The notes beneath the pieces were generated by a model, which made no database searches, had not been told where the DNA came from, and was given only the letters and a program-made list of their open reading frames with translations. Shown here piece after piece: positions 1 through 64,000 of a stretch of DNA of 64,000 bases. Numbering within the stretch: position 1 is the stretch's first letter; each line of letters opens with the position of its first letter. The DNA comes from Candidatus Nitrosotalea sinensis (GTDB lineage: Archaea > Thermoproteota > Nitrososphaeria > Nitrososphaerales > Nitrosopumilaceae), in assembly GCF_900143675.1 (NCBI RefSeq), contig NZ_FRFC01000003.1:1-64000 (forward strand), in the 5' to 3' direction. The translations under genes and the position numbers were made by a program.

Positions 1-72
1 TTGACGGTATTGTCATTGAGTGTGAGTGAGTCGTGGAGGTTGAGTACTGAGACTTGTGGGTTGACGGTATTG

Positions 73-3000
73 TCATTGAGTGATAGGGAATCGGAGAGTG
101 ATTTTGTGAGTGTATTTTGTACATTGACTGTATTGTCGTTGAGTGTGAGTGAGTCTTGAACATTCTTGACTGGATACGTGGGGGTTGACGGTATTGTCAT
201 TTAGTCCGAGTGAGTCGGAGAGTGGCTTTGTTTGACTGGATACGTGGGGGTTGACGGTATTGTCATTTAGTCCGAGTGAGTCTTGAAGGTTCTTGATAGA
301 TATGTGTACTGCTACAACAGCATTGAGTCCTAGTGAATCTTGTGGTGGTTTATAGTCTGTTTGGAATTGCTTTATTGCGTTGTTATTAGAGTCTGCTACA
401 TAGACATAGTTGTTGCTGTCTACTGCAACACTGATTGGGCCGTCAAGACTATTGGTGAGTGTTTGAATATAGTTTCCATTTTTATCAAACTTTTGTACTC
501 TATCATTTTGTACATCTGCAACATACACGTTGTTGAATATTTTATCAATTGCAATGCCTGTTGGACTGTTAAATTGTGTGTTTCCATTACCTGTAGATCC
601 AAATGAACTCTTGTATGTTGCACTTGAATCAAAGATCTCAACTCTGTCATTTCCGGCATCTGTAACATAGACATACCCTGTACCGTTTACTGCAACTCCC
701 ATCGGTCCCAGGAATTGCCCAGTACCAGTACCACTAGAGCCAAATGTTCTGAGATAATTTCCATGAGTGTCAAATTCTTGTACCCTATCATTTCCTGTAT
801 CTGCAACATAGATGTTATTGGATGAGTCTATTGCAATTCCTGTTGGAGATGAAAATTGGTTATTTCCATTTCCACTTACACCCGTACCAATATTTCCAAC
901 AACAGTCCAAGCAGAATTGTATATGTCGATTTGGTTTGTGTTAGTATTTACTGCATAGGTATACCCTGTGCTGTTTACTGCAACTCCAAAGTAACTAAGA
1001 CCGGTAGAATTATGCTGTAGTACACCATTTGAATTTGATATTGCTACATAACCATTGTTGCTATAGATGAAATCATTAGAACTATCAAATGTTATGCTGA
1101 GTGGAATATTAGCAGAGATTGGACTAGACATGGCTGCATTGTTATTTGCATATGCAACAGAATCTCCAAACTGGAACATTAGGTGATGTTTACCAAAGGT
1201 TATCACATGAGATGTTTCATATCCGGTTTGATTGCTAGAATAGTTATGGTAAATAATGGAATTGCCCTGTCTTGTTACATTAAGCCCAGTTGTACCATTA
1301 TTCAAGAGTAGGAATTGTAGGTCTGCAGGAGTTGCATTTCCAAATTGTGTTCCATTAATTCCAGTAATGTTTAGATCTGCAGTACCAGTAGTGGTAAAGT
1401 ATACAGTCCAGTTTCCTCCCTGTATTGGGTATGACTGGACGTTTATGACATTGATTTGTGCCTGTATCTCGAAATCTTGTGCGGATAATTTTGGCACAGT
1501 CCATTGCATCTGGTCTGCTATACCGTTGCCATTAGTATCTACTAGCTTTACGTTAAATCTAGGATCGTGTGTGACATCTGTCTTGGAACCATTAATCAAC
1601 CAGTATAGCTTGAATGGTACTCCTTTCTTTACAAGATCCTCAGAGATATTTGAGAATGAGGTTACGTTGGTATAGTGCAAGGTAGAATTGTGTTCAACAG
1701 TGACCAATTTATCAAACGTCGACTTTGTTGAGACATCTTTTTCTACTGTATATGGGGCCGGAGTTGTAAATTGGATGTTATATTTTTGTGCGGTGTCATT
1801 GACCAGAATTAGTTTTGTAGGTTTGTTTTTCTGTACAGAGCCAGGAAGGTCACTTAGAGATGCTATTGGAGTGGTGTCATTGTTTATAGTAACAGACTTG
1901 GTTGCAGAGTCCATTTGAGTATTATTTGTATCATTAACAAATTCTAGTTTAGATGCCTTTACCTTTTTGATATCAGTATTATTTGAGATGCCAGCAAGGC
2001 CTGATAAAGGCGCATTTGTCTGTGATAAAGTGGCATTAGACGAATATACAGTGGATACATGTGTACTGTTGATTGCTTCTATTTTTGTAATCTTGGCATC
2101 TTGTGGAAGTTCTACTGCTACTTTGTCAGTTTGATTGGATAAAGTCACATTTTGAGTCCAAGTTACTGGTTTATTGATCTGGATTGGAGCATGCTTCAAC
2201 GTAAGATCAGTAACAATTGTTGTGTTGTCAAGGGTAGAGTTGGTTGGAAGCAAGGGTTGTGTTGCATTAGAGTATTGGAATGACATGGTAGAGTTGGAAT
2301 ATTGGAATGATATGGTGGAATTGGTTGTTTTCTGCCCAAGTGATACAGCATTTAGGTTGAGAGGATTGTTATTGACAGAACCAAGGTGTGCGATTTGTTC
2401 CTGACTTAGTAATGAATCATATAGTTTGACGCTCTGAATTGAACCTGAGAATTCATTTGTAGAGTGTCCTCTTAGGGTATTAAGATAGGCACCAATGATT
2501 ACATCTGCATTGGAAGATAGGTTATCTACAGTCTTTGTTTCCAGTTTTCCATTTATGGCAATATAAGGCACTCCTGAAATATGTGCAGTGGATTGTAATG
2601 TGCCATTTACATAGATGCTGATAGAGGTACCGTTGAATGTTGCTGCAATATTAGTCCAGTTCTCGCCAATTGGAAGTGTAGAGTTTACGGTATTCCACTT
2701 TACACCATCAAAGATAGAAAATATGGCTATTTTTTGTGGTGGGAGCACATTATTTATTGCAAGTATAAACTGATTCTCTTTACTTACTATGGTAAATTGT
2801 GGAGATCCCTGGCTATAATCTGGCTTTACCCATGATGATATGGTAAAGTTGGACAGGTTTCTTGTGGAATTGACATTCTCAGATAGATAGCCTGTTCCAG
2901 TTAGTTTCAAAGATACAATTCCAGTATCGTTTCGTATTTTTGCATATCCTGTAGTTGTAGAGTTTTGTGCACCCAAGTTAAATTGCCATGATTTTGTTGC

Positions 3001-4104
3001 ATTTGGAAGAGATGGTGTTCCTGTTGTTTGGTTTACAGATTTGGTAGGATTGGTTGCAACAGGTTGAGTGGAATTAGAGTATTGGAATGATGGTAGTAGA
3101 TGAGTTGCATTAGAATACTGGAATGAAGGTGAGACAGTGGAATTAGAGTATTGGAATGATGGTAGTAGATGAGTTGCATTAGAATACTGGAATGAAGGTG
3201 AGACAGTGGAATTAGAGTATTGGAATGATGGTAGTAGATGAGTTGCATTAGAATACTGGAATGAAGGTGAGACAGTGGAATTGGTTTCTTCCGCATATAC
3301 AGTTCCCAGGAATATGGGAGATATTGACAAAGGAGTAACCACAATTGAGGAGATAATAATTACAACAAAGCAAAATGAAAGAATTTGCTTGATTTGTGGT
3401 GTTCGGAATTTGTTTCCTTCAGAGCGTAGTAAAATATATCCTGAAAGAGGAATTAGTAAAATCAAGATGGTCGGATTTTTAGGATCGCTTGTTACATGAG
3501 CAAATTTTATAATTTCATTTGCAGATGAGCTAGAAAATACACTAAGATCATTTTCAAGAGTTACAAAAGAATTTGAAATAATTGTATAGGAATTATGTAG
3601 TATGGAGATGTTCTGGATACCATAAAACTGGCCAACATATTTGGTATCAAATCCAAATAGACTAGTTGTTGATTGTGATCCTAACCAAGAAATATTTTGT
3701 AGATCATTGGATATCTTTTGATTCTTTAATCGTTTAGATCCTAATCTATCAGTGATCATTTTTTCATTAAGGTTTTGTTTTGCAATGGTCAATACAATTT
3801 TTGAATTATTATTTTCAACAAGTCCAATATTTTCAGATAGACTTACAATATGATTATTGATTGTAGGCGGTTGATTTGATGGATTATTTTGTTTTCCATG
3901 ATTTTCTGACATTCCAATATTTTCAGACAATGATATCTGGTAACTTTTTGACACATGTTGTTCAGATGATTGCATAGAAATAGAATTTCCAAATGGAATT
4001 TGTTTTGAGTTATCAGAGCCAACTACATTATCTGCACTTGCAGCTGACAGCGATGAAATTACAAGTAAGAAAATAACAAAGAGAGAAATTATTTTTAGTT
4101 GCAA
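73..4104 (-). CDS. giant secreted LamG/NHL-repeat surface protein (3' end frameshifted)
   Basis: Secreted or surface-attached protein of about 1343 residues. I place the start at the TTG at 4104, not the ATG at 4146, because a strong Shine-Dalgarno AAGGAGGA (4111-4118) sits six bases upstream and the product then opens directly with a signal peptide (residues 1 to about 25). Two more hydrophobic stretches lie near residues 210-225 and 240-270. Then follow three SFQYSN-type tandem repeats, a LamG/concanavalin-like domain (about 370-570), a long Thr/Asn-rich beta region, and at least four NHL blades (about 1030-1280, motif IYVADTGNDRVQ). The C-terminus is a chain of DSLGLNDNTVN repeats. The reading frame breaks near base 170; the repeat continues in another frame to base 1, so the original gene extends beyond the window. 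Probably an adhesin or sheath protein; the exact role is unknown. Confidence 0.85.
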   Translation of the reverse strand: MQLKIISLFVIFLLVISSLSAASADNVVGSDNSKQIPFGNSISMQSSEQHVSKSYQISLSENIGMSENHGKQNNPSNQPPTINNHIVSLSENIGLVENNNSKIVLTIAKQNLNEKMITDRLGSKRLKNQKISNDLQNISWLGSQSTTSLFGFDTKYVGQFYGIQNISILHNSYTIISNSFVTLENDLSVFSSSSANEIIKFAHVTSDPKNPTILILLIPLSGYILLRSEGNKFRTPQIKQILSFCFVVIIISSIVVTPLSISPIFLGTVYAEETNSTVSPSFQYSNATHLLPSFQYSNSTVSPSFQYSNATHLLPSFQYSNSTVSPSFQYSNATHLLPSFQYSNSTQPVATNPTKSVNQTTGTPSLPNATKSWQFNLGAQNSTTTGYAKIRNDTGIVSLKLTGTGYLSENVNSTRNLSNFTISSWVKPDYSQGSPQFTIVSKENQFILAINNVLPPQKIAIFSIFDGVKWNTVNSTLPIGENWTNIAATFNGTSISIYVNGTLQSTAHISGVPYIAINGKLETKTVDNLSSNADVIIGAYLNTLRGHSTNEFSGSIQSVKLYDSLLSQEQIAHLGSVNNNPLNLNAVSLGQKTTNSTISFQYSNSTMSFQYSNATQPLLPTNSTLDNTTIVTDLTLKHAPIQINKPVTWTQNVTLSNQTDKVAVELPQDAKITKIEAINSTHVSTVYSSNATLSQTNAPLSGLAGISNNTDIKKVKASKLEFVNDTNNTQMDSATKSVTINNDTTPIASLSDLPGSVQKNKPTKLILVNDTAQKYNIQFTTPAPYTVEKDVSTKSTFDKLVTVEHNSTLHYTNVTSFSNISEDLVKKGVPFKLYWLINGSKTDVTHDPRFNVKLVDTNGNGIADQMQWTVPKLSAQDFEIQAQINVINVQSYPIQGGNWTVYFTTTGTADLNITGINGTQFGNATPADLQFLLLNNGTTGLNVTRQGNSIIYHNYSSNQTGYETSHVITFGKHHLMFQFGDSVAYANNNAAMSSPISANIPLSITFDSSNDFIYSNNGYVAISNSNGVLQHNSTGLSYFGVAVNSTGYTYAVNTNTNQIDIYNSAWTVVGNIGTGVSGNGNNQFSSPTGIAIDSSNNIYVADTGNDRVQEFDTHGNYLRTFGSSGTGTGQFLGPMGVAVNGTGYVYVTDAGNDRVEIFDSSATYKSSFGSTGNGNTQFNSPTGIAIDKIFNNVYVADVQNDRVQKFDKNGNYIQTLTNSLDGPISVAVDSNNYVYVADSNNNAIKQFQTDYKPPQDSLGLNAVVAVHISIKNLQDSLGLNDNTVNPHVSSQTKPLSDSLGLNDNTVNPHVSSQECSRLTHTQRQYSQCTKYTHKITLRFPITQ
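160..190 (-). other. frameshift inside the C-terminal repeats of the giant surface protein
   Basis: Upstream of this point the minus-strand frame reads HVSSQ followed by an unrelated tail ending at a stop at 73. Dropping one base around 170-173 gives HVSVKNVQDSLTLNDNTVN, which matches the upstream copy HISIKNLQDSLGLN, and the frame then stays open to base 1 with three more DSL(T/S)LNDNTV units. So a single-base insertion, real or from assembly, truncates the protein. Confidence 0.75.
166..283. repeat. 66-bp period direct duplication in the surface-protein 3' region
   Basis: A 51-base segment starting at 166 (TTGACTGGATACGTGGGGG...) recurs exactly starting at 232. The 66-base period is 22 codons, so the duplication itself keeps frame. 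Each copy carries a G5 run. Exact identity implies recent duplication or gene conversion. Confidence 0.85.
3068..3274. repeat. three tandem 69-bp repeats (SFQYSN repeats)
   Basis: Three head-to-tail 69-base units start at 3068, 3137 and 3206, and a fourth begins to match at 3275. Each encodes 23 residues containing two SFQYSN(A/S)T motifs on the minus strand. Two further partial SFQYSN motifs lie around 2265-2320. Confidence 0.92.
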
Positions 4105-4291
4105 GGTAGTTCCTCCTTGTGTTTTATTGAATTGGTAAAACTGCATTCATTCCTAGTTAGAATTACAGTGGCTGTGTAAAATGACGGTAGACCTGTAGAA
4201 TCTACAATTACCATTGGAGGTACTAGTATACTAGAAGTGAGTATCCTACCAATCATAATTTATTTAAATTTGCATTAACATTAAGAGGGGT

Positions 4292-4326
4292 GGAAATAAC
4301 GCTGGGATCTACATTCCAACTTGGAA
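4292..4326 (-). promoter_or_regulatory. shared secretome promoter element, copy for the giant surface protein
   Basis: On the minus strand: TTCCAAGTTGGAA(T), 16 bases, TTTCC, four bases, then an A/T-rich TATA-like stretch. The same layout precedes the genes starting at 8539, 11483 and 12365. Here the element lies 188-222 bases upstream of the TTG start, which implies a leader of about 150 bases carrying the strong Shine-Dalgarno at 4111-4118. Confidence 0.55.
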
Positions 4327-5778
4327 AAACGGGTTTTAGCCCAGTCCATTCTGGAATAGCTAAATTTTGTCAAAAAATGAGTTTTTTGATTACAAAATCA
4401 TTTACGGATCGCGATTTCACAATAGTACATGATTTGATGTCAGTTTTTCTCAGTTTCAGCAAAATATGAAAAATCAAAATGCATCAATAATCCATGCAGA
4501 TGAAATAACTTATTGAAAAATTATTTGTATCATGTAAATTAAAAGATATTCAAATGTTCTATTACTAGAGAAAGCATATTAGAGAATAATACAAATTTAT
4601 TAATGACACCAATGCAATATTTTCCGGTACAATCATAAAATAATATTGATATAAAATTTTATGATAACATAGTTTTCATAAATTAATTAGTTATATTAGT
4701 AAAAATGCCATTTTAAATATTTTAGAGCAACAATCGAATTTAAAAAATAATAATACTATTGGAAATAACAGGCTAAAGACTAATACAATAAGAATTTCTT
4801 TAGGAAAATTTTTATCAAATGAATTTATATAAAAAAAATATAGATACCCTCATTTGTTGTATGAAGACATATCAAACATTGATTTCATTTACAACATATT
4901 TCATCTACTTTTTATTTACTAATACAAATAAGATGTAATGAAATTAAAATAGCAGTGTAGTGATGTTTGAATGATTATCATATATGTATATGTTATATCC
5001 GATACATCCAATATTGAACTGAATTATTTGAATAAAGAAATACTATATTCAAATTAAAAAATCAGATATTGATTATTCTAATTCAAAATGCAATTCAAGA
5101 AAAATATGAATTTCAAATCACAAAACAAGATTAGTATGAAATTGTTAAATTAGAAAAATATTTAGAGTATCATAAGAGAATAAACCGTAAGTTATCATTT
5201 GTAAGAAAATTATTATCATTTACATATGAATAATACAAAGAATATGTCTTTGCAAGTAGATTATAACTAAAGTAGACATAAAACCTCACACAAATTAATT
5301 CATAGTAAAAATAGATTAGAATGACATGATTTCATTGTACTAGAAATACCCATGAGAGTATTATAATTTAGATTTGTGAGCAATGATACATTGTCTAAGT
5401 AAGATTAGACAAAAATTTTGTACAAATGTTTGAGAGTATCCCTACGTAAATCACATAATTCACTGAGAAATACAATCAATTGTAAATGACATAATTATAG
5501 AGAAGGTTATTTTCTGGAATTGAAAATTTATAAATTTCTTAATTTACTTTGTACACAAATTTTTACACTCTAAACATGAAATAAAATCTTCAATTTGAAG
5601 AAATTGTGTTTATTTTTCATGTGAAAAAATAACAATAAAGTACTAGCTCCTATAGTCCTTGCAGAAGAATAATCTGATATACACATTGGCTTTACATGGA
5701 AAGTAACTAACAATTGTTTTACCTAGATTGCATAGAATCATTAAGACATCTTAATTTATCAGTGATAAAGACAGTTCT
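4327..5778. other. A+T-rich gene desert
   Basis: About 1.45 kb with no credible coding region on either strand and very high A+T content. I see no tRNA, no clear inverted repeat of an insertion sequence, and no direct-repeat array. The right end must hold the promoter of the gene at 5779. A 25-codon ATG frame at 4861-4938 follows a TATA-like TTTATATAAA at 4823-4832 but has no other support. Confidence 0.6.
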
Positions 5779-6342
5779 TTGTTGAATTTCAAGATAATTA
5801 CAATAATTATTGGGGTTGCAATTATAATATCTGCTCTAGTAATATTAGGGCCTATTACTAAACCTGCTACAGACAGTAATGACCAGTACATAACTAAAGG
5901 TAGCATAAGTCATTCTGCTGTAAATTTTACGTTACCTGCCAATTACACATCAATTCAGCTTCTTGATTATTGCTCACAGAGTCAATCTCTAGTATATGAT
6001 GATAATTGTTTACGTGGTCTATGGGATGTTAATGATGAATGTAAAAATGGCAATTTCTCATCAACAAATTCCGTATGCCAAGACCCAAGACTTGGACAAT
6101 TTGAAGATAAGGTAAATGCATACATGAAAGAACTAGATAATTCGTTGACAAAGATGGTCAATTCATGCATTAATGTGACATCGGACAATGATATCCATTC
6201 TTGCTCAGATAACATGGAGAGAATAAAAAATGATTGTTCAGATCCAAGATTGTTTTCCATGTGGTCAGTATGCACTGATCCTAAGATAGATCAATTTAAT
6301 GAAAAATTCAAAGAAACCCTATCAAAGACTAATTCTCAATAA
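5779..6342 (+). CDS. small Cys-rich secreted or membrane-anchored protein
   Basis: 187 residues, not assignable to a known family. Residues 4-25 form one hydrophobic segment (signal anchor), followed by an extracellular part with about eight cysteines in a loosely repeated pattern: a WDVNDEC block and a MWSVCTDP block, each ending in D-P-(R/K) followed by a QF-E-K helix. This suggests two copies of a disulfide-stabilised helical unit. The start is a TTG at 5779 (a second TTG follows immediately); no clear Shine-Dalgarno is visible, so the transcript may be leaderless. It stands alone between A+T-rich spacers next to the surface-protein cluster. Confidence 0.65.
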   Translation: MLNFKIITIIIGVAIIISALVILGPITKPATDSNDQYITKGSISHSAVNFTLPANYTSIQLLDYCSQSQSLVYDDNCLRGLWDVNDECKNGNFSSTNSVCQDPRLGQFEDKVNAYMKELDNSLTKMVNSCINVTSDNDIHSCSDNMERIKNDCSDPRLFSMWSVCTDPKIDQFNEKFKETLSKTNSQ

Positions 6343-6652
6343 TTTTAATGAATGTAGTATTGATTCAGCACTAATTGTACAAATTCTGCAGCCATTTCAA
6401 ACTAAATCATTCTAGTTATTCTATAACAGCCATGTGTACCACATGTGGATAGTTGTGATGAATCTGATCATATAATACAATATCATATGATTAACTTTGA
6501 ATAATTTCTACAAAATCAATTGCTTAGATTATTTTCAACATGCGAAATTAAATGACTAGGCAAAATTTCATCAGAATTAAAAGAACTAATCTAATAGTTT
6601 AACAAATGAATTATTTGTTAACTTGTTTGTTATATCAAAGCGTAAAAATTAT
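6343..6652. other. 310-base spacer with one small hairpin
   Basis: No gene is seen. A perfect 6-bp inverted repeat, CATGTG-TAC-CACATG, lies at 6431-6445, about 90 bases after the upstream stop, and could act in transcript end formation. The rest is A+T-rich. Confidence 0.45.
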
Positions 6653-8539
6653 TTATCCTTTTATTCTAACTAACAACTCGTAAACTGATGTTGCAGCACT
6701 ATTTATTGTCGGACTAGTTCCATACGTTGATGGGAGTGCATTAGTACAGCAGGTATATGTTGCAGTATATCCAGTAGCAGTTTCAACAGCACCCATTGTA
6801 CTAACCATTCCAAGAATATTGGGTATTGCAGCAACCGGTATCGCCCTTAGTGTAGGTAATGTAGCTTTGCATGAAATTGCCAACCAATACATATTTCCAC
6901 CATATAGTGTAATAGGTGAACCAAAGGTGGTTGTTTTGACGCCTGTTGCTGTTGTAGCAACTGAACCTGAGTCACTACCACTTACCAAGAATTCAGGTTG
7001 TTGATTTCCATTGTCAGTATAGATTCCTTGTCTACATGCAGATGTTGCTCCAGAGGTAGTAACTTCAAATTGTTCTGCATCAATTGTAATTGTTTTTGGT
7101 ACTACGAATGGATAAGCATTAAGAGTAGCTACTCCTGCCAAGGTAGTTGCAGTATAAGTCATTGTACCTGCACCATACCAACGATTCATTGTAGAACCGC
7201 TTGTTCTAAACGAATTAATGTCATCACTTGTACGATCTATTCTTAGCCAATTACTACCGTCAGATTGTATTGTCATCGTACCGCCGTTATTAAAAATACT
7301 CAGTGTAGCATTTCCACCTATTGTTTGTGAGTTAGATGGAACAATCGTCAACACATTACCTGATGTATCGTCCTTTTTAATCCAATAAATTTTTCCTTTC
7401 AGTGTTGTCGCATCAGGCAAATTGAGTATTGTAGGATTTGTGCTTGTTGTGTTAACGTCTATGACATCATCAGTTGTTGCTGCAGTATATCCACTAGTAG
7501 TTTTTTTAATAGTTCCAGTACTAAGTCCTTTTACAAACAATGTATTAGTAAAATTATTATTTTGCGTAAAGGTTTGAGCCAAACCCAAGGTAGCAAGTGT
7601 ATCAGTTCCAGTAGTTACTGGCAGGTTCAGGGTACGGTTTGCTGTTACTGCACCGCCTGCTAGAGTAGTTGCAAAGGTATTGGCAGGATTTCTAACTATG
7701 ATTCCAGTATTGCCAAACTTGTCAGTTGTACTTGAACCAAAGTCTTGATTACTAGTCCAGATTTGGGCCAATCCCAGGGTGGCAAGTGTATCAGTTCCAG
7801 TAGTTACTGGCAGGTTCAGGGTACGGTTTGCTGTTACTGCACCGCCTGCTATTGTTGTTGCAAAGGTATTGGCAGGGTTTCTAACTATGATTCCAGTATT
7901 GCCAAAATAATCTGTCTGACCTGAACCAAAGTCTAATCCCTTCTGGAATGTCTGTCTACCGTTGTTTCCCGTTGTTGTAACTACGTTAGGGCCAATATCA
8001 ATAGTATGCTGACCTGTACCTTGATTTGTGACAGTTGTATTACCTGTAACTTGATTAAAGAACTGTGCAGCAGTATTATCTGTATTTATTGATGTCACAG
8101 CAGCTGACAAAAATGAGGAACAAGCCCATGTACCAGAAGCTGATTGATATTTTAAGACCTGATTATTGCTACATGTTGCAGTAGTAGAAACTATAGTTTG
8201 AGTGGCACTGTTTACGTCAAAGAACTTGAATGCGTTTACGTTAGCAGCAGTATTAAACCACAGATCACCTGTGGACAGACTACTTGGATTACCGGATATT
8301 CCTGCCAGACTTATTCCAGAAGTACCAGAAGTACTTCCTTGAAATGTTTGCTTTGATCCTGCATTATACGTATTTGCAGTATCTGTAAAAACAGATGTAG
8401 TAGGAAGATCAGATTCAATGAATCGCGATGCCAAGGATATGGCTTTCTTTGGAATTCCTGCAGCATCTGCAGAATATACTACTATAGTAGACAATACTAC
8501 TAACGATACAACCAGTACTGCAAGAGACCCCTTTCTCAC
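6653..8539 (-). CDS. secreted tail-fibre-like repeat protein
   Basis: 628 residues with a signal peptide (about 1-27, basic RK then a hydrophobic core). The start is GTG at 8539, supported by AGGTGA at 8546-8551 on the coding strand. The middle carries two almost identical 63-residue units containing NTGIIVRNPANTF and NRTLNLPVTTGTDTLATL, a pattern I associate with tail-fibre and viral structural proteins. A beta-rich module (TTDDVIDVNTTS to GNATLSI) resembling phage structural proteins follows, then a C-terminal beta domain with two cysteine pairs (ACRQ, CCTN). It is likely extracellular. Its promoter shares the TTCC-N5-GGAA element with the next two genes. Function is unproven; an adhesin or extracellular filament component is an inference. 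Confidence 0.75.
   Translation of the reverse strand: MRKGSLAVLVVSLVVLSTIVVYSADAAGIPKKAISLASRFIESDLPTTSVFTDTANTYNAGSKQTFQGSTSGTSGISLAGISGNPSSLSTGDLWFNTAANVNAFKFFDVNSATQTIVSTTATCSNNQVLKYQSASGTWACSSFLSAAVTSINTDNTAAQFFNQVTGNTTVTNQGTGQHTIDIGPNVVTTTGNNGRQTFQKGLDFGSGQTDYFGNTGIIVRNPANTFATTIAGGAVTANRTLNLPVTTGTDTLATLGLAQIWTSNQDFGSSTTDKFGNTGIIVRNPANTFATTLAGGAVTANRTLNLPVTTGTDTLATLGLAQTFTQNNNFTNTLFVKGLSTGTIKKTTSGYTAATTDDVIDVNTTSTNPTILNLPDATTLKGKIYWIKKDDTSGNVLTIVPSNSQTIGGNATLSIFNNGGTMTIQSDGSNWLRIDRTSDDINSFRTSGSTMNRWYGAGTMTYTATTLAGVATLNAYPFVVPKTITIDAEQFEVTTSGATSACRQGIYTDNGNQQPEFLVSGSDSGSVATTATGVKTTTFGSPITLYGGNMYWLAISCKATLPTLRAIPVAAIPNILGMVSTMGAVETATGYTATYTCCTNALPSTYGTSPTINSAATSVYELLVRIKG
7575..7912. repeat. 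189-bp tandem duplication inside the tail-fibre-like gene
   Basis: The segment at about 7575-7723 recurs at about 7764-7912 with a period of 189 bases (63 codons). The copies differ by only a few substitutions, so the duplication is recent or maintained by conversion. Confidence 0.85.
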
Positions 8540-8575
8540 AACTGTTCACCTAGTAAAGAAACAGATAAAGATTTA

Positions 8576-8611
8576 GGAATTTTCGCATTGATCATAGTTC
8601 CAAAATGGAAG
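8576..8611 (-). promoter_or_regulatory. shared secretome promoter element, copy for the tail-fibre-like gene
   Basis: Minus strand: TTCCATTTTGGAAC, 16 bases, ATTCC, four bases, TCTTTATC. The proximal edge lies 37 bases before the GTG start at 8539. The palindrome and both spacings match those upstream of 11483 and 12365. Confidence 0.65.
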
Positions 8612-8669
8612 TATTAACGGGTGATTGAAATACATTATTGCATGAGGCTACTAGTAATTGTAGACTTTA

Positions 8670-11483
8670 TCACTTTTTATGGTCTTTAGCATCATCATGT
8701 TTTACATCGTCATCGTTGTCTGTTACATCCTTCCATGCATGCTTGTAATGTTCAATTACATCATCAAAGTTACCCTTGCTATAATCATCAGCTGCATTGT
8801 TCATCTCCTTTTGTGCATCATCAATGTGATGTTGTAATTCTTTTGCATCGTTTCCAGAGAGGTGTGTGACTAGGGCCTTGGCATCATTGATGGCTGTGGT
8901 AGCAAGCATATTGTCTACATCTACCAATTGATTGATATCATTTCGTAATGAATTTAAGACAGATGTAGACTCTTTACCATCTTTTATTACATCCATCATG
9001 TGTCTTGTTGCCTCTTTTTCTTCGTCAAAGACATGTTCCCCTTTCTTTGTGTTTAGGTGTATACCATCAGTACTCCACCATGTAGGTGTTACACTTTCGG
9101 TTATATCGTTGGCTGCTTCTTTAATATCATGTTGATCATCTTTGGTAACAAGTGTAAGCATACTCAGGTTTTCTACTACACCACTCTTCTTTGCAAATGG
9201 TGTTGATGTAGATGCTGTTGGTGTGGCATTTGCTTCATTTGAAGCAGATGATGCGCCAGCAGAGTTTACTGCTCTAATGACATAGTAGTATGTCTGACCG
9301 TTTGTTACTCCAGTATCAACAAAGCTTGTGGAAGTTACTCCAGTAGCAATTGGTGTTGCAGATTCTCCTCCTGCTGTAGTACCACGGTATATGTTGTAAC
9401 CAGTAATTGATGAACCTCCATTAGATGTTGGAGCTGTCCAGGAGAGTGAGACTTGGTTGTTTCCTGGTGTTGCTGTTAGTGAAGATGGAGCAGATGGAGG
9501 TGTTATGATTGTAGATGAAATTGGTTTTGCACTTGCCTCATTTGAAGCAGATGATGTGCCAGCAGAGTTTACTGCTCTAATGACATAGTAGTATGTCTGA
9601 CCGTTTGTTACTCCAGTATCAACAAAGCTTGTGGAAGTTACTCCAGTAGCAATTGGTGTTGCAGATTCTCCTCCTGCTGTAGTACCACGGTATATGTTGT
9701 AACCAGTAATTGATGAACCTCCATTAGATGTTGGAGCTGTCCAGGAGAGTGAGACTTGGCTATCTCCAGGTACGGCAGTTAACGCAGATGGTGAAGCTGG
9801 AGGTGAAGACGGTGTGGCATTTGCTTCATTTGAAGCAGATGATGCGCCAGCAGAGTTTACTGCTCTAATGACATAGTAGTATGTCTGACCGTTTGTTACT
9901 CCAGTATCAACAAAGCTTGTGGAAGTTACTCCAGTAGCAATTGGTGTTGCAGATTCTCCTCCTGCTGTAGTACCACGGTATATGTTGTAACCAGTAATTG
10001 ATGAACCTCCATTAGATGTTGGAGCTGTCCAGGAGAGTGAGACTTGGTTGTTTCCTGGTGTTGCTGTTAGTGAAGATGGAGCAGATGGAGGTGCTGCTGC
10101 ATATAATGTAGCACTTGCTTCATTTGATGCATATGACATACCGCCAGAGTTTACTGCCTTGATAACATAGTAGTATGTCTGACCGTTTGTTACTCCAGTA
10201 TCAACAAAGCTTGTGGAAGTTACTCCAGTAGCAATTGGTGTTGCAGATTCTCCTCCTGCTGTAGTACCACGGTATATGTTGTAACCAGTAATTGATGAAC
10301 CTCCATTAGATGTTGGAGCTGTCCAGGAGAGTGAGACTTGGTTGTTTCCTGGTGTTGCTGTTAGTTTAGATGGTGATACAGGTGATACAATCAAGTACAC
10401 TTCATTTGATGATGGTGACAGACCGCTGATGTTGAATGCTTTAATGGTATAATAGTATGTTTGACCAGGTACTAGTCCACTGTTATCAGTATATCCTGGT
10501 GCGTTTGTTACAGTAGCAAGTGGTGTTGCACCTTCTCCTCCAGGAGTAGTGCTACGGTACACATTGTAACCAAGTATTGCAGAACCTCCAGTGGATGTTG
10601 GAATTGTCCATGTAAGTGAGACAGTACCGTTAACAGTTGAAGCTATTGGACTTGATGGAGGACTAGGAATAGTGTGAACAAAAGATATTGCAGCAAGTCC
10701 GGGAACAGATTGTGCTACCTTGGATACTGCTATTGGAGTTGTACTTGGGCCGTTGCTTAGATTGATTGTGGCCAAGTATTGACTTGTATCACATGATACT
10801 GCTCCGTATAGTTTTCCAGATGTATCAAACGAGAGTGATATTACACCACAATTAGTATCAGGGAATGCAGAGAAATCTAACGGTGCAAACAAGCTAAAGC
10901 TTGCTGAGTTTACAGGCTGAATTATTCGATATATTCCATAGGTGTCTGCATAATAGATGTTATTATCAGGGCCAACGGAAAGACCTCCAAATGATGAAGT
11001 GTCAGATGGATCAAGCAAATGTGAGGTAATGCTTAGAAAAGATCCGTTTGGATTAAGACCGTTTACTACAAGTAATGGAGAAAAGACCAAACCACAGATG
11101 AATCTAGGATTAGGCTTGATTGCTGGATCAAATGCAAATCCTCCTGTACAGTCAGCAGACTTGGAATATGCATATGCACCTACTCCTGTTGTAGTGCTGA
11201 TGGTTGTTACATTACCATCCGCGCCATACAAAAATCCAGTGCTGTTAAAATCAATTCCAGTAACTACAGAACCTATTCCAGATCCTATTGGAGTATAGGA
11301 GCCATCAGAAGGATCAATTGAATATAGATTAGATACAGAATCTGCGCCATACAATACAGCAGGCACTGGTGGGATTGCATCTGCAGATGGAATAATGCCA
11401 TTATTATTTAATGAGACATATGAAGGAAAGAACAAAAGTGCAGATATGCTAAATAGCATAACTAGGGAAAGCTGTTTTCTCAC
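8670..11483 (-). CDS. secreted fibronectin type III array protein
   Basis: 937 residues, GTG start, signal peptide about 1-36 ending near ADA. Residues about 40-270 look like a beta-propeller (repeated LYGADS, IDFNSTGFLYGAD, IYYADTYGIYRI). Five fibronectin-III domains follow (about 275-740, motifs VSLSWTAPTSNGGSSITGYN and TYYYVIRAVNS); the first is diverged, the other four nearly identical. The last 170 residues are charged and helical, ending in a His/Asp/Lys-rich tail (DDVKHDDAKDHKK). This is probably a cell-surface binding protein with a polyvalent stalk. It lies between two secreted genes on the same strand, each with its own copy of the shared upstream element rather than a common operon. 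Confidence 0.82.
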   Translation of the reverse strand: MRKQLSLVMLFSISALLFFPSYVSLNNNGIIPSADAIPPVPAVLYGADSVSNLYSIDPSDGSYTPIGSGIGSVVTGIDFNSTGFLYGADGNVTTISTTTGVGAYAYSKSADCTGGFAFDPAIKPNPRFICGLVFSPLLVVNGLNPNGSFLSITSHLLDPSDTSSFGGLSVGPDNNIYYADTYGIYRIIQPVNSASFSLFAPLDFSAFPDTNCGVISLSFDTSGKLYGAVSCDTSQYLATINLSNGPSTTPIAVSKVAQSVPGLAAISFVHTIPSPPSSPIASTVNGTVSLTWTIPTSTGGSAILGYNVYRSTTPGGEGATPLATVTNAPGYTDNSGLVPGQTYYYTIKAFNISGLSPSSNEVYLIVSPVSPSKLTATPGNNQVSLSWTAPTSNGGSSITGYNIYRGTTAGGESATPIATGVTSTSFVDTGVTNGQTYYYVIKAVNSGGMSYASNEASATLYAAAPPSAPSSLTATPGNNQVSLSWTAPTSNGGSSITGYNIYRGTTAGGESATPIATGVTSTSFVDTGVTNGQTYYYVIRAVNSAGASSASNEANATPSSPPASPSALTAVPGDSQVSLSWTAPTSNGGSSITGYNIYRGTTAGGESATPIATGVTSTSFVDTGVTNGQTYYYVIRAVNSAGTSSASNEASAKPISSTIITPPSAPSSLTATPGNNQVSLSWTAPTSNGGSSITGYNIYRGTTAGGESATPIATGVTSTSFVDTGVTNGQTYYYVIRAVNSAGASSASNEANATPTASTSTPFAKKSGVVENLSMLTLVTKDDQHDIKEAANDITESVTPTWWSTDGIHLNTKKGEHVFDEEKEATRHMMDVIKDGKESTSVLNSLRNDINQLVDVDNMLATTAINDAKALVTHLSGNDAKELQHHIDDAQKEMNNAADDYSKGNFDDVIEHYKHAWKDVTDNDDDVKHDDAKDHKK
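9229..10365. repeat. four near-identical fibronectin-III coding repeats
   Basis: Units at about 9229-9480, 9532-9780, 9823-10075 and 10111-10365 share long stretches of identical DNA (for example CCGTTTGTTACTCCAGTATC), separated by variable linkers. A fifth, diverged unit lies at about 10397-10640. DNA-level identity beyond protein need points to recent expansion or gene conversion. Confidence 0.88.
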
Positions 11484-11518
11484 AGGGTGTGGTATTTTAT
11501 TGAAATGATAAAGACTGA

Positions 11519-11554
11519 GGAATTCTTGTCTTTATTATAGTTCCAAAATGGAAC
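11519..11554 (-). promoter_or_regulatory. shared secretome promoter element, copy for the fibronectin-III gene
   Basis: Minus strand: perfect palindrome GTTCC-ATTTT-GGAAC, 16 bases, ATTCC, four bases, TCTTTATC. The proximal edge is 36 bases before the GTG at 11483. The block from the palindrome through TCTTTATC aligns without gaps to the copy at 8576-8611. Confidence 0.68.
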
Positions 11555-11738
11555 TTTCAAACACATTTGTTGGGCCAAAAAGTGCAGATCATACAACAGG
11601 AAAATTTCTACAATAATCTAAATACAGTAATTCCTATTATTTGTTTCCCATATTTTGGAAATATAATTTATAATTAAATAATTTTGGTGAAACATAGTCT
11701 TGACTGAGTACATTAAAAAAATAAAAGAATAAAGAAAT

Positions 11739-12365
11739 TTACTGTGTTCCTACAGTGATTGTCCAGGTTACAGTCAGTGCATCGTTTGTATTCAATACAA
11801 TTGTGTTAAATGTCTGACCTGCAAACATTCCATTTGTATTAAAGGATGTACCGTTGAATATTCCTGCTTCTCTCACATTAGTACTTGCTCCACCATTTGT
11901 GAATTGCTTGGATAGAGTTACAGTTGCACCGCTTCCTGAGGAATCGGCTACAGAGTTTGTAGTTGCTGCTGCTCTTGCAAGTCCAGAAACGTTTGTTTCG
12001 TTACCCAACTTGGTTGAAGTTGCACTAATTGTAGCACTTGAAGTACCGAGTGCAAGGTTTGCATATGTAGTGGTAGAAGCACCAGTACACAGTGATCCTG
12101 CGGTTGCAGTCGAACCAAATATCAGTCTGCCTGCGCAGCTTTCACCTGATCGTACTACTTGGTTGTCTCCTTGTCGGTATTCTTTGATTTGACCTTGTGC
12201 GTCAGTAACCATCAATGTAACATGGCCTAACATTTGGACTGGTTCAGCACTAGTGGTCTGTCCTACATTAGAGGACGGATTTATGGAAAATCCACTCACG
12301 CTTAACAAGCCTACGGATAGGGCTATTACAGCACTGGTTATTCCCAAAGTCATTAGTTTCTTCAT
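11739..12365 (-). CDS. secreted virion-like beta protein
   Basis: 208 residues, ATG start, signal peptide about 1-26. The mature part has two cysteines near residues 77 and 92 and a C-terminal pattern VREAGIFNG...GQTFNTIVLNTNDALTVTWTI, which resembles small beta-rich structural proteins often seen in tailed-virus genomes (EAGLFN...DTLTVTWTI). That resemblance is from memory of the family pattern, not from a search. The presence of a signal peptide argues for an extracellular host product rather than an intracellular prophage remnant. It shares the upstream element with the two larger secreted genes that follow on the same strand. Confidence 0.7.
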   Translation of the reverse strand: MKKLMTLGITSAVIALSVGLLSVSGFSINPSSNVGQTTSAEPVQMLGHVTLMVTDAQGQIKEYRQGDNQVVRSGESCAGRLIFGSTATAGSLCTGASTTTYANLALGTSSATISATSTKLGNETNVSGLARAAATTNSVADSSGSGATVTLSKQFTNGGASTNVREAGIFNGTSFNTNGMFAGQTFNTIVLNTNDALTVTWTITVGTQ

Positions 12366-12400
12366 AGGGTCGAATATGCCTTGGTCTTATTAGATATTAT

Positions 12401-12436
12401 GGAATTTATTAAATCCAACAAGTTCCAAAACGGAAT
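12401..12436 (-). promoter_or_regulatory. shared secretome promoter element, copy for the virion-like gene
   Basis: Minus strand: ATTCCGTTTTGGAAC, 16 bases, ATTCC, then ATAATATCTAATAAG as TATA-like sequence. The proximal edge is 36 bases before the ATG at 12365. The far edge touches the stop codon of the small gene at 12436. Confidence 0.65.
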
Positions 12437-12627
12437 TATTTAGACTTTATTCCAACAGATTCGTGTAATTGTATAGAATAGTTTTTCGCCGCAGGAGTCG
12501 TCTCATTTTGCTGTCTCAAGTTTTTATCAACAGGTTTACTTTCTTGCGCAGATAAAACATACAATCCAACCACGGATATAACTAGTGCAATACCGATTCC
12601 CAACATGACAGCATATTTTTTGTTCAA
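12436..12627 (-). CDS. 63-residue membrane-anchored peptide with SENIGL-like tail
   Basis: A short protein with one N-terminal transmembrane or signal segment (residues 6-26) and a polar tail ending YSIQLHESVGIKSK. This tail resembles the YQISLSENIGM and VSLSENIGLVEN motifs near the N-terminus of the giant surface protein at 73-4104. Start is TTG at 12627; no good Shine-Dalgarno is seen, so an internal ATG (12606) is possible. It lies immediately upstream of the virion-like gene on the same strand and is divergent from 12718. Unknown function. Confidence 0.55.
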   Translation of the reverse strand: MNKKYAVMLGIGIALVISVVGLYVLSAQESKPVDKNLRQQNETTPAAKNYSIQLHESVGIKSK

Positions 12628-12717
12628 GTTGAATTAACAACAAGATTACTGATTATAAGTATACGTCTTTGAGAATTTAAAAATGATTTAATATTTAGTG
12701 GTACAATTGCAAGTCAA

Positions 12718-13485
12718 ATGAAGTTACTAGTATTGCTTGTTGTTTGTTTATTTGGAATTCACAGTGCATTTGCTACAGATCAAATTTTCATTACAAAATC
12801 TTTTGATTTGGATAAAGTAATTTTCGATGGCAAATGGTCATTTTATACAGAGTGGAAAAAATCTAGTTGGAATCCATTGACATATGACAACGGCACTACA
12901 ATCATTGATCTAAGAACTGCACATCAAGGAAATTTCATATATGTATTTGTCGATGATGTAAAAACAACTCAATGGAGTAGTGGCAAAGACAAAGCTACAA
13001 TATGTTTTGATACAAATGATACCAAGAATACAGTTGCTAATGCAAGCGATTATTGTTTTCAGACAATTCTTTCCGGTACTGAACCAATTACACTACAAGG
13101 AGATTCCACAAGTCCTAGTAACTTTAAAACAATTTCCAATCCAGATGGATTCATAGGTGTTGCATCCATTTCAGATGTAAATGATCGTTATACAGATGTT
13201 CCACATCCAGGTTACGAATTCAGAATTCCAACTGATACAATTGGCAGATCAGCAGACTATGGTTTCTATGTTAGTGTATACCATTCACAATCAAACAAGA
13301 CATACTCATGGCCCCAAGATATTTCAACATCTGCATCAGAAATACCAAGCCCTAGCAAGTGGGGCGAATTGATATCACCTGACAAATCTCTTCCTGAATT
13401 TCCTGTTCCTGCAATAACATTACTAGGATCAATTATTGTAGTGATTTATTTCTCAAGAAATGTCATCTTCAAAAGATTTGCATAG
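12718..13485 (+). CDS. secreted protein with C-terminal PEF-like sorting/anchor signal
   Basis: 255 residues: signal peptide 1-19, an extracellular beta-rich domain resembling DOMON/carbohydrate-binding folds (about 20-220), then the motif PEFPVP, a hydrophobic helix and a basic end (NVIFKRFA). The three-part C-terminus looks like an archaeosortase-type recognition signal or simply a membrane anchor. The start ATG is the first codon of the signal peptide and no other start competes. The 3' end overlaps the uracil-DNA glycosylase gene by 26 bases, so the two may be co-transcribed although functionally unrelated. Confidence 0.72.
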   Translation: MKLLVLLVVCLFGIHSAFATDQIFITKSFDLDKVIFDGKWSFYTEWKKSSWNPLTYDNGTTIIDLRTAHQGNFIYVFVDDVKTTQWSSGKDKATICFDTNDTKNTVANASDYCFQTILSGTEPITLQGDSTSPSNFKTISNPDGFIGVASISDVNDRYTDVPHPGYEFRIPTDTIGRSADYGFYVSVYHSQSNKTYSWPQDISTSASEIPSPSKWGELISPDKSLPEFPVPAITLLGSIIVVIYFSRNVIFKRFA

Positions 13486-14152
13486 CAAACAACCAAATTC
13501 AATCCATCAAATAAACAAGAGAATTATTTCTTGCACGAAATGTCAGCGTCTTGTAAAATACATAGCAAATGTATCAAGAACCAGGGTAAAGCGATTCAAT
13601 CACGAAAAATATTGGGGAAAGCCTCTTACAGGTTTTGGAGACACAAATGCCAGAGTACTGATAATCGGGCTTGCACCTGCAGCCCATGGGGGAAACAGGA
13701 CTGGAAGAATGTTCACAGGAGACAGTTCAGGTGATTGGCTTGCAAGAGCCCTTTTTGATTCCGGCTTTGCAAATATGCCAACAAGCCAGAGAATAGATGA
13801 TGGGTTACAGCTAACTGATACATACATTACAGCATCTGCACGCTGTGCACCTCCAGATAACAAGCCTACAAGAGCAGAACTTGACAATTGCTTTCCATTT
13901 CTTGTCAAGGAATTAGAAATACTCCAAAATGTTACAGTAATAATCTGCCTTGGAAGAATAGCATTTGAAACATGCCGCAAACTACTTGGTATGAAGGATT
14001 CCAAGTTTTCTCATGGTACAAAATTTACTTGCGGAAGGTACACTGTAATATGCTCATATCATCCAAGCAGACAAAATACACAAACCGGCAGGTTGTCATG
14101 GAACCAATGGTCTTCCATTTTTTCAAGTGCTAGAGACATTATTACAAAATAA
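13460..14152 (+). CDS. family-5 (UdgB-type) uracil-DNA glycosylase
   Basis: 230 residues, the usual size. Removes uracil and other deaminated bases from DNA at the start of base-excision repair. Motif A reads GLAPAAHGGNRTGRMFTGD, which is the family-5 signature (GLAPG-like, without the catalytic Asp/Asn of other families), and the C-terminal motif is CSYHPSRQNTQTGRL. Cysteines at CTKCQ near the N-terminus, CAPP in the middle and CGRY fit the 4Fe-4S cluster of families 4 and 5. It overlaps the preceding secreted-protein gene by 26 bases. The assignment to family 5 rather than 4 rests on the GLAPAAHGGNRTGR stretch. Confidence 0.9.
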   Translation: MSSSKDLHSKQPNSIHQINKRIISCTKCQRLVKYIANVSRTRVKRFNHEKYWGKPLTGFGDTNARVLIIGLAPAAHGGNRTGRMFTGDSSGDWLARALFDSGFANMPTSQRIDDGLQLTDTYITASARCAPPDNKPTRAELDNCFPFLVKELEILQNVTVIICLGRIAFETCRKLLGMKDSKFSHGTKFTCGRYTVICSYHPSRQNTQTGRLSWNQWSSIFSSARDIITK

Positions 14153-14262
14153 ATCAGTGGCATAATCAATTACAAACAAACCATCATACCAAGACAAAGG
14201 CATTTCTTGCTAAAATGATATAAAAAGAAGACGCATTCGCCAGTCTCCCCATCCGAGCTTCC

Positions 14263-14904
14263 CTACTCGTATGTTGATTGTGACGATACGCCGGAGGGTG
14301 ATGGAACTGATGGGAATCTGTCGCCAATTTGTTGTTCTGCAACTGCAGATGCTTCTTGCAATATTCTTTCGGTTTCTTCGCTTGAGACATCGCTGTCAAC
14401 ATTAAAGTCTCCTCCTGCAAGAGAGTCCATCATCAATCCGTTGAGTGTTTGTGTCATTGCATTAAGTTCAGAATCTGCTTCAGGCATGAATCTTCCTAGT
14501 GATGATTTGAGTCCTTTCATTGTGGACATTGCAGGGGCGATTGCTACCATTGCATCACCTAGATCATGTATTGTGGTTAGACGCAGTTGTACCTGCTCTA
14601 ATGCCATTCTAGCATTTCCTAACATCTTTGACACTTTTCTAATCTCAGCCAGTTCGTTTGACAGAACTCTGCTTGTTGCTGCATCGTGATGTTGCATTGC
14701 GGCTACGATTCTCTTGAACAACTGAGCATCTCTTTCTCTCAGTTTTCCAAGCATAGAATCCATCTTCGATATTTGACCCTGTAACTTGTTCACAGCTTGC
14801 TCAATCCTAGGTTTTAGAGCGCCTTGTGGTTTTACAGTTTCACGTAATTTTTCGGTTAAACCAACAGACTCTGGTCGAGTCCAGGTCTTATCGAAGCCGG
14901 TCAT
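14263..14904 (-). CDS. cdvB: ESCRT-III-like cell division protein CdvB paralog
   Basis: 213 residues. CdvB-family proteins polymerise on the inner membrane during archaeal cytokinesis. The sequence is a long series of helices (LKPRIEQAVNKLQGQISKMDSML, then KRIVAAMQHHD and RKVSKMLGNARMALEQVQLRL) followed by an acidic C-terminal helix (EETERILQEASAVAEQQI) typical of the family, and a Ser/Pro-rich tail. No winged-helix extension is seen, as in the shorter paralogs. A second paralog is encoded at 46318-46965. Its promoter contains a 17-base sequence shared with that paralog. It is transcribed divergently from the racemase-like gene. Confidence 0.9.
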   Translation of the reverse strand: MTGFDKTWTRPESVGLTEKLRETVKPQGALKPRIEQAVNKLQGQISKMDSMLGKLRERDAQLFKRIVAAMQHHDAATSRVLSNELAEIRKVSKMLGNARMALEQVQLRLTTIHDLGDAMVAIAPAMSTMKGLKSSLGRFMPEADSELNAMTQTLNGLMMDSLAGGDFNVDSDVSSEETERILQEASAVAEQQIGDRFPSVPSPSGVSSQSTYE

Positions 14905-14962
14905 GCGGGGTAGTTCTAAAGTTGGTTCTTAATGGCCGGTGTATATTATCCTCAACATTAGG

Positions 14963-14979
14963 CTAAATTTAGCTAACAA
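14963..14979 (-). promoter_or_regulatory. 17-base element shared by both cdvB promoters (copy 1)
   Basis: Minus strand TTGTTAGCTAAATTTAG, ending 58 bases before the cdvB ATG. The other cdvB gene has TTGTCAGCTAAATTTAG at 50 bases. It includes the palindrome CTAAATTTAG, which could double as a TATA box, but the extra TTGTYAG identity exceeds what a TATA box needs. Confidence 0.5.
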
Positions 14980-15014
14980 AACGTAAATCAGACTTTAAAT
15001 TCCAAAAACATACA

Positions 15015-15770
15015 ATGCCAAAAATAGCAGTCTTTGATTCTGGCCTTGGCTCCCTGTCAGTAATAAAACCGATACAAAAAAGGACTCGCTCCGAGATAAT
15101 CTATTTTGCAGACCAAAAAAATTACCCATACGGAACCAAGACAGTATCCCAGCTAGACAAAATAATCAAGAATACAATTTCAAAATTGCAAGAAAATTTT
15201 TCACCTGATGTAATAGTGGTAGGCTCTAACACGCCATCATTATTACTAGATATAGAAAAAAAAGACAAGATAATTGGAGTATATCCTCCTCTAAAAGATG
15301 CTGCACTAAAGACCCGATCTAAAAAAATCGGAATACTTGGAACACAGGTAGCAGTACAAAATAAGGCACTGGATAAATATATCAAAAAAAATCTATCTTC
15401 AAAAATAACAGTTGCAAAGATAAATGCAACCCCGCTTGTTGACTTGGTGGAATCTGGAAAATTTATTTTACAGAAACAACAAACAAAAAAAATAATTAAA
15501 AAAATAATCACTCCATACGTAGATGATGGAATAGATATTTTTACATTATCAAGTACACATTTGCCATTTTTGCTACCCATGTTCAAGGAGTTGTTTCCAA
15601 AAATAGTATTTCTAGACCCTGCAGATTCCATAGCAAAACAAATTGCAAAAATATTTGAACGTAAAGTTCCAGCAAGACGAAAATTAAAAATCTACACATC
15701 AGGTGATGCAGTAAAATTTCAAAAACAATTATCCAAGATTGGAATTAAAAATACTGTAAGTTCATTATGA
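15015..15770 (+). CDS. glutamate racemase-like protein lacking both catalytic cysteines
   Basis: 251 residues with the full MurI fold signature: FDSGLGSLSVI at the N-terminus, YFADQKNYPYGTK, and paired half-domains. Glutamate racemases use two cysteines, in ACNTAS and LGCTHYP motifs. Here these read VGSNTPS and LSSTHLP, so both are Ser. The organism group has no peptidoglycan. The protein is therefore either a catalytically altered relative or performs another reaction on an acidic substrate; I infer it is not a conventional racemase. The ATG lies directly after a short A/T-rich promoter, divergent from cdvB, and its 3' end overlaps convergently with cbiF by six bases. Confidence 0.82.
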   Translation: MPKIAVFDSGLGSLSVIKPIQKRTRSEIIYFADQKNYPYGTKTVSQLDKIIKNTISKLQENFSPDVIVVGSNTPSLLLDIEKKDKIIGVYPPLKDAALKTRSKKIGILGTQVAVQNKALDKYIKKNLSSKITVAKINATPLVDLVESGKFILQKQQTKKIIKKIITPYVDDGIDIFTLSSTHLPFLLPMFKELFPKIVFLDPADSIAKQIAKIFERKVPARRKLKIYTSGDAVKFQKQLSKIGIKNTVSSL

Positions 15771-16532
15771 TTTTTTCTGAGCTTTTCTGTATCCATGAGT
15801 AAATGTTTTGTCATATAACTTAGAGTATTCATATGAAGTTGGATTAATTACATCTCCAATTATTATGATTGCAGTCCTTGTTATTTTTTCATCATGTATT
15901 TTTTTTGCTATATCTTGCAGTGTTCCAGTGATGATCTTCTGATCTTTCCAGCTTGCCCTGTATACAACTCCAACAGGTGTTGATTTGGAGTAACCCCCTT
16001 TGATTGCATCTTGTACAATTTTTGGAATTAGATGAATGCTAAGATAAAAGATGAGTGTTGCCTTGTGCTTGGCAAGCTCAGATATTTGTTCTCGTTTGGG
16101 CACCTTCGTTCGAGATTCTGCCCTTGTAACAATGATTGTTTGAGTAACGCCTGGAAGTGTTAGTTCGCATCCAAGCGCTGCAGCAGACGCCAAAAATGAT
16201 GTGATCCCAGGTACCACCTCATAGTCAATTCCTTCTTTTTTGAGATTGTCTGTCTGTTCCCTTATTGCGCCATAAATGCTTGGGTCGCCATCATGTAAAC
16301 GTACAACAAGTTTTCCTTTCAGCGCATTTTCTTTTAGAATTTTAAATATATCTTCCCGTACAAGTTTTGCAGCATCATGAAGTTGCGATTTTTTACACAT
16401 CTTTATTATTTCATCAGGAATAAGTGATCCTGAATATACTACAACGTCTGCCTTTTGTATTAGCTTTTTTGCCTTTACTGTAATTAATTCAGGATCTCCA
16501 GGGCCACAGCCGACAAAGTATACCTTAGCCAC
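15765..16532 (-). CDS. cbiF: cobalt-precorrin-4 C11-methyltransferase
   Basis: 255 residues. SAM-dependent methylation at C11 in anaerobic (early cobalt) corrin-ring synthesis. The N-terminal VYFVGCGPGDPELITVKA loop and RLHDGDPSIYGA motif are hallmarks of tetrapyrrole methylases, and EVVPGITSFLASAAALGCELTLPGV plus TRAESRT identify the CbiF/CobM subgroup. GTG start. The gene overlaps the end of cbiL by eight bases and is the last of a cbiT-cbiL-cbiF run, so translation is probably coupled. It converges on the racemase-like gene. Confidence 0.93.
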   Translation of the reverse strand: MAKVYFVGCGPGDPELITVKAKKLIQKADVVVYSGSLIPDEIIKMCKKSQLHDAAKLVREDIFKILKENALKGKLVVRLHDGDPSIYGAIREQTDNLKKEGIDYEVVPGITSFLASAAALGCELTLPGVTQTIIVTRAESRTKVPKREQISELAKHKATLIFYLSIHLIPKIVQDAIKGGYSKSTPVGVVYRASWKDQKIITGTLQDIAKKIHDEKITRTAIIIIGDVINPTSYEYSKLYDKTFTHGYRKAQKKS

Positions 16533-17247
16533 GTTTTACCACCATTATTGAAAAATATTTTGTTGTCATTGTATCTTTAGTGACCTGACCCAGTGTTAAT
16601 TTTTTTATGATCTCCTGGTCAGTTCCAATGTCTTGACCAATTGCAAATATAGAACTGTCAGGAAATCCTGCTTCTTTTAGTAGTGATATGACTTGATCAA
16701 AATATCTTCCATCTTTTAAAAATATCATAGTGTCACAATTTCTTGCAGTCTCTTTTACTCGCGATAAATCATAACACGATGGAATTACTGCCATGGTTTC
16801 TGCACCCTCTGCAAGACTAATTCCCACCTTTGATGCAAATGTAAACATGGACACAATTCCAGGTATTACATTGATTTTGATCTCTGGATGTTTTGTATGC
16901 AATTCTCTGTCAATGTATATCCAAGTACTGTAAAGATACGGATCCCCTACAGTCAAATAAACAACTTTTTTTCCAGACAAAACTTTCTCTGCAATTACTT
17001 GCGAGTTTTGTATCCAACTGTTTTCAAGAGTATCTTTTTCCTTTACCATTGGAAATACAAGATTGACAACTTCAGGTTTTTTTGACTTGTCTACTAGTGG
17101 TTCTATTATGGAATAAACAATGCTTGGCTTACCTTCCTTGGATGTAGGACACACAATAATCTCGGCATTTTGTATTGTTTTTACTGCCTTTACAGTAAGA
17201 AGTTCAGGATCTCCAGGGCCACAGCCGACACAAGTCAGTTCATACAT
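16525..17247 (-). CDS. cbiL: precorrin-2/cobalt-factor-II C20-methyltransferase
   Basis: About 240 residues. Adds the C20 methyl group to the corrin precursor. It has the tetrapyrrole-methylase loop CVGCGPGDPELLTVKA, LTVGDPYLYSTWIY and INVIPGIVSMFTFASKVG, all close to CbiL/CobI. I prefer the ATG at 17247 (MYELTC) over the GTG at 17268, because homologs begin just before the glycine-rich loop; the upstream start would add only seven residues. It follows cbiT by about 34 bases and overlaps cbiF. Confidence 0.92.
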   Translation of the reverse strand: MYELTCVGCGPGDPELLTVKAVKTIQNAEIIVCPTSKEGKPSIVYSIIEPLVDKSKKPEVVNLVFPMVKEKDTLENSWIQNSQVIAEKVLSGKKVVYLTVGDPYLYSTWIYIDRELHTKHPEIKINVIPGIVSMFTFASKVGISLAEGAETMAVIPSCYDLSRVKETARNCDTMIFLKDGRYFDQVISLLKEAGFPDSSIFAIGQDIGTDQEIIKKLTLGQVTKDTMTTKYFSIMVVKRG

Positions 17248-17280
17248 CAAATGAGAACAAAATTGCACCTAATTAAAACT

Positions 17281-17871
17281 CTAGATTTTAGTTGCAGAGA
17301 TTATTGTCACAGGATTTCGTGCAAGAAACATGGTTCCGGTAGAGGTTTTCCTGCTTTTGGATATTGTTACCTGAATTATATCAATTGATGAAAATTTGAG
17401 TTTTTCAATCGTATTTAGTACCGAATACAGCGTTTCAACAAGGATTGTCCCAATCACTATCCGTCCTCCTTGTTTTAGTTTTGATTCACACAATTTTATT
17501 ATCTCCGCAGTTTCCCCACCGGTACCTCCTATGAAAATGGCATCAGCAGGAGGAAGATCATTAATTTTTTGAGTTGCATTTCCAAGAATCACATCAACAT
17601 TAGAGATTTGAAATTTTTCCAAGTTTTTCTTTGTAAGGTCTATGGCATTTTGATCAATATCTATTGAGAAAATTTTTCCAGCTGCACCTACTTGATGTGC
17701 AGCTTCTATACTGATCGATCCGCTGCCACACCCAATGTCATATACGGTTTGTCCCTTTGATAGTCTTGCTTTACTTATCTGGATTACACGAACTTCTTCT
17801 TTTGTAATTGGTACATCTTCTACCCGCTCAAAATATTCATCCGGAATTCCAGGAGTTTGATGTTTCCACAT
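17281..17871 (-). CDS. cbiT: cobalt-precorrin-6B C15-methyltransferase (decarboxylating)
   Basis: 197 residues when started at the ATG at 17871 (MWKHQTPGIPDEYFER), which is the conserved beginning of the family. Starting at 17961 would add 30 unrelated residues and overlap the upstream gene. It is a class I SAM methyltransferase: PITKEEVRVIQISKARL, then VYDIGCGSGSISIEAA (motif I), IDIDQNAI, and GGTGGE near the active site. It methylates C15 and decarboxylates the acetate side chain of the corrin precursor. First of the three cobalamin genes here; the remaining cbi genes must lie outside the window. Confidence 0.92.
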   Translation of the reverse strand: MWKHQTPGIPDEYFERVEDVPITKEEVRVIQISKARLSKGQTVYDIGCGSGSISIEAAHQVGAAGKIFSIDIDQNAIDLTKKNLEKFQISNVDVILGNATQKINDLPPADAIFIGGTGGETAEIIKLCESKLKQGGRIVIGTILVETLYSVLNTIEKLKFSSIDIIQVTISKSRKTSTGTMFLARNPVTIISATKI

Positions 17872-17900
17872 TAGATTTAACCTTGAAGAATGATTTAGAA

Positions 17901-18329
17901 TTACCTGACTGCTGCAATTCCTACTTCTGGATGGATTAGAGTATTTACCAAGATCCAACAAAAGATGAACATCAAGAAATAACTTCCATATCCAGTAGTG
18001 ATGAGTTTTTTCTTGTCAGTAGCGGCAATAGGAATATGCATAGATTTTGCTACCACATATGAAACAACAAATAGTATTATCATTATACCAAATCCCAAAG
18101 TCATTCTGGACGATTCTTCAGAAAACATCGATTGATTGCTTCCAATTATTGCAGCAAGTGCACCTGCAATTACTCCCATTGCAACTCGTAGCCAGAATAT
18201 TTTGTTTAGCCCGTTCTTTGTACGCGACTCATCTGTAGGAGTAGAAACTGGAGATCCTGCCGGATTATCCTTTATATCATTACCAGCATCAGATTTTTCA
18301 TCTTCTTTTTTCTTTGGATGTCGTACCAA
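17901..18329 (-). CDS. three-TM membrane protein, possibly EMC6-like
   Basis: 142 residues. The first 45 are charged and probably cytosolic, followed by three hydrophobic segments (about 46-66, 77-96, 113-133). The pattern FWLRVAMGVIAGALAAIIG, then SMFSEES, then VVSYVVAKS resembles archaeal EMC6/Rab5-interacting-type proteins, which assist membrane-protein insertion; I hold this only moderately because it comes from pattern memory. TTG start. It lies 29 bases upstream of cbiT on the same strand and may be the first gene of that transcript. Confidence 0.6.
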   Translation of the reverse strand: MVRHPKKKEDEKSDAGNDIKDNPAGSPVSTPTDESRTKNGLNKIFWLRVAMGVIAGALAAIIGSNQSMFSEESSRMTLGFGIMIILFVVSYVVAKSMHIPIAATDKKKLITTGYGSYFLMFIFCWILVNTLIHPEVGIAAVR

Positions 18330-18429
18330 CTAAATTTTCAAAATCACTCGGTTTAATCCCGTTTAAAATGTTTGGTTGATACAGCAATGGATCTAAACGT
18401 ATAATCAATGGCCATACGAAGACATCATC

Positions 18430-20361
18430 ATGACTCTAGCAGGAATAGAATTACACTATCTGGTCACAGAGATGAGCAAACAGGTAAAGGACTATTATGT
18501 AAGCAATATTTATGGAGTAAGTCGTAACAGTCTCCTTTTCAAGTTACATCATCCAGAAAAACCAGACCTGCTTGTAATGTTCTCAACTTTTGGTTTGTGG
18601 ATAACCAATGTAAAAATAAATCAGATGGAAGAAAACAGATTGTTAAAGAGATTTAGAAATGATCTGTTGAGAAGTAAGATAACAGAAATAAAACAACTTG
18701 GAAGCGAGAGAATTGTATATGTTACATTTTCTGGATTTGACCAGGAATATATCGTGATAGGAGAATTCTTTGGAGATGGCAACATAATATTGTGTAATAA
18801 AGACATGAAGATCCTTTCATTGTTGCATTCAATAGACGTACGTCATAGAAAATTAGCAGTGGGGCTGAATTATGTACCACCACCATCATCTGGACTAAAT
18901 ATTTTACAAGTAACAAAAGATGACATTCAAAATATCAAATCAAGTCCTACATCAATTGCAAGATGGGTAGGAAGAACACTTGGATTGCCAGGAAAGTACG
19001 CAGAGGAGATAATTCGATCAAGCGGTCTTGATTCCAACAAGATTGGAAATACGTTATCAGATGAGGAAGTTGACATCATATTTAATTCAACAAGAAATTT
19101 GATTGACAAAGTGATTACAGGAAAACATGACCCATTCATAATACGAGACATAAAAAATGCAGATGTGATTCCAATCTCTCTTGCAAATATGGAAAAATAC
19201 AATCCAGTCAAGGTATCAAGTTTCATGGAAGGATTGGATTCATTATTTTCAGAAAACTTGCTAGAGCATGGCAAGTCATCACAATCTGTTACTGCAAATC
19301 AAAAGATTACAGAGCTTGAACACAAGCTTGAGGAACAAAACAAGGCAATCCTGCTTGTAAAACAGAGATCAGATGAAATTTCAAATGTTGCAAAAGCTCT
19401 TCTTGAGGCAACATATTCAGGTACCTTATCCATTACAGATCCATCAATTGAACACATACTACAAAAATATAATTCACATACAGCAAGAGAAAATGGTATA
19501 TTTCTCATAGACATTGGAGGAGAAAAAATAAAAGTAAATCCCCAGTCATCAATCCAAGCAATATCATCTACGTTATTCAATGAATCAAAGAGACAAATGA
19601 GAGCAACTGATACAATTAATTTAGAAAAATCAAAAACCGAAAAAAGTTTAGAGTCATATAGAAAACAAGCAAGTGTAGCTCAAGACTCGATAGTATTTGC
19701 AGTACAAAGAAAGAAGGAGTGGTTTGAGAGATATAGGTGGTTTATTACATCAGACGGACATTTAGCAATAGGAGGACGAGATACTTCATCAAATTCAGCT
19801 GTAATAAGAAAACATCTTAACAAAAATGACATGGTGTTTCATGCAGAAATTGTAGGATCACCATTTTTTCTCTTGCGAGAAAGTACAGAAAACGATCTTG
19901 CAAGTGTAAAAGAAGTCTCACAGGCTACAGTATGTTTTAGCAGAGCATGGAGAGCAGGAGTATATGGACTAAATGCATATTGGATAAAGCCAGATCAAGT
20001 AAAGACTGCGGCTCCAAGCGGACAATTCATAGCAAAAGGATCATTTGTAATTGAAGGTTCAAGAAATTTTGTGCAGGTAAGCACATTACAATTAGCAGTT
20101 GGCCTATATGAAAAAAATGAAAATTATTTGCTGATGTGTGGAACCCCATCAGCAATAAAGAAGAACTGCATCTATTACGTAATAATTGAACCGTCAGGAA
20201 TTGATATGACTGAGATTGCAAAAAAAGTAAAACTTGAATTGATGAAATTCAAAGAAAAAGAAGAGATCGCAAAGGCAATACCCATTGATGACTTTATACG
20301 AGTTCTTCCTGCAGGAGAGAGTCACATAGTAGAGTCCGGTCACGGAGATGCATACGAATGA
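18430..20361 (+). CDS. NFACT-family ribosome quality control protein (RqcH/Rqc2/NEMF homolog)
   Basis: 643 residues. These proteins bind stalled large ribosomal subunits with peptidyl-tRNA; bacterial and eukaryotic members direct C-terminal tailing. The N-terminal NFACT-N domain is clear (GIELHYLVTEMSKQVKDYYV and LLFKLHHPEKPDLLVMF), a coiled-coil lies about 285-320, a second helical part about 390-420, and the NFACT-R domain follows (WFERYRWFITSDGHLAIGGRD, VIRKHL, DMVFHAE). The ATG is the first codon of the conserved N-terminus. The stop overlaps the Mut7-C gene by four bases, giving a coupled three-gene operon. Confidence 0.93.
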   Translation: MTLAGIELHYLVTEMSKQVKDYYVSNIYGVSRNSLLFKLHHPEKPDLLVMFSTFGLWITNVKINQMEENRLLKRFRNDLLRSKITEIKQLGSERIVYVTFSGFDQEYIVIGEFFGDGNIILCNKDMKILSLLHSIDVRHRKLAVGLNYVPPPSSGLNILQVTKDDIQNIKSSPTSIARWVGRTLGLPGKYAEEIIRSSGLDSNKIGNTLSDEEVDIIFNSTRNLIDKVITGKHDPFIIRDIKNADVIPISLANMEKYNPVKVSSFMEGLDSLFSENLLEHGKSSQSVTANQKITELEHKLEEQNKAILLVKQRSDEISNVAKALLEATYSGTLSITDPSIEHILQKYNSHTARENGIFLIDIGGEKIKVNPQSSIQAISSTLFNESKRQMRATDTINLEKSKTEKSLESYRKQASVAQDSIVFAVQRKKEWFERYRWFITSDGHLAIGGRDTSSNSAVIRKHLNKNDMVFHAEIVGSPFFLLRESTENDLASVKEVSQATVCFSRAWRAGVYGLNAYWIKPDQVKTAAPSGQFIAKGSFVIEGSRNFVQVSTLQLAVGLYEKNENYLLMCGTPSAIKKNCIYYVIIEPSGIDMTEIAKKVKLELMKFKEKEEIAKAIPIDDFIRVLPAGESHIVESGHGDAYE

Positions 20362-20843
20362 ATACAAGACCAAATTTTGTAATAGATTCAATGCTAGGCA
20401 ATCTTGCAAAAAAACTGCGAATTTTAGGTTATGATTCCAAATATTTTTCCACAATAGAAGACGACAAGCTTGTATTGATTGCAAAAAATGAAAAACGTGT
20501 AATTATAACTAAAGATGAACAACTTGCAAAAAATGCAGAAAAACAAAACATAATGTGTGTTCTCATTAGAGGAAATGATGAATTAGAACAAGTTGTACAA
20601 ATAAATTCAAAGATAAAACTAGGTCAATTTTCAGTAGATACAGATAGCTCTTATTGCATCGAGTGTAATGGAAACTTGGAGCAAGTTGAAAAATTTAGAA
20701 TTATAGGTAAAGTTCCTGAGGGAGTACTTGAACGAGAGAAAAAATTTTGGATGTGTAATGCTTGTAAGAAAATTTATTGGGAAGGAACACATTTCCAAAA
20801 ACTTCAAGAGTTTGCTGCAAGACTAAATGATAGAATGAATTGA
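20358..20843 (+). CDS. Mut7-C (DUF82) PIN-like RNase with zinc ribbon
   Basis: 161 residues. The N-terminal half is a PIN-like nuclease fold: FVIDSMLGNLAKKLRILGYD supplies the first acidic residue, and RVIITKDEQLAKNA the second. The C-terminal half has two CxxC pairs (CIECNG and CNACKK), forming a zinc ribbon. The family is predicted to be an RNase. It starts inside the stop of the NFACT gene (ATGA overlap) and its own stop overlaps the AMMECR1 start, so the three are translationally coupled. Coupling to NFACT makes a role in degrading RNA from stalled translation an attractive inference. Confidence 0.88.
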   Translation: MNTRPNFVIDSMLGNLAKKLRILGYDSKYFSTIEDDKLVLIAKNEKRVIITKDEQLAKNAEKQNIMCVLIRGNDELEQVVQINSKIKLGQFSVDTDSSYCIECNGNLEQVEKFRIIGKVPEGVLEREKKFWMCNACKKIYWEGTHFQKLQEFAARLNDRMN

Positions 20844-21439
20844 GTTTATCAGATCAAGACGGACAAATATTGGTAAAAACTGCACGTAAAGCAGTAACAG
20901 AGTATCTCAGGATAGGAAAAAAAATAGAAATAGACAAAGAGATCAAGGCAAGATTTTCATTCAAGTCAGGAGTCTTTGTAACACTTAACAAGAAAGAAAG
21001 TCTCAGAGGATGCATAGGATTTCCCGCCCCCAACAAGATATTGCACCAATCTCTCTTGGATGCTGCAATAGCATCATCTACAGAAGATCCACGTTTTCCT
21101 CCAGTAAGGTTTGAGGAGCTTGATGAGATTGTATTTGAGGTCACTGTGCTGACTTCACCCATTGAGATCAAAGTTAGTGATTCATCAGAGTATCACAAGA
21201 TGATAAAGATAGGAAGGGACGGTCTAATTGTAAAGTGGGAGTTGGGCTCAGGATTGCTCCTTCCCCAAGTTCCTGTAGAATACGGATGGAGTGTAGAGGA
21301 ATTTTTGAATTATACTTGTGAAAAAGCAGGGGCCCCATTTGATCACTGGAAGCAAAAAAGTACCAAGGTCTTCAAATTTGAAGGAATTGTATTCAAGGAA
21401 ATAAAACCAAACAAGGACATCAAGAGATTGGAATTATGA
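20840..21439 (+). CDS. AMMECR1-domain protein
   Basis: 199 residues, the standard length for archaeal AMMECR1 proteins. The diagnostic block LRGCIGF is present (SLRGCIGFPAPNKIL), followed by AIASSTEDPRFPPV and LLLPQVPVEYGW. The biochemical function of the family is not firmly known. TTG start at 20840, overlapping the Mut7-C stop as TTGA. It ends convergently with the small subunit of phosphomevalonate dehydratase, overlapping by six bases. Confidence 0.92.
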   Translation: MSLSDQDGQILVKTARKAVTEYLRIGKKIEIDKEIKARFSFKSGVFVTLNKKESLRGCIGFPAPNKILHQSLLDAAIASSTEDPRFPPVRFEELDEIVFEVTVLTSPIEIKVSDSSEYHKMIKIGRDGLIVKWELGSGLLLPQVPVEYGWSVEEFLNYTCEKAGAPFDHWKQKSTKVFKFEGIVFKEIKPNKDIKRLEL

Positions 21440-21817
21440 GATTGTTCCAGATACTGCATCAAGTGTAATCTGTTTATTTTCCTGCAACAAGTCAAAGTCA
21501 TTTTTGTTTACAACAACTAGAGGAATATTTGAAATGGCACATCCAGATGCGGTTGTTAGATCTGCTTTTAGGCATATCATAGCAAGGGGTGCGCAGTTGT
21601 TGTATTGCAGAGAATACAACGTATAAGCACCAACGCTGCTTCCTACACCAAATGGGAATGCAAGAATTTTCCCCCCAACAGATTTTCCAAAGAGATCATG
21701 TTTTTTATCATGAACTATACCAGTTTTTTTATCAATTCCACCTAGAAAATTTATAGGATTTTTTGCTACAAGAAGCTGTCCTGTTGCTTTTCCTCTCACT
21801 ATCACCTTGACATTCAT
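21434..21817 (-). CDS. phosphomevalonate dehydratase small subunit (aconitase X swivel domain)
   Basis: 127 residues, DUF126 swivel domain. Pairs with the large subunit directly upstream. In archaea the pair dehydrates 5-phosphomevalonate to trans-anhydromevalonate 5-phosphate in the archaeal mevalonate pathway for isoprenoid lipids. Key sequence: GKILAFPFGVGSSVGAYTLYS, where the GSS turn contributes to the active site. ATG overlaps the large-subunit stop by four bases (ATGA), so the two are coupled. Confidence 0.88.
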   Translation of the reverse strand: MNVKVIVRGKATGQLLVAKNPINFLGGIDKKTGIVHDKKHDLFGKSVGGKILAFPFGVGSSVGAYTLYSLQYNNCAPLAMICLKADLTTASGCAISNIPLVVVNKNDFDLLQENKQITLDAVSGTIS

Positions 21818-22968
21818 CTTGTTTCCTCTTCTACTATTTTTTTAAGACTCTTGAGATTGACATCTACATTGTTTGATGTCTTAAGATAATACGCACCTTT
21901 TACACTGTTTGTAATAACAGAATCAACTTGCTTGTTATCAACCAAGGGAGACAGACAGGTACAGCAATCATACAATATTTCTCCCCCTGCTCTCTCTATT
22001 TCTTTAGTATAACCCAGATTGGTTATCTGGTCTTTTATTGCACGCGGACAAAATATCATACAGCGTTTTTGAAACGATCTGCCCTTTAGCATAAGTGCCA
22101 AATCACCTATCTCTTCAAGACCAAGTTGCGGGCTACCAAGTGTTATGAGATCCCCACTCTCAGATGTGTTTAGCTCATCATGTATTTTTTGTAACTCATT
22201 TTTATCAAAATCTATTTTTTCACCCTCTCCTTCTCCGAAAGTGAACATACCACATGCACCAGATGTACCCATGCCTGCACAAAGAGACTTACAGCTGCGT
22301 CGGTCAAGATCACTTACTCCCGAGATTGCAACAGAGCTTCCTGCTACCTTTCCTGCAAAATACCCAAGCATGCCGTATGTTAGCTCATCTTTAGATTCTA
22401 CCTTCATGCGAATTGTCAGGTTTGGTTTGCGTATGTCATCGTCACGTAGATCAGAGCACGGACTCTTGCCAGTTAGTGCGCTTGCAAGTGCACTAAATGC
22501 TCCCTCCTTGTTTGTTTTCAGTCCTGCAAAAGAATTTGCATAGATTGCCGCATTACTTTCCGCAAATGAAACATGTGTTCCTTGCTTTGGAATGTCAAAT
22601 ATTTCGTACGGAATACAGGAATATGACGGAATTACGCCCATTTTTTCATATGAATTTTTTATGCTGCGCTGACTTTCAATGAATTTATCATCCAGGCTAT
22701 ATTGCGAAACAGAATCAAAATCAAATCCCATTGGATTCACAGTTGTTTTTACTTTGAATTTGGCATCCTGACTCAAGTGTGATAGAAATTCTTTTCCCGC
22801 ATCACCTATTGTATTATAATTAACACCTGAAAGGTGAGCCCATTCTATTGGAAGTAATCTATCAGCTCCTGAGGCCTCTCCTATTGCAACAAGAGTCCTG
22901 TATGCAAGTGCAAGAGTTTCTCCTTGCTTTCCATCAAGTGCTGCCTCTTCTTCTTTTGTTAGTTCCAA
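21814..22968 (-). CDS. phosphomevalonate dehydratase large subunit (aconitase X catalytic)
   Basis: 384 residues, DUF521/aconitase X family. Recognisable parts are IEWAHLSGVNYNTIGDAG at the N-terminus, IPYEIFDIP, FAESNAAIYANSFAG, and cysteine sites CGMFTFGEGEG and CCTCLSPL suited to a 4Fe-4S cluster. Together with the coupled small subunit it fits phosphomevalonate dehydratase of the archaeal mevalonate pathway; the alternative in bacteria is cis-3-hydroxyproline dehydratase, which this lipid-making archaeon has less reason to carry. TTG start at 22968. Divergent from the endonuclease III gene. Confidence 0.9.
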   Translation of the reverse strand: MELTKEEEAALDGKQGETLALAYRTLVAIGEASGADRLLPIEWAHLSGVNYNTIGDAGKEFLSHLSQDAKFKVKTTVNPMGFDFDSVSQYSLDDKFIESQRSIKNSYEKMGVIPSYSCIPYEIFDIPKQGTHVSFAESNAAIYANSFAGLKTNKEGAFSALASALTGKSPCSDLRDDDIRKPNLTIRMKVESKDELTYGMLGYFAGKVAGSSVAISGVSDLDRRSCKSLCAGMGTSGACGMFTFGEGEGEKIDFDKNELQKIHDELNTSESGDLITLGSPQLGLEEIGDLALMLKGRSFQKRCMIFCPRAIKDQITNLGYTKEIERAGGEILYDCCTCLSPLVDNKQVDSVITNSVKGAYYLKTSNNVDVNLKSLKKIVEEETR

Positions 22969-23020
22969 TGCTGATCTTTGTTATAACAGATATAATACTT
23001 GTGTGGTCAAAAACAACTAG

Positions 23021-23677
23021 TTGAAAAAAATCAAGAGAATTTTAGACGGCATGATTTCAACAATGGATTCTGTAAAACCTCCTCGAATGACAGCGCTAAG
23101 AGAACTTCGTGAAGCAGAGAATGGCAGTCCGTTAAGCATTTTGATAGGCACAATACTCTCAGCAAGAACAAGAGATGAAAGTACATCTGCAGTGGTAAGA
23201 GAATTATTTTCCAAATACAAGACTGCCAGATCACTTGCCAAAGCAAAATTACCAGATGTAGAAAAAATAATCAAAAGAACAGGCTTCTATCATGTAAAAG
23301 CAAAAAGAATAATCGAGGTTGCATCAATCATTGATTCAAAATATTCAGGTACAGTTCCTGACACCATGGAAGAACTATTAACTTTGCCAGGAGTAGGCCG
23401 GAAGACTGCAAACTGTGTTCTTGTTTATGCATTTGATCAACCTGCAATACCTGTTGATACACATGTACATAGAATTTCTAACAGATTAGGGATGGTGCAA
23501 ACCAAGACTCCAGAGGAGACAGAGATTGAACTTATGAAAAAGATCCCAAAAGAACATTGGATTAGAATAAATGATACATTTGTGATGTATGGACAAAACA
23601 TTTGCAAGCCAATATCGCCAATGTGTTCTGTTTGTCAGATAAAGAAAGATTGTGATTACTATACAACGAGAAACTAG
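23021..23677 (+). CDS. nth: endonuclease III (DNA glycosylase/AP lyase)
   Basis: 218 residues. Excises oxidised pyrimidines and cleaves AP sites. The helix-hairpin-helix LPGVGRKTANCVL includes the catalytic Lys, VDTHVHR the catalytic Asp, and the C-terminal CX6CX2CX5C (from CKPISPMC to KKDC) the 4Fe-4S cluster. TTG start at 23021; the product then begins with a basic helix as usual. It is divergent from the dehydratase and converges with the secreted protein at 23674, overlapping by four bases. Confidence 0.95.
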   Translation: MKKIKRILDGMISTMDSVKPPRMTALRELREAENGSPLSILIGTILSARTRDESTSAVVRELFSKYKTARSLAKAKLPDVEKIIKRTGFYHVKAKRIIEVASIIDSKYSGTVPDTMEELLTLPGVGRKTANCVLVYAFDQPAIPVDTHVHRISNRLGMVQTKTPEETEIELMKKIPKEHWIRINDTFVMYGQNICKPISPMCSVCQIKKDCDYYTTRN

Positions 23678-24375
23678 GATGATTTGTTTTGAGACATCTT
23701 CTCTTCGGAAGTTCTATTTTTGGTTTTTAGCAATACTACAATCAACACTAATGTTACTGCTAGTACCATAAATGGCATATAGAATATAGGATTTCCAGAA
23801 GGATCACCAGAAAGAATGTTAAAAGTAAATTCACCCGAGTCTACTGGTGGAAGGTCGGATGTAGAATTCATTCCAGATACTGTAAACTCTCTCATTGTAA
23901 AACCAGCAACATCTAGATTTGCAACTGCTTCTTTTGATCCTACGCTAACAGTCAGGCCACCATTACTTGAATGAGTTGCAGTTATGAGTTTGTCAGAAGT
24001 CCAGCCAATCTTTTTTTCATCATGTATTATAAAATATCCATCTTCAGGAGTATTGACAGCAACCCAGAATCTATAATCGGGAGGACCTCCCATGCCAATT
24101 TCTATAAACTTGGGTGTTTTGAGATCTTCATACAACCTTACTACAGTATTTCCACCCTGACCTGCATAATGGAGTTTGTTTTGCATCTCAATCTCCCAAT
24201 TTGTTACATGCTCATGGTCAAGTTTAAACACTGTAGCATTTTTGGCATTTACATTAAATGCACTATATGGTACTGTAACAGAGTCATAGCGTTCAGACTT
24301 GTTCATAGTAGCTTCTTGAGCATATACAGGCAGAAATGAACCTGTCAGCAAAAGTGCCACAAGTAAGATACGCAT
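23674..24375 (-). CDS. secreted, C-terminally membrane-anchored protein
   Basis: 233 residues with a signal peptide (1-19, ending VYA), an extracellular beta-rich domain containing GGNTVVRLYEDLKTPKFIEIGMGGPPDYRFWVAVN, and one C-terminal transmembrane helix (about 198-217) with a charged cytosolic end. I do not recognise the family. It follows sat on the same strand with a 32-base gap, so it may be on the cysH-sat transcript, but no functional link can be read from the sequence. Confidence 0.68.
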   Translation of the reverse strand: MRILLVALLLTGSFLPVYAQEATMNKSERYDSVTVPYSAFNVNAKNATVFKLDHEHVTNWEIEMQNKLHYAGQGGNTVVRLYEDLKTPKFIEIGMGGPPDYRFWVAVNTPEDGYFIIHDEKKIGWTSDKLITATHSSNGGLTVSVGSKEAVANLDVAGFTMREFTVSGMNSTSDLPPVDSGEFTFNILSGDPSGNPIFYMPFMVLAVTLVLIVVLLKTKNRTSEEKMSQNKSS

Positions 24376-24407
24376 AACTTGAAATGAATATTCATTTCAA
24401 TAAAAAT

Positions 24408-25556
24408 CTAGTCCACAAAGGGATTGTTTGATTTTGCCAGTACCTGAAATACTTCTGGCCTCATCATGTATTCAGATGGGTTTTGTTTATCAAGAATCAT
24501 TGCCCTGAGCTTAGTTCCACTCAGGCTCTCTTGATATTCTGCACCATGCGGGCAATTTCTCTCACTTGCAAATGACAGGCATTTTCTACAATAAAAGAAT
24601 GCAGGAAAGAATATTGGTTCTATCCCAATGTCAGGGTATTGATCAAATATCTTTTGTGAAGCAAATGGATCATAGTATGTGCCTACACCTGCATGGTCTC
24701 TTCCTATTATGATATTAGTGCATCCAAAATTTTTCCTCATTATGGAATGATGTATTGCTTCTTTCGGTCCTGCATATCTCATCTCTGTATGTAATGTTCC
24801 AAGATAGCATCTGTTTTGAGGATAATAATTTTGCATTAGGGATTCATATGCAGCAACAATCACTTCATCCTTGTAGTCTCCTGATTTTTTCTTACCTATC
24901 AGTGGGTTCACAAATAATCCATCATGTGTGTTAAGAGACGCCTTTTGTAGCATTTCATGAGCAACATGCGGTACATTTCTTGTTTGAAATGCTACAATTG
25001 TTTTCCATCCAGCCTTTTGGAAAAATTCTCTTGTTTGAGTAGGTGTTTTTCTGTATCGTCTGATTTGAGTCTCGTCTGGTCTTTTTACATAATCAATTTT
25101 GCCACCAACAAGAAACTCTTTCATGTTCATAGTTTTTGCAACACCCGGGTGTTTTATGTCGGATGTTCCATAGATTTTGGACGCGACCGTGTTTTTATCA
25201 AAAGTGTAAACATCATCTACATGCAATATAGCAAAATTCATACCATTAACATTTAGAGCAACATCTCTTGCATCTTTCATTTTTGTTGCAGTATCCTTGT
25301 CTGCATCAAGAACAATCGGAACTGTCCAAGGTAAATCATTTGCCAACCTACCTCTTGAGACTATATTCTCAAAATCTTCCTGCATTACAAATCCTTCAAG
25401 AGGACTAAAAATACCATCAGCTATATTCTCCACATCATTTGCTAAATCTGCATTAATGGATATGGAAAACAGTTGATTAGGATCTTTTGTAGTTATTCTA
25501 TTTACCAGCTTGCCACCATGTGGTTTTGATATTCCAGAACCTGTCAATGATATCAC
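24408..25556 (-). CDS. sat: ATP sulfurylase
   Basis: 382 residues. Makes adenosine 5'-phosphosulfate from ATP and sulfate. Catalytic motifs are [11 protein letters not shown] and GRDHAGVG, and [10 protein letters not shown] with a nearby NCPHG is the zinc site found in archaeal and some bacterial enzymes. GTG start at 25556 follows the cysH stop with no gap, so the pair is an operon for assimilatory sulfate activation and reduction. No APS kinase is present or needed if the reductase uses APS. Confidence 0.95.
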
Positions 25557-26273
25557 TTACCCGTGGTCTGCATGCAGTCCGCATTCTTTCTGAGAGTCAG
25601 ATTCCCACCACCAGCGTCCAGCTCGTAATGGTTCTCCAGATTTGATTGCACGAGTGCATGGCTCACATCCAATACTTGGAAATCCTTTGTCATGTAATTT
25701 GTTATAGGGAACATTGTTTTTCTTGATATAATCCCATGTTTGGTCCCAAGTCCATTCTATTATAGGATTTATCTTAAGCATTCCACTGTGTTGCTCATCA
25801 ATTTCAATTTTATTTGCACTTGATCGTACTTCAGTTTGATCTGCTCTTAATCCAGTAATCCATCCATCCAGTGTTGAAAGCATCCTGTTTAGAGGATGAA
25901 CTTTTCGTATGCCACAACAAAGTTTTCTGTTACCAATGCTTTGATAGAATAGATTTAGACCATTTACGCGAACCATTTGTTCTACTTCATTTTGGTCTGG
26001 AAACATTACTTCAATAGTTAGATTGTATTTTTTACGTATCTCATCCATTACATCATATGTTTCTTGATTTAGTCTTCCAGTGTCAAGAGTAAAGATCCTT
26101 GCTTTTGGATTTATTTTCATTAGCATGTCAATCACCACTACATCCTCTGCTCCAAAACTTGATGCCATTGCTATTTTTGGATGAAGATTATCTAAAGACC
26201 ACTTGAGAACATCCTGAGGAGTTTGTAGATCTTTATTTAATTGCTGTATTGTTTCAGCGGTAAACCTTGGCAT
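25557..26273 (-). CDS. cysH: APS/PAPS reductase, probably APS-type
   Basis: 238 residues. Reduces adenylyl sulfate to sulfite. The nucleotide-binding part has MASSFGAEDVVV and FTLDTGRL. The double-cysteine CCGIRK and the pair CEPC are the 4Fe-4S ligands of APS-type reductases, and ECGLH carries the catalytic Cys. Absence of an APS kinase next to it fits direct use of APS. ATG start; first gene of the cysH-sat operon and divergent from the THUMP-domain protein. Confidence 0.94.
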   Translation of the reverse strand: MPRFTAETIQQLNKDLQTPQDVLKWSLDNLHPKIAMASSFGAEDVVVIDMLMKINPKARIFTLDTGRLNQETYDVMDEIRKKYNLTIEVMFPDQNEVEQMVRVNGLNLFYQSIGNRKLCCGIRKVHPLNRMLSTLDGWITGLRADQTEVRSSANKIEIDEQHSGMLKINPIIEWTWDQTWDYIKKNNVPYNKLHDKGFPSIGCEPCTRAIKSGEPLRAGRWWWESDSQKECGLHADHG

Positions 26274-26357
26274 AACAAAAATTCGCGTTATTCGTCATAT
26301 ATTATTTGTGTAAATTATTCATTCTAGAGTTATAAATGAGATATACAGTGAAAACAC

Positions 26358-27482
26358 ATGGTAGAAAAAACAGTACTTGTTGTTTTTCCATCAATTTACT
26401 CATTAAATAAAATAAATAGCCTTGAAACAAATATTAAAAAAATTCTCAAAATAAATAATCAACACCATGGTGATCTACGAAAGAATGAATCATTAATAAT
26501 AATAGAAGCAGATGATCCTGTTCTTGCATCATCTGCAGTGAATCTCTTATTTGGAATAGAAAAAATTACAATTGCAAAAGAAGTAGATAGTGATTTTGAT
26601 ACAGTCTTGGCAGCCATTACAAATACTACACTAAGTCTACTAGTAAAAGGAGAAAAATTTCATATCAAGATTGATGGAAAGACTAGAAATTTTCTTGCAA
26701 AAGATCTTGAAATTACAGCAATGTCTTCTCTAATAGACAAAGTTAGTCACCTTGGAGCAAAACCTGGTTCTGAGTCAGATCATGATAGGCAGGTATATGT
26801 CTATTTGACAGATACACATGCCTATGTTTGTATTTTTGTAGACAAGGGACTGGGTGGTATTCCATACAATTCACAAAGATCAGAGATCTTGTGTTGTGTG
26901 TATGATGAATTGTCTGCAATATCATGCCTTCAAACCATAAAGATGGGATTTGATGTGAAAATTCTTGTCTGTTATCGTAGTGAACCTGATTTACTCAAGC
27001 TTGTAAAAATTGTAAATAAAATATTGCCACACATGATTGAAGAGAATCAGAGTATTAGAATTTGTAAGATAAAGGGAATTGCAAATGTGTTTACCAGAAT
27101 TATTACAATAACTCAGATACTAACATCAATAGCATCCAAAGAAAAGATTGGTAGAGTTTCCTTAGGAATATCTCCAATGATATTTCCAGCTTCTTTTTGT
27201 GAGCATAATGCAAACTTAGTATTACAAAATAAAATAATTCCATGGTTTGCTCTTTCAGGTATAGATTCTGAAATTTTTGAAAATGCAAAAAAGATGGGAC
27301 TTGAAAAATACATTTCAAGCTTAGACGAATTGTGCAGGAATCATCCCAATAATAGAAAAATTAACACGTCTGAAACTATGAAATATGTAAAAGATGTTCT
27401 AAAGACTTGCAAGATTATCACAATCACAGTGGGTTCAAAAAACATACATGACATAATTGATTCGTTGAAATCAAATCACTGA
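26358..27482 (+). CDS. ThiI-like THUMP protein with a lost PP-loop
   Basis: 374 residues. The layout follows ThiI (tRNA 4-thiouridine synthase): N-terminal ferredoxin-like part, THUMP (about 65-165, GEKFHIKIDGKTRNF, VYVYLTDTHAYVCIFVDKGLGGIPYN), then an adenine-nucleotide-hydrolase-like domain. In ThiI the strand after THUMP leads into the PP-loop SGGxDS; here that position reads EILCCVYDELSAISCLQ, so the ATP loop is gone, and the rest is diverged. I infer it still binds RNA but cannot adenylate by the usual route. Neighbouring sulfate-assimilation genes suggest, but do not prove, a sulfur link. Confidence 0.6.
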   Translation: MVEKTVLVVFPSIYSLNKINSLETNIKKILKINNQHHGDLRKNESLIIIEADDPVLASSAVNLLFGIEKITIAKEVDSDFDTVLAAITNTTLSLLVKGEKFHIKIDGKTRNFLAKDLEITAMSSLIDKVSHLGAKPGSESDHDRQVYVYLTDTHAYVCIFVDKGLGGIPYNSQRSEILCCVYDELSAISCLQTIKMGFDVKILVCYRSEPDLLKLVKIVNKILPHMIEENQSIRICKIKGIANVFTRIITITQILTSIASKEKIGRVSLGISPMIFPASFCEHNANLVLQNKIIPWFALSGIDSEIFENAKKMGLEKYISSLDELCRNHPNNRKINTSETMKYVKDVLKTCKIITITVGSKNIHDIIDSLKSNH

Positions 27483-27513
27483 GAATTTAAACGGGTCAAA
27501 TTTACTTTCTCTT

Positions 27514-28737
27514 ATGAAGAAGATTGGAGGATTCATCTATCCTTGGGGAAATGGTCATTTCACCAGAATGATGCACCTAAACGATACAATTCATGAGACG
27601 ATAAAGGATGTAGAAATGCATTATACCAGCAGTGGTGAGATCTATCAAAAATTATTAAAAAAATTTCCAAAAGAGAGAATCCACAACATTGAGATGCCCG
27701 TACCAATAGATGGTAAAAAAGGTCCCAGCATATCGCTATCTACTCTTAACTTTCTATTGCCAATGTCAGGAAGACCTCCTTTGCTTTCAGTAGTTACTAA
27801 ATATCTGAGAAATGAAGGAAGATTATACAATAAAGAAAAATTCGATCTTGTAGTAAATGATGGAGATGTAGGGTCAAATGCAATAGCACAAAGAAGAGAC
27901 ATCAAATGCATTTTCATTACAAATCAATTCAAGCCAAAGTTATGGGCATCCAGATTTTACTTGTATCCAGGAGTGATATACGTATCAAAAAATATTGAAA
28001 GAGCAACAAAAATACTTGTTGCAGATTCTCCTCCACCATATACAATCTGTGAATACAATCTTAACTTCCCTGACAAGATAAAGGAAAAAGTTGTGTATGT
28101 AGGACATTTTTCAAATAGCACAACAACACATTCCAAGCCTAAATCAGATTTAGAGAAATTGATTGAAAATGTAGATAGCTTTGGATATTGGATGATAACA
28201 GGCAATCAGTCAACAAAAAAGATAACTTTGGAAAATTACAAAAATGCGTTTCACAGTACAGAGATGGCCAACCAACGAAGGGTAATATCACATGCAAGTG
28301 CAGATTCTGCACTTGACAAGGTTTTGGGAAGAGATGGAAAAACATATTCAATTTCTGAAGCATTGGAAAAAAAAATAGATTGGATTCAGATAGATGCAGG
28401 ATTTTTGTCAGAACAGGAAAAAGATACTGTCTTAAATTTATGCAAATATTCAGTGATAAATGGTTCTCATACTGCAATGGGTGAGATACTGGGAGCCAAG
28501 GCAAAACCAATCATAGGCATACCAGTGTATGATGAACATACTAATCAAATACAATGGGCTCAAGATAGGAACCTCGGAGTTTTAGCTACGAATGTAAAAC
28601 AGACTGTCAAGGCAGTATCTCTCATACATAAAGACTATAACAAATACCAAGAAAATCTAGCAGAGTTTTCAAGAAACTACAATACAGATGGAACAAAGAA
28701 TACTGTAAAAATTATCTCTGAAATGTTAGAGAACTAG
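27514..28737 (+). CDS. GT-B glycosyltransferase, UDP-glycosyltransferase/MurG-like
   Basis: 407 residues. Begins FIYPWGNGHFTRMMHL, the glycine/histidine acceptor-site loop of GT1/GT28 enzymes. The C-terminal NGSHTAMGEILGAKAKPIIGIP followed by DEHTNQIQWA is the nucleotide-sugar binding signature, with the E-Q-xxA motif at the loop. No transmembrane segment. It starts 31 bases after the THUMP protein on the same strand. Its likely role is glycosylation of lipid or surface polymer, but the substrate is not deducible. Confidence 0.85.
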   Translation: MKKIGGFIYPWGNGHFTRMMHLNDTIHETIKDVEMHYTSSGEIYQKLLKKFPKERIHNIEMPVPIDGKKGPSISLSTLNFLLPMSGRPPLLSVVTKYLRNEGRLYNKEKFDLVVNDGDVGSNAIAQRRDIKCIFITNQFKPKLWASRFYLYPGVIYVSKNIERATKILVADSPPPYTICEYNLNFPDKIKEKVVYVGHFSNSTTTHSKPKSDLEKLIENVDSFGYWMITGNQSTKKITLENYKNAFHSTEMANQRRVISHASADSALDKVLGRDGKTYSISEALEKKIDWIQIDAGFLSEQEKDTVLNLCKYSVINGSHTAMGEILGAKAKPIIGIPVYDEHTNQIQWAQDRNLGVLATNVKQTVKAVSLIHKDYNKYQENLAEFSRNYNTDGTKNTVKIISEMLEN

Positions 28738-28772
28738 AAAGAATTATAATTTTTTCATGAAGAAATAATGCA

Positions 28773-28850
28773 CTGGTACGCGGCACTTTGATGGGCGAAC
28801 TGACCTTTTAGGGATGAGGATATAGACCGCGTACCAGAAAACTGACCAAA
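28773..28850 (+). ncRNA. candidate structured small RNA with long closing stem
   Basis: A perfect 11-bp inverted repeat, CTGGTACGCGG (28773-28783) and CCGCGTACCAG (28827-28837), closes a loop containing CTGA-CCTTTTAGG-GATGA, which resembles a kink-turn (L7Ae-binding) arrangement. A TATA-like ATTATAATTTTTT at 28743-28755 lies about 25 bases upstream. The next gene has its own TATA-like AGCTTTTATGG at 28851-28861, so this element is probably a separate transcript. Class is unknown; an H/ACA-type guide is possible. Confidence 0.45.
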
Positions 28851-28883
28851 AGCTTTTATGGATAACTCGGATGATCGCCGTCG

Positions 28884-29105
28884 TTGACTGAATGCCCCGA
28901 ATGTGCAGCTAAAGATATAGTAGTAGAGATGAAATTTGACGCTAATACAAAACATTTCATTTGTAAAAAGTGTGGTTTGTTTGCAACAAGAGAACAAGTA
29001 AGTGACATAAGGTACAGATTAAACAAACGAGAAAAAACACGTGAAGATAAACATGATGAATATCGTGATTGGTGGACGACAAGTAAAAAAGACAAACAAG
29101 GTTAG
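28884..29105 (+). CDS. small zinc-ribbon protein
   Basis: 73 residues. One zinc ribbon is built from CPEC near the N-terminus and CKKC about 23 residues later; the remainder is a basic, charged helix (YRLNKREKTREDKHDEYRDWW). TTG start at 28884, with a TATA-like element 28-33 bases upstream, consistent with a leaderless transcript. The type suggests RNA or DNA binding, function unknown. It is followed by the gene at 29121 with a 15-base gap. Confidence 0.72.
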   Translation: MTECPECAAKDIVVEMKFDANTKHFICKKCGLFATREQVSDIRYRLNKREKTREDKHDEYRDWWTTSKKDKQG

Positions 29106-29120
29106 TTTTAGTGAGTTATA

Positions 29121-29519
29121 ATGGGAAAAGAAAAAGAGATTCCAAAATGGGTACAAGATGAGATAAAGGATGCCAAATTTGGCAAGCCAGAGTCTATCAC
29201 AAGAACCGGTTACATATTGGAAATTTATGATAAAGATATGAAGATAGATTCACAGCTGTATGAAGCAATTGAGGATGGAAGAAAAATAATTGAGGGAATG
29301 AACCTTCCAAAGAAAATAAAACCTGCTGATCTTATGAAGGGAGTTGTCTACGAGTTTACAATAAACTCACTCAAGGCACCCTTGAGCAAAAAAGTTATCG
29401 AATACTTGAAGAAAGAAATGGAAATAGACATGGATGCAATTTATCAATTTGAACTTACCAATCTAGAATTAATGGATGTCGATTCAGATTCTGCAGCCGA
29501 AGAAGAATCAGAAGAATAG
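29121..29519 (+). CDS. conserved-looking hypothetical acidic protein
   Basis: 132 residues, soluble, ending in a strongly acidic tail (SDSAAEEESEE). The N-terminus (KEIPKWVQDEIKDAKFGKPE) and predicted alternating helix/strand structure are not recognised as a known family. It is 15 bases downstream of the zinc-ribbon gene and likely co-transcribed. No signal peptide or membrane segment. Confidence 0.68.
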   Translation: MGKEKEIPKWVQDEIKDAKFGKPESITRTGYILEIYDKDMKIDSQLYEAIEDGRKIIEGMNLPKKIKPADLMKGVVYEFTINSLKAPLSKKVIEYLKKEMEIDMDAIYQFELTNLELMDVDSDSAAEEESEE

Positions 29520-29524
29520 AAATA

Positions 29525-30319
29525 TCATATTTTAGATTTAAGTGATCTTCTAAAAATTCCGCCAATTATCGGGTTTATTATGTATGGCAGTGTTTGTTTT
29601 AGCCATATCACAAATCTGACAAATTGAGGTACAACAATTTCAAGCCTGGGCGAAGAGGAGGCTTTGATTATGGCATTTGCAACGGTTTTTGGATCAAGTG
29701 ATGTTGAAGAATATCTAGGCATTTTACCAAAAGATACATGATCAAAAAAATTGGTTCGTACCATTATTGGACTAACTACTGTTATTCCAACACCGGTTCC
29801 TTTAAGTTCATGATATAAAGATTCAGAGAATCCCAACATGGCAAATTTTGATGCACAGTAAGATGCCATTCCAGGAATACCAACACTTCCAGCCACAGAA
29901 GCTACATTGACAATATGACCAGACCGTTTCTCCAACATCTTTGGTAAAAAGGCCTTGATGCAATACATCATACCAAAAAAATTTGTACTCATTTGTGATT
30001 CCATTTCTTCAACTTTAATTTTTTCTACAGTGTCATATATCCCAAAACCTGCATTGTTGACAAGTACATCTACACTGCCAAATTTTTCAATTACAAATTT
30101 AGCCATCTTGTCTACTTGATCTTTTTTTGATATATCGCAAGCATAAACAAGTATAGTAGTTTGATATTTTGATAACCTAGAAGATATTTGCTGTAGTTTC
30201 TCTTCATTTCTAGATACTAGTATTACAATTGCATGCAGTTGTGCAAATTTTTCAGCAGATTGTTCGCCAATTCCGCTTGATGCACCTGTGATAACCACTA
30301 CTTTTTTGTTATAGTTCAA
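29525..30319 (-). CDS. short-chain dehydrogenase/reductase
   Basis: 264 residues. Classical SDR: cofactor loop GASSGIGEQ, NNAGFG, catalytic Ser in VNVASVAGSVG and YCASK (Tyr and Lys). The C-terminal extension has a hydrophobic stretch (about 236-255) that may tether it to the membrane, as in SDRs of the lipid-modifying DltE/RDH type. Substrate is unknown. TTG start. Same strand as the UPF0104 membrane protein just upstream. Confidence 0.85.
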   Translation of the reverse strand: MNYNKKVVVITGASSGIGEQSAEKFAQLHAIVILVSRNEEKLQQISSRLSKYQTTILVYACDISKKDQVDKMAKFVIEKFGSVDVLVNNAGFGIYDTVEKIKVEEMESQMSTNFFGMMYCIKAFLPKMLEKRSGHIVNVASVAGSVGIPGMASYCASKFAMLGFSESLYHELKGTGVGITVVSPIMVRTNFFDHVSFGKMPRYSSTSLDPKTVANAIIKASSSPRLEIVVPQFVRFVIWLKQTLPYIINPIIGGIFRRSLKSKI

Positions 30320-30355
30320 TAATTGAAAATTCAGGGCATTAAAATAAAGTGCTTT

Positions 30356-31372
30356 CTATGCAGTTTTGGTCTTTTTTATGCTAGGATACACGACTTTCAT
30401 TAGAAATATCCAGCTTATTACAAGACCAACATGATAAGTTGCTATTCTCCACCCTATTACAATATTCCATTGAAGACTATTCTTGGCAGCTTCAAATGTT
30501 AGACTATGTAGATGACCTAGATAGGCCCATATAGAAAATTCAGTTAATCCAGATCCACCAATGGTAATAGGCAGATTACCAATTGCTATAGAGGCCATTG
30601 TAGCCATGAGAGAATGGAAAAAGTCAATTACATAACCAACACCGTTTGCAATTATCATAAACGATAGACCGTAAAGTGACCATGTAAATACTGAGATTAT
30701 TAGAGATACAGTAAATGCTTTTTTGATCTCTCTGGTATGCAGAGTTTCCCTACTCATGTCACATATTTCTTTCATCCACAAATTTGTTTTATCGATGTAT
30801 TTTGTAGAACGCTCTTTTCCTACTTTTGTAGCAAGTTTTGAAGCCCAACCAGGTACTTGGAATGTTCTTTTAGAAGAAAGAAAGAATAACGTAGACCAAA
30901 GTCCTGTAATGGGAATACTGATTGCGAGTATTGTTATTCCTATAATATATGCACCATATGTAAATGAAATTACTGCAGCAGTTATTGCAAATATTCCAGA
31001 CACTAGAACCTCCGTTACAATTTCTATAATTGTTACCCATGATGCTTTTCCAATTGGAACTCCTTTTTTACCCAACCACATTATCCTTACCAATTCTCCA
31101 CCTACAAAAGAAGGAGTTGTAGATGTTACAAATTCACTGCCAATTCGTACCGAAATTGTTCTCCAGTTTACATCAACTGGACCCAGAAATTTTTTTACAA
31201 GATAATTGAATTTCAGTCCCTGTGTGAATAATTTGGCAGCCATAGCTATGGAAGCTCCTACGAATGGCAACATACCTATTGCAAGAATATTATCAAAACT
31301 TACGTTAAATGTAGCAGCAATAATTAGGAATGGAATAATACTCACAGGAATAGCAAGGATCTTCCAGTTCAT
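30356..31372 (-). CDS. UPF0104/lysylphosphatidylglycerol-synthase-type membrane protein
   Basis: 338 residues with eight to nine transmembrane segments. The family pattern is visible in RIGSEFVTSTTPSFVGGELVRI, GNLPITIGGSGLTEFSIWAYL and the overall spacing. Members include putative flippases and the membrane part of MprF. In archaea such proteins often accompany glycan-lipid export. ATG start. Its stop lies 37 bases upstream of the SDR start, so the pair probably forms one transcript. Confidence 0.85.
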   Translation of the reverse strand: MNWKILAIPVSIIPFLIIAATFNVSFDNILAIGMLPFVGASIAMAAKLFTQGLKFNYLVKKFLGPVDVNWRTISVRIGSEFVTSTTPSFVGGELVRIMWLGKKGVPIGKASWVTIIEIVTEVLVSGIFAITAAVISFTYGAYIIGITILAISIPITGLWSTLFFLSSKRTFQVPGWASKLATKVGKERSTKYIDKTNLWMKEICDMSRETLHTREIKKAFTVSLIISVFTWSLYGLSFMIIANGVGYVIDFFHSLMATMASIAIGNLPITIGGSGLTEFSIWAYLGHLHSLTFEAAKNSLQWNIVIGWRIATYHVGLVISWIFLMKVVYPSIKKTKTA

Positions 31373-31429
31373 TGCATCCTTACTCAGAGATGGAAATATA
31401 AGCTCAACATAGAATGAATTATCAGAAAA

Positions 31430-32188
31430 ATGAAGGCAATCTTTCTCGTTGGAACTGCAGGTGCAGGAAAGTCATTATTGGCTTCTAAAATTCTAGATTA
31501 CTATTCTAGAAATGGGGCGTTTGTAGGAATGCTGAATTTGGATCCTGGTGTAGAAAATCTTCCATACACATGTGATATTGATGTCAGAGACCATATCAAC
31601 ATAGTAGATATCATGAAACAATATGATCTTGGTCCAAACGGATCAATGATCATGGCAAATGATCTTATTGCATCAAAGATAGACGATATACAAAATGAGA
31701 TAGACAATGTAAATCCAGACTATCTTATAGTAGATACTCCAGGACAAGTAGAATTGTTTGCATATAGAGCAAGTGGTCCATTTATCGTACAAAACTTGAA
31801 CATAGAAGAGAAAGCATCAATATTTCTTCATGATGGATCATTGATGACTTCTCCTTCAAATTTTGTTTCAGTTGCATTGCTTTCCACATCAATAAAGCTG
31901 AGACTTGGATTACCACAGATAAATGTGCTAACAAAGATAGATCTTATTGAAGATAAGATTAAAGACATATTGAAATGGTCAACAAACATGACAAGTCTTG
32001 AGAGTTCCCTTGCAAAAAGTTCAGACGGTGAAAATTATACACTTGCAGTCAATATTCTACGAAGTTTGAATTTAGGAGGATTTGCACAAGGAATGATTCC
32101 AATTTCCAATGTTACCGGAGAAGGCATGACGAATCTACAAGCTGCATTGAGTCGCATACTTAACTTGGGTGAAGAGGTAGAAGATTAA
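31430..32188 (+). CDS. GPN-loop GTPase
   Basis: 252 residues. P-loop GTAGAGKS, Walker B-type DTPGQVELF, and the defining GPN motif (GPNGSMI) which completes the active site across the dimer. G4 is TKIDLI. Eukaryotic members assemble RNA polymerase II; the archaeal role is unsettled. ATG start. The stop overlaps the homoserine kinase start by one base (TAATG). Confidence 0.93.
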   Translation: MKAIFLVGTAGAGKSLLASKILDYYSRNGAFVGMLNLDPGVENLPYTCDIDVRDHINIVDIMKQYDLGPNGSMIMANDLIASKIDDIQNEIDNVNPDYLIVDTPGQVELFAYRASGPFIVQNLNIEEKASIFLHDGSLMTSPSNFVSVALLSTSIKLRLGLPQINVLTKIDLIEDKIKDILKWSTNMTSLESSLAKSSDGENYTLAVNILRSLNLGGFAQGMIPISNVTGEGMTNLQAALSRILNLGEEVED

Positions 32189-33105
32189 TGAAAAGCGTAA
32201 TTGCTCGAGCTCCCAGCTCTACTGCAAACCTAGGTCCTGGCTTTGACGTATTTGGACTTGCTCTTGACGCATATTACGATGAAGTACAAATAACAAAGAA
32301 TGAAGGAACACAGATAGTTATCGAAAGTTCTGACTCTGTTCCCTTAGAACCTGAAAAGAATTCTGCAGGAATAGTGATTATTGAAATGTCAAAGGCATTC
32401 AAGGTAAAAACAGGTCTTCTAGTCAAAATCAAAAAAGGTGTTCCGGCAGGATTTGGAATGGGTAGTAGTGCAGCATCTGCAGCAGCTGCTGCAGTTGCGT
32501 TTAATTCATTATTTGACCTAAATCTTGATCAAAATACTTTGGTAGAATTTGCAGGAATGGGAGAAAGGGCAAGTGCAGGGTCTATTCATTATGATAATGT
32601 GAGTGCCTCAGTTCTTGGCGGGTTTGTAATAGTAAGAACAGATCCTCTTGATGTCATAAAAATTGAACCGCCAAAGGATCTAGTGCTGTGTGTTGCAATA
32701 CCAAAAATCGCTGTTCCTAAAAAGAAGACCAAAGTATCTAGAGGAGTTTTACCACAACAAGTAAAATTACATGATCATGTAAGAAATCTTGCTAATGCAG
32801 CTGCTATAGCCACTGGATTTATCAATAAAGATGTAGAATTATTGGGTCGATCAATAAAGGACATAATAGTAGAACCAGCTAGAAAACACATGATTCCAGG
32901 TTTTGACAATGTTAAGAAAAATGCACTGCAGGCAGGTGCGTTAGGTGTAACAATAAGTGGTGCTGGCCCATCAGTAATTTCATTTACATCAAAATCTGCA
33001 AATCATAAAAAGATCTGTAAAGCAATGGAAAAAGGGTTTTCTTCTGCCAATACAGAATGTATCACAGTAGTTTGTAGGCCAAGTAAGGGTGCTTTTGCAT
33101 TATAA
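32188..33105 (+). CDS. thrB: homoserine kinase
   Basis: 305 residues, GHMP kinase family. Phosphorylates homoserine on the way to threonine. N-terminal APSSTANLGPGFDVFGLAL is specific for ThrB, the ATP loop is GVPAGFGMGSSAASAAAA, and the C-terminal GAGPSVISF is the third GHMP motif. Translationally coupled to the GPN GTPase. The end overlaps convergently with the enoyl-CoA hydratase gene by six bases. Confidence 0.94.
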   Translation: MKSVIARAPSSTANLGPGFDVFGLALDAYYDEVQITKNEGTQIVIESSDSVPLEPEKNSAGIVIIEMSKAFKVKTGLLVKIKKGVPAGFGMGSSAASAAAAAVAFNSLFDLNLDQNTLVEFAGMGERASAGSIHYDNVSASVLGGFVIVRTDPLDVIKIEPPKDLVLCVAIPKIAVPKKKTKVSRGVLPQQVKLHDHVRNLANAAAIATGFINKDVELLGRSIKDIIVEPARKHMIPGFDNVKKNALQAGALGVTISGAGPSVISFTSKSANHKKICKAMEKGFSSANTECITVVCRPSKGAFAL

Positions 33106-33855
33106 TTTTTTTTCAACAAATTTACGCATTCGTTCTTCTCTGTCTTTAGTTGAAAAACAGACAGCCCATGAATAGATTTCAAGTTTTAGTCCAGTATCAA
33201 GATTAGCATCTGTTCCTTTGTTCACAAGCATTTTAGAAACTCCTATTGCAAAGCTACTATTTTTTGATATTGTCTTTGCATATGATCTAGTTTCTGAAAT
33301 TAGATTTTCAGAGGAGAATATTTTGTTTATCAAACCCATTGAGAATGCCTCTTCTGCAGTAATTTTTCTACCAGAGAATATGAGATCTTTTGCTCTGGCT
33401 GGACCTATAATTCGTAACAATCTTTGTGTGCCTCCCCATCCCGGACATATTCCTAAAGTTACTTCTGGTTGCCCAAGATATGCATTTGGAGAAGCAAATC
33501 TTAGATCACATGAAAGTGCAAGCTCACACCCTCCACCCAAAGCATATCCATTTACAGCGGCAATTACAGGTTTTTCCAATTTTTCAATTTTATTGAGGAC
33601 CTCGTGTCCTCGTAGTGCATATTTTTCTGCGTCTGATGGTCCTATACTACTCATATATTCAATGTCGGCCCCTGCTGAAAAGGCCTTTGTACCATCACCA
33701 GTTATTATAATGACTCGAGATGAGTCTTTTTCCAATCCATCCAGTATTGAGATAAATTCGTCCATTACAGCCAGATTCATTGCATTTAGTTTTTCTTGTC
33801 GAGTGATTGTGATTTGAACAACTTGATCATCTCGTTCAACTTTTAGGTAAGCCAT
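33100..33855 (-). CDS. enoyl-CoA hydratase family; likely 3-hydroxypropionyl-CoA dehydratase/crotonyl-CoA hydratase
   Basis: 251 residues, crotonase fold. Oxyanion hole residues are in AFSAGADIEYM and NGYALGGGCELALSCD; the catalytic acids lie around LGQPEVTLGICPGWGGTQRL. In ammonia-oxidising archaea a member of this family hydrates crotonyl-CoA and dehydrates 3-hydroxypropionyl-CoA in the hydroxypropionate/hydroxybutyrate carbon-fixation cycle; single-copy status could not be checked here, so this is inference from the organism. ATG start, divergent from the transporter gene. Confidence 0.85.
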   Translation of the reverse strand: MAYLKVERDDQVVQITITRQEKLNAMNLAVMDEFISILDGLEKDSSRVIIITGDGTKAFSAGADIEYMSSIGPSDAEKYALRGHEVLNKIEKLEKPVIAAVNGYALGGGCELALSCDLRFASPNAYLGQPEVTLGICPGWGGTQRLLRIIGPARAKDLIFSGRKITAEEAFSMGLINKIFSSENLISETRSYAKTISKNSSFAIGVSKMLVNKGTDANLDTGLKLEIYSWAVCFSTKDREERMRKFVEKKL

Positions 33856-33933
33856 ATGGAAAAAATATCTTGGCCAAAATTAAACTTTAGAGTGGATAGA
33901 AACCGAGTTATATTGTCAACCTTGCAGTGAAAG

Positions 33934-34767
33934 TTGTCTTTGAATTCGTCTGGATTAATTTCATCTATTGGTTCAGCTATTTGTTGGGGTACTTTTTTTG
34001 TGCCTGTAAAAAAAGTCAAGGTTGCAGACATTTGTCAACTTCAAGGGTCTACAGGAATTGGTGCTCTTCTTTTTGCAATACCGATTAGTTTTTTCTGGGG
34101 ATTTGAGATTTTACCTAGTGGTCTTATTGGTGGGGCGATATGGACTGCAGGAAACATACTTGCACTTTATTCAGTAAGACTGATAGGACTTTCAAAGACA
34201 TCACCATTACTTGCAGGATTTAGTATCCTAGTTTCATTTCTCTGGGGGATATTGTTTTTTGGAGAAAAATTTAATCACATGCCCCTAGCAATAGGCGCAA
34301 TAGGGTTACTGTTAGCCGGTTTACCATTTGTAACAGGTGCAACAAAGACTTCGGCCGTGCAAAAAAGAGGATACGTGATTGCTATAATATCAGGAATTGT
34401 GGGAGGTTCATATGTTATACCGATGCAAATGACCCACACATTACAATCTGGATTTTTTTCATCAAGTTTGTCTATTTTTGCAATTAGTATACCACTCTTG
34501 TTTATTTCACGAAAATGGATCAGAAAAGATATTATCGCAGGAATAGCTTCAGGAAGTTTGTTTAACGCAGGAAGTTTGTTTGTCTTAATTGCCATCACAT
34601 CAGTAGGGATTACAGTAGCATATCCAATTTCCCAAACAGCTACGCTCTTTGCAGTATCATGGGGAATTTTATATTTTAAAGAGATAGCCAACAAGCAGAA
34701 CATATTTAGAGTAATTACTGGATCTGTCATGATTTTATCAGGAGCTGCGTTATTGTCTATAGCCTAG
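33934..34767 (+). CDS. GRP/DMT-type sugar transporter
   Basis: 277 residues with ten predicted transmembrane helices in two similar halves. GSAICWGTFFVPVKK and GGAIWTAGNILALYSVRLIGLS in the first half and GIVGGSYVIPMQ with AYPISQTATLFAVSWGILYFKE in the second resemble glucose/ribose porters of the RbsU/GlcU type. Substrate is a guess (sugar or other small metabolite). TTG start at 33934. Stands alone. Confidence 0.8.
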   Translation: MSLNSSGLISSIGSAICWGTFFVPVKKVKVADICQLQGSTGIGALLFAIPISFFWGFEILPSGLIGGAIWTAGNILALYSVRLIGLSKTSPLLAGFSILVSFLWGILFFGEKFNHMPLAIGAIGLLLAGLPFVTGATKTSAVQKRGYVIAIISGIVGGSYVIPMQMTHTLQSGFFSSSLSIFAISIPLLFISRKWIRKDIIAGIASGSLFNAGSLFVLIAITSVGITVAYPISQTATLFAVSWGILYFKEIANKQNIFRVITGSVMILSGAALLSIA

Positions 34768-34805
34768 TCAAGCATTTATTTAGTCAAATTCTAAGCATTT
34801 TCAAA

Positions 34806-35477
34806 TTGAAAGCAGTTATTGTGTTTAGTGGCGGCTTGGATTCTGTATGTACTGCTGCCTATATGAAAAAATATGAGTTGTATGGAATAACTTTTTCATA
34901 CGGCCAAAAAGCAAACAACGAAATAAAGATTGCACAAAAATTTTCAAAATTACTAGAATTCAAGGAACATAAAGTTGTAGACATTAGTTTCATGAAAGGA
35001 CTGTATGGAAATACAAATGCATTGACAGATTCTAAAATAACAATTCCTTCGGAATTTGATTATTCAATAGTTGCTCCAATAAGAAATGCTATTTTTCTCA
35101 GCATAGCATCAGCATGGGCATTTGCAAGAGAAGCTGAGATTGTTGCATATGGAGCACATACAGGAGACATGAGATATCCTGATTGCAGGCCAACATTTGC
35201 AAAATTATTGACAAAGGCCTTGAATCAAGGCGAAATTGACGGAATAAATCTGAATTTAAGAAAGAGGATAAGAATTTGGAGTCCGTTTATGGATAATCTT
35301 TCAAAGAGTGATCTTTTAAGGAAAGGTTACAAAGAATTAGGTCAGTATATTTTCAAAAGTTGGAGTTGTTATGGTGGTAACAAAATTCATTGCGGAACAT
35401 GTGAATCATGCAATAATAGAAGATTAGCATTTTACAAATCAAAGATAGCGGATAAAACGAAATATCTGAAAATCTAG
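34806..35477 (+). CDS. queC: 7-cyano-7-deazaguanine synthase
   Basis: 223 residues. Converts 7-carboxy-7-deazaguanine to preQ0, precursor of archaeosine in tRNA. PP-loop is FSGGLDSVC; the C-terminal CX8CX2CX2C (CYGG...HCGTCESC) is the QueC zinc site. TTG start. It ends four bases inside a small convergent membrane-protein gene; folE and queE are on the opposite strand just beyond, so the pathway genes cluster without being a single operon. Confidence 0.95.
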   Translation: MKAVIVFSGGLDSVCTAAYMKKYELYGITFSYGQKANNEIKIAQKFSKLLEFKEHKVVDISFMKGLYGNTNALTDSKITIPSEFDYSIVAPIRNAIFLSIASAWAFAREAEIVAYGAHTGDMRYPDCRPTFAKLLTKALNQGEIDGINLNLRKRIRIWSPFMDNLSKSDLLRKGYKELGQYIFKSWSCYGGNKIHCGTCESCNNRRLAFYKSKIADKTKYLKI

Positions 35478-35728
35478 ATCTTTGACAGTATAGGCTTTCT
35501 TAGTATTAGTGGTCTTACAAGAATGTAATAAGCTAGGAATACCACTCCAACCATACCCCAAAAAGCCCATGTTGACATTGGGTCACCAAGACCCATTTTC
35601 TTGAAATAATCCATGGAATTCAGAGATATTTCAAGTCCAGCAGCCAACACAACGAAGAATTCTATAGCATACCACAAAAAGGCAGGCCAAGATTCTTTTG
35701 GAACATGAATATTGTTGTGTGCGCCCAT
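35474..35728 (-). CDS. small two-TM membrane protein
   Basis: 84 residues, two hydrophobic segments (about 17-37 and 52-72) separated by a short loop, with a polar N-terminus (GAHNNIHVPKESWP) and a basic end. I cannot assign a family. It lies between queC (convergent) and folE (same strand, 38 bases upstream), neither of which suggests a function. Its conserved-looking aromatic content is typical of small subunits of membrane complexes, but that is only an impression. Confidence 0.6.
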   Translation of the reverse strand: MGAHNNIHVPKESWPAFLWYAIEFFVVLAAGLEISLNSMDYFKKMGLGDPMSTWAFWGMVGVVFLAYYILVRPLILRKPILSKI

Positions 35729-35766
35729 AACTGTGCTGGTTTTATGTTATTATTTAATTTTTTAGA

Positions 35767-36330
35767 TTAACTAATGGTTGGTTTTGATTTTCCACTATAT
35801 ATCAGATTAAGAACATCTGATCTTGCTTCTTTTTTATCATATGCTCCTCGTGATGCTATTGTTGTAACTATTGCATCATTTCGTACCCCACGCATTTTCA
35901 TACAAAGATGTTCTCCTTCTGCAATAACAATTACTCCTTTTACTCCTTCAGAATATAGTTCGTCAGCGATATTCTTTGTGATTCTTTCTTGTATCTGCAG
36001 TCTAGCAGAATATTTTTCAACTAGGCGAACCAGTTTTGAGATACCAAATACTTTGCCGTCTGGTGAATATGCTATGCTAATTTTACCATAGAACGGCAAC
36101 ATATGGTGTTCACACATAGAATAGAATTGAATATCTTTTGCAATTACTATATCAGAGTCTTCAGAAAATTTGACAGATAATTCTGATTCTCCTTCATATC
36201 CCTTGAAGATTTCCTCATACATGTCTGCTATTCTGCTAGGAGTGTCAACAAGGCCCTCCCTTGTTGGATCTTCTCCTATCTCTGCAATTATTTCACGAAT
36301 TAATCGTTTTATTCTTTCTTTATTCATCAT
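35767..36330 (-). CDS. folE: GTP cyclohydrolase I
   Basis: 187 residues. Opens the GTP ring to dihydroneopterin triphosphate, the first step to preQ0 and also to pterins. The zinc ligands appear in CEHHMLPF and HLCMKMRG; EDPTREGLVDTPSRIA is the conserved N-terminal block. Its coupling to queE (start overlapping by four bases) and its neighbour queC argue for a deazaguanine role here. This is the classical type I enzyme, not the MptA form used by many other archaea. Confidence 0.94.
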   Translation of the reverse strand: MMNKERIKRLIREIIAEIGEDPTREGLVDTPSRIADMYEEIFKGYEGESELSVKFSEDSDIVIAKDIQFYSMCEHHMLPFYGKISIAYSPDGKVFGISKLVRLVEKYSARLQIQERITKNIADELYSEGVKGVIVIAEGEHLCMKMRGVRNDAIVTTIASRGAYDKKEARSDVLNLIYSGKSKPTIS

Positions 36331-37040
36331 GGTGCACCTATGAATTTGTGTAGTTGTGGTACTATTCTAACTTGATCATAATACGGATAAACTGAATCAT
36401 AAAAGCTGAATAATTGTTCCAAACTAGGCTCAGATATACCATACGTAGGCTGTATTATAAATCCTGCAAGATCTGTCTTTGATATAATTTTGAATATTTG
36501 TCCAAGCAATTTTTTAAATGGTTTCAGCTGAGTTTTTGAGCTTACTACTACTTTGATATACGTAGTTTTCTTGGATTTTTTTGCAAGTCTTAAACATTCA
36601 AGTTCATTTTCTAAGAGTTTAGAATAATGTTTTAAATCAACAAATCCGGAATCTGGAGTTTTAAATTCAATTTTTATAAAATCTATGTAAGGTAGAACAT
36701 CGGTGAATTTTTTAGAATCGTAACAAGATGATTCCAAATAAGTTGGAATTTTTTTATTCTGAACAAATTTTGCCAATTCTGCCAAGGCTTTTGATTGTGC
36801 TAGTGGATCACCTCCAGTAAAATTAACTTTGTATGTATTTTTTTGCAAGTTCTTTTTTATCAGATTTTTCGCTTCAGTAATAGAATATTCATTTCCAGAA
36901 TTCATTGGGAGAGCATCCTTTGTATCACAGTAAAAGCATTTGAACGGGCACCCAGATAACCTGACAAAGAGCGTCTTTGTCCCATACAAAATTCCTTCAC
37001 CCTCTACAGAAGTGAATATTTCATAAAGTCTTATGTTCAA
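36327..37040 (-). CDS. queE: 7-carboxy-7-deazaguanine synthase (radical SAM)
   Basis: 237 residues. Rearranges carboxytetrahydropterin to 7-carboxy-7-deazaguanine. The N-terminus RLYEIFTSVEGEG and cluster motif CPFKCFYC (CX3CX2C, with an extra residue spacing usual for QueE) are diagnostic, and NFTGGDPLAQ is the SAM-binding GGxP. TTG start at 37040. First gene of the queE-folE pair; QueD is not seen in the window. Confidence 0.92.
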   Translation of the reverse strand: MNIRLYEIFTSVEGEGILYGTKTLFVRLSGCPFKCFYCDTKDALPMNSGNEYSITEAKNLIKKNLQKNTYKVNFTGGDPLAQSKALAELAKFVQNKKIPTYLESSCYDSKKFTDVLPYIDFIKIEFKTPDSGFVDLKHYSKLLENELECLRLAKKSKKTTYIKVVVSSKTQLKPFKKLLGQIFKIISKTDLAGFIIQPTYGISEPSLEQLFSFYDSVYPYYDQVRIVPQLHKFIGAP

Positions 37041-37138
37041 GTATTCGATCTGTACTTGTTCATTATTTATTTAATTGGATCTTCCTGTGAAGGACTTTTT
37101 TTGCTAAAGTGAATATAATAGTGGAAATAACATCATCT

Positions 37139-39499
37139 ATGAAAAACCTAGTTTTTCTGGTCACATTGGGAGTCATAGTATTTTTCACATTTCAAAATGC
37201 TAATGCCATAACAATGACTGCAGTTCCTGAAAAGCAAGAATTTGGTGCAAATGAGTGGATAAAGGTTTACTTGTCAATTCAAGGATATAATGGTGGACAG
37301 ATAAACTGGGTAGCACATAGACCGGACAATTCTATAATATCAGGAGTTGTTACAGATCAATTCAAACCACAAAAAATAGTACATCAAATAATACGTGATG
37401 CTAATGATAACCAGTTTGGTTCATGGACAATTGATTACAAATATGCGGGAGTTAATCAAACGGTCCATTTTAATGTCAAACCCCTTGGTTTGACTGTAAT
37501 TACAGACAAGATAACTTACTATGAACCTGATACTATGAATATTAACATCACTTCATCTTACTTTGAGCCGTATGCCAAGTTCGCACACTTTTATTTATTG
37601 AATTTTTATGATCAAGATGGAAATGATGCACTAGGAACACCTGAAATTGAGATAACTGCAGACAAACCAAGTATACTATATCATTTTCCAATGCTAAAAT
37701 TTGCAAAATTTAATCCACCGGGATTATACACATTGAAAGTTCGCTACTTTAATTCCACTACAACAGTACCTTTTCTTTTAGGAGACATACACAAATTGAT
37801 GGAATTATCAGTTAAGAATTCAGACACTTTGTATCCAGGAAGCGATATTACATTTGAATTACTAATGAGCAGAGTAACAGATTCAACAGGAACAATAAAA
37901 ATAACAGATCCTCTAGGAAACACAACTAGTACTCAATTTTCTCCTCAATCCGTACATTATACCATATCTCTCAAGAATTTATCTAAAATAATTGGAGACT
38001 ACAAATTTGAGATCAATTATGCAGGAATAACAAAGACCGGAACATTTAGAGTGATTCAGAATCCGCTTCAGCTGCCAAACATACAAGTTGAGATTATACC
38101 AAACAAATTAAATTACAAACCAGGAGAGATTGCTAATTTCAAGATACACGTATCAAATGTTACTACAAATTCTATAAGTACATGGGTTACATCTCCAGAT
38201 GGCATATCTAGCTCCCCAGTAGAATTGCCAATGAATACAACTGAAATTATTATACCGCATAAAATTTCACAATATGACACCAGTGGCCAGTGGCGTTTGT
38301 ATGTAAATTATGATGGAATTGAAAAATATTCCATATTTTCCGTTATTGGTGCTGCAATTGATGATGGAAAAATTTTGAGTGCAATACAGTACAATATTCC
38401 TTACTTTGTTTCTGAAATTAATTCTACAACATTCCAGTTTCCAAACAATATTGCTATTGATAAGAATGACAATATCTATGTGATAGATTCTGGAAATTCA
38501 GAGATAAAAAAATTCAGCTCAAAAGGTAACTTGCTTCTTTCATGGGGTGAGATGGGCTCATCAAATGGTCAATTTAGGAATCCATCAAGCATTTTTGTCA
38601 ATGAGAAATATGCGTATGTAACAGATACAGGTAATTCTAGAATACTTATGTTTAACAAAACTGGAGGTTTTGTATACTCCTGGGGATCATATGGTACTGG
38701 TCCTAGTATGTTTAAAGCGCCAGCAGCTATAAACTCCAATCACAAGAAGGAGCTTTTTGCAGGAGACCTAGAACAAGGGATTATTCAGATATTTGATGAC
38801 AAAGGAACTTACAAAGATCATATAGTTTCATCACTGACAGATGGAGCATCTTTTACTGGTATCAAATCCATAGCATTTGATTCACAAGATAATTTGTATG
38901 CAATAACTACAGATAACAGAATTTTGAAATATTCAAGCATTGGGGAATTTGTAAACTTTTATGGTTCTAGTGGAAACGAGGAAGGAAGATTCAACAATCC
39001 AACTGCAATAGCAATAGATTCTAAAAATAACATTTTTGTTGCAGATACTGGGAATCATAGAATTCAGAAATTTGATTCTGATGGGAATTTCCTTGTAAGT
39101 TGGGGTACAGAAGGTACTGGACAAGGTCAATTTGAACAACCTGTAGGTCTTGCAATTGATAGTAGTGATAACATCTATGTCGTAGATAAGAAAAACAACA
39201 ACATACAAAAATTTGCATTATACGGACAGACAAATAAGAACAATCAGCCCAGTTGGATAAAAAATACATCTGTTTGGTGGTCTGAAGGAGCCATGGATAA
39301 GAAAGAATTCTCATTAGTTGTAAAATACATGATAAACCAAGGTGTTCTTAAGATCCCATCTCTAAGTCAAGACAACAATGCAAAAATTCCAAATTGGTTA
39401 AAAGGAAATATCAGACAGTGGTCATCAGGCCAGATTGATGATAATACTTTTTGGCAAAGTATCCAATATTTAATATCAACTGGAATTGTAAAAGTTTAG
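37139..39499 (+). CDS. secreted NHL beta-propeller protein with C-terminal WWSxG motifs
   Basis: About 786 residues. I start at the ATG at 37139, which opens a signal peptide (MKNLVFLVTLGVIVFF...NANA); the upstream GTG at 37109 would place ten polar residues before it. Residues about 25-400 are several immunoglobulin-like beta domains, then about six NHL blades (410-700, motifs such as NIFVADTGNHRIQKFD). The end carries two copies of the pattern P-W-(I/L)-K followed by WWS or QWSSGQIDD and YLI-G-(V/I)-(L/V)K, common at the end of ammonia-oxidising archaeal surface proteins. No membrane anchor. It shares the NHL theme with the giant gene at the left end but not its promoter element. Confidence 0.82.
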   Translation: MKNLVFLVTLGVIVFFTFQNANAITMTAVPEKQEFGANEWIKVYLSIQGYNGGQINWVAHRPDNSIISGVVTDQFKPQKIVHQIIRDANDNQFGSWTIDYKYAGVNQTVHFNVKPLGLTVITDKITYYEPDTMNINITSSYFEPYAKFAHFYLLNFYDQDGNDALGTPEIEITADKPSILYHFPMLKFAKFNPPGLYTLKVRYFNSTTTVPFLLGDIHKLMELSVKNSDTLYPGSDITFELLMSRVTDSTGTIKITDPLGNTTSTQFSPQSVHYTISLKNLSKIIGDYKFEINYAGITKTGTFRVIQNPLQLPNIQVEIIPNKLNYKPGEIANFKIHVSNVTTNSISTWVTSPDGISSSPVELPMNTTEIIIPHKISQYDTSGQWRLYVNYDGIEKYSIFSVIGAAIDDGKILSAIQYNIPYFVSEINSTTFQFPNNIAIDKNDNIYVIDSGNSEIKKFSSKGNLLLSWGEMGSSNGQFRNPSSIFVNEKYAYVTDTGNSRILMFNKTGGFVYSWGSYGTGPSMFKAPAAINSNHKKELFAGDLEQGIIQIFDDKGTYKDHIVSSLTDGASFTGIKSIAFDSQDNLYAITTDNRILKYSSIGEFVNFYGSSGNEEGRFNNPTAIAIDSKNNIFVADTGNHRIQKFDSDGNFLVSWGTEGTGQGQFEQPVGLAIDSSDNIYVVDKKNNNIQKFALYGQTNKNNQPSWIKNTSVWWSEGAMDKKEFSLVVKYMINQGVLKIPSLSQDNNAKIPNWLKGNIRQWSSGQIDDNTFWQSIQYLISTGIVKV

Positions 39500-39693
39500 T
39501 ATGTTACAGGAGCTACTTTTCTTGAAAGAAATCCTGCTATGAAGATTAATACTCCAAGTATTCCAATAAGACTTCCAATAAATTCTACAGTATCTTTAAG
39601 ATCTACTTGAATTGGAGCAAGAATAAAAGCCAGTATGAAACCAACTACTATCATTGGTATTCCTACACCTATAGAAATTTGCTTTGAAGCCAT
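39496..39693 (-). CDS. small two-TM membrane protein
   Basis: 65 residues, almost entirely two hydrophobic helices (about 8-28 and 37-57) with a short acidic loop (VDLKDTVEF). ATG start. Convergent with the NHL protein (four-base overlap). No family recognised. Confidence 0.6.
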   Translation of the reverse strand: MASKQISIGVGIPMIVVGFILAFILAPIQVDLKDTVEFIGSLIGILGVLIFIAGFLSRKVAPVTY

Positions 39694-39785
39694 CCGTTTT
39701 GGTGTTGGTAAAAATCTATATGAATTTTATGGGTACAATAGGATTAGCGATTAACAAGCCGATATAAGGTATTTAGATGACATAC

Positions 39786-41132
39786 CTAATGATCGTTCTT
39801 TTCATGTGTTGGTTTTCCTCGTTGTTCAGAATTATTGTTTCTTTCATGTACACTATTGTGCTGTTGTGAATCCACATTTCCATGTGGAGTTTCTTGCAAT
39901 GTAGTTCTGTTTATAATGTGATCCTCGTGGATTTGCCTATTATTTGATGAATTTGTTTGGATATCATGAATCGATGTAAAATTAGATGATGTTAGGTTAG
40001 AATCGGTATTGTTTTGCTCATTAGTATCAAATCTAGTTTGGTGTTCAGTTTTTTCTATTTTTTTATTTTTATTAATTTCACTAGTATCATTATTGTATGA
40101 ATTCCTGTTTATTTTGTCATTTTCATTAGTCTGATTTGAGATATTATTAGATGAATTTTCAATAGAGTTTGTAACATTGGTTAGACCACCTGGAACATTA
40201 GATTGGGTTGCTGACTGCAGATTAGAACTAGAATTTGTATTATTTAGTACAGTGATAGTTTGGTATTTCTGTTCTGTATTTTCATTATTTTGTGTTGTTG
40301 TATCATTTTGATATTTATCAAGTGATTTTATTATTTTTAATGCTTCATCAACATTGCCCTCTGATACAAGTTTTCGTAGTTTTGCAATCATTTCGTTAGT
40401 ATTTTCTGGTATTGATGTTTGATTATTATTGGTTGTAGATACTGTTGTATTTGAAACCAAAGGAGAGTAATTTTGAGTTGTATTAAGCTCATTTATCTTA
40501 TCAAATCGTTCGATTTGTTTTTCTGTGAAATCCTTTGCTCTATCAGTAGTTCTTTCTTGAGCAATTTCAGATAAAGCATGATGGGCATTAACAATTAATT
40601 GATTTGCAGCATCAATTGATTTTGATGCCTCATCAATTTTGCCAGCATCAAGGGCTTGTTTTGCTTGCTGAATTGAAGCATCAAAAGGTGTGAAATCAAA
40701 GCCTGCATGATTAGTTATAGATATTGTTCTTAGAGTTTCGGCAATTTTTGTTAATCTTGTTATTTCGCTTTGGAGTTTTGCAACATCTACACGTTGCTGG
40801 TCATTTACCTCAGTTGCATTAATAGAATTAATTTTATCATTAGTCTGTTTAAAGAAATTCATTGCAGAGAGAAAATGTTGTTTTGCAGATGTGATATTCT
40901 GAACATCAGTAGCTCTAGTTAGAGCATCAGTTTCATCAGAACCTTGTTGATATAGTGAGGTAATTTCTGTAGAGACATTAGAAATTTGAGAGATTCGAAT
41001 ATTGAGGTTGTTTTTTGCCTGGGTAGCAATATTTACCAGTGTATCAAGCTGTGGATCTGCATACGATTGAATTGGACCATTTAAAACTAGTGTTGCAACT
41101 AGTGTAGCAATCACAATAGATAGACTTTTCAT
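39786..41132 (-). CDS. secreted helical protein with Asn-rich disordered half
   Basis: 448 residues: signal peptide about 1-25 (ending SYA), a helical region about 26-225 with heptad-like spacing and TPR-like segments (FDASIQQAKQALDAGKIDEA), then a low-complexity Asn/Thr/Ser-rich stretch ending in His/Asn/Glu. It is coupled by a four-base overlap to the membrane-anchored winged-helix protein upstream, whose extracellular part also ends in a similar short helical repeat (FNQGKYSDAESIANLAKN). A sensory or surface partner role is inferred from this coupling. Confidence 0.72.
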   Translation of the reverse strand: MKSLSIVIATLVATLVLNGPIQSYADPQLDTLVNIATQAKNNLNIRISQISNVSTEITSLYQQGSDETDALTRATDVQNITSAKQHFLSAMNFFKQTNDKINSINATEVNDQQRVDVAKLQSEITRLTKIAETLRTISITNHAGFDFTPFDASIQQAKQALDAGKIDEASKSIDAANQLIVNAHHALSEIAQERTTDRAKDFTEKQIERFDKINELNTTQNYSPLVSNTTVSTTNNNQTSIPENTNEMIAKLRKLVSEGNVDEALKIIKSLDKYQNDTTTQNNENTEQKYQTITVLNNTNSSSNLQSATQSNVPGGLTNVTNSIENSSNNISNQTNENDKINRNSYNNDTSEINKNKKIEKTEHQTRFDTNEQNNTDSNLTSSNFTSIHDIQTNSSNNRQIHEDHIINRTTLQETPHGNVDSQQHNSVHERNNNSEQRGKPTHEKNDH

Positions 41133-42235
41133 TTCTGATCCTCCATTTTTCTGAGTTTAATTAGATTTTGTTGATCTACTTTTTCTATTTCGACAACATC
41201 TTCTCTTTCTAGTCTCTTGACTGCACGCCACATAGTTGTTCTTGGCATCAAGAATTTTTTTCGTAATTCACTTTCGTATACCTGGCCTCCTTTTTCTGAG
41301 ATAAATGCTATAATTTCCTTATCGTCTTGGCGTAATTCTGGCTTGAGTCTGTAAATTGTTTCTTTCTCAGGCATAGTGTCATCACCCTGAGTTTCCTTCA
41401 ACATTATGTTCTTGCCTGATCTAGATTTTTTCATCACCACAAATCCAATTACCCCTACACCAATTACGCCTCCAATAATCAAAGGAAGTGTTGGCAATGT
41501 ATCAGCGGATTTGGTATCATGTATTGAATTAGCAGTTTGCTGCTCTTGAATAGCCAAATTCTTTGCTAGATTAGCAATGGACTCTGCATCAGAATATTTT
41601 CCTTGATTAAAGTCTGCCCTTGATTCATTAAGCTTTGCCAATGCCAGCGGAGTTTGTATTCCAGCAGCATTTACTGTGCTGATAAAATCTTGAGCTTTTT
41701 GAATTGCCAGAGTAGCAGTTTGACTTGTACCAAGCACACCAAAGATGTAATTGATATCAGATGATCCACTTGGTAGTGAAATAAGTGATTGACCGTCAAC
41801 TATCTGCATGTTCAAGGGAGATGCACTCATTCCAACAATCACAGTATTTTTTGGTAAAAGTATAGAATAATCAGTTTCAGAATTTACATGAAAAGTCCAT
41901 GTCTTTCCATTTTTTGATATTAGATCTGGTGTGTCATAATCCACCTTTATAGTAGATGATCCTAGTGTTGCTACTGTTACTGTGTTTGCATTTATTTTAC
42001 TGGAGAGTAGTGTCCCATTTTCATCTTGGACAACAAGATTATCAATATTAGTACCATATAGGTTGAAAGTAAAGTCAGGCGATTGGGGATCTACATCAGT
42101 CTGATAAAAAACATGAGTAGTTCCATCTGCATAAGTTGTAAAGTCAAGAACCTTGGGGTTGCCTATTGCATATTGCACAAATGTCGAAAGAGCAAGGAAA
42201 AGAAAGCATGCTGCTATAACTGGAGCTCTCACCAT
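41129..42235 (-). CDS. membrane-anchored winged-helix transcription regulator with extracellular sensor
   Basis: About 368 residues from the ATG at 42235 (MVRAPVIAACFLFLALSTF), which begins a signal peptide; starts further upstream would only add 30 residues without a signal character. The extracellular part (about 25-235) is beta-rich, then comes one transmembrane helix (about 245-265, LPLIIGGVIGVGVIGFVV), then a cytosolic winged helix (about 300-368, ESELRKKFLMPRTTMWRAVKRLEREDVVEIEK). The architecture is that of a one-component transmembrane regulator. A second, soluble winged-helix gene lies directly upstream at 42328. It overlaps the following secreted-protein gene by four bases. Confidence 0.8.
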   Translation of the reverse strand: MVRAPVIAACFLFLALSTFVQYAIGNPKVLDFTTYADGTTHVFYQTDVDPQSPDFTFNLYGTNIDNLVVQDENGTLLSSKINANTVTVATLGSSTIKVDYDTPDLISKNGKTWTFHVNSETDYSILLPKNTVIVGMSASPLNMQIVDGQSLISLPSGSSDINYIFGVLGTSQTATLAIQKAQDFISTVNAAGIQTPLALAKLNESRADFNQGKYSDAESIANLAKNLAIQEQQTANSIHDTKSADTLPTLPLIIGGVIGVGVIGFVVMKKSRSGKNIMLKETQGDDTMPEKETIYRLKPELRQDDKEIIAFISEKGGQVYESELRKKFLMPRTTMWRAVKRLEREDVVEIEKVDQQNLIKLRKMEDQK

Positions 42236-42327
42236 TGTTGTGAGAATACAATTAATCCTTACAAAAATCATTCCTTCAGATAGTAACACATCCTGTACCT
42301 CAACCAATTGGTACTTGGAATACATGC

Positions 42328-42615
42328 CTAATACCTTAGATTGAGTCCTTGCATTACTCCCTGGAATCTTTGAAATTCTTGGAAGAATCTTATCCCTTTC
42401 TCAGTAACCCTAAACAGCCTGTTTCTATCTGCTTTCATAGATTCAACCAAGCCAGCATCTATCAACTTCTGGCATTTCTCAAGCACAGCATAGTGTGATA
42501 GGTTTGCTCTTCGGGATATGGCTGAAACAATTACTCCCTGTGTTCCTCCATCCATGGTTACACCAAGGATATCGGCTATTATGCCCATTTCGGACCTGTA
42601 TTGTTGTTTTGACAT
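42328..42615 (-). CDS. small winged-helix regulator
   Basis: 95 residues, a single winged-helix domain: RSEMGIIADILGVTMD, RRANLSHYAVLEKCQKLIDAGLVE (recognition helix) and KADRNRLFRVTEKGIRFFQEFQ (wing and C-terminal dimer helix). The type is very common in this archaeal phylum. ATG start. It is upstream of the membrane-anchored regulator on the same strand. The 185-base gap toward the divergent TRAM gene holds two direct repeats TAGCGGAAC that could be an operator. Confidence 0.88.
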   Translation of the reverse strand: MSKQQYRSEMGIIADILGVTMDGGTQGVIVSAISRRANLSHYAVLEKCQKLIDAGLVESMKADRNRLFRVTEKGIRFFQEFQRFQGVMQGLNLRY

Positions 42616-42662
42616 GAGGTATTATAGAATTGATGTTTTATCAGGTACAGTATGAAATTTCA

Positions 42663-42683
42663 TAGCGGAACGCCTAGCGGAAC
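42663..42683. promoter_or_regulatory. direct repeat TAGCGGAAC, possible operator
   Basis: TAGCGGAAC occurs at 42663-42671 and 42675-42683 (12-base period, just over one helical turn), between the divergent winged-helix and TRAM genes. It could be a binding site for the winged-helix protein; not demonstrated. Confidence 0.35.
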
Positions 42684-42799
42684 AGCCGTTTCAGGCCTAG
42701 AAATGGTCAATTTTTTAGCAATTACGAAGCGGGGGAGAACTGACAAGGATGGATTTTATAGGGTAAAGAAAGCTAGTTGGCTAAGAAGGAGGTGTAACG

Positions 42800-43126
42800 G
42801 TGAGCTTTAACGATAGTGGTTTTGGTGAAAGCCCAAGCCGAGAATACGGCAGAGAAAGAAGATATGGAGGTGGACGAAGATTCGGCGGTGGTCGAAGATT
42901 TGAAGACAATAGACCAAAACCAGTAGAAACTGGTAAGGAATATGATGTATCCATAACTGAAATCAGTAGAAAAGGAGACGGTATTGCAAGAGTTGAAGGT
43001 TTTGTGATATTCGTCAAAGGCGGGCAAGTAGGTCAGAACGCAAAAATAAAGATTACACAGGTAGGCGGACGATTTGCTACTGCTGATGTAGTAGGCGAAG
43101 GAACCCCACAGCCAGCTACAGAGTAG
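42800..43126 (+). CDS. TRAM-domain RNA-binding protein with Arg/Gly-rich N-terminus
   Basis: 108 residues. The C-terminal 65 are a TRAM domain (GKEYDVSITEISRKGDGIARVEGF, then VIFVKGGQVGQNAKIKITQVGGRFATADVV), a small RNA-binding beta barrel. The first 40 residues are rich in Gly, Arg and Tyr (GGGRRFGGGRRF), as in RGG-type RNA binders. GTG start is fixed by a strong Shine-Dalgarno AAGGAGGTG (42786-42794) five bases upstream. A TATA-like ATTTTATAGG at 42752-42761 gives a short leader. Expected to act as an RNA chaperone. Confidence 0.88.
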   Translation: MSFNDSGFGESPSREYGRERRYGGGRRFGGGRRFEDNRPKPVETGKEYDVSITEISRKGDGIARVEGFVIFVKGGQVGQNAKIKITQVGGRFATADVVGEGTPQPATE

Positions 43127-43164
43127 ATCTAGGCATCTGAAAAAAATTCTATTTCTTTAATTTT

Positions 43165-43536
43165 TTATAATTTTGCAGTTTTCTTTTTAATCAATTCTAC
43201 AATTTCCAGCTTTCGTTTTATATCCATGGCTGGTTCCATTGTAACATAGACAGTCTTACGTTTAGGATATATGACAAATTGAGAAATCTTCTGTCGTTCT
43301 ATATGCACATAATTTACAGGCCCAAGGCTTTTGTCAAACTGTTGTCTAATTTTTCTCCTAATAGCTACCTGCTTACAGAAATGTTCCTCTTCTTTTTGTG
43401 ATTTTAGAGAAGTTTTACCTTCTTTCATTATTGCTTCAGATATGTTGCCTTTTAGATCTATTATAGCAGCAAATCTCATCATTGGGTCTAGTCCAATGAT
43501 ATACTCTACTATGGGAAGGAGGTTGACTTTATTCAA
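43165..43536 (-). CDS. hypothetical soluble protein, possibly DUF6659-like
   Basis: 123 residues, alpha/beta, no signal or membrane segment. RFAAIIDLKGNISEAIMKEG and NYVHIERQKISQFVIYPKRKTVYVTMEP suggest a roadblock/profilin-like sensory fold; the sequence resembles a thaumarchaeal family of unknown function, which I recall as DUF6659 with limited confidence. TTG start at 43536, with a TATA-like AAGATATATTTA about 30 bases upstream on the minus strand. Stands alone between convergent and divergent genes. Confidence 0.6.
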   Translation of the reverse strand: MNKVNLLPIVEYIIGLDPMMRFAAIIDLKGNISEAIMKEGKTSLKSQKEEEHFCKQVAIRRKIRQQFDKSLGPVNYVHIERQKISQFVIYPKRKTVYVTMEPAMDIKRKLEIVELIKKKTAKL

Positions 43537-43725
43537 GTAACTAGAACCAAGAACTAATTCTCTAAATATATCTTAATCCAAAATTTATTGTTCAAAGTCA
43601 TAGATCTGTGAATAATACTATCATTCTGTAAAAGATGGTGGTAAGAATATCGATGTAGAATAACAGCCAAAAAACTAAACAATATCACTTTTTATATATT
43701 AAAAATAACAATACTTCATAACGAT

Positions 43726-44310
43726 ATGTTTGATAAATTCCGAAAGAAGAAGGATGACGAATTTGGATCCACTTCTTCAGGAACAGATAAAGCATCTAAT
43801 TCAACAGGTAAGACTTTTCAGTATGAACCAAGATCTGAAGCGGGAACATCTGTAATGGAAGAGTCAAATTTTCGTCCTTCTGAACAAGTAAAAATACCCG
43901 AACCTATTCAACAAACTCGTATGAGCACAAATGAAGACATCGGAATAAAGGCACTAATGGATAAGAGAACCAAGTTGGAAGAAGCCATAGACTATGTAGG
44001 CCTGATGATCAAAGATCTCAAGGACAAGCGTACTAACCTAGAAAAGAACATAGAAGATGAATCAGTAGATATCAAGAATTTGAAGGAGAAACTTGTCAAA
44101 GTAGGCCAGTATATAGAAGAGGAGAAGCAAGGCATTAAGGCACTACAACAGAAGAGAAGCGATGTAGAAAAGGAAGCAGATGATGTTGCATCTATGATCA
44201 CTAGCTTACGAGAAAGGCTACTTAGTATTGATCAGGTTGTAAATGAAGAGGGTTCAAAGATTGCCAAATTCAAGGAATCCAGACCAAAGGCAGAATCTTC
44301 TCTTACCTAG
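43726..44310 (+). CDS. coiled-coil protein
   Basis: 194 residues. The first 70 are polar and Ser/Thr-rich; residues about 75-185 form a long coiled coil made of four similar segments (KRTKLEEAIDYVGLMIKDL, KRTNLEKNIEDESVDI, QKRSDVEKEADDVASMI and so on), each about 30 residues. No membrane segment. Function unknown; such proteins may be structural or cell-cycle related. ATG start behind a TATA-like TTTTTATATATTAAAAA at 43690-43706. Convergent four-base overlap with the next gene. Confidence 0.72.
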   Translation: MFDKFRKKKDDEFGSTSSGTDKASNSTGKTFQYEPRSEAGTSVMEESNFRPSEQVKIPEPIQQTRMSTNEDIGIKALMDKRTKLEEAIDYVGLMIKDLKDKRTNLEKNIEDESVDIKNLKEKLVKVGQYIEEEKQGIKALQQKRSDVEKEADDVASMITSLRERLLSIDQVVNEEGSKIAKFKESRPKAESSLT

Positions 44311-44648
44311 AATGTAAAACTCTCTTTTACCAATGCGTCCAAATTCTCTTTTATTTCATCATCAGATGATAATGAACCAAGATCTCGTACCAGTACCTCT
44401 GTTGCAAGGCACTGGTTCTTGGAATATTGGTAGTAACAATCTAGTTTTTCTTCATATGTTTTTGCACCATAGTAAGTTGTCCAGAAATTTTCTGTAGAAT
44501 GTTGTACATACAGAAGAAATTTTTGAATTATTGATTCAATCTTTGGGGAAGGATTGTCTTTTACCAATCCAATAAGAATCTGTTCTAGTTTACTGTCTAG
44601 ATTTGATTCGTAAATGAGTTGATACACATCCTGGCTGGTCTGTTTCAT
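44307..44648 (-). CDS. small helical hypothetical protein
   Basis: 113 residues, all-helical by eye, with two Cys (CYYQYSKNQC) and no signal peptide or membrane segment. No family is recognised. ATG start with an A/T-rich upstream region. It converges with the coiled-coil gene by four bases. Confidence 0.65.
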   Translation of the reverse strand: MKQTSQDVYQLIYESNLDSKLEQILIGLVKDNPSPKIESIIQKFLLYVQHSTENFWTTYYGAKTYEEKLDCYYQYSKNQCLATEVLVRDLGSLSSDDEIKENLDALVKESFTF

Positions 44649-44801
44649 GAGTCTATTACATCATCATATCATAAAAGCTTTATAGAGAAAATTACGATAT
44701 GATCAAGAAAACATGTAACAACTACAAAGAATTAGAAAATTTTAAAAATTTAAGTATAAACTATGCATAAACCTTAAATATTTTATTCACGTAATTATAC
44801 T

Positions 44802-44971
44802 CCCTATCAAAGGGCATCCTCCCCCAGATAGGTATCATGCAGACAATGTGTAGAAAGACAAAACTTTCTACAGGCATCCCAAGGTACCCCCGAAGGAAAT
44901 GATGACAAAGGTCAACATGCCATGTCCGCACATCTTGTGCGAGCATCATACTTCTGCATGATAGAATTTTT
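44802..44971 (+). ncRNA. candidate multi-branched structured RNA
   Basis: About 170 bases without a credible ORF. Perfect helices can be drawn: CCTATC/GATAGG (44803, 44827), TATCATGCAG/CTGCATGATA (44833-44842, 44954-44963), TGTAGAAAG/CTTTCTACA (44849, 44864), GGCAT/ATGCC (44873, 44917) enclosing TGAC/GTCA, and CGCAC/GTGCG (44927, 44937). A TATA-like CCTTAAATATTTTA at 44772-44785 lies about 25 bases upstream and TTTTT at 44967-44971 ends the segment, so the plus strand is favoured. The MFS gene has its own TATA-like element at 45013-45024. Confidence 0.6.
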
Positions 44972-45055
44972 CACAATATCAAAGAATAGACAAAACTATG
45001 GAGATTTTTCAAATGCATTATACAATAATGCCCATAGATCTGATAACTACGAACT

Positions 45056-46321
45056 ATGCAGCTTCAAAGTAAACGATGGATGCTGTATTTGCTACCAGCT
45101 CAAATTACAGCACAAGGACTCAGTACTGTAATTCCATTATACGTTCTATTCCTAGGAGGAGGAATAGGAGAAGTTGCTATTGTGTCAGCATTACAGAATG
45201 GTGCAATAGCTATTGGATCATTAGTGTGGGGAAAGATAATAGACCGATTTCATTCCAAAAAATTGATACTTGTTCTTTCATTTTTCGTTGTTCTGATTTG
45301 TAGTTTGGGGATGTATTTTACTAGCTCAGTATACATCCTTTATGGATTAGTAACTATATTGGGTTTTTTCATGGTTGCAAGAAGCCCAGTTACACAACTT
45401 TTGGTAATGGAATCCGTGCAAAAAAATCTCTGGAGTTGGCTATTTGCAAGAACGTCAATCATTGGTAGCCTTGGCATGTTAACTGCAATGATAATTGGAA
45501 CCATAGGTAGTTTCTATTTTGATCTTAGACCATATTTTTTGATATGTGGTGTGTCAAGCGGAATAGCCATGATTCTAAGTACAACTGTGAAAGGTGATGT
45601 TATTCACATAGAAAGAAGCAGTATAGCTCATTCTTTACACGGCCTACGTTATTCAATTAGCAATCACCATTTTGTCTTCCCTAGAATTCCAGAGGCATAT
45701 GATTTTAGACACATACTGATGCTATTCAAAGGAAGAGTTAGCAATGAAATAGGCATATTTTACATGGCTTCATTTTTTTTCTATTTTGGAAGTAACATCT
45801 ATTTTACTGCATGGACACCATTTTTGAAAAGTCTCAAGTTTTCAAATTCTGATGTATTTCTAAATTATACCATACAGACGATAACTATGTTGTTGGTATT
45901 TTTCATAGCTCCAAAAATAATTTCAATATTTGGAGAAGAGCGTTCTACTGTTTTGGCTCACATACCACGAATTTTAGGAGTAATAATTCCAGGACTTGCA
46001 GCATTATTCATGATAGAGTCTTTAGGCTTTCCTATTACCATGACATCAGCTTGCTTGATGGTAATTGCATTTTCGATTTTCAGTACATCTAGTTCAGTCA
46101 TATTTTTCAAAAGTATCCCACAAGGTTTTGAGGGAAAGTATCTTGGAGTGAACAGTGCAGTAACAGGTATAGGGGTATTTGTTGGCTCTCTTGTTACAGG
46201 AGAGCTTACAAAGTTCTCAGGCTATGCAACCATGTTCTTTTTCTCCTCTGCTATGCTAGTAGTATCATTGATACTATACCAAGCATACTTCCGCTACAGA
46301 CTATCACATAAGATAGTCTAG
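45056..46321 (+). CDS. MFS transporter
   Basis: 421 residues with about twelve hydrophobic segments in two halves. GSLVWGKIIDRFHSKKLILV, between TM2 and TM3, is the MFS cytosolic loop signature (D-R/K), and a long central loop (about residues 180-225) separates the halves. Substrate not deducible. The ATG at 45056 follows a TATA-like CATTATACAATA at 45013-45024. It converges with the second cdvB gene, overlapping by four bases. Confidence 0.85.
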   Translation: MQLQSKRWMLYLLPAQITAQGLSTVIPLYVLFLGGGIGEVAIVSALQNGAIAIGSLVWGKIIDRFHSKKLILVLSFFVVLICSLGMYFTSSVYILYGLVTILGFFMVARSPVTQLLVMESVQKNLWSWLFARTSIIGSLGMLTAMIIGTIGSFYFDLRPYFLICGVSSGIAMILSTTVKGDVIHIERSSIAHSLHGLRYSISNHHFVFPRIPEAYDFRHILMLFKGRVSNEIGIFYMASFFFYFGSNIYFTAWTPFLKSLKFSNSDVFLNYTIQTITMLLVFFIAPKIISIFGEERSTVLAHIPRILGVIIPGLAALFMIESLGFPITMTSACLMVIAFSIFSTSSSVIFFKSIPQGFEGKYLGVNSAVTGIGVFVGSLVTGELTKFSGYATMFFFSSAMLVVSLILYQAYFRYRLSHKIV

Positions 46322-46965
46322 ACGTAGCGTGCTGAAGAAGATTCCTGACCAACAGGCATTGAAGGCAGTTTGTCGTTGATTGCTGCCTCTGCTACTGCTG
46401 ATGCCTCTTGTAGAATCTTTTCTGACTCTTCGCTTGTGGCACTAGAATCTATTCCAAAGTCTCCACTATGGAATGTGTCAGTCATAAGACCTCCAAGCAT
46501 TTCAGTCATTCCAGTTAGCTCACGGTCAGCCTCTGGCATGAATTTGACTAGAGAAGATTTGAGATTCTTCATAAGGCCTATTGTAGGCATTATGGTTACT
46601 ACTGTATCACCCAAGTCATGGAATGTGCTTAATCTAAGCTCAATCTGTTCTAGAGCAATTCTAGCATTTCCTAAAAGCTTTGTTACTTTTCGGACTTCAG
46701 CTAATTCTTTTGATAAAACTTTACTTGTGGTAAGATCATGATTTTGTGTAGCAATTACAATTCTCTTGAATAGTTTTTCATCTCTTTGTTTTAGTTTTGT
46801 AATCATACCGTCGAGTTTTCCAATTTGAGTCTGGAGTCTCTTTATTCCATTCTCCATTCTTGGTTTTAGAGGACCTTTTGGTTTTATTACATCATTAATT
46901 CTTTCACCAATGCTTGGTGCCATTGGCTTTTGCCAATTATTCGCAAATGTTGTCATGCATACCAC
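46318..46965 (-). CDS. cdvB: ESCRT-III-like cell division protein CdvB paralog
   Basis: 215 residues, aligned along its length with the CdvB at 14263-14904: LKPRMENGIKRLQTQIGKLDGMI, then FKRIVIATQNHDLTTSKVLSKELAEVRKVTKLLGNARIALEQ, and the C-terminal EESEKILQEASAVAEAAI. The two differ mainly in the C-terminal tail (SMPVGQESSSARYV here), the part that usually contacts partners, so they may form different polymers. ATG start; the preceding GTG region adds nothing. The promoter has the shared 17-base element plus a perfect palindrome. Confidence 0.9.
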   Translation of the reverse strand: MVCMTTFANNWQKPMAPSIGERINDVIKPKGPLKPRMENGIKRLQTQIGKLDGMITKLKQRDEKLFKRIVIATQNHDLTTSKVLSKELAEVRKVTKLLGNARIALEQIELRLSTFHDLGDTVVTIMPTIGLMKNLKSSLVKFMPEADRELTGMTEMLGGLMTDTFHSGDFGIDSSATSEESEKILQEASAVAEAAINDKLPSMPVGQESSSARYV

Positions 46966-46998
46966 TAAAAAATTTGGTTTTTAATTTCAGGTGTGAAA

Positions 46999-47031
46999 TA
47001 CGGTTCACCGTATACTAAATTTAGCTGACAA
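46999..47031 (-). promoter_or_regulatory. shared cdvB element (copy 2) and adjacent palindrome
   Basis: TTGTCAGCTAAATTTAG (minus strand of 47015-47031) ends 50 bases before the ATG and matches 16 of 17 bases in the other cdvB promoter. Directly downstream, TACGGT-TC-ACCGTA (46999-47012) is a perfect inverted repeat with a two-base centre, absent from the first cdvB promoter. Confidence 0.5.
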
Positions 47032-47142
47032 GAATAACTGAACTAGACTAGTTTGCATTATATGCCTGTTCTTAATAAAAAACTAAAAATTTGTGGATAA
47101 CCTTGATTGGATACATCCTACGACTATCCCCCAGGCAAAGAC

Positions 47143-47253
47143 TTACTGTACTATTTCAATAGCAGTATTTCTCTGTGGATGGATTTTCTTCAAGTGGATT
47201 GCCAGTGCCTGATTTGACGGCTGGAATTCACAACAAAGTGGACATTGTTCCAT
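47143..47253 (-). CDS. 36-residue single C2H2 zinc-finger protein
   Basis: A very short gene. The product begins MEQCPLCCEF and continues to a helix with HLKKIH, giving Cx2C and Hx4H spaced as in a classical C2H2 finger, followed by a short basic tail. ATG at 47253, stop TAA at 47143-47145. A TATA-like CTTAAATAC about 35 bases upstream on the minus strand (47282-47295) supports a real, nearly leaderless transcript. Tiny C2H2 proteins are known in archaea as regulators. It lies between the second cdvB gene and TFB. Codon use is unremarkable. Confidence 0.65.
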   Translation of the reverse strand: MEQCPLCCEFQPSNQALAIHLKKIHPQRNTAIEIVQ

Positions 47254-47599
47254 TTTATTTAATGCGGGTTCTTCATAACGAATGTATTTAAGGTTTTGCT
47301 TAACAATCAAAAAACAATTTTAAAAAATAAATTTTTAGAAAAATAATTGTTGAAGAAATAATTTTGGAAAAATAAATTACAAAATAATATTACTTGAGAT
47401 ATAGAAATAAGATTTCAAGTCAATAACAGGAGGGTGTAGTTGCACATAGATTATATGACGATATTATAGTATTTTGATATAAAATTAATATAAATTATAA
47501 TTCCTCTAATTTCTATATATAAAATTAGTAATTTCTAGAAATAGAACTCATAGTTAAACCTTTTTATTTATGTTAATCGAAATTCTTATAAGATATTAT
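47254..47599. other. A+T-rich intergenic region with promoters
   Basis: About 345 bases without genes. The left part holds the TATA-like promoter of the zinc-finger gene (47282-47295); the right end holds ACCTTTTTATTTATG (47558-47572), about 30 bases before the TFB ATG and suited to a leaderless TFB transcript. Nothing else is seen. Confidence 0.5.
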
Positions 47600-48514
47600 A
47601 TGACTCGCGAATCCTTTGGTTCTGGTGGACGTTGTCCGCGTTGCGGAAAAGGTCCTATGGTGACAGATAACACAACTGGAGAGATGTTTTGTGGAGGTTG
47701 TGGTTTTGTATTAACAGAACGTGTAGAAGAATCAGGTCCAGAGTGGAGATCATTTTCAAAAGAAGAACATGAAGATCGAAGTAGAACCGGAACTCCTACT
47801 TCACTTGCAATGCATGACATGGGACTTGCAACAATTATTGGTCCTGCAGACAAGGATGCTTCAGGAAAACCGCTTTCTGCATCGATGAAAAGCACAATAG
47901 AAAGACTAAGAACTTGGGATAGTAGAAGTCAGGTACACGAACCAGTTGATAGAAACTTTAGACAAGCCTTTAGTGAACTTGATAGATTAAAAGATAAACT
48001 TGCATTATCTGATGCAGTAATTGAAAAAACTGCATACATTTACAGAAAAGCATTGGACAAGGGTCTTGTAAGAGGTAGATCAATTCCAGGACTTGTAGCT
48101 GCTGCACTATATGCAGCATGTAGAGATACTGAAACACCTAGAACGCTTACTGATGTTGCAAATGGAATCAACATAAAGCGAAAAGATGTTGCAAGATGTT
48201 ACAGATTGTTATTGCGAGAACTTGATCTAAAGATGCCAGTGGTTGATCCAATAAAATGTGTTGCAAGAATTGCAAGCAAGGCAGGTCTTAGTGAGAAGAC
48301 AAAAAGAAAAGCTTTGCAGATTCTGAAAGATGCTGCTGAGATTGAAATTTCAGCAGGAAAAGATCCAATGGGTCTTGCAGCTGCTGCACTTTATCTCTCA
48401 TGTGTCATGAATGGAGAAAACAAGACACAGAAAGATGTTGCGCAAGCTGCAGGAGTAACTGAAGTTACAATCAGAAATAGATACAAGGGACTAAAGGAAT
48501 CATTAAAACTCTAA
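47600..48514 (+). CDS. tfb: transcription initiation factor TFB
   Basis: About 304 residues from the ATG at 47600 (MTRESFGSGGRCPRC); the upstream start at 47570 would add ten residues absent in the family. The N-terminal zinc ribbon is CPRC...CGGC, then the B-reader/linker (EWRSFSKEEHEDRSRTG), then two cyclin folds (about 105-190 and 200-300), the second with the DNA-binding motif GVTEVTIRNRYK. It recruits RNA polymerase to TATA-bound TBP. The TATA-like element 30 bases upstream suggests leaderless translation. Multiple TFBs are usual in this phylum. Confidence 0.95.
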   Translation: MTRESFGSGGRCPRCGKGPMVTDNTTGEMFCGGCGFVLTERVEESGPEWRSFSKEEHEDRSRTGTPTSLAMHDMGLATIIGPADKDASGKPLSASMKSTIERLRTWDSRSQVHEPVDRNFRQAFSELDRLKDKLALSDAVIEKTAYIYRKALDKGLVRGRSIPGLVAAALYAACRDTETPRTLTDVANGINIKRKDVARCYRLLLRELDLKMPVVDPIKCVARIASKAGLSEKTKRKALQILKDAAEIEISAGKDPMGLAAAALYLSCVMNGENKTQKDVAQAAGVTEVTIRNRYKGLKESLKL

Positions 48515-48544
48515 ATTTTTCTAAAACCCAGTTTTCACTAGATT

Positions 48545-48681
48545 AAAACAATAGTGGCGTGGCCCTTTTTCGTAGACCGACAGAGATTACCTCTTTTAAT
48601 CCACACCCATGTGGGATTCACATTTTTCGTCTACGGAGCCACGCTCGTTTAAGCAGTAGATTTTGCATCTTTCTGCATTAT
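48545..48681 (-). ncRNA. candidate small RNA, family member 1
   Basis: Read on the minus strand. It starts with TAATGCAGAAAGATGCAAA (48662-48680), whose twin at 56839-56857 differs at one base. Downstream are stems GCGTGGC/GCCACGC (48638-48644 with 48557-48563) and CGTAGAC/GTCTACG (48629-48635 with 48571-48577), an inner hairpin around 48594-48616, and a T4 run at the 3' end (48545-48548 complement). A TATA-like AATAAATACTA lies 25 bases upstream (48699-48709). No ORF. Confidence 0.6.
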
Positions 48682-48859
48682 ATTGTATAATACACAATAG
48701 TATTTATTATTTTATTCAGATTTTTTCATAATTTTATCATATTTGAATAAAATATTTCAATAAGTGAAATTATAATTTGTGATCATTATAATGACAAACA
48801 TAATTTTTTGATTTACATCGTTCGACAAACTAATGTGATGGTACACAAACCAAGAATGG

Positions 48860-49591
48860 ATGAAACTTGCAGGTAAGGTAGCAATTGTTACTGGAGGGAG
48901 TAGAGGTATTGGAAGAGCTGTTGCGACATTATTTGCACAACATGGAGCACAGGTTGTAATAACATCTAGAAATAAATCAGAATTTGAGTATAGCAAAAAT
49001 ATTCTAGAAATTTCCGGAGATATTCGCAAGACCAAAGATGTAGAAAATGTTGTGAAGAAAACAATAGAGACTTTTGGAAGAATTGATATTTTGATAAATA
49101 ATGCAGGCATTCTTCCTAAAATAAAACCTCTGCATGAGATTTCCGAAGAAGAATGGAATGAAGTGATTGATGTAAACTTGACAGGCCAGTTCCGTTTTAC
49201 AAAAACTGTGATACCACATCTTATGAAAACTAGTGGATGTATCGTTAACGTTTCATCCGATGCAGGATTAAAGTCATTTGAAAATTTTGAAGCCGATGCA
49301 TATACTGCTTCAAAAGGCGCCCTTGTCTTGCTTACAAAGGCATGGGCAGTAGAATATGCCAAGTATAAGATACGTGTAAACTGTGTTTGCCCAGGCATTA
49401 TAGAGACAGATATGACAAAACCATGGCTTGAAAATGATGCTGACAGAGCAATGGCAGTAGCAGAGCACCCAATTGGAAGGATAGGCATGCCAGATGATGT
49501 TGCCAAGGCTATACTTTATCTTGCTTCAGAGGATTCCTCATGGATTACAGGTGCAATTTTACCCGTAGATGGCGGTGCCATAACCAAATAA
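48860..49591 (+). CDS. short-chain dehydrogenase/reductase, FabG-like
   Basis: 243 residues. Classical SDR: VTGGSRGIGRAVA cofactor loop, NNAGIL, catalytic Ser in VNVSSDAGLKS and YTASKGAL (Tyr, Lys). The C-terminal GAILPVDGGAITK is typical of 3-oxoacyl-ACP reductase-like SDRs, but archaea of this kind lack fatty-acid synthase, so the natural substrate is open (possibly 3-hydroxyacyl-CoA). ATG start. The gene following at 49633 is close but starts with its own ATG. Confidence 0.85.
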   Translation: MKLAGKVAIVTGGSRGIGRAVATLFAQHGAQVVITSRNKSEFEYSKNILEISGDIRKTKDVENVVKKTIETFGRIDILINNAGILPKIKPLHEISEEEWNEVIDVNLTGQFRFTKTVIPHLMKTSGCIVNVSSDAGLKSFENFEADAYTASKGALVLLTKAWAVEYAKYKIRVNCVCPGIIETDMTKPWLENDADRAMAVAEHPIGRIGMPDDVAKAILYLASEDSSWITGAILPVDGGAITK

Positions 49592-49632
49592 TTATACTAA
49601 CAAAATTAATAGAACCTATCCGTGAATATAAC

Positions 49633-49851
49633 ATGGTTCCAAAAAAGAAAGGCGCCCTCAAGATAATCATAATGCTTTCAATCATATGGTTTGCAGCGGC
49701 ATTACCTGTACCTTTCATATGGTCTAATCCTACCCCACAACAATCAGAACAATTTAGGACATATTTGGAAATAGCTGCATTAATTTCAGTTCCATTCATT
49801 GCGATGGGTGTTGCCTGGACTCTCAAGCCAGAGCTTACTACCCGCGGTTAG
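49633..49851 (+). CDS. small two-TM membrane protein
   Basis: 72 residues from the ATG at 49633 (MVPKKKGALKI). An earlier frame start at 49540 overlaps the SDR out of frame and is not credible. Two hydrophobic helices (about 8-26 and 45-63) flank a polar loop (SNPTPQQSEQFRTY). Unknown function. Converges with the CARF-like regulator by four bases. Confidence 0.62.
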   Translation: MVPKKKGALKIIIMLSIIWFAAALPVPFIWSNPTPQQSEQFRTYLEIAALISVPFIAMGVAWTLKPELTTRG

Positions 49852-50612
49852 ACAAGAAATTCTACTGCTCCAAGACCTTCTTGAGTTATCTTAATCCACC
49901 TAGTTCTTCCAATTCTTTCGACTTCAATGAATCTCCATTCATTTAAGAGTGGTTGAATAATATTTTTATCAAGACTTGCAAATCGAGCCTGTTGGAAATT
50001 CTCGTCTCTTGCATGTACCGTGATTAGTTTTTTTTCGTGCGCTATCTTTGCCATTTCTTTTTTAGTTATCTTACCACCATTTTCCTGTATAATTTTCAGA
50101 GCTTGCACCAAAACAGGTTTTGGTGTGTGAATTTCATAGGCTGGTAATTTGACAACGGATTTGAGTCCGGATGATAATTGTTCTCCTTTCACACTTGAAT
50201 AACTTTCAGGCTCTGCATAATATGGTGTAAGTTTTGTTTTTCCTTGAAACATCATACATGCCATCATACATGCAATTGCTTGAATCTTTGATCCTGAAGA
50301 GCAGTTCACAAAAATATCATTACCTTCTTCTTGTTGTACAATTTCACGTAGTGCCTTTAGGATCTTGAAGAGATCAAATCTGTTAGAATGTGCGATTTGT
50401 ACTTCGATTTTTTCTTTTTTTAGTTGGGCACGTATTTTTTCCATGTACCCTTGTGCCCTGTCTTTTGATGGTTCAGTATGCATTAAAAGCCAGACTCTAT
50501 CTGCCTTCATCTGCTTTGCAGGTATTGCAATTCTATCAATCTCAAATCCTACAGGAGCCACATGTACACGCAGATTTACTATATTAGTCATGTTAGTATG
50601 TATAGTTGACAT
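49848..50612 (-). CDS. CARF-like winged-helix regulator (HFX_2341/DUF6293 type)
   Basis: 254 residues. The first half has a Rossmann-like ligand fold: VHVAPVGFEIDRIAIPAKQMKADRVWLL, then DIFVNCSSGSKIQAIACMMACM, matching the Csa3-like/HFX_2341 CARF arrangement with the SSGSK loop at the ligand site. The second half is a winged helix (about 165-250, ITKKEMAKIAHEKKL, ERIGRTRWIKITQEGL). Such proteins sense nucleotides and control transcription. No CRISPR genes are present in the window, so its ligand may be unrelated to immunity. ATG start. Confidence 0.8.
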   Translation of the reverse strand: MSTIHTNMTNIVNLRVHVAPVGFEIDRIAIPAKQMKADRVWLLMHTEPSKDRAQGYMEKIRAQLKKEKIEVQIAHSNRFDLFKILKALREIVQQEEGNDIFVNCSSGSKIQAIACMMACMMFQGKTKLTPYYAEPESYSSVKGEQLSSGLKSVVKLPAYEIHTPKPVLVQALKIIQENGGKITKKEMAKIAHEKKLITVHARDENFQQARFASLDKNIIQPLLNEWRFIEVERIGRTRWIKITQEGLGAVEFLV

Positions 50613-50724
50613 ACTATAATGATGATATATAATAATTTGCTTTGTATCTAAAAATCATGCAACAAAAAATTACAACAGATGAAAAAATCTCAGTGTATCC
50701 AAGAATAAAATCAATCTTTGAAAA

Positions 50725-51267
50725 CTAGTTTTTCATCCAATGGGTAGACTCGAGATAATCTATAGACTTGACCAGATCATCAAACTTTGTGATAACGGCA
50801 GTAACTGCACGAAATTCTTCATACATCATTTTTTCTTCTTCTTGTGATAATACTTGGTTTTGAGCATTATCAAAAAACTTGTCTTCCTTTGTCAAGTGAT
50901 CATCGAGATACACTGCATATGCTTTGAGAAATCTTGCAACAGGTTCACGTTGGTCTTCTCCAGATTTCCATCTTTGTAGATGTTTTGAAATATTTGATGC
51001 AATTCTTCTGCCAAACTCGTGTTCAATCATGAATACACGAATCTCTTCTTTTAGTGAGTTATAGCTTGCAACACATGGAAAATACTGATCTTCTTCTCGT
51101 GCATAGTGTACAGCATCCAAAAATTCTGCCATTATTGTCACCATAATATCCAGATCAGAAAAAGGAATGTCATTTCCTGCATAAAGTTTTGTATAACATT
51201 TTACAATTACTTTTTCTAATCTACGGATCTGTTTGTGATCATTACGTAGTATCTCAGTACCACTCAT
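50725..51267 (-). CDS. hemerythrin-like (HHE) protein
   Basis: 180 residues, a four-helix bundle with iron-ligand pattern: NDHKQIRRLE, HYAREEDQYFP, EHEFGRRIA and DDHLTKEDKFF supply the His and Glu/Asp ligands of a di-iron site. Proteins of this class bind oxygen or nitric oxide, or store iron. ATG start. It lies five bases downstream of the phosphoesterase gene on the same strand, so they are likely co-transcribed. Confidence 0.88.
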   Translation of the reverse strand: MSGTEILRNDHKQIRRLEKVIVKCYTKLYAGNDIPFSDLDIMVTIMAEFLDAVHYAREEDQYFPCVASYNSLKEEIRVFMIEHEFGRRIASNISKHLQRWKSGEDQREPVARFLKAYAVYLDDHLTKEDKFFDNAQNQVLSQEEEKMMYEEFRAVTAVITKFDDLVKSIDYLESTHWMKN

Positions 51268-51271
51268 TTGG

Positions 51272-52117
51272 TCATTCTATGGGATTTACTGTAAATAGTA
51301 TTACCTTTTTTGGGTTATACTGTATAACTGCAAAATGTGGCATTGACGAGCCAACCCCATAATATCCTGCAGGGCCACCAAGACCCAGTCTAATTAGATA
51401 GTCACTTGCAGGTTCAATGTCTATGGTTTTACTTTCTAACACGTGACCTGAAATTTTTTCTTTTTTTGTATCAAGTGTATGATAAATGTCGTGAATGGTT
51501 CCTTGCCTGTGTACAAGAGCGGCTTCCATATGCTGGTGTCCACATAGTATTATGTGATTTTTTACATGGTTGCTTGCCTCATCAAATGCCGATGATGCTT
51601 TGTAATGATATCCATGATAGCTAAAAAACTCAAATCCTTCATCAGTTAATCTCTGCCAGTTTCTCTGATATAGCCAAGCTTCTCCATCTGCATTTTTTGG
51701 AGTTATCTTTTTTGGATCAAGTGGTCCCCCATGAACGCAAAACAAGCCATTTTTTGCATCAACAAACTCTTGGTTTCCAAATGTGCCGTCGCTATTTTTC
51801 TTAAAAAATGACAGGTCATTTTCATCAAGGGCTTTGTGTGCATCCATGCTTTCAATGGAACTCGCACTAACTGTTTTCCCTGAAAGAAATCCTTCATCAT
51901 GATTTCCCATCACAGAAAAAAGTGGATAATTCTGCTCGAGTGATCGCAATTTGGATATTACTTGTTTTGGATGAACACCCCGTTCAAGTAGATCTCCCAA
52001 GTTTATGATTCTTGAAAAAGAGCCAAATTTTTTTACAAAATCATCACTTGACGCAGTCTTGACGATAACATCAAGTCCATTAAAATCTGCATGAATGTCA
52101 GAAAATACTAGATCCAA
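51272..52117 (-). CDS. calcineurin-like metallophosphoesterase
   Basis: 281 residues. Metal-binding motifs are DIHADFNGLD, NLGDLLERG, MGNHDEG, a later LCGHQHM and HGG in FCVHGGPLD; together they complete the dinuclear site. Probably a nucleotide or Ser/Thr phosphatase; the substrate is not predictable. TTG start at 52117. Immediately upstream of the hemerythrin gene. Confidence 0.85.
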   Translation of the reverse strand: MDLVFSDIHADFNGLDVIVKTASSDDFVKKFGSFSRIINLGDLLERGVHPKQVISKLRSLEQNYPLFSVMGNHDEGFLSGKTVSASSIESMDAHKALDENDLSFFKKNSDGTFGNQEFVDAKNGLFCVHGGPLDPKKITPKNADGEAWLYQRNWQRLTDEGFEFFSYHGYHYKASSAFDEASNHVKNHIILCGHQHMEAALVHRQGTIHDIYHTLDTKKEKISGHVLESKTIDIEPASDYLIRLGLGGPAGYYGVGSSMPHFAVIQYNPKKVILFTVNPIE

Positions 52118-52182
52118 TCAACTAGGTTAGATTATTGGCCTAATTTGAAATTTTTCCATGAAACTAGTTTGCAAAAATGGAA

Positions 52183-53100
52183 TCATTCAAAATCAATTTT
52201 TTGGATAGAGTTTTTTGGAATCTGAAGATCTCGGAATGTATCAGGATGAATTATTTTTGCTAGAATTTCAACTCCTGTTACGGTTCTTGGGCCTGGCTTG
52301 CTAAAGTATTCATTTGCATTTACTGCATAGACCTGACCACGATTTACTGCCTTAATTTTGCGCCAGATAGGATTTTCAAGTAACTTTTCATATTCAGCAA
52401 TTGTTCTTTGTACGTCAAATCCACATGGCATTAGAATGACAATGTCAGGATCAAATTTTGTAATTTCTTCTATTTGCATCCTTCTTGACTTGTCTCCTGT
52501 TGAGCTTATTCCATTTATTCCCCCTGCAATTTCCACCATTTGAGGCACCCAATGCCCTGCTGAAAATAGAGGGTCAAGCCATTCAATGCATAGCACCTTG
52601 GGCTTGGAAACAATGTGAGTATTTTTGATACGAGTGATTCTTTTTTGAAGTTTTTCTACAAGCTCTTTTGCTTTCTCTTGTTTTCCTACCTTGTTTCCTA
52701 CTTGAATTATGTTTTGTAATATATCATCAAGATTTTTTGGGTCCAGTATGAGAACCTCGGGCTTGTTTTCAAGCAGTGTCATGGCTCTGCTTATTTCTCT
52801 TGTATAAGGGGAGCACACTTCGCATATTCCCTGAGCCACAATAAGATCGGGATTTGCTTTTTTGAGTACTTGCTCATCTAAAATGTAAATATCCTTACCA
52901 GAATTGGCAAGCTCTACTACCTTGCTATCAATTTCCTGGCTTGACATTTTTTGCGGATCAAATGAAGAATGAATAACCCTTGGTTTTGTCTTTGCCCCTG
53001 CTGGATAGTTGCATTCATGGGTTACTGCCATGATATAATCCTCTACACCAAGTTCGTAAAGCATCTCTGTTGCACTTGGAAGGAATGATACCAGTCTCAT
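52183..53100 (-). CDS. BtuF-like cobalamin-binding protein without signal peptide
   Basis: 305 residues, periplasmic-binding-protein class III. RLVSFLPSATEMLYELG, VTHECNYPAGAK and CSPYTREI resemble cobalamin-binding BtuF. The protein begins directly at the fold (MRLVSFLPSATEM), with no signal peptide or lipobox, and no BtuC or BtuD gene is adjacent. It may therefore act inside the cell or be a cobalamin-salvage regulator, which is inference. Other family members in cyanobacteria and archaea share this lack. ATG start, divergent from PRPP synthetase. Confidence 0.82.
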   Translation of the reverse strand: MRLVSFLPSATEMLYELGVEDYIMAVTHECNYPAGAKTKPRVIHSSFDPQKMSSQEIDSKVVELANSGKDIYILDEQVLKKANPDLIVAQGICEVCSPYTREISRAMTLLENKPEVLILDPKNLDDILQNIIQVGNKVGKQEKAKELVEKLQKRITRIKNTHIVSKPKVLCIEWLDPLFSAGHWVPQMVEIAGGINGISSTGDKSRRMQIEEITKFDPDIVILMPCGFDVQRTIAEYEKLLENPIWRKIKAVNRGQVYAVNANEYFSKPGPRTVTGVEILAKIIHPDTFRDLQIPKNSIQKIDFE

Positions 53101-53277
53101 TATAGGAAATTACTTGGTAATAATCTAGTTTAAAACTTGTTTTTGTTTTCACATGTGAGAAAATGAAATACCATATCATAATTTGTTCCTGAAAAAATAC
53201 AACAGATTCAAAAGACTAGGATCTGCTCAATTGCCAGTCCTCAAAACTTAAGAATAGCCCAAGGCTCGATTTGATTT

Positions 53278-54153
53278 ATGTCCAAGCTTACAGTTATTGG
53301 AGGCCCATCTTCAGAACAATTGGCAAAAAAGATAGCTACTAGACTAAAATCCAAATTTGTGGGCTGTGAATTGCGCGTTTTTCCAGATGGGGAGAGCAAA
53401 ATAACATTAAAGAAAAAGCCAGAAGGCAGAATTATAGTTGTCCAGTCAATTTATCCACCTGTTGATTCGAATTTAATTCGAGGCCTTGCAATAACATCAC
53501 AGGCAAGGGCATGCTCGTCAAATGTATCAGTGGTAATACCATACATGGGATATGCAAGACAGGACAGGCAGTTTCTCCCAGGCGAGATAATAACAATGGA
53601 AGTGGTAGCCAAGATGTTCAAAGCCGCCGGTGCAACAAAAATAATTGTTGTGGATATCCACAGCATGATAGCACTGGAACACTTACAGATTCCTGCAAAA
53701 AATGTCAGTGCCGTTGAAGAGCTCGCAAGACATTTCAAAAAAATGTCATTACATGAGCCACTTGTGGTATCCCCCGACAAGGGAGGAACTGAGAGAGCAC
53801 AAAACTTTGCCAAATTTTTGGGTGTTGACTACATTGCGCTTGAAAAACAAAGAGACAGAAAGACTGGAAATGTAATAATAAAATCAAAAGGGATTGACGG
53901 TATAAGGGGAAGAGACGTCATATTGGTTGATGACATGATAAGTACCGGAGGAAGCATTGTAAAAGCTGCAGAATTTTTAAAGAAACAAAAAAGCGGCAAG
54001 GTCTATGTCTGTTGCACACATGCATTGCTAATAGGGGATGCAGAAAAGAACATCACAAAAGCCGGGGTCACAAAGATAATCAGTGCAAATACAATACCTG
54101 GCAAGACATCTGTTGTTGATGTTTCCCCGATAATTGCCAAGGCGCTTACCTAG
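53278..54153 (+). CDS. prs: ribose-phosphate pyrophosphokinase
   Basis: 291 residues. Makes PRPP from ribose 5-phosphate and ATP. Diagnostic are PDGESKITLKK, YMGYARQDRQFLPGE (catalytic loop), VDIHS, SPDKGG, and the PRPP loop VILVDDMISTGGSI. The short length fits class I/III archaeal enzymes. ATG start; followed at zero gap by the methyltransferase, in an operon continuing to Sir2. Confidence 0.95.
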   Translation: MSKLTVIGGPSSEQLAKKIATRLKSKFVGCELRVFPDGESKITLKKKPEGRIIVVQSIYPPVDSNLIRGLAITSQARACSSNVSVVIPYMGYARQDRQFLPGEIITMEVVAKMFKAAGATKIIVVDIHSMIALEHLQIPAKNVSAVEELARHFKKMSLHEPLVVSPDKGGTERAQNFAKFLGVDYIALEKQRDRKTGNVIIKSKGIDGIRGRDVILVDDMISTGGSIVKAAEFLKKQKSGKVYVCCTHALLIGDAEKNITKAGVTKIISANTIPGKTSVVDVSPIIAKALT

Positions 54154-55086
54154 ATGACAAGTTTTTTCGTGCTGCCAAGTCAGCATGAGGAATTGGCAAG
54201 AGACGAAATAACATCAATATCAAAAAGCTATGACACCAAGACTAGGGTGCAATCTAGTCCGCGACTTGTCTTTGTAGAGTCAAAGGTATCATGGAAAAAG
54301 ATAGCATCAAGGTCTACTTTTTCAAGATATTCAGGTGAGATACTAGATACATTTGAGGATTCATCCCAGATTGACCTCTCAATTACAAAGCCAGAATCTT
54401 TTGTGTGCAGAACCATTAATTTATCATCCAAGAAAATTGGTACCTCACTTGAGAGACAAGTTGGAGGCATACTAAAGAAAAAATGGGACTCTCAAGTGTC
54501 GCTCTCAAATCCCCACCTTACTGTATATGTTATAGTAACAGATGACAAAAAGTATCTAGGTATAGCAGATAACATAGTAACTCCGGTCCATCCGATAAAA
54601 TCTGTCAAGCATCCTCATGAGATTGATATGAAACTTGGCAGGTGTGTTGTAAATTTGTCCCAGTTAAATGAGGGAAAGACATTGTGCGATCCATTCTGCG
54701 GTACAGGTACTATTTTGCTTGAAGCAGAATCCATGGGAATAAATGCAATAGGAATCGACTATGATAAAATAATGTGCAAGATAACATCAAAGAACCTTGC
54801 TGCAAATGGTTTTCGTTCCAGGGTGATAAATTCCCAGTACAACAAGATGCTTGATTTCAAAGATGAAATTGATGGCATTGTAACTGACTTGCCCTATGGA
54901 ATATCATCTAGATCCTCAATACCTCCGCAGAGGCTTGTCAAGGATTTTTTGTCAATAATTCCAAAAAGAAAAAAACTTGTAATGGTGTACAAAAAAGGTT
55001 TAGAGGTAGAAGAGATGAACAAAGCAAAAAAATACGAGATATATCGACATAAGAGCTTGACAAGGGTCATAGGAGTATTATCATGA
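54154..55086 (+). CDS. THUMP-domain tRNA guanosine-10 N2-methyltransferase
   Basis: 310 residues. The N-terminal half (to about 150) is a THUMP domain; the C-terminal half a class I SAM methyltransferase with [24 protein letters not shown] (motif I) and TDLPYG (motif IV, the N2-guanine signature D-P-P-Y variant). This is the archaeal Trm-G10/Trm11 type that makes m2G or m22G at position 10. It abuts prs (TAGATG) and overlaps the RNase Z start by four bases. Confidence 0.9.
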
Positions 55087-55982
55087 AACTTGTATTCTTG
55101 GGAACATCAGCAGCACAACCAACAACAGAGCGTGGCATGACATGCATCTGTCTTGTGCTTGACAAAGAGATACTAATGTTTGATGCAGGAGAGGGAGCGC
55201 AGATTGCATTTCAAAAGGCAAAGCTTGGATGGAACAAAAAGATTAGGATATTTGTAACACATCTTCATGGGGACCACTGCGTAGGCATACTTGGACTGTT
55301 GCAGACAATGTCATTGCAGAACAGGACCGAATCCGTTGACATCTATGGCCCAAGAGGAATCGAGGAGTTTATTGCTGCAAACTTGAAGGTGCTAAACTTT
55401 GGGCTGACATTTCCTGTAAGAATAACAAGAATTAGCGAGGGCCTAGTGCTTGATGATTCTGGATATAACATACATACTTGCGAGGCAGAGCACTCTATTC
55501 CTGCGTATTCGTATAGATTTACAGAAAATGACAGGCCTGGAAGGTTTTATCCTGAAAAGGCCAAGGAGTTGGGAATACCAGAGGGAAAGCTTTGGCACGA
55601 GTTGCAAAATGATAAGGAAATTACAGTTCAAGGAAGAACAATAAGGCCTTCTGATGTGATGGGAGAAAAGCGCAAGGGGATAAAAATTGGCATATCAGGT
55701 GATACTAGGCCCACTAGAAAACTTGAGGAATTTTTCAAGGGGTGTGATTACATGACATTTGATTCCACATATGATGATTCATTAAAAGACAAGGCAAAGG
55801 AAAACTATCACTCTACATCAAAAGAAGCTGCAGAGCTTGCCAAAAAGGCAGGAGTTACAAACTTGATACTGACACACTTTTCTGCAAGATATGAAAACAC
55901 TGACGAGCTTGTACGAGAGGCAAAGACCATTCACGAGTCTGTTGTTGGTGCAAGAGATCTGCTGGAGATTAACATCAGATAA
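55083..55982 (+). CDS. rnz: ribonuclease Z (tRNA 3'-processing endonuclease)
   Basis: 299 residues. Cleaves the tRNA 3' trailer before CCA addition. It has the beta-lactamase metal motif [11 protein letters not shown], a phosphodiesterase/exosite region with [17 protein letters not shown], and later His/Asp ligands in ISGDTRPT and [11 protein letters not shown] start overlaps the methyltransferase stop by four bases. Forms a logical tRNA-maturation set with TrmG10, and with the CCA-adding enzyme further downstream. Confidence 0.95.
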
Positions 55983-55985
55983 AAA

Positions 55986-56705
55986 ATGTGGGATGCCATA
56001 TCAGAAAAATTGCAAGATGCAGAAAAAATTGTTTTTGTGACAGGTGCCGGGATATCACAGGAAAGTGGAATTCCAACTTTTCGAGGAAAGGAAGGTCTTT
56101 GGAGAAAATATGATCCAATGCAGCTTGCAACGATAGATGCTTTTTATCAAGATCCAAAACTTGTGTGGGAGTGGTATGAAGAAAGAAGACGCAACATTCT
56201 TGATGCCAAACCAAATCCGGGACACTTGGCAATTGCTGAACTTGGAAAATACAAGAATGTCCACGTACTTACTCAAAATATAGATAGTCTTCATCAGAGG
56301 GCAGGGAGCAAAAATGTGTACGAGTTGCATGGAAGCATAATTACAATCAAGTGCACTGTCTGTAGTTTTAAAGACAAGATAACAACTGGATTTTCGCAGC
56401 TTCCTCCCTTGTGCAAGTGCGGCAACATGCTAAGGCCTGATGTTGTGTGGTTTGGCGAGGCTCTCCCACAAGATGTATGGGAGCATGCAATGAAACAAGC
56501 AAGTACATGCGATATCATGATAGTTGTTGGAACATCACTTGCAGTATCTCCTGCAAATTTGCTGCCCGTATATGCCAAGCAGAATGGTGCAACCATGGTA
56601 GAGGCGAACACAGACCCAACTCCCATGTCTGATATCATGGATATATCCTTGAGAGAATCAGCTGCAAGTGCCCTTCCAAGGCTTGTAAATATAGTATCAG
56701 GCTAG
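55986..56705 (+). CDS. Sir2-family NAD-dependent deacetylase
   Basis: 239 residues. Removes acyl groups from lysine (in archaea including chromatin proteins) using NAD. Motifs are GAGISQESGIPTFRG, TQNIDSLHQRAGS, ELHGS (catalytic His), zinc cysteines CTVC and CKCG, RPDVVWFGE, and GTSLAVSPANLL. ATG start, three bases after RNase Z; last gene of the prs operon. Confidence 0.95.
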   Translation: MWDAISEKLQDAEKIVFVTGAGISQESGIPTFRGKEGLWRKYDPMQLATIDAFYQDPKLVWEWYEERRRNILDAKPNPGHLAIAELGKYKNVHVLTQNIDSLHQRAGSKNVYELHGSIITIKCTVCSFKDKITTGFSQLPPLCKCGNMLRPDVVWFGEALPQDVWEHAMKQASTCDIMIVVGTSLAVSPANLLPVYAKQNGATMVEANTDPTPMSDIMDISLRESAASALPRLVNIVSG

Positions 56706-56711
56706 GATTTT

Positions 56712-56858
56712 AAAAAACGTCAAGAGGGTGTGACGGCGTGACCCTGTATAGGCAAAAGCATTCTCTTGCCGTTCGCACTGTTCTTGTGCTTAACTATGTA
56801 CTGTTTTTCGCAGGGCCACGCAAATTCATTTGCCAGAATTTGCATCTTTCCGCATTAC
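56712..56858 (-). ncRNA. candidate small RNA, family member 2
   Basis: Minus-strand reading starts with TAATGCGGAAAGATGCAAA (56839-56857), matching the twin at 48662-48680 except for one base. The closing stem pairs 56811-56821 with 56736-56746 (GCGTGGCCCTG with one mismatch), and encloses hairpins GCAC/GTGC (56776-56790) and GGCAA/TTGCC (56751-56770). A T6 run (complement of 56712-56717) ends it. TATA-like TTATTAAATAAG lies 25 bases upstream (56876-56887). No ORF. Confidence 0.6.
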
Positions 56859-57043
56859 TTTAACTAGGGCATTGTCTTATTTAATAATTATTATGATTTT
56901 CTATATTGATTTCGAATTATTATTGTAAAATTTGTATATCACACCAGAATAATCAAGATTTTGCCTTGACATTATACTATTTATCATAATTTTATTCCAA
57001 AAGTTACTGTCTGGACTAGCAACGCAATACAGAGACCTTTAGG

Positions 57044-57054
57044 CCCCCCCCCCC
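57044..57054. repeat. C11/G11 homopolymer at the end of a secreted-protein gene
   Basis: Eleven consecutive C on the plus strand, so on the coding strand ten G follow directly after the TA of the stop codon TAG. Length changes could be frequent and could alter the reading frame only if they moved into the gene; more likely they affect the transcript end. Confidence 0.7.
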
Positions 57055-57956
57055 TACTGTGACAATATTCCAGTTATGGTAGAGTTTTGCATGTTAGATG
57101 GAGCATATGCAGATGCATGTAATGTGCCATAGACAGTATTGTCTATTGTCATTTCTATGATATGCGGTGTATCTGGAACGTCCTTTACATCAGCAGTAAA
57201 TTGGGACGAGTAAAAAGTACCGCTAAAGATTACAGAATCACTGTTTTTCATTGTAACAAGAACAGACTTGGTCTGGCCGGATGAATCTACAAAGTTTAGT
57301 GTGGCACCTGTTCCCTGATTTGTTACAGTCAGCTTGATGGTATCATAGTATGGCGGCAGTGTGGGAAGTGTTGTACCTTGTGCTGTTTGAGGTGATGTAC
57401 TAGTACTAGGCTGCGATATACCTGACAAGCTGCCAGGTGTAGTTATGGTAGATGTGGAAGATTTATCAGAATATGGTGTTACCTCAAGACCACTTGAGAC
57501 ATTTACTTGAGGAGAGTCTGGTTTTACTGTAAGTTGTACAACTTGGACTGGATCACCCAGATTTGATGAGCAATTATCAAGTTGAATAATACCTGTAAGT
57601 TGTTTCTTTCCGTTTATTGTCTGGGCAAGATCAGGTACAGAAATTTGGCATGTATTTCCATTCTTTGCAAATACCTGGCCTATATAGTTTTGTCGTGTCA
57701 CGAATTGTGGAGCAAGCTGATACACTGTTGTACCACTAGAGTTTGTGTTTGGAACTAGACTGGTATGAATATTGTTTGTGTCTACTGTCTTGTTGGTATT
57801 GGATGCAGTAAGGTTGTCTTGCTTGTCACTTGTAGCTCTGTCAATTCTTTCCTTTACCTCATCAAGTGAATGGGCGCTAAACATCTTGGATGCATTTGGT
57901 ACCAAGATTGCTATGACGGCAATTATTATTCCAATGATTACGAGTTTTCCTATCAA
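57054..57956 (-). CDS. secreted or membrane-anchored Thr/Ser-rich protein
   Basis: 300 residues. A hydrophobic segment at 3-20 without a clear cleavage site suggests a signal anchor. Residues 30-75 are helical/charged then Asn/Thr-rich, followed by two beta domains: a C-x-D-N-C containing domain (about 85-150, TCQISVPDL to LDNCSSN) and a C-terminal domain resembling FxLYD-like archaeal surface domains (KLTVTNQGTGATLNFVDSSG). TTG start. Its stop is embedded in the C11/G11 tract. Function unknown. Confidence 0.68.
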   Translation of the reverse strand: MIGKLVIIGIIIAVIAILVPNASKMFSAHSLDEVKERIDRATSDKQDNLTASNTNKTVDTNNIHTSLVPNTNSSGTTVYQLAPQFVTRQNYIGQVFAKNGNTCQISVPDLAQTINGKKQLTGIIQLDNCSSNLGDPVQVVQLTVKPDSPQVNVSSGLEVTPYSDKSSTSTITTPGSLSGISQPSTSTSPQTAQGTTLPTLPPYYDTIKLTVTNQGTGATLNFVDSSGQTKSVLVTMKNSDSVIFSGTFYSSQFTADVKDVPDTPHIIEMTIDNTVYGTLHASAYAPSNMQNSTITGILSQ

Positions 57957-58032
57957 GAGATTTTGTGTCTTGAGATTTTCATAAAAAAGTTCAAATGCAT
58001 ACTATTTGAGCAAGTGTTATAAAATTATCCAG

Positions 58033-58437
58033 TTATTCTAGGGTTTCAGGCGCAAGCCAGTCAACTATTTTCTCAATATTCTTGGAATGAAGTATTATCT
58101 TGATTGGTCCCATTGCAGACTCTTCTGCCTCCTCACAGATTGCTATAACGTCAACAAATGCCGCCTGCTTGTTGAGATAAAACCAGGTGGTATCCCCCTT
58201 TGTGTTAAATCTCATCTGCCTCCTATAGACACGGTTGCTTCGGTGTTTTTTGATTGATTCCTGAATTTTTTGCAGACATTTTATGTCATTTGATGTTGCT
58301 TTGATGCTTCCCTCCTTGTACTGATATACTACATCAGGCAAGACTTGAGACACTGCAAGTTGTACCTTTTCTGGATCTTCTGATGGGTTTACAGCAGCAT
58401 AGCCCTCAATCTTGCAGGAAATGTTTGGAGCCTTCAA
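58033..58437 (-). CDS. UPF0201/DUF54 protein
   Basis: 134 residues, an archaeal-only family with an RRM-like alpha/beta fold. Recognisable blocks are KIEGYAAVNPSEDPEKV near the start and RRQMRFNTKGDTTWFYLNKQAAFVD. Coupled to UPF0200 by a TTGA overlap, an association seen in other archaea. RNA binding is often suggested for the family, but no function is firm. Confidence 0.85.
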   Translation of the reverse strand: MKAPNISCKIEGYAAVNPSEDPEKVQLAVSQVLPDVVYQYKEGSIKATSNDIKCLQKIQESIKKHRSNRVYRRQMRFNTKGDTTWFYLNKQAAFVDVIAICEEAEESAMGPIKIILHSKNIEKIVDWLAPETLE

Positions 58438-58985
58438 TTCATCCAGCCTTTAATTACATTGTAAGCAGTGTTGACAAGCTCTTCAATTGTCATATTGTTG
58501 TTAGATATTGTCTCATCTGCAAGTGCGATAGATTCACTCATTCCCACTCCTATCTCTCTAGAATCTCTTTTTGTAAAATCTTCACGATCAGATGGAGCAT
58601 CAGTCCTGCCCCGTTCTGTGAGGAACTTGTATCTTGTGTCACCTGATGCATGAATTGCAAGTATCTTTACTGTGCCAATTTTTTTTAAAACATTTACTTC
58701 TGCAAGAGATCGTACTCCATCTACAAGAACAACATCAGATTTGGAATTTTGTATATCATCTTTGATTAGTTCTGCAACAGCTCCCGGTCCATTTTTTTCT
58801 CGAAGCTCAAGCATTAATTTTCCGAGATTTGCACCTGTTGGATCTATCTTTCTTCGTGTTGCTTCTGCTCTTACTGCATCGCCCATTGTAATTTTTTCAA
58901 ACCCTTTTGGTTTGAGGCCCTCAGCAATTGTGGTCTTGCCAGCACCTGGCATCCCTGTAAGACAGACAATTAGTTTCACATCCAT
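58434..58985 (-). CDS. UPF0200 P-loop kinase-like protein (dephospho-CoA kinase fold)
   Basis: 183 residues from the ATG at 58985 (MDVKLIVCLTGMPGAGKTT); the upstream start at 59105 lies inside the divergent ThpR gene region and is not supported. Walker A is GMPGAGKTTIA, DGVRS follows at about 80-85, and the nucleoside-kinase-like lid TERGRTDAPSDREDFTKRD lies at about 120-140. Archaeal homologs are annotated as kinases of the dephospho-CoA kinase type; whether it phosphorylates dephospho-CoA is unproven. It is coupled to UPF0201 downstream. Confidence 0.85.
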   Translation of the reverse strand: MDVKLIVCLTGMPGAGKTTIAEGLKPKGFEKITMGDAVRAEATRRKIDPTGANLGKLMLELREKNGPGAVAELIKDDIQNSKSDVVLVDGVRSLAEVNVLKKIGTVKILAIHASGDTRYKFLTERGRTDAPSDREDFTKRDSREIGVGMSESIALADETISNNNMTIEELVNTAYNVIKGWMN

Positions 58986-59053
58986 CAACTTTATTCTCCA
59001 GTCTATGAAGCTACCGGAAATTATTATAGATGCCACAAACTGCAATTTCATTG

Positions 59054-59593
59054 ATGCGCACCTTTGTTGCTGTGGAGATTCAGGATGACAGTATTCTTGA
59101 TGCAATTGCCAAAATTCAATCAGAGTTTAAAATCAAGGCAACCGCTGTAAACAAAAAAAATATGCACTTTACATTGCTTTTTCTTGGAGAGATAACTGAA
59201 GAGGCTGCAACAAGTGTAAAAAATGCCTTGTCTACCATTTCGTTCAAGCCAATTGAGGTAAAGTTCACCCATGTTGGGGCATTTCCAAATTCCAGGTCTC
59301 CACGAGTCATATGGATTGGAGTTGATGATGTGTCGGCATCCCAGCTTGTAGAGCTTGCAGTTCAGGTAGAGAAAAAACTTGGGCCGCTTGGATTCAAGTC
59401 TGACAAGCCATTTAAGGCACATCTTACAATATTTCGAGTAAAAAACAGAATAGATGACATCTCAAAGACAATTGAGAGGTTCAAGGATGTGGATCTTGGA
59501 AAGCACACCATCACAGAATTAAAGTTCAAGCAAAGCATCTTAACCCCTAGTGGACCGATATATTCTGACTTGCAGGTGGTTTTAGCAAAATGA
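59054..59593 (+). CDS. thpR: RNA 2',3'-cyclic phosphodiesterase / 2'-5' RNA ligase
   Basis: 179 residues from the ATG at 59054 (MRTFVAVEIQDD), the family's normal beginning; the ATG at 59030 adds eight unrelated residues. Two catalytic HxT motifs are visible: HFTLLFLG and HLTIFRVK, the mark of the 2H phosphoesterase superfamily. The stop overlaps the start of the CCA-adding enzyme by four bases, a frequent archaeal pairing consistent with tRNA 3'-end work. Confidence 0.93.
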   Translation: MRTFVAVEIQDDSILDAIAKIQSEFKIKATAVNKKNMHFTLLFLGEITEEAATSVKNALSTISFKPIEVKFTHVGAFPNSRSPRVIWIGVDDVSASQLVELAVQVEKKLGPLGFKSDKPFKAHLTIFRVKNRIDDISKTIERFKDVDLGKHTITELKFKQSILTPSGPIYSDLQVVLAK

Positions 59594-60924
59594 GAAACGT
59601 ACTAGATCAGGCAAGAAAGATTGCCATTCCTACAAGGCAGGAAGAAGAAAAGATAAGAAAAATCGCAGAGGAACTTGTGGAACTTGTAAAAAAGGAGGCG
59701 GCAAAAAATTCCGAAGTTACTGAAGTTGAGCTTGGAGGTTCATATGCAAAAGGGACTTGGCTCAAGGGAACTTTAGACCTTGATATCTTTGTCAAGATAA
59801 AAAAAGAGATTCCCGTGGAACAGTTTGAAGCTATTGGGAAAAAAATTGGCTTCGATTCCATGAAAAAATTTTCCCCATATGTAAGATATTCAGAGCATCC
59901 GTATGTAGAGGCAGAGATTAGAAATACAAAGGTGAATGTTGTACCATGTTATGACGTAGAGATAGGACAATGGAAAAGCGCTGCAGACAGATCATCATTT
60001 CACACTAGATTCATACTTGAGAAGTTAGATTCAGAAAAGAAAAACGAAGTTAGGTTACTCAAAAAATTTCTTAGAGGTGTTGACATTTACGGTGCAGAAA
60101 TTGCCAAGGAAGGACTTGGAGGGTATGTCTCAGAAGTTTTGATATATCACTATGGAAGTTTTATCAAGGTGTTGGAGGCTGCTGCCAACTTTGCGCACGG
60201 CCAGGTGATAGGAAATCCAACTAAAAAATTTGATACTGCATTGGTATTGATAGACCCAATAGACAGCAATAGAAATCTTGGTACTGCAATATCGCCACAA
60301 AATTTGGGCAGATTCATACTTGCTGCAAGAGCATATCTAAAAAAACCATCACTTGAATTTTTCAATGGTAAAAGACAAATACAGAATTTACAAAATTTAC
60401 GAAACACGCTTGTAGTCAAGTTCAACTACAAGTGGAGAAGTCCTGACATAATTTGGGGACAAGCTAAAAGGGGTGCAACTGCACTTGCAGTGCAGCTGGA
60501 ACTTGGGGGATTCCAAGTATTGCAGAAAGGCGCAATAGTAGACGAAAAATCAGAGGCTGCAATGCTATTTTTGCTACATTCTACAACAATTGAAAAGTTC
60601 ATGGTCAAAAATGGCCCAGATGTATTCCGAAGACCCGAGTCAGAGAACTTTATTTTAAGAAATTCAAAAAACAAGCTTACCTGGATTGATGACAATGCAA
60701 AAATTTTGTCGTTGCAGCAAAGAGAGTTCCATGATGCAAAAAAATTCCTCCAAGCATTATTGAAGAAAAATCTCTCAAAGGCAGGCATCCCAAATGGAAT
60801 TGATGCAGACATGAAACGCGGCTTTAGCGTAATAGAGGGTCACAGGGTTGCAAGCAAATCCATTAAAAAGGCGCTGGCAGAGTTAACCTCTACCAATGAA
60901 CTCATCTTTGGTTCCAGCAAGTAA
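59590..60924 (+). CDS. cca: archaeal class I CCA-adding tRNA nucleotidyltransferase
   Basis: 444 residues. Adds CCA to tRNA 3' ends. The nucleotidyltransferase motif GGSYAKGTWLKGTLDLDIFVKI carries the catalytic aspartates (DLD), and the third one is within INVVPCYD-like NVVPCYDVE. The archaeal tail and RNA-binding domains follow (FRRPESENF, then FHDAKKFLQALL). ATG start overlapping thpR; its last 29 bases overlap the kinase gene. Confidence 0.95.
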   Translation: MRNVLDQARKIAIPTRQEEEKIRKIAEELVELVKKEAAKNSEVTEVELGGSYAKGTWLKGTLDLDIFVKIKKEIPVEQFEAIGKKIGFDSMKKFSPYVRYSEHPYVEAEIRNTKVNVVPCYDVEIGQWKSAADRSSFHTRFILEKLDSEKKNEVRLLKKFLRGVDIYGAEIAKEGLGGYVSEVLIYHYGSFIKVLEAAANFAHGQVIGNPTKKFDTALVLIDPIDSNRNLGTAISPQNLGRFILAARAYLKKPSLEFFNGKRQIQNLQNLRNTLVVKFNYKWRSPDIIWGQAKRGATALAVQLELGGFQVLQKGAIVDEKSEAAMLFLLHSTTIEKFMVKNGPDVFRRPESENFILRNSKNKLTWIDDNAKILSLQQREFHDAKKFLQALLKKNLSKAGIPNGIDADMKRGFSVIEGHRVASKSIKKALAELTSTNELIFGSSK

Positions 60925-61663
60925 GCTTGTCAGAGAGCCATACTCTCTCATACTAGGGTACCCAAAGGCTACAAAGGGAGAACTTGCAAAAAGACATGCA
61001 GAACTGAAAAAACTCGGTATTTCTGGAATTTTGTTTGAGGGACCAACAATGCTTGGTAAAATTCATGTCTTGGGCAAGGGATACGTGGGAGTTGTAGTTA
61101 TAGCAAAACTTGGCAAAAAATATGTTGCATTAAAGATTCGCAGGACAGATTCCAGCAGACCTGAGATGAAAAGCGAAGCAAGGCTGCTAAAGATTGCAAA
61201 CAAGGCAGGAGTTGGCCCAAAATTTGTGTCAACAAGTAGAAATTTCATGGTTATGGAGTACATTCAAGGTCAAAAGATAACTGATTGGGTAAGAGACCTA
61301 AAGGGCAAGGGAAGTGCTGCAAAACTAAGATCTGTCATAAAAAATGTACTGGAGGATTGTCACACATTGGATACTATTCATCTTGATCATGGAGAGCTGA
61401 GTTACATCCACAAGCATGTCATTGTTGGAAAGTCCCCATGCATAATTGATTTTGAGAGCTCCAGTACAAACAGGAGAACCTCCAATGTTACTGCTGCAAC
61501 CCAGTCAATATTCATAGGATCTGCTCTTTCAAGTATTGTCAAAAACATCATCAAGATACCAGACAAGAAGAAAATGATAGGCCCTCTCAAGAAATATAAG
61601 CATGATCAGTCACGGGAAAACTTTGAAGACATACTAGACATGTTGGGGCTGGACAAGAATTGA
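60896..61663 (+). CDS. COG2112-type predicted Ser/Thr protein kinase (RIO-like)
   Basis: 255 residues. Protein-kinase-like fold with a shortened N-lobe: LGKGYVGVVVIAKL as glycine-rich loop, VALKIRRTD (Lys), KSEARLLKIANKAGVGP (helix C), MVMEYIQGQKITDW (hinge), HGELSYIHKHVIV in place of HRD, and IIDFESSS in place of DFG. This matches the archaeal COG2112 kinase group. Start ATG lies within the last codons of cca. It may act on translation components, judging from its neighbours. Overlaps the next gene by four bases. Confidence 0.85.
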   Translation: MNSSLVPASKLVREPYSLILGYPKATKGELAKRHAELKKLGISGILFEGPTMLGKIHVLGKGYVGVVVIAKLGKKYVALKIRRTDSSRPEMKSEARLLKIANKAGVGPKFVSTSRNFMVMEYIQGQKITDWVRDLKGKGSAAKLRSVIKNVLEDCHTLDTIHLDHGELSYIHKHVIVGKSPCIIDFESSSTNRRTSNVTAATQSIFIGSALSSIVKNIIKIPDKKKMIGPLKKYKHDQSRENFEDILDMLGLDKN

Positions 61664-63018
61664 GTGTCCAGGACATAAAGACAAATGCGTTAAAAATTTC
61701 ACTTGCGGTTATACTTTCTGCATTTGCAGTAGAATTTTTGATAGGAGTTTATTCTAACAGTCTTGCACTTGTCACAGACAGTGTACATGCCATACTTGAT
61801 TCCATTGTAACCATGGTCTTGCTTGTAGCTACCAAGTGGTCTACCAAGCCACCGGACAGAGAACACACTTATGGCCATGGAAAGATTGAGACGATGGGTA
61901 GCTTTGTTGCAGGAATTATAATTCTTGTAATATCATTATTTTTTGTCTACGAATCCATTTCAAGATTCTACGAGCCAAAGCCAGAAGTTTTGCCAGGAGT
62001 TTTAGCAATTATAGCCGCAGTATACGCACTAGGGTCCATCTTCTTTAGGATACTAGTGCTCAAAAGGGCTCTTAAAAAAACAGATGGCTCTTCACTAAGA
62101 GTAGACCTGTACCATGCCCTCATGGACATGGGAGCAACCAGTGTAGCATTGGTTGGAATTGTATTTGTCATGATAGGATTCTACCAAGGTGACTATGTTG
62201 CAGCGTTAATCCTAGGAGGTTTGCTTGCAGTACTAAGCCTGAAGCTTATCCATCAAAGCGGCCTTGAGTTGACTGATGCCGTACCTGTAAGCATGGTAAA
62301 AAAAGTACAAGACATAGTCAATAACACTGCAGGTGTAATGAAAACAGAGTCAGTTCAGATACGCAGATCTGGTAGCGATATATTCACAGAGATTACCATA
62401 TCACTTTCTGCCGCGTCAAGTTTTGAAGAAGCTCACAAAATTAGTGCCAATGTAGAAAAAAATATCAAAAAGGCAATTGCAAATTCGAATGTAACTGTAC
62501 ACTTTGAGCCAACATGGAAAGATGTTCCCGCCGATTACATGATAAACAAAATTGCATCTTCAGTACAGGGTGTGCGCGGCATTCACAATGTAAGTGCATT
62601 TTCGTCAGACAATGGAATATTCATAAGCTTGCACGTGATGGTTGACAGAAACATGTCGCTTGAAGATGCACATGGGGTATCAGATGAGATAGAGGACCAA
62701 ATAAAAAAATCAGTTTCGAACATAAATCACATAACTATTCACTTGGAACCATATGTCTCAATTCCCCAAAGCATTCCGGTAGAAGACATTACAATAGAAG
62801 AACAAGTTAAAGAAATCATAAAGAAATATCCAAAAGTGAAGAAAATTGGCCGAGTGATTACATTACATCTACAAGACATATTCAAAGTTGATATTGATTG
62901 TTCTTTTGAAAAAAATCTTACCATTGAGGAAGTGCATGACATAGTATCAGACATGGAAAGCCAAATTAAAAATCAAATAAAAAATGCGGTAATTACCATA
63001 CATCCAGAGCCTATCTAG
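61660..63018 (+). CDS. CDF metal transporter with three cytosolic dimerisation domains
   Basis: 452 residues, about 150 longer than typical. Six transmembrane helices (to about 215) contain SNSLALVTDSVHAILDS and HTYGHGKIET, the metal-binding H/D sets of cation diffusion facilitators. The cytosolic part holds three tandem ferredoxin-like domains (about 220-295, 300-375, 380-452), each with a VSAxxx strand, a central helix EEAHKIS, LEDAHGVS or IEEVHDIV, and a VTVHFEP, ITIHLEP or ITIHPEP end. TTG start overlaps the kinase stop. Likely exports Zn, Fe or Mn. Confidence 0.9.
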   Translation: MSVQDIKTNALKISLAVILSAFAVEFLIGVYSNSLALVTDSVHAILDSIVTMVLLVATKWSTKPPDREHTYGHGKIETMGSFVAGIIILVISLFFVYESISRFYEPKPEVLPGVLAIIAAVYALGSIFFRILVLKRALKKTDGSSLRVDLYHALMDMGATSVALVGIVFVMIGFYQGDYVAALILGGLLAVLSLKLIHQSGLELTDAVPVSMVKKVQDIVNNTAGVMKTESVQIRRSGSDIFTEITISLSAASSFEEAHKISANVEKNIKKAIANSNVTVHFEPTWKDVPADYMINKIASSVQGVRGIHNVSAFSSDNGIFISLHVMVDRNMSLEDAHGVSDEIEDQIKKSVSNINHITIHLEPYVSIPQSIPVEDITIEEQVKEIIKKYPKVKKIGRVITLHLQDIFKVDIDCSFEKNLTIEEVHDIVSDMESQIKNQIKNAVITIHPEPI

Positions 63019-63020
63019 AC

Positions 63021-63626
63021 ATGAAAAAAGACGATCCAATATCATTTCTAAGAAAGGACCAAGCATTGGCAACCATAATTGACAGAGTGGGTGAATACAA
63101 GCTAAAGAAAAAAAATCACCACTTTGCAGTACTGGTAGAATCAATAATTTCTCAACAGCTTGCAACAAGCGCAGCAGATGCAATCTTTAAGAGATTCAAG
63201 GAACTTTATCCTAGTTTTCCAACTGCATCGGAGGTTCTTGCCACAAGAAAATCAAAGCTTCGCAAAATTGGCCTTTCAGGTATGAAGATAGAGTACCTAA
63301 AAGATCTGGCAAGACATGTAGACGAAGGAATACTGGACATGAGTTCACTTTCAAAGATGAGTAATGAGGAAGTAATATCCCAGCTTACCCAAGTAAAGGG
63401 AATAGGCAGGTGGACTGCAGAGATGTTTCTTATCTTCTCACTTGGAAGACAAGATATCTTTCCTGTAGGTGATCTTGGGCTGAGAAAAGGCGTCCAGTTG
63501 TTGTTTTCATTGCCTGAGACTCCAAAACCAAGTGAGATTGAAGAGATCGGCCAGGGATGGAGACCCTATAGGACTGTTGCCACTTGGTATCTTTGGAAGA
63601 GTCTGCAAAAATTTGATAATGTTTGA
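63021..63626 (+). CDS. AlkA-type DNA-3-methyladenine glycosylase
   Basis: 201 residues. Excises alkylated bases. The HhH-GPD fold is clear: SIISQQLATSAADAIFKRF, then LTQVKGIGRWTAEMFLIF (helix-hairpin-helix) and DIFPVGDLGLRKG with the catalytic Asp. It lacks the N-terminal domain of E. coli AlkA, like other short archaeal forms. ATG two bases after the CDF stop, last complete gene in the run. Confidence 0.92.
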   Translation: MKKDDPISFLRKDQALATIIDRVGEYKLKKKNHHFAVLVESIISQQLATSAADAIFKRFKELYPSFPTASEVLATRKSKLRKIGLSGMKIEYLKDLARHVDEGILDMSSLSKMSNEEVISQLTQVKGIGRWTAEMFLIFSLGRQDIFPVGDLGLRKGVQLLFSLPETPKPSEIEEIGQGWRPYRTVATWYLWKSLQKFDNV

Positions 63627-63677
63627 TGATACATTGTTGCAACTTTAATTATGCATGACTTGGTATGATATAACAAA

Positions 63678-64000
63678 ATGGATTTTGATGGAATATTACA
63701 ACTAGTTGAGAAGGATCGTCAGAGATTCAAAGAATGGTTAGAAGAATCTGGAAATCTTACATTAGAGGAACTAAATGCAGGGTATAACAAATGGCTAGAA
63801 CACTATAACACAACATATGCAAAATATAAGGACCTAGAAGCTGACAATGATGCAAAAAATATTTCATTGTTAGCTGCAAAATTGATGTATTTTAATGACC
63901 TGACAAATTTTGCGATGCATGCACTTACCATCTACACTACAAGACTCAAAGAAGAGTACGATGCGCTAAAAAACAAATCAAGACTGAACATCAAGAAAAA
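63678..64000 (+). CDS. hypothetical helical protein, truncated by the window edge
   Basis: Begins with ATG at 63678 (MDFDGILQLVEKDRQRFKEW) and stays open for 107 codons to the last base. The visible part is helical and charged, with no signal peptide. A TATA-like ACTTTAATTATGC at 63640-63652 about 30 bases upstream supports the start. No family recognised; the C-terminus is missing. Confidence 0.6.
   Translation, partial: MDFDGILQLVEKDRQRFKEWLEESGNLTLEELNAGYNKWLEHYNTTYAKYKDLEADNDAKNISLLAAKLMYFNDLTNFAMHALTIYTTRLKEEYDALKNKSRLNIKK

Follow-up and report, generated by a model that had tools for sequence, protein, structure and literature searches.

A conserved promoter element of secreted-protein genes in Nitrosotalea and a candidate Lrp-type regulator carrying a GAF domain

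Secreted-protein genes and promoter elements in the window

The 64-kb stretch of DNA that was analysed, from an ammonia-oxidising archaeon of the Nitrosotalea lineage and referred to here as the window, carries four minus-strand genes whose products have signal-like N-termini by eye. The largest (73-4104) encodes a secreted LamG/NHL protein with internal repeats (SFQYSN...) and C-terminal repeats (DSLGLNDNTVNPHVSSQ); this protein has many paralogous matches in its own genome, 21 of them at E up to 1e-10. Two genes open with leaderless GTG codons, one for a 628-aa secreted repeat protein (6653-8539), in which tail-fibre-like repeats were seen by eye and for which there is no Pfam or PHROG match, and one for a 937-aa secreted fibronectin-III protein (8670-11483; Pfam fn3, E 4.7e-38). 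The fourth, with a leaderless ATG, encodes a 208-aa protein with a predicted fold like that of viral tail fibres (11739-12365).

Among PHROGs, the 208-aa protein has a match (5.1e-12) to a phage family whose function is unknown. In its model (pTM 0.70) there is a likeness to a portion of the Haloferax tailed virus 1 tail (E 1.2e-5) and to viral tail-fibre proteins, 33 viral models being matched at E up to 1e-3. From the predicted fold, it is reasonable to suggest that this protein may be a surface adhesin or receptor-binding module. Despite the viral likeness of the model, it looks like a cellular secreted protein. A peptide scan of the genome contigs with the 208-aa protein returned no relatives, but a genome homology search did find them, and on contigs from across the genus homologues of this protein are repeatedly found near those of the 628-aa and large proteins. 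With a possible provirus or virion cassette in view, five window proteins were checked against PHROGs; two gave matches, the fibronectin-III protein in its fn3 region and the 208-aa protein, and the flanking genes examined around the latter are not virion genes.

Each of the four genes has upstream of it an exact, minus-strand match to TTCC-N5-GGAA-N17-WTTCC, and there are no other exact matches in the window. Element 1 (4292-4326) consists of the dyad TTCCAAGTTGGAA (4326-4314), N17 and ATTTCC, with TTAA at 4284-4281. Elements 2 (8576-8610) and 3 (11519-11553) both have TTCCATTTTGGAA, N17 and ATTCC, with TTAT at 8568-8565 and 11511-11508, respectively, and element 4 (12401-12435) has TTCCGTTTTGGAA, N17 and ATTCC, with CTAA at 12393-12390. 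All four elements have their TATA-like tetramer (TTAT, TTAA or CTAA) at an identical offset. A preliminary description of this DNA had reported four minus-strand sites with identical internal spacing and no other full copy in the window, both of which the exact matches bear out. The gap of 16 bases that it gave between GGAA and WTTCC was wrong, the actual gap being 17; the literal TTCC-N5-GGAA-N16-WTTCC has no exact match in the window, where N17 gives exactly four, and the N16 spacing was rejected.

With up to one mismatch allowed there are 4 matches in the window against 0.16 expected, a number reached by no shuffle. In the whole 1.6-Mb genome the window's four are the only exact copies (reversed control, 0), the dyad alone is enriched (47 versus 13), and a refined pattern, with the TATA-like box added and three mismatches allowed, is found in 14 places (control, 0). 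The gap between element and start codon is 35 or 36 bases for GTG 8539, GTG 11483 and ATG 12365; a fixed short gap at these three genes had been described before, at 36-37 bases.

At the large gene the likely start is TTG 4104-4102, preceded by AAGGAGGA at 4118-4111; the ORF listing starts at ATG 4146. The distance from element 1 is about 187 bases, in agreement with the 190 or so reported previously. At the standard 35-base distance from this element there is another ATG (4256-4254), which opens a predicted 53-aa ORF (4095-4256, minus strand). In G004 and G025, relatives of the large protein have their own start right at 35 bases from the element; given this, and the standard distance of the ATG here, transcription from the element 1 promoter probably starts at 4256. 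The 53-aa ORF overlaps the Shine-Dalgarno-like site and the start of the large gene, and is possibly a translated leader. An Rfam scan of the window gave nothing at gathering score, and no known RNA family was seen in the leader (4104-4256). A minus-strand near-dyad, TTCCAGAATGGAC (4344-4356), 30 bp upstream of the element 1 dyad, is possibly a third site on the same helix face. Further upstream, between element 1 and the gene for a 187-aa protein, about 1.4 kb (4360-5778) has no listed ORF of 60 aa or more and no Rfam match.

Conservation, promoter position and targets of the element

The element is conserved across the genus at a fixed promoter position. A genome search with the pattern and a listing of the downstream genes, the check proposed in the preliminary description, showed that placement is not random: there are 40 exact copies against 4 control copies in 37 Nitrosotalea genomes. 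The 44 distinct exact copies read were those that could be fetched, a few of them from other genera. In 25 of the 44 the element is followed, at 34-38 bases, by a start codon whose ORF runs to 45 aa or more. When distances are binned by 5 bases, the 35-39 bin holds 26 copies and the remaining bins 0-11. In the 25 start-proximal copies, the positions left free by the search are A in 24 and T in all 25, giving the dyad TTCCA-N3-TGGAA. Past the proximal TTCC, at 7 bases, comes a TTAW-like box, about 28 bases ahead of the start codon. This spacing of element, TATA-like box and start codon is the geometry of an archaeal leaderless promoter.

Comparisons that began from the proteins give the same picture. 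Where loci were picked solely for protein homology, the spacing between GGAA and the following TTCC has a sharp maximum at 18 bases: 16 sites show it, and no other spacing is shown by more than 5. The element is also retained, at the expected distance, before 15 of 18 homologues of the 208-aa protein, likewise picked without regard to the element, before 6 of 13 of the large LamG/NHL protein and before 2 of 5 of the 628-aa protein, where readable upstream DNA and no more than 3 mismatches of 15 were required and the background is about 0.00085 per start; these counts share ancestry and are hence not independent events.

Two simpler elements were considered and rejected. The dyad at about -70 without a proximal TTCC has about 385 matches in the genus, barely above the approximately 321 at a shifted distance and mostly coding noise; the half-site therefore belongs to the element. 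A generic WTTCC core element was likewise set aside, because TTCC near -40 is rare at other window promoters.

Outside the genus there are only four exact elements, and three of these adjoin an Lrp gene. In one genome of another family (G057) the element is directly behind an Lrp-GAF gene, whose own upstream region holds a dyad. In a second (G038, other family) two exact elements flank a lone Lrp gene, at a locus that also holds apparent relatives of the window's 208-aa and 255-aa proteins (by eye, unaligned). For the remaining element, in G046, no Lrp link was found.

Seven of the 14 refined-pattern places in the window's own genome are confident targets, defined by a start codon at 35-37 bases that opens an ORF of at least 50 aa. 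These include the four window sites, a small secreted protein adjoining the candidate regulator gene described below, a paralogue of the 628-aa protein on contig C5, and a KaiC-like ATPase on contig C4. An eighth, a 55-aa zinc-finger-like ORF with three mismatches in the element (C4:6877-6956), is doubtful. In relatives, the element is found before a small secreted family in four genomes and before small cytoplasmic proteins; the name NitrOD5, first given to small targets in relatives on a resemblance by eye, was dropped, as there is no such Pfam match. A ribbon-helix-helix-like family also carries it in four relatives (L087, L093, L074 and L095), 35-36 bases before the starts, and these small proteins could be targets or further regulators. 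The extracellular protein set proposed in the preliminary description is therefore right for the window genes, which are secreted, and too narrow overall: with a KaiC-like ATPase, cytoplasmic proteins and ribbon-helix-helix-like proteins also behind the element, the regulon would be wider than surface proteins.

A candidate regulator of the Lrp family

Elsewhere in the genome, outside the window, dyads cluster at a gene (G000:C3:454700-455689) for an Lrp/AsnC-type protein that ends in a GAF domain, here called Lrp-GAF. Two dyads precede the gene, at about -97 and -45, a spacing of five helical turns. Upstream DNA could be read for 16 same-genus orthologues, and every one of them has both dyads in exact form, separated by 52-54 bp. 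Most of these same-genus orthologues also have a half-site 31 bp, or three turns, from the distal dyad. Clustered palindromic sites in the gene's own control region, a feature of the Lrp/AsnC family, are thus present at the level of sequence. The divergent secreted-protein neighbour of Lrp-GAF has dyad-N17-CTTCC, with CTTCC for WTTCC, 36 bases before its ATG. In two Nitrosarchaeum-like orthologues a spacing of 52 bp separates a perfect dyad from one with a single mismatch. The spacing is again 52 bp in a Nitrosopumilus orthologue (L219, DAOWGL010000169.1, upstream of 556), where the dyads read TGTCC-N5-GGACA and TGTCC-N5-GGAAA and the recognition helix reads RGIRHRLQK versus RAIRQRLQR in Nitrosotalea. 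In this one genome it looks as if the operator and the recognition helix have changed in step.

A profile of 11 Lrp-GAF orthologues matches the LrpA and Lrp structures at the N-terminus (E about 1e-6) and GAF domains at the C-terminus. In the AlphaFold model (mean pLDDT 71) a helix-turn-helix is followed by the beta-alpha-beta-beta-alpha-beta order of a RAM fold (E71-79, H84-96, E100-105, E112-118, H121-135, E139-146) and then by GAF, and Foldseek returns GAF domains and AsnC/Lrp structures. Profile and model thus place an AsnC/Lrp-type helix-turn-helix at the N-terminus, and model and Foldseek a RAM domain after it. The Pfam scores for the HTH_AsnC-type domain (E 6.1e-5) and for AsnC_trans_reg, the RAM domain (E 0.057), are both under the curated cut-offs, so the family assignment rests on the profile and fold evidence.

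The fixed position of the element, its conservation before homologous genes and the dyads at the candidate regulator gene together support, at the level of sequence, the suggestion of the preliminary description that a dedicated regulator acts here. The element appears to be a true regulatory operator and is probably of Lrp type. The preferred reading, with a probability of roughly 0.7, is that the four window sites are operators of one regulon, with Lrp-GAF as the best candidate binder, activating the surface-protein set. At least five Nitrosotalea genomes, all at least 96% complete, have elements without Lrp-GAF (G012, G014, G017, G026 and G030), and binding of the window operators by Lrp-GAF is therefore less certain than the role of the element as a regulatory operator. 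The preferred reading is further weakened by the small number of confident own-genome targets, about seven, and by the G046 element, for which no Lrp link was found.

Under the preferred reading, the operator would consist of the dyad TTCCA-N3-TGGAA, 13 bp long with its centre some 65 bp ahead of the leaderless start, and of one TTCC half-site that follows at 31 bp (three helical turns) and adjoins the BRE/TATA region. The most likely binder would be an Lrp/AsnC-type regulator, for which Lrp-GAF is the own-genome candidate; it would form a higher-order Lrp assembly that contacts the dyad and the half-site from one face of the helix. Such dyads would also let Lrp-GAF control its own gene and the secreted-protein gene divergent from it. 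We infer that a small molecule, sensed by the GAF or the RAM domain, would trigger the response, and that the assembly would most likely aid recruitment of TBP/TFB at a weak TATA box and so switch on adhesin-like surface proteins. A more far-reaching form of this proposal, in which the GAF-fused Lrp senses a small molecule and coordinates a leaderless adhesin regulon with tail-fibre modules, and in which operator and helix have co-changed across genera, is tentative and falls a little short of even odds.

The same protein and operator could instead act in repression, the assembly covering BRE/TATA until a ligand releases it. This is a serious alternative, if an unlikely one. The proximal half-site is only 7 bases from the TATA-like box, which the rest of a 13-bp site would overlap, and at the Lrp-GAF promoter a full dyad is just upstream of the likely TATA box. 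However, activation would suit the TATA-like boxes, which look weak by eye, and the known archaeal Lrp activators, Ptr2, LysM and Ss-LrpB, have their site just upstream of BRE (PMC2995911).

It is rather improbable that another regulator, the short Lrp paralogue or some other factor, reads the window elements, with Lrp-GAF using this type of site at its own locus alone. The short Lrp (L174, G000:C9:31766-32179) was found in all genomes checked, including the five that have the element without Lrp-GAF, and its recognition helix is related (DRTIRKRIERLE versus DRAIRQRLQRLE); it may read the same site in those five genomes. The ribbon-helix-helix-like family that carries the element in four genomes offers another possible source of such a regulator. 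Against this, there are no dyads upstream of the short Lrp genes, the conserved dyads sit at the Lrp-GAF locus, and in two other families exact elements adjoin Lrp genes. By eye, the short Lrp gene and its orthologues (L168-L172) are directly behind an apparent intron-containing tRNA gene.

That there is no dedicated regulator at all, the element being a variant core element for a particular TFB, a promoter copied with duplicated genes or the product of chance, is very improbable: the four window genes are neighbours and archaea of this group have several TFB paralogues, but chance is excluded by the controls, the sequence between the conserved blocks is unrelated and the genes are from different families, and a dyad at -65 is not a core element, nor is TTCC near -40 common at the other window promoters.

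Significance and comparison with known systems

The window elements appear to represent a new operator and regulon, probably served by a known type of regulator with an unusual sensor fusion. The literature that was searched describes no regulon or operator of such a kind for ammonia-oxidising archaea, which are abundant in soil and sea and whose transcription regulation is little explored. The cis-element, the promoter geometry, the target set and a candidate sensor-regulator are defined here from sequence, in enough detail for a direct bench test. Targets with a viral tail-fibre-like fold also bear on cell attachment and on the exchange of modules between archaea and viruses. The likeness to the tail of Haloferax tailed virus 1 and to viral tail-fibre proteins is one of predicted fold in the 208-aa target and not of the switch; unlike those proteins, the 208-aa protein has a signal-like N-terminus, and its homologues recur in cellular contigs.

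Archaeal Lrp proteins are known to bind clustered palindromes two or three turns apart (PMC2995911). FL11 of Pyrococcus has the Lrp fold, binds a 13-bp palindrome as a dimer and forms higher-order assemblies on clustered sites (PMC2995911), in all of which the proposed system is alike. FL11 has lysine, an amino acid, as effector and metabolic genes as targets, whereas the proposed regulator has an additional GAF domain and mostly surface proteins as its targets.

In Ss-LrpB of Sulfolobus solfataricus the likeness is in the clustered, regularly spaced palindromes of its own control region, where cooperative dimers wrap about 100 bp of DNA (PMC2995911). The consensus of Ss-LrpB is different, it has no GAF domain, and its targets are in transport and central metabolism.

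Ptr2 acts by recruitment of TBP. This Lrp-type activator of Methanocaldococcus jannaschii is likewise of the Lrp family and also binds the control region of its own gene (PMC2995911). It differs in its electron-transport targets, in the absence of a GAF domain and in the sequence of its site, and binding in the present system is a prediction from sequence. A Ptr2-like geometry is nevertheless found here, with the proximal TTCC at 35-38 bases before the start codon and the TATA-like box 7 bases further on.
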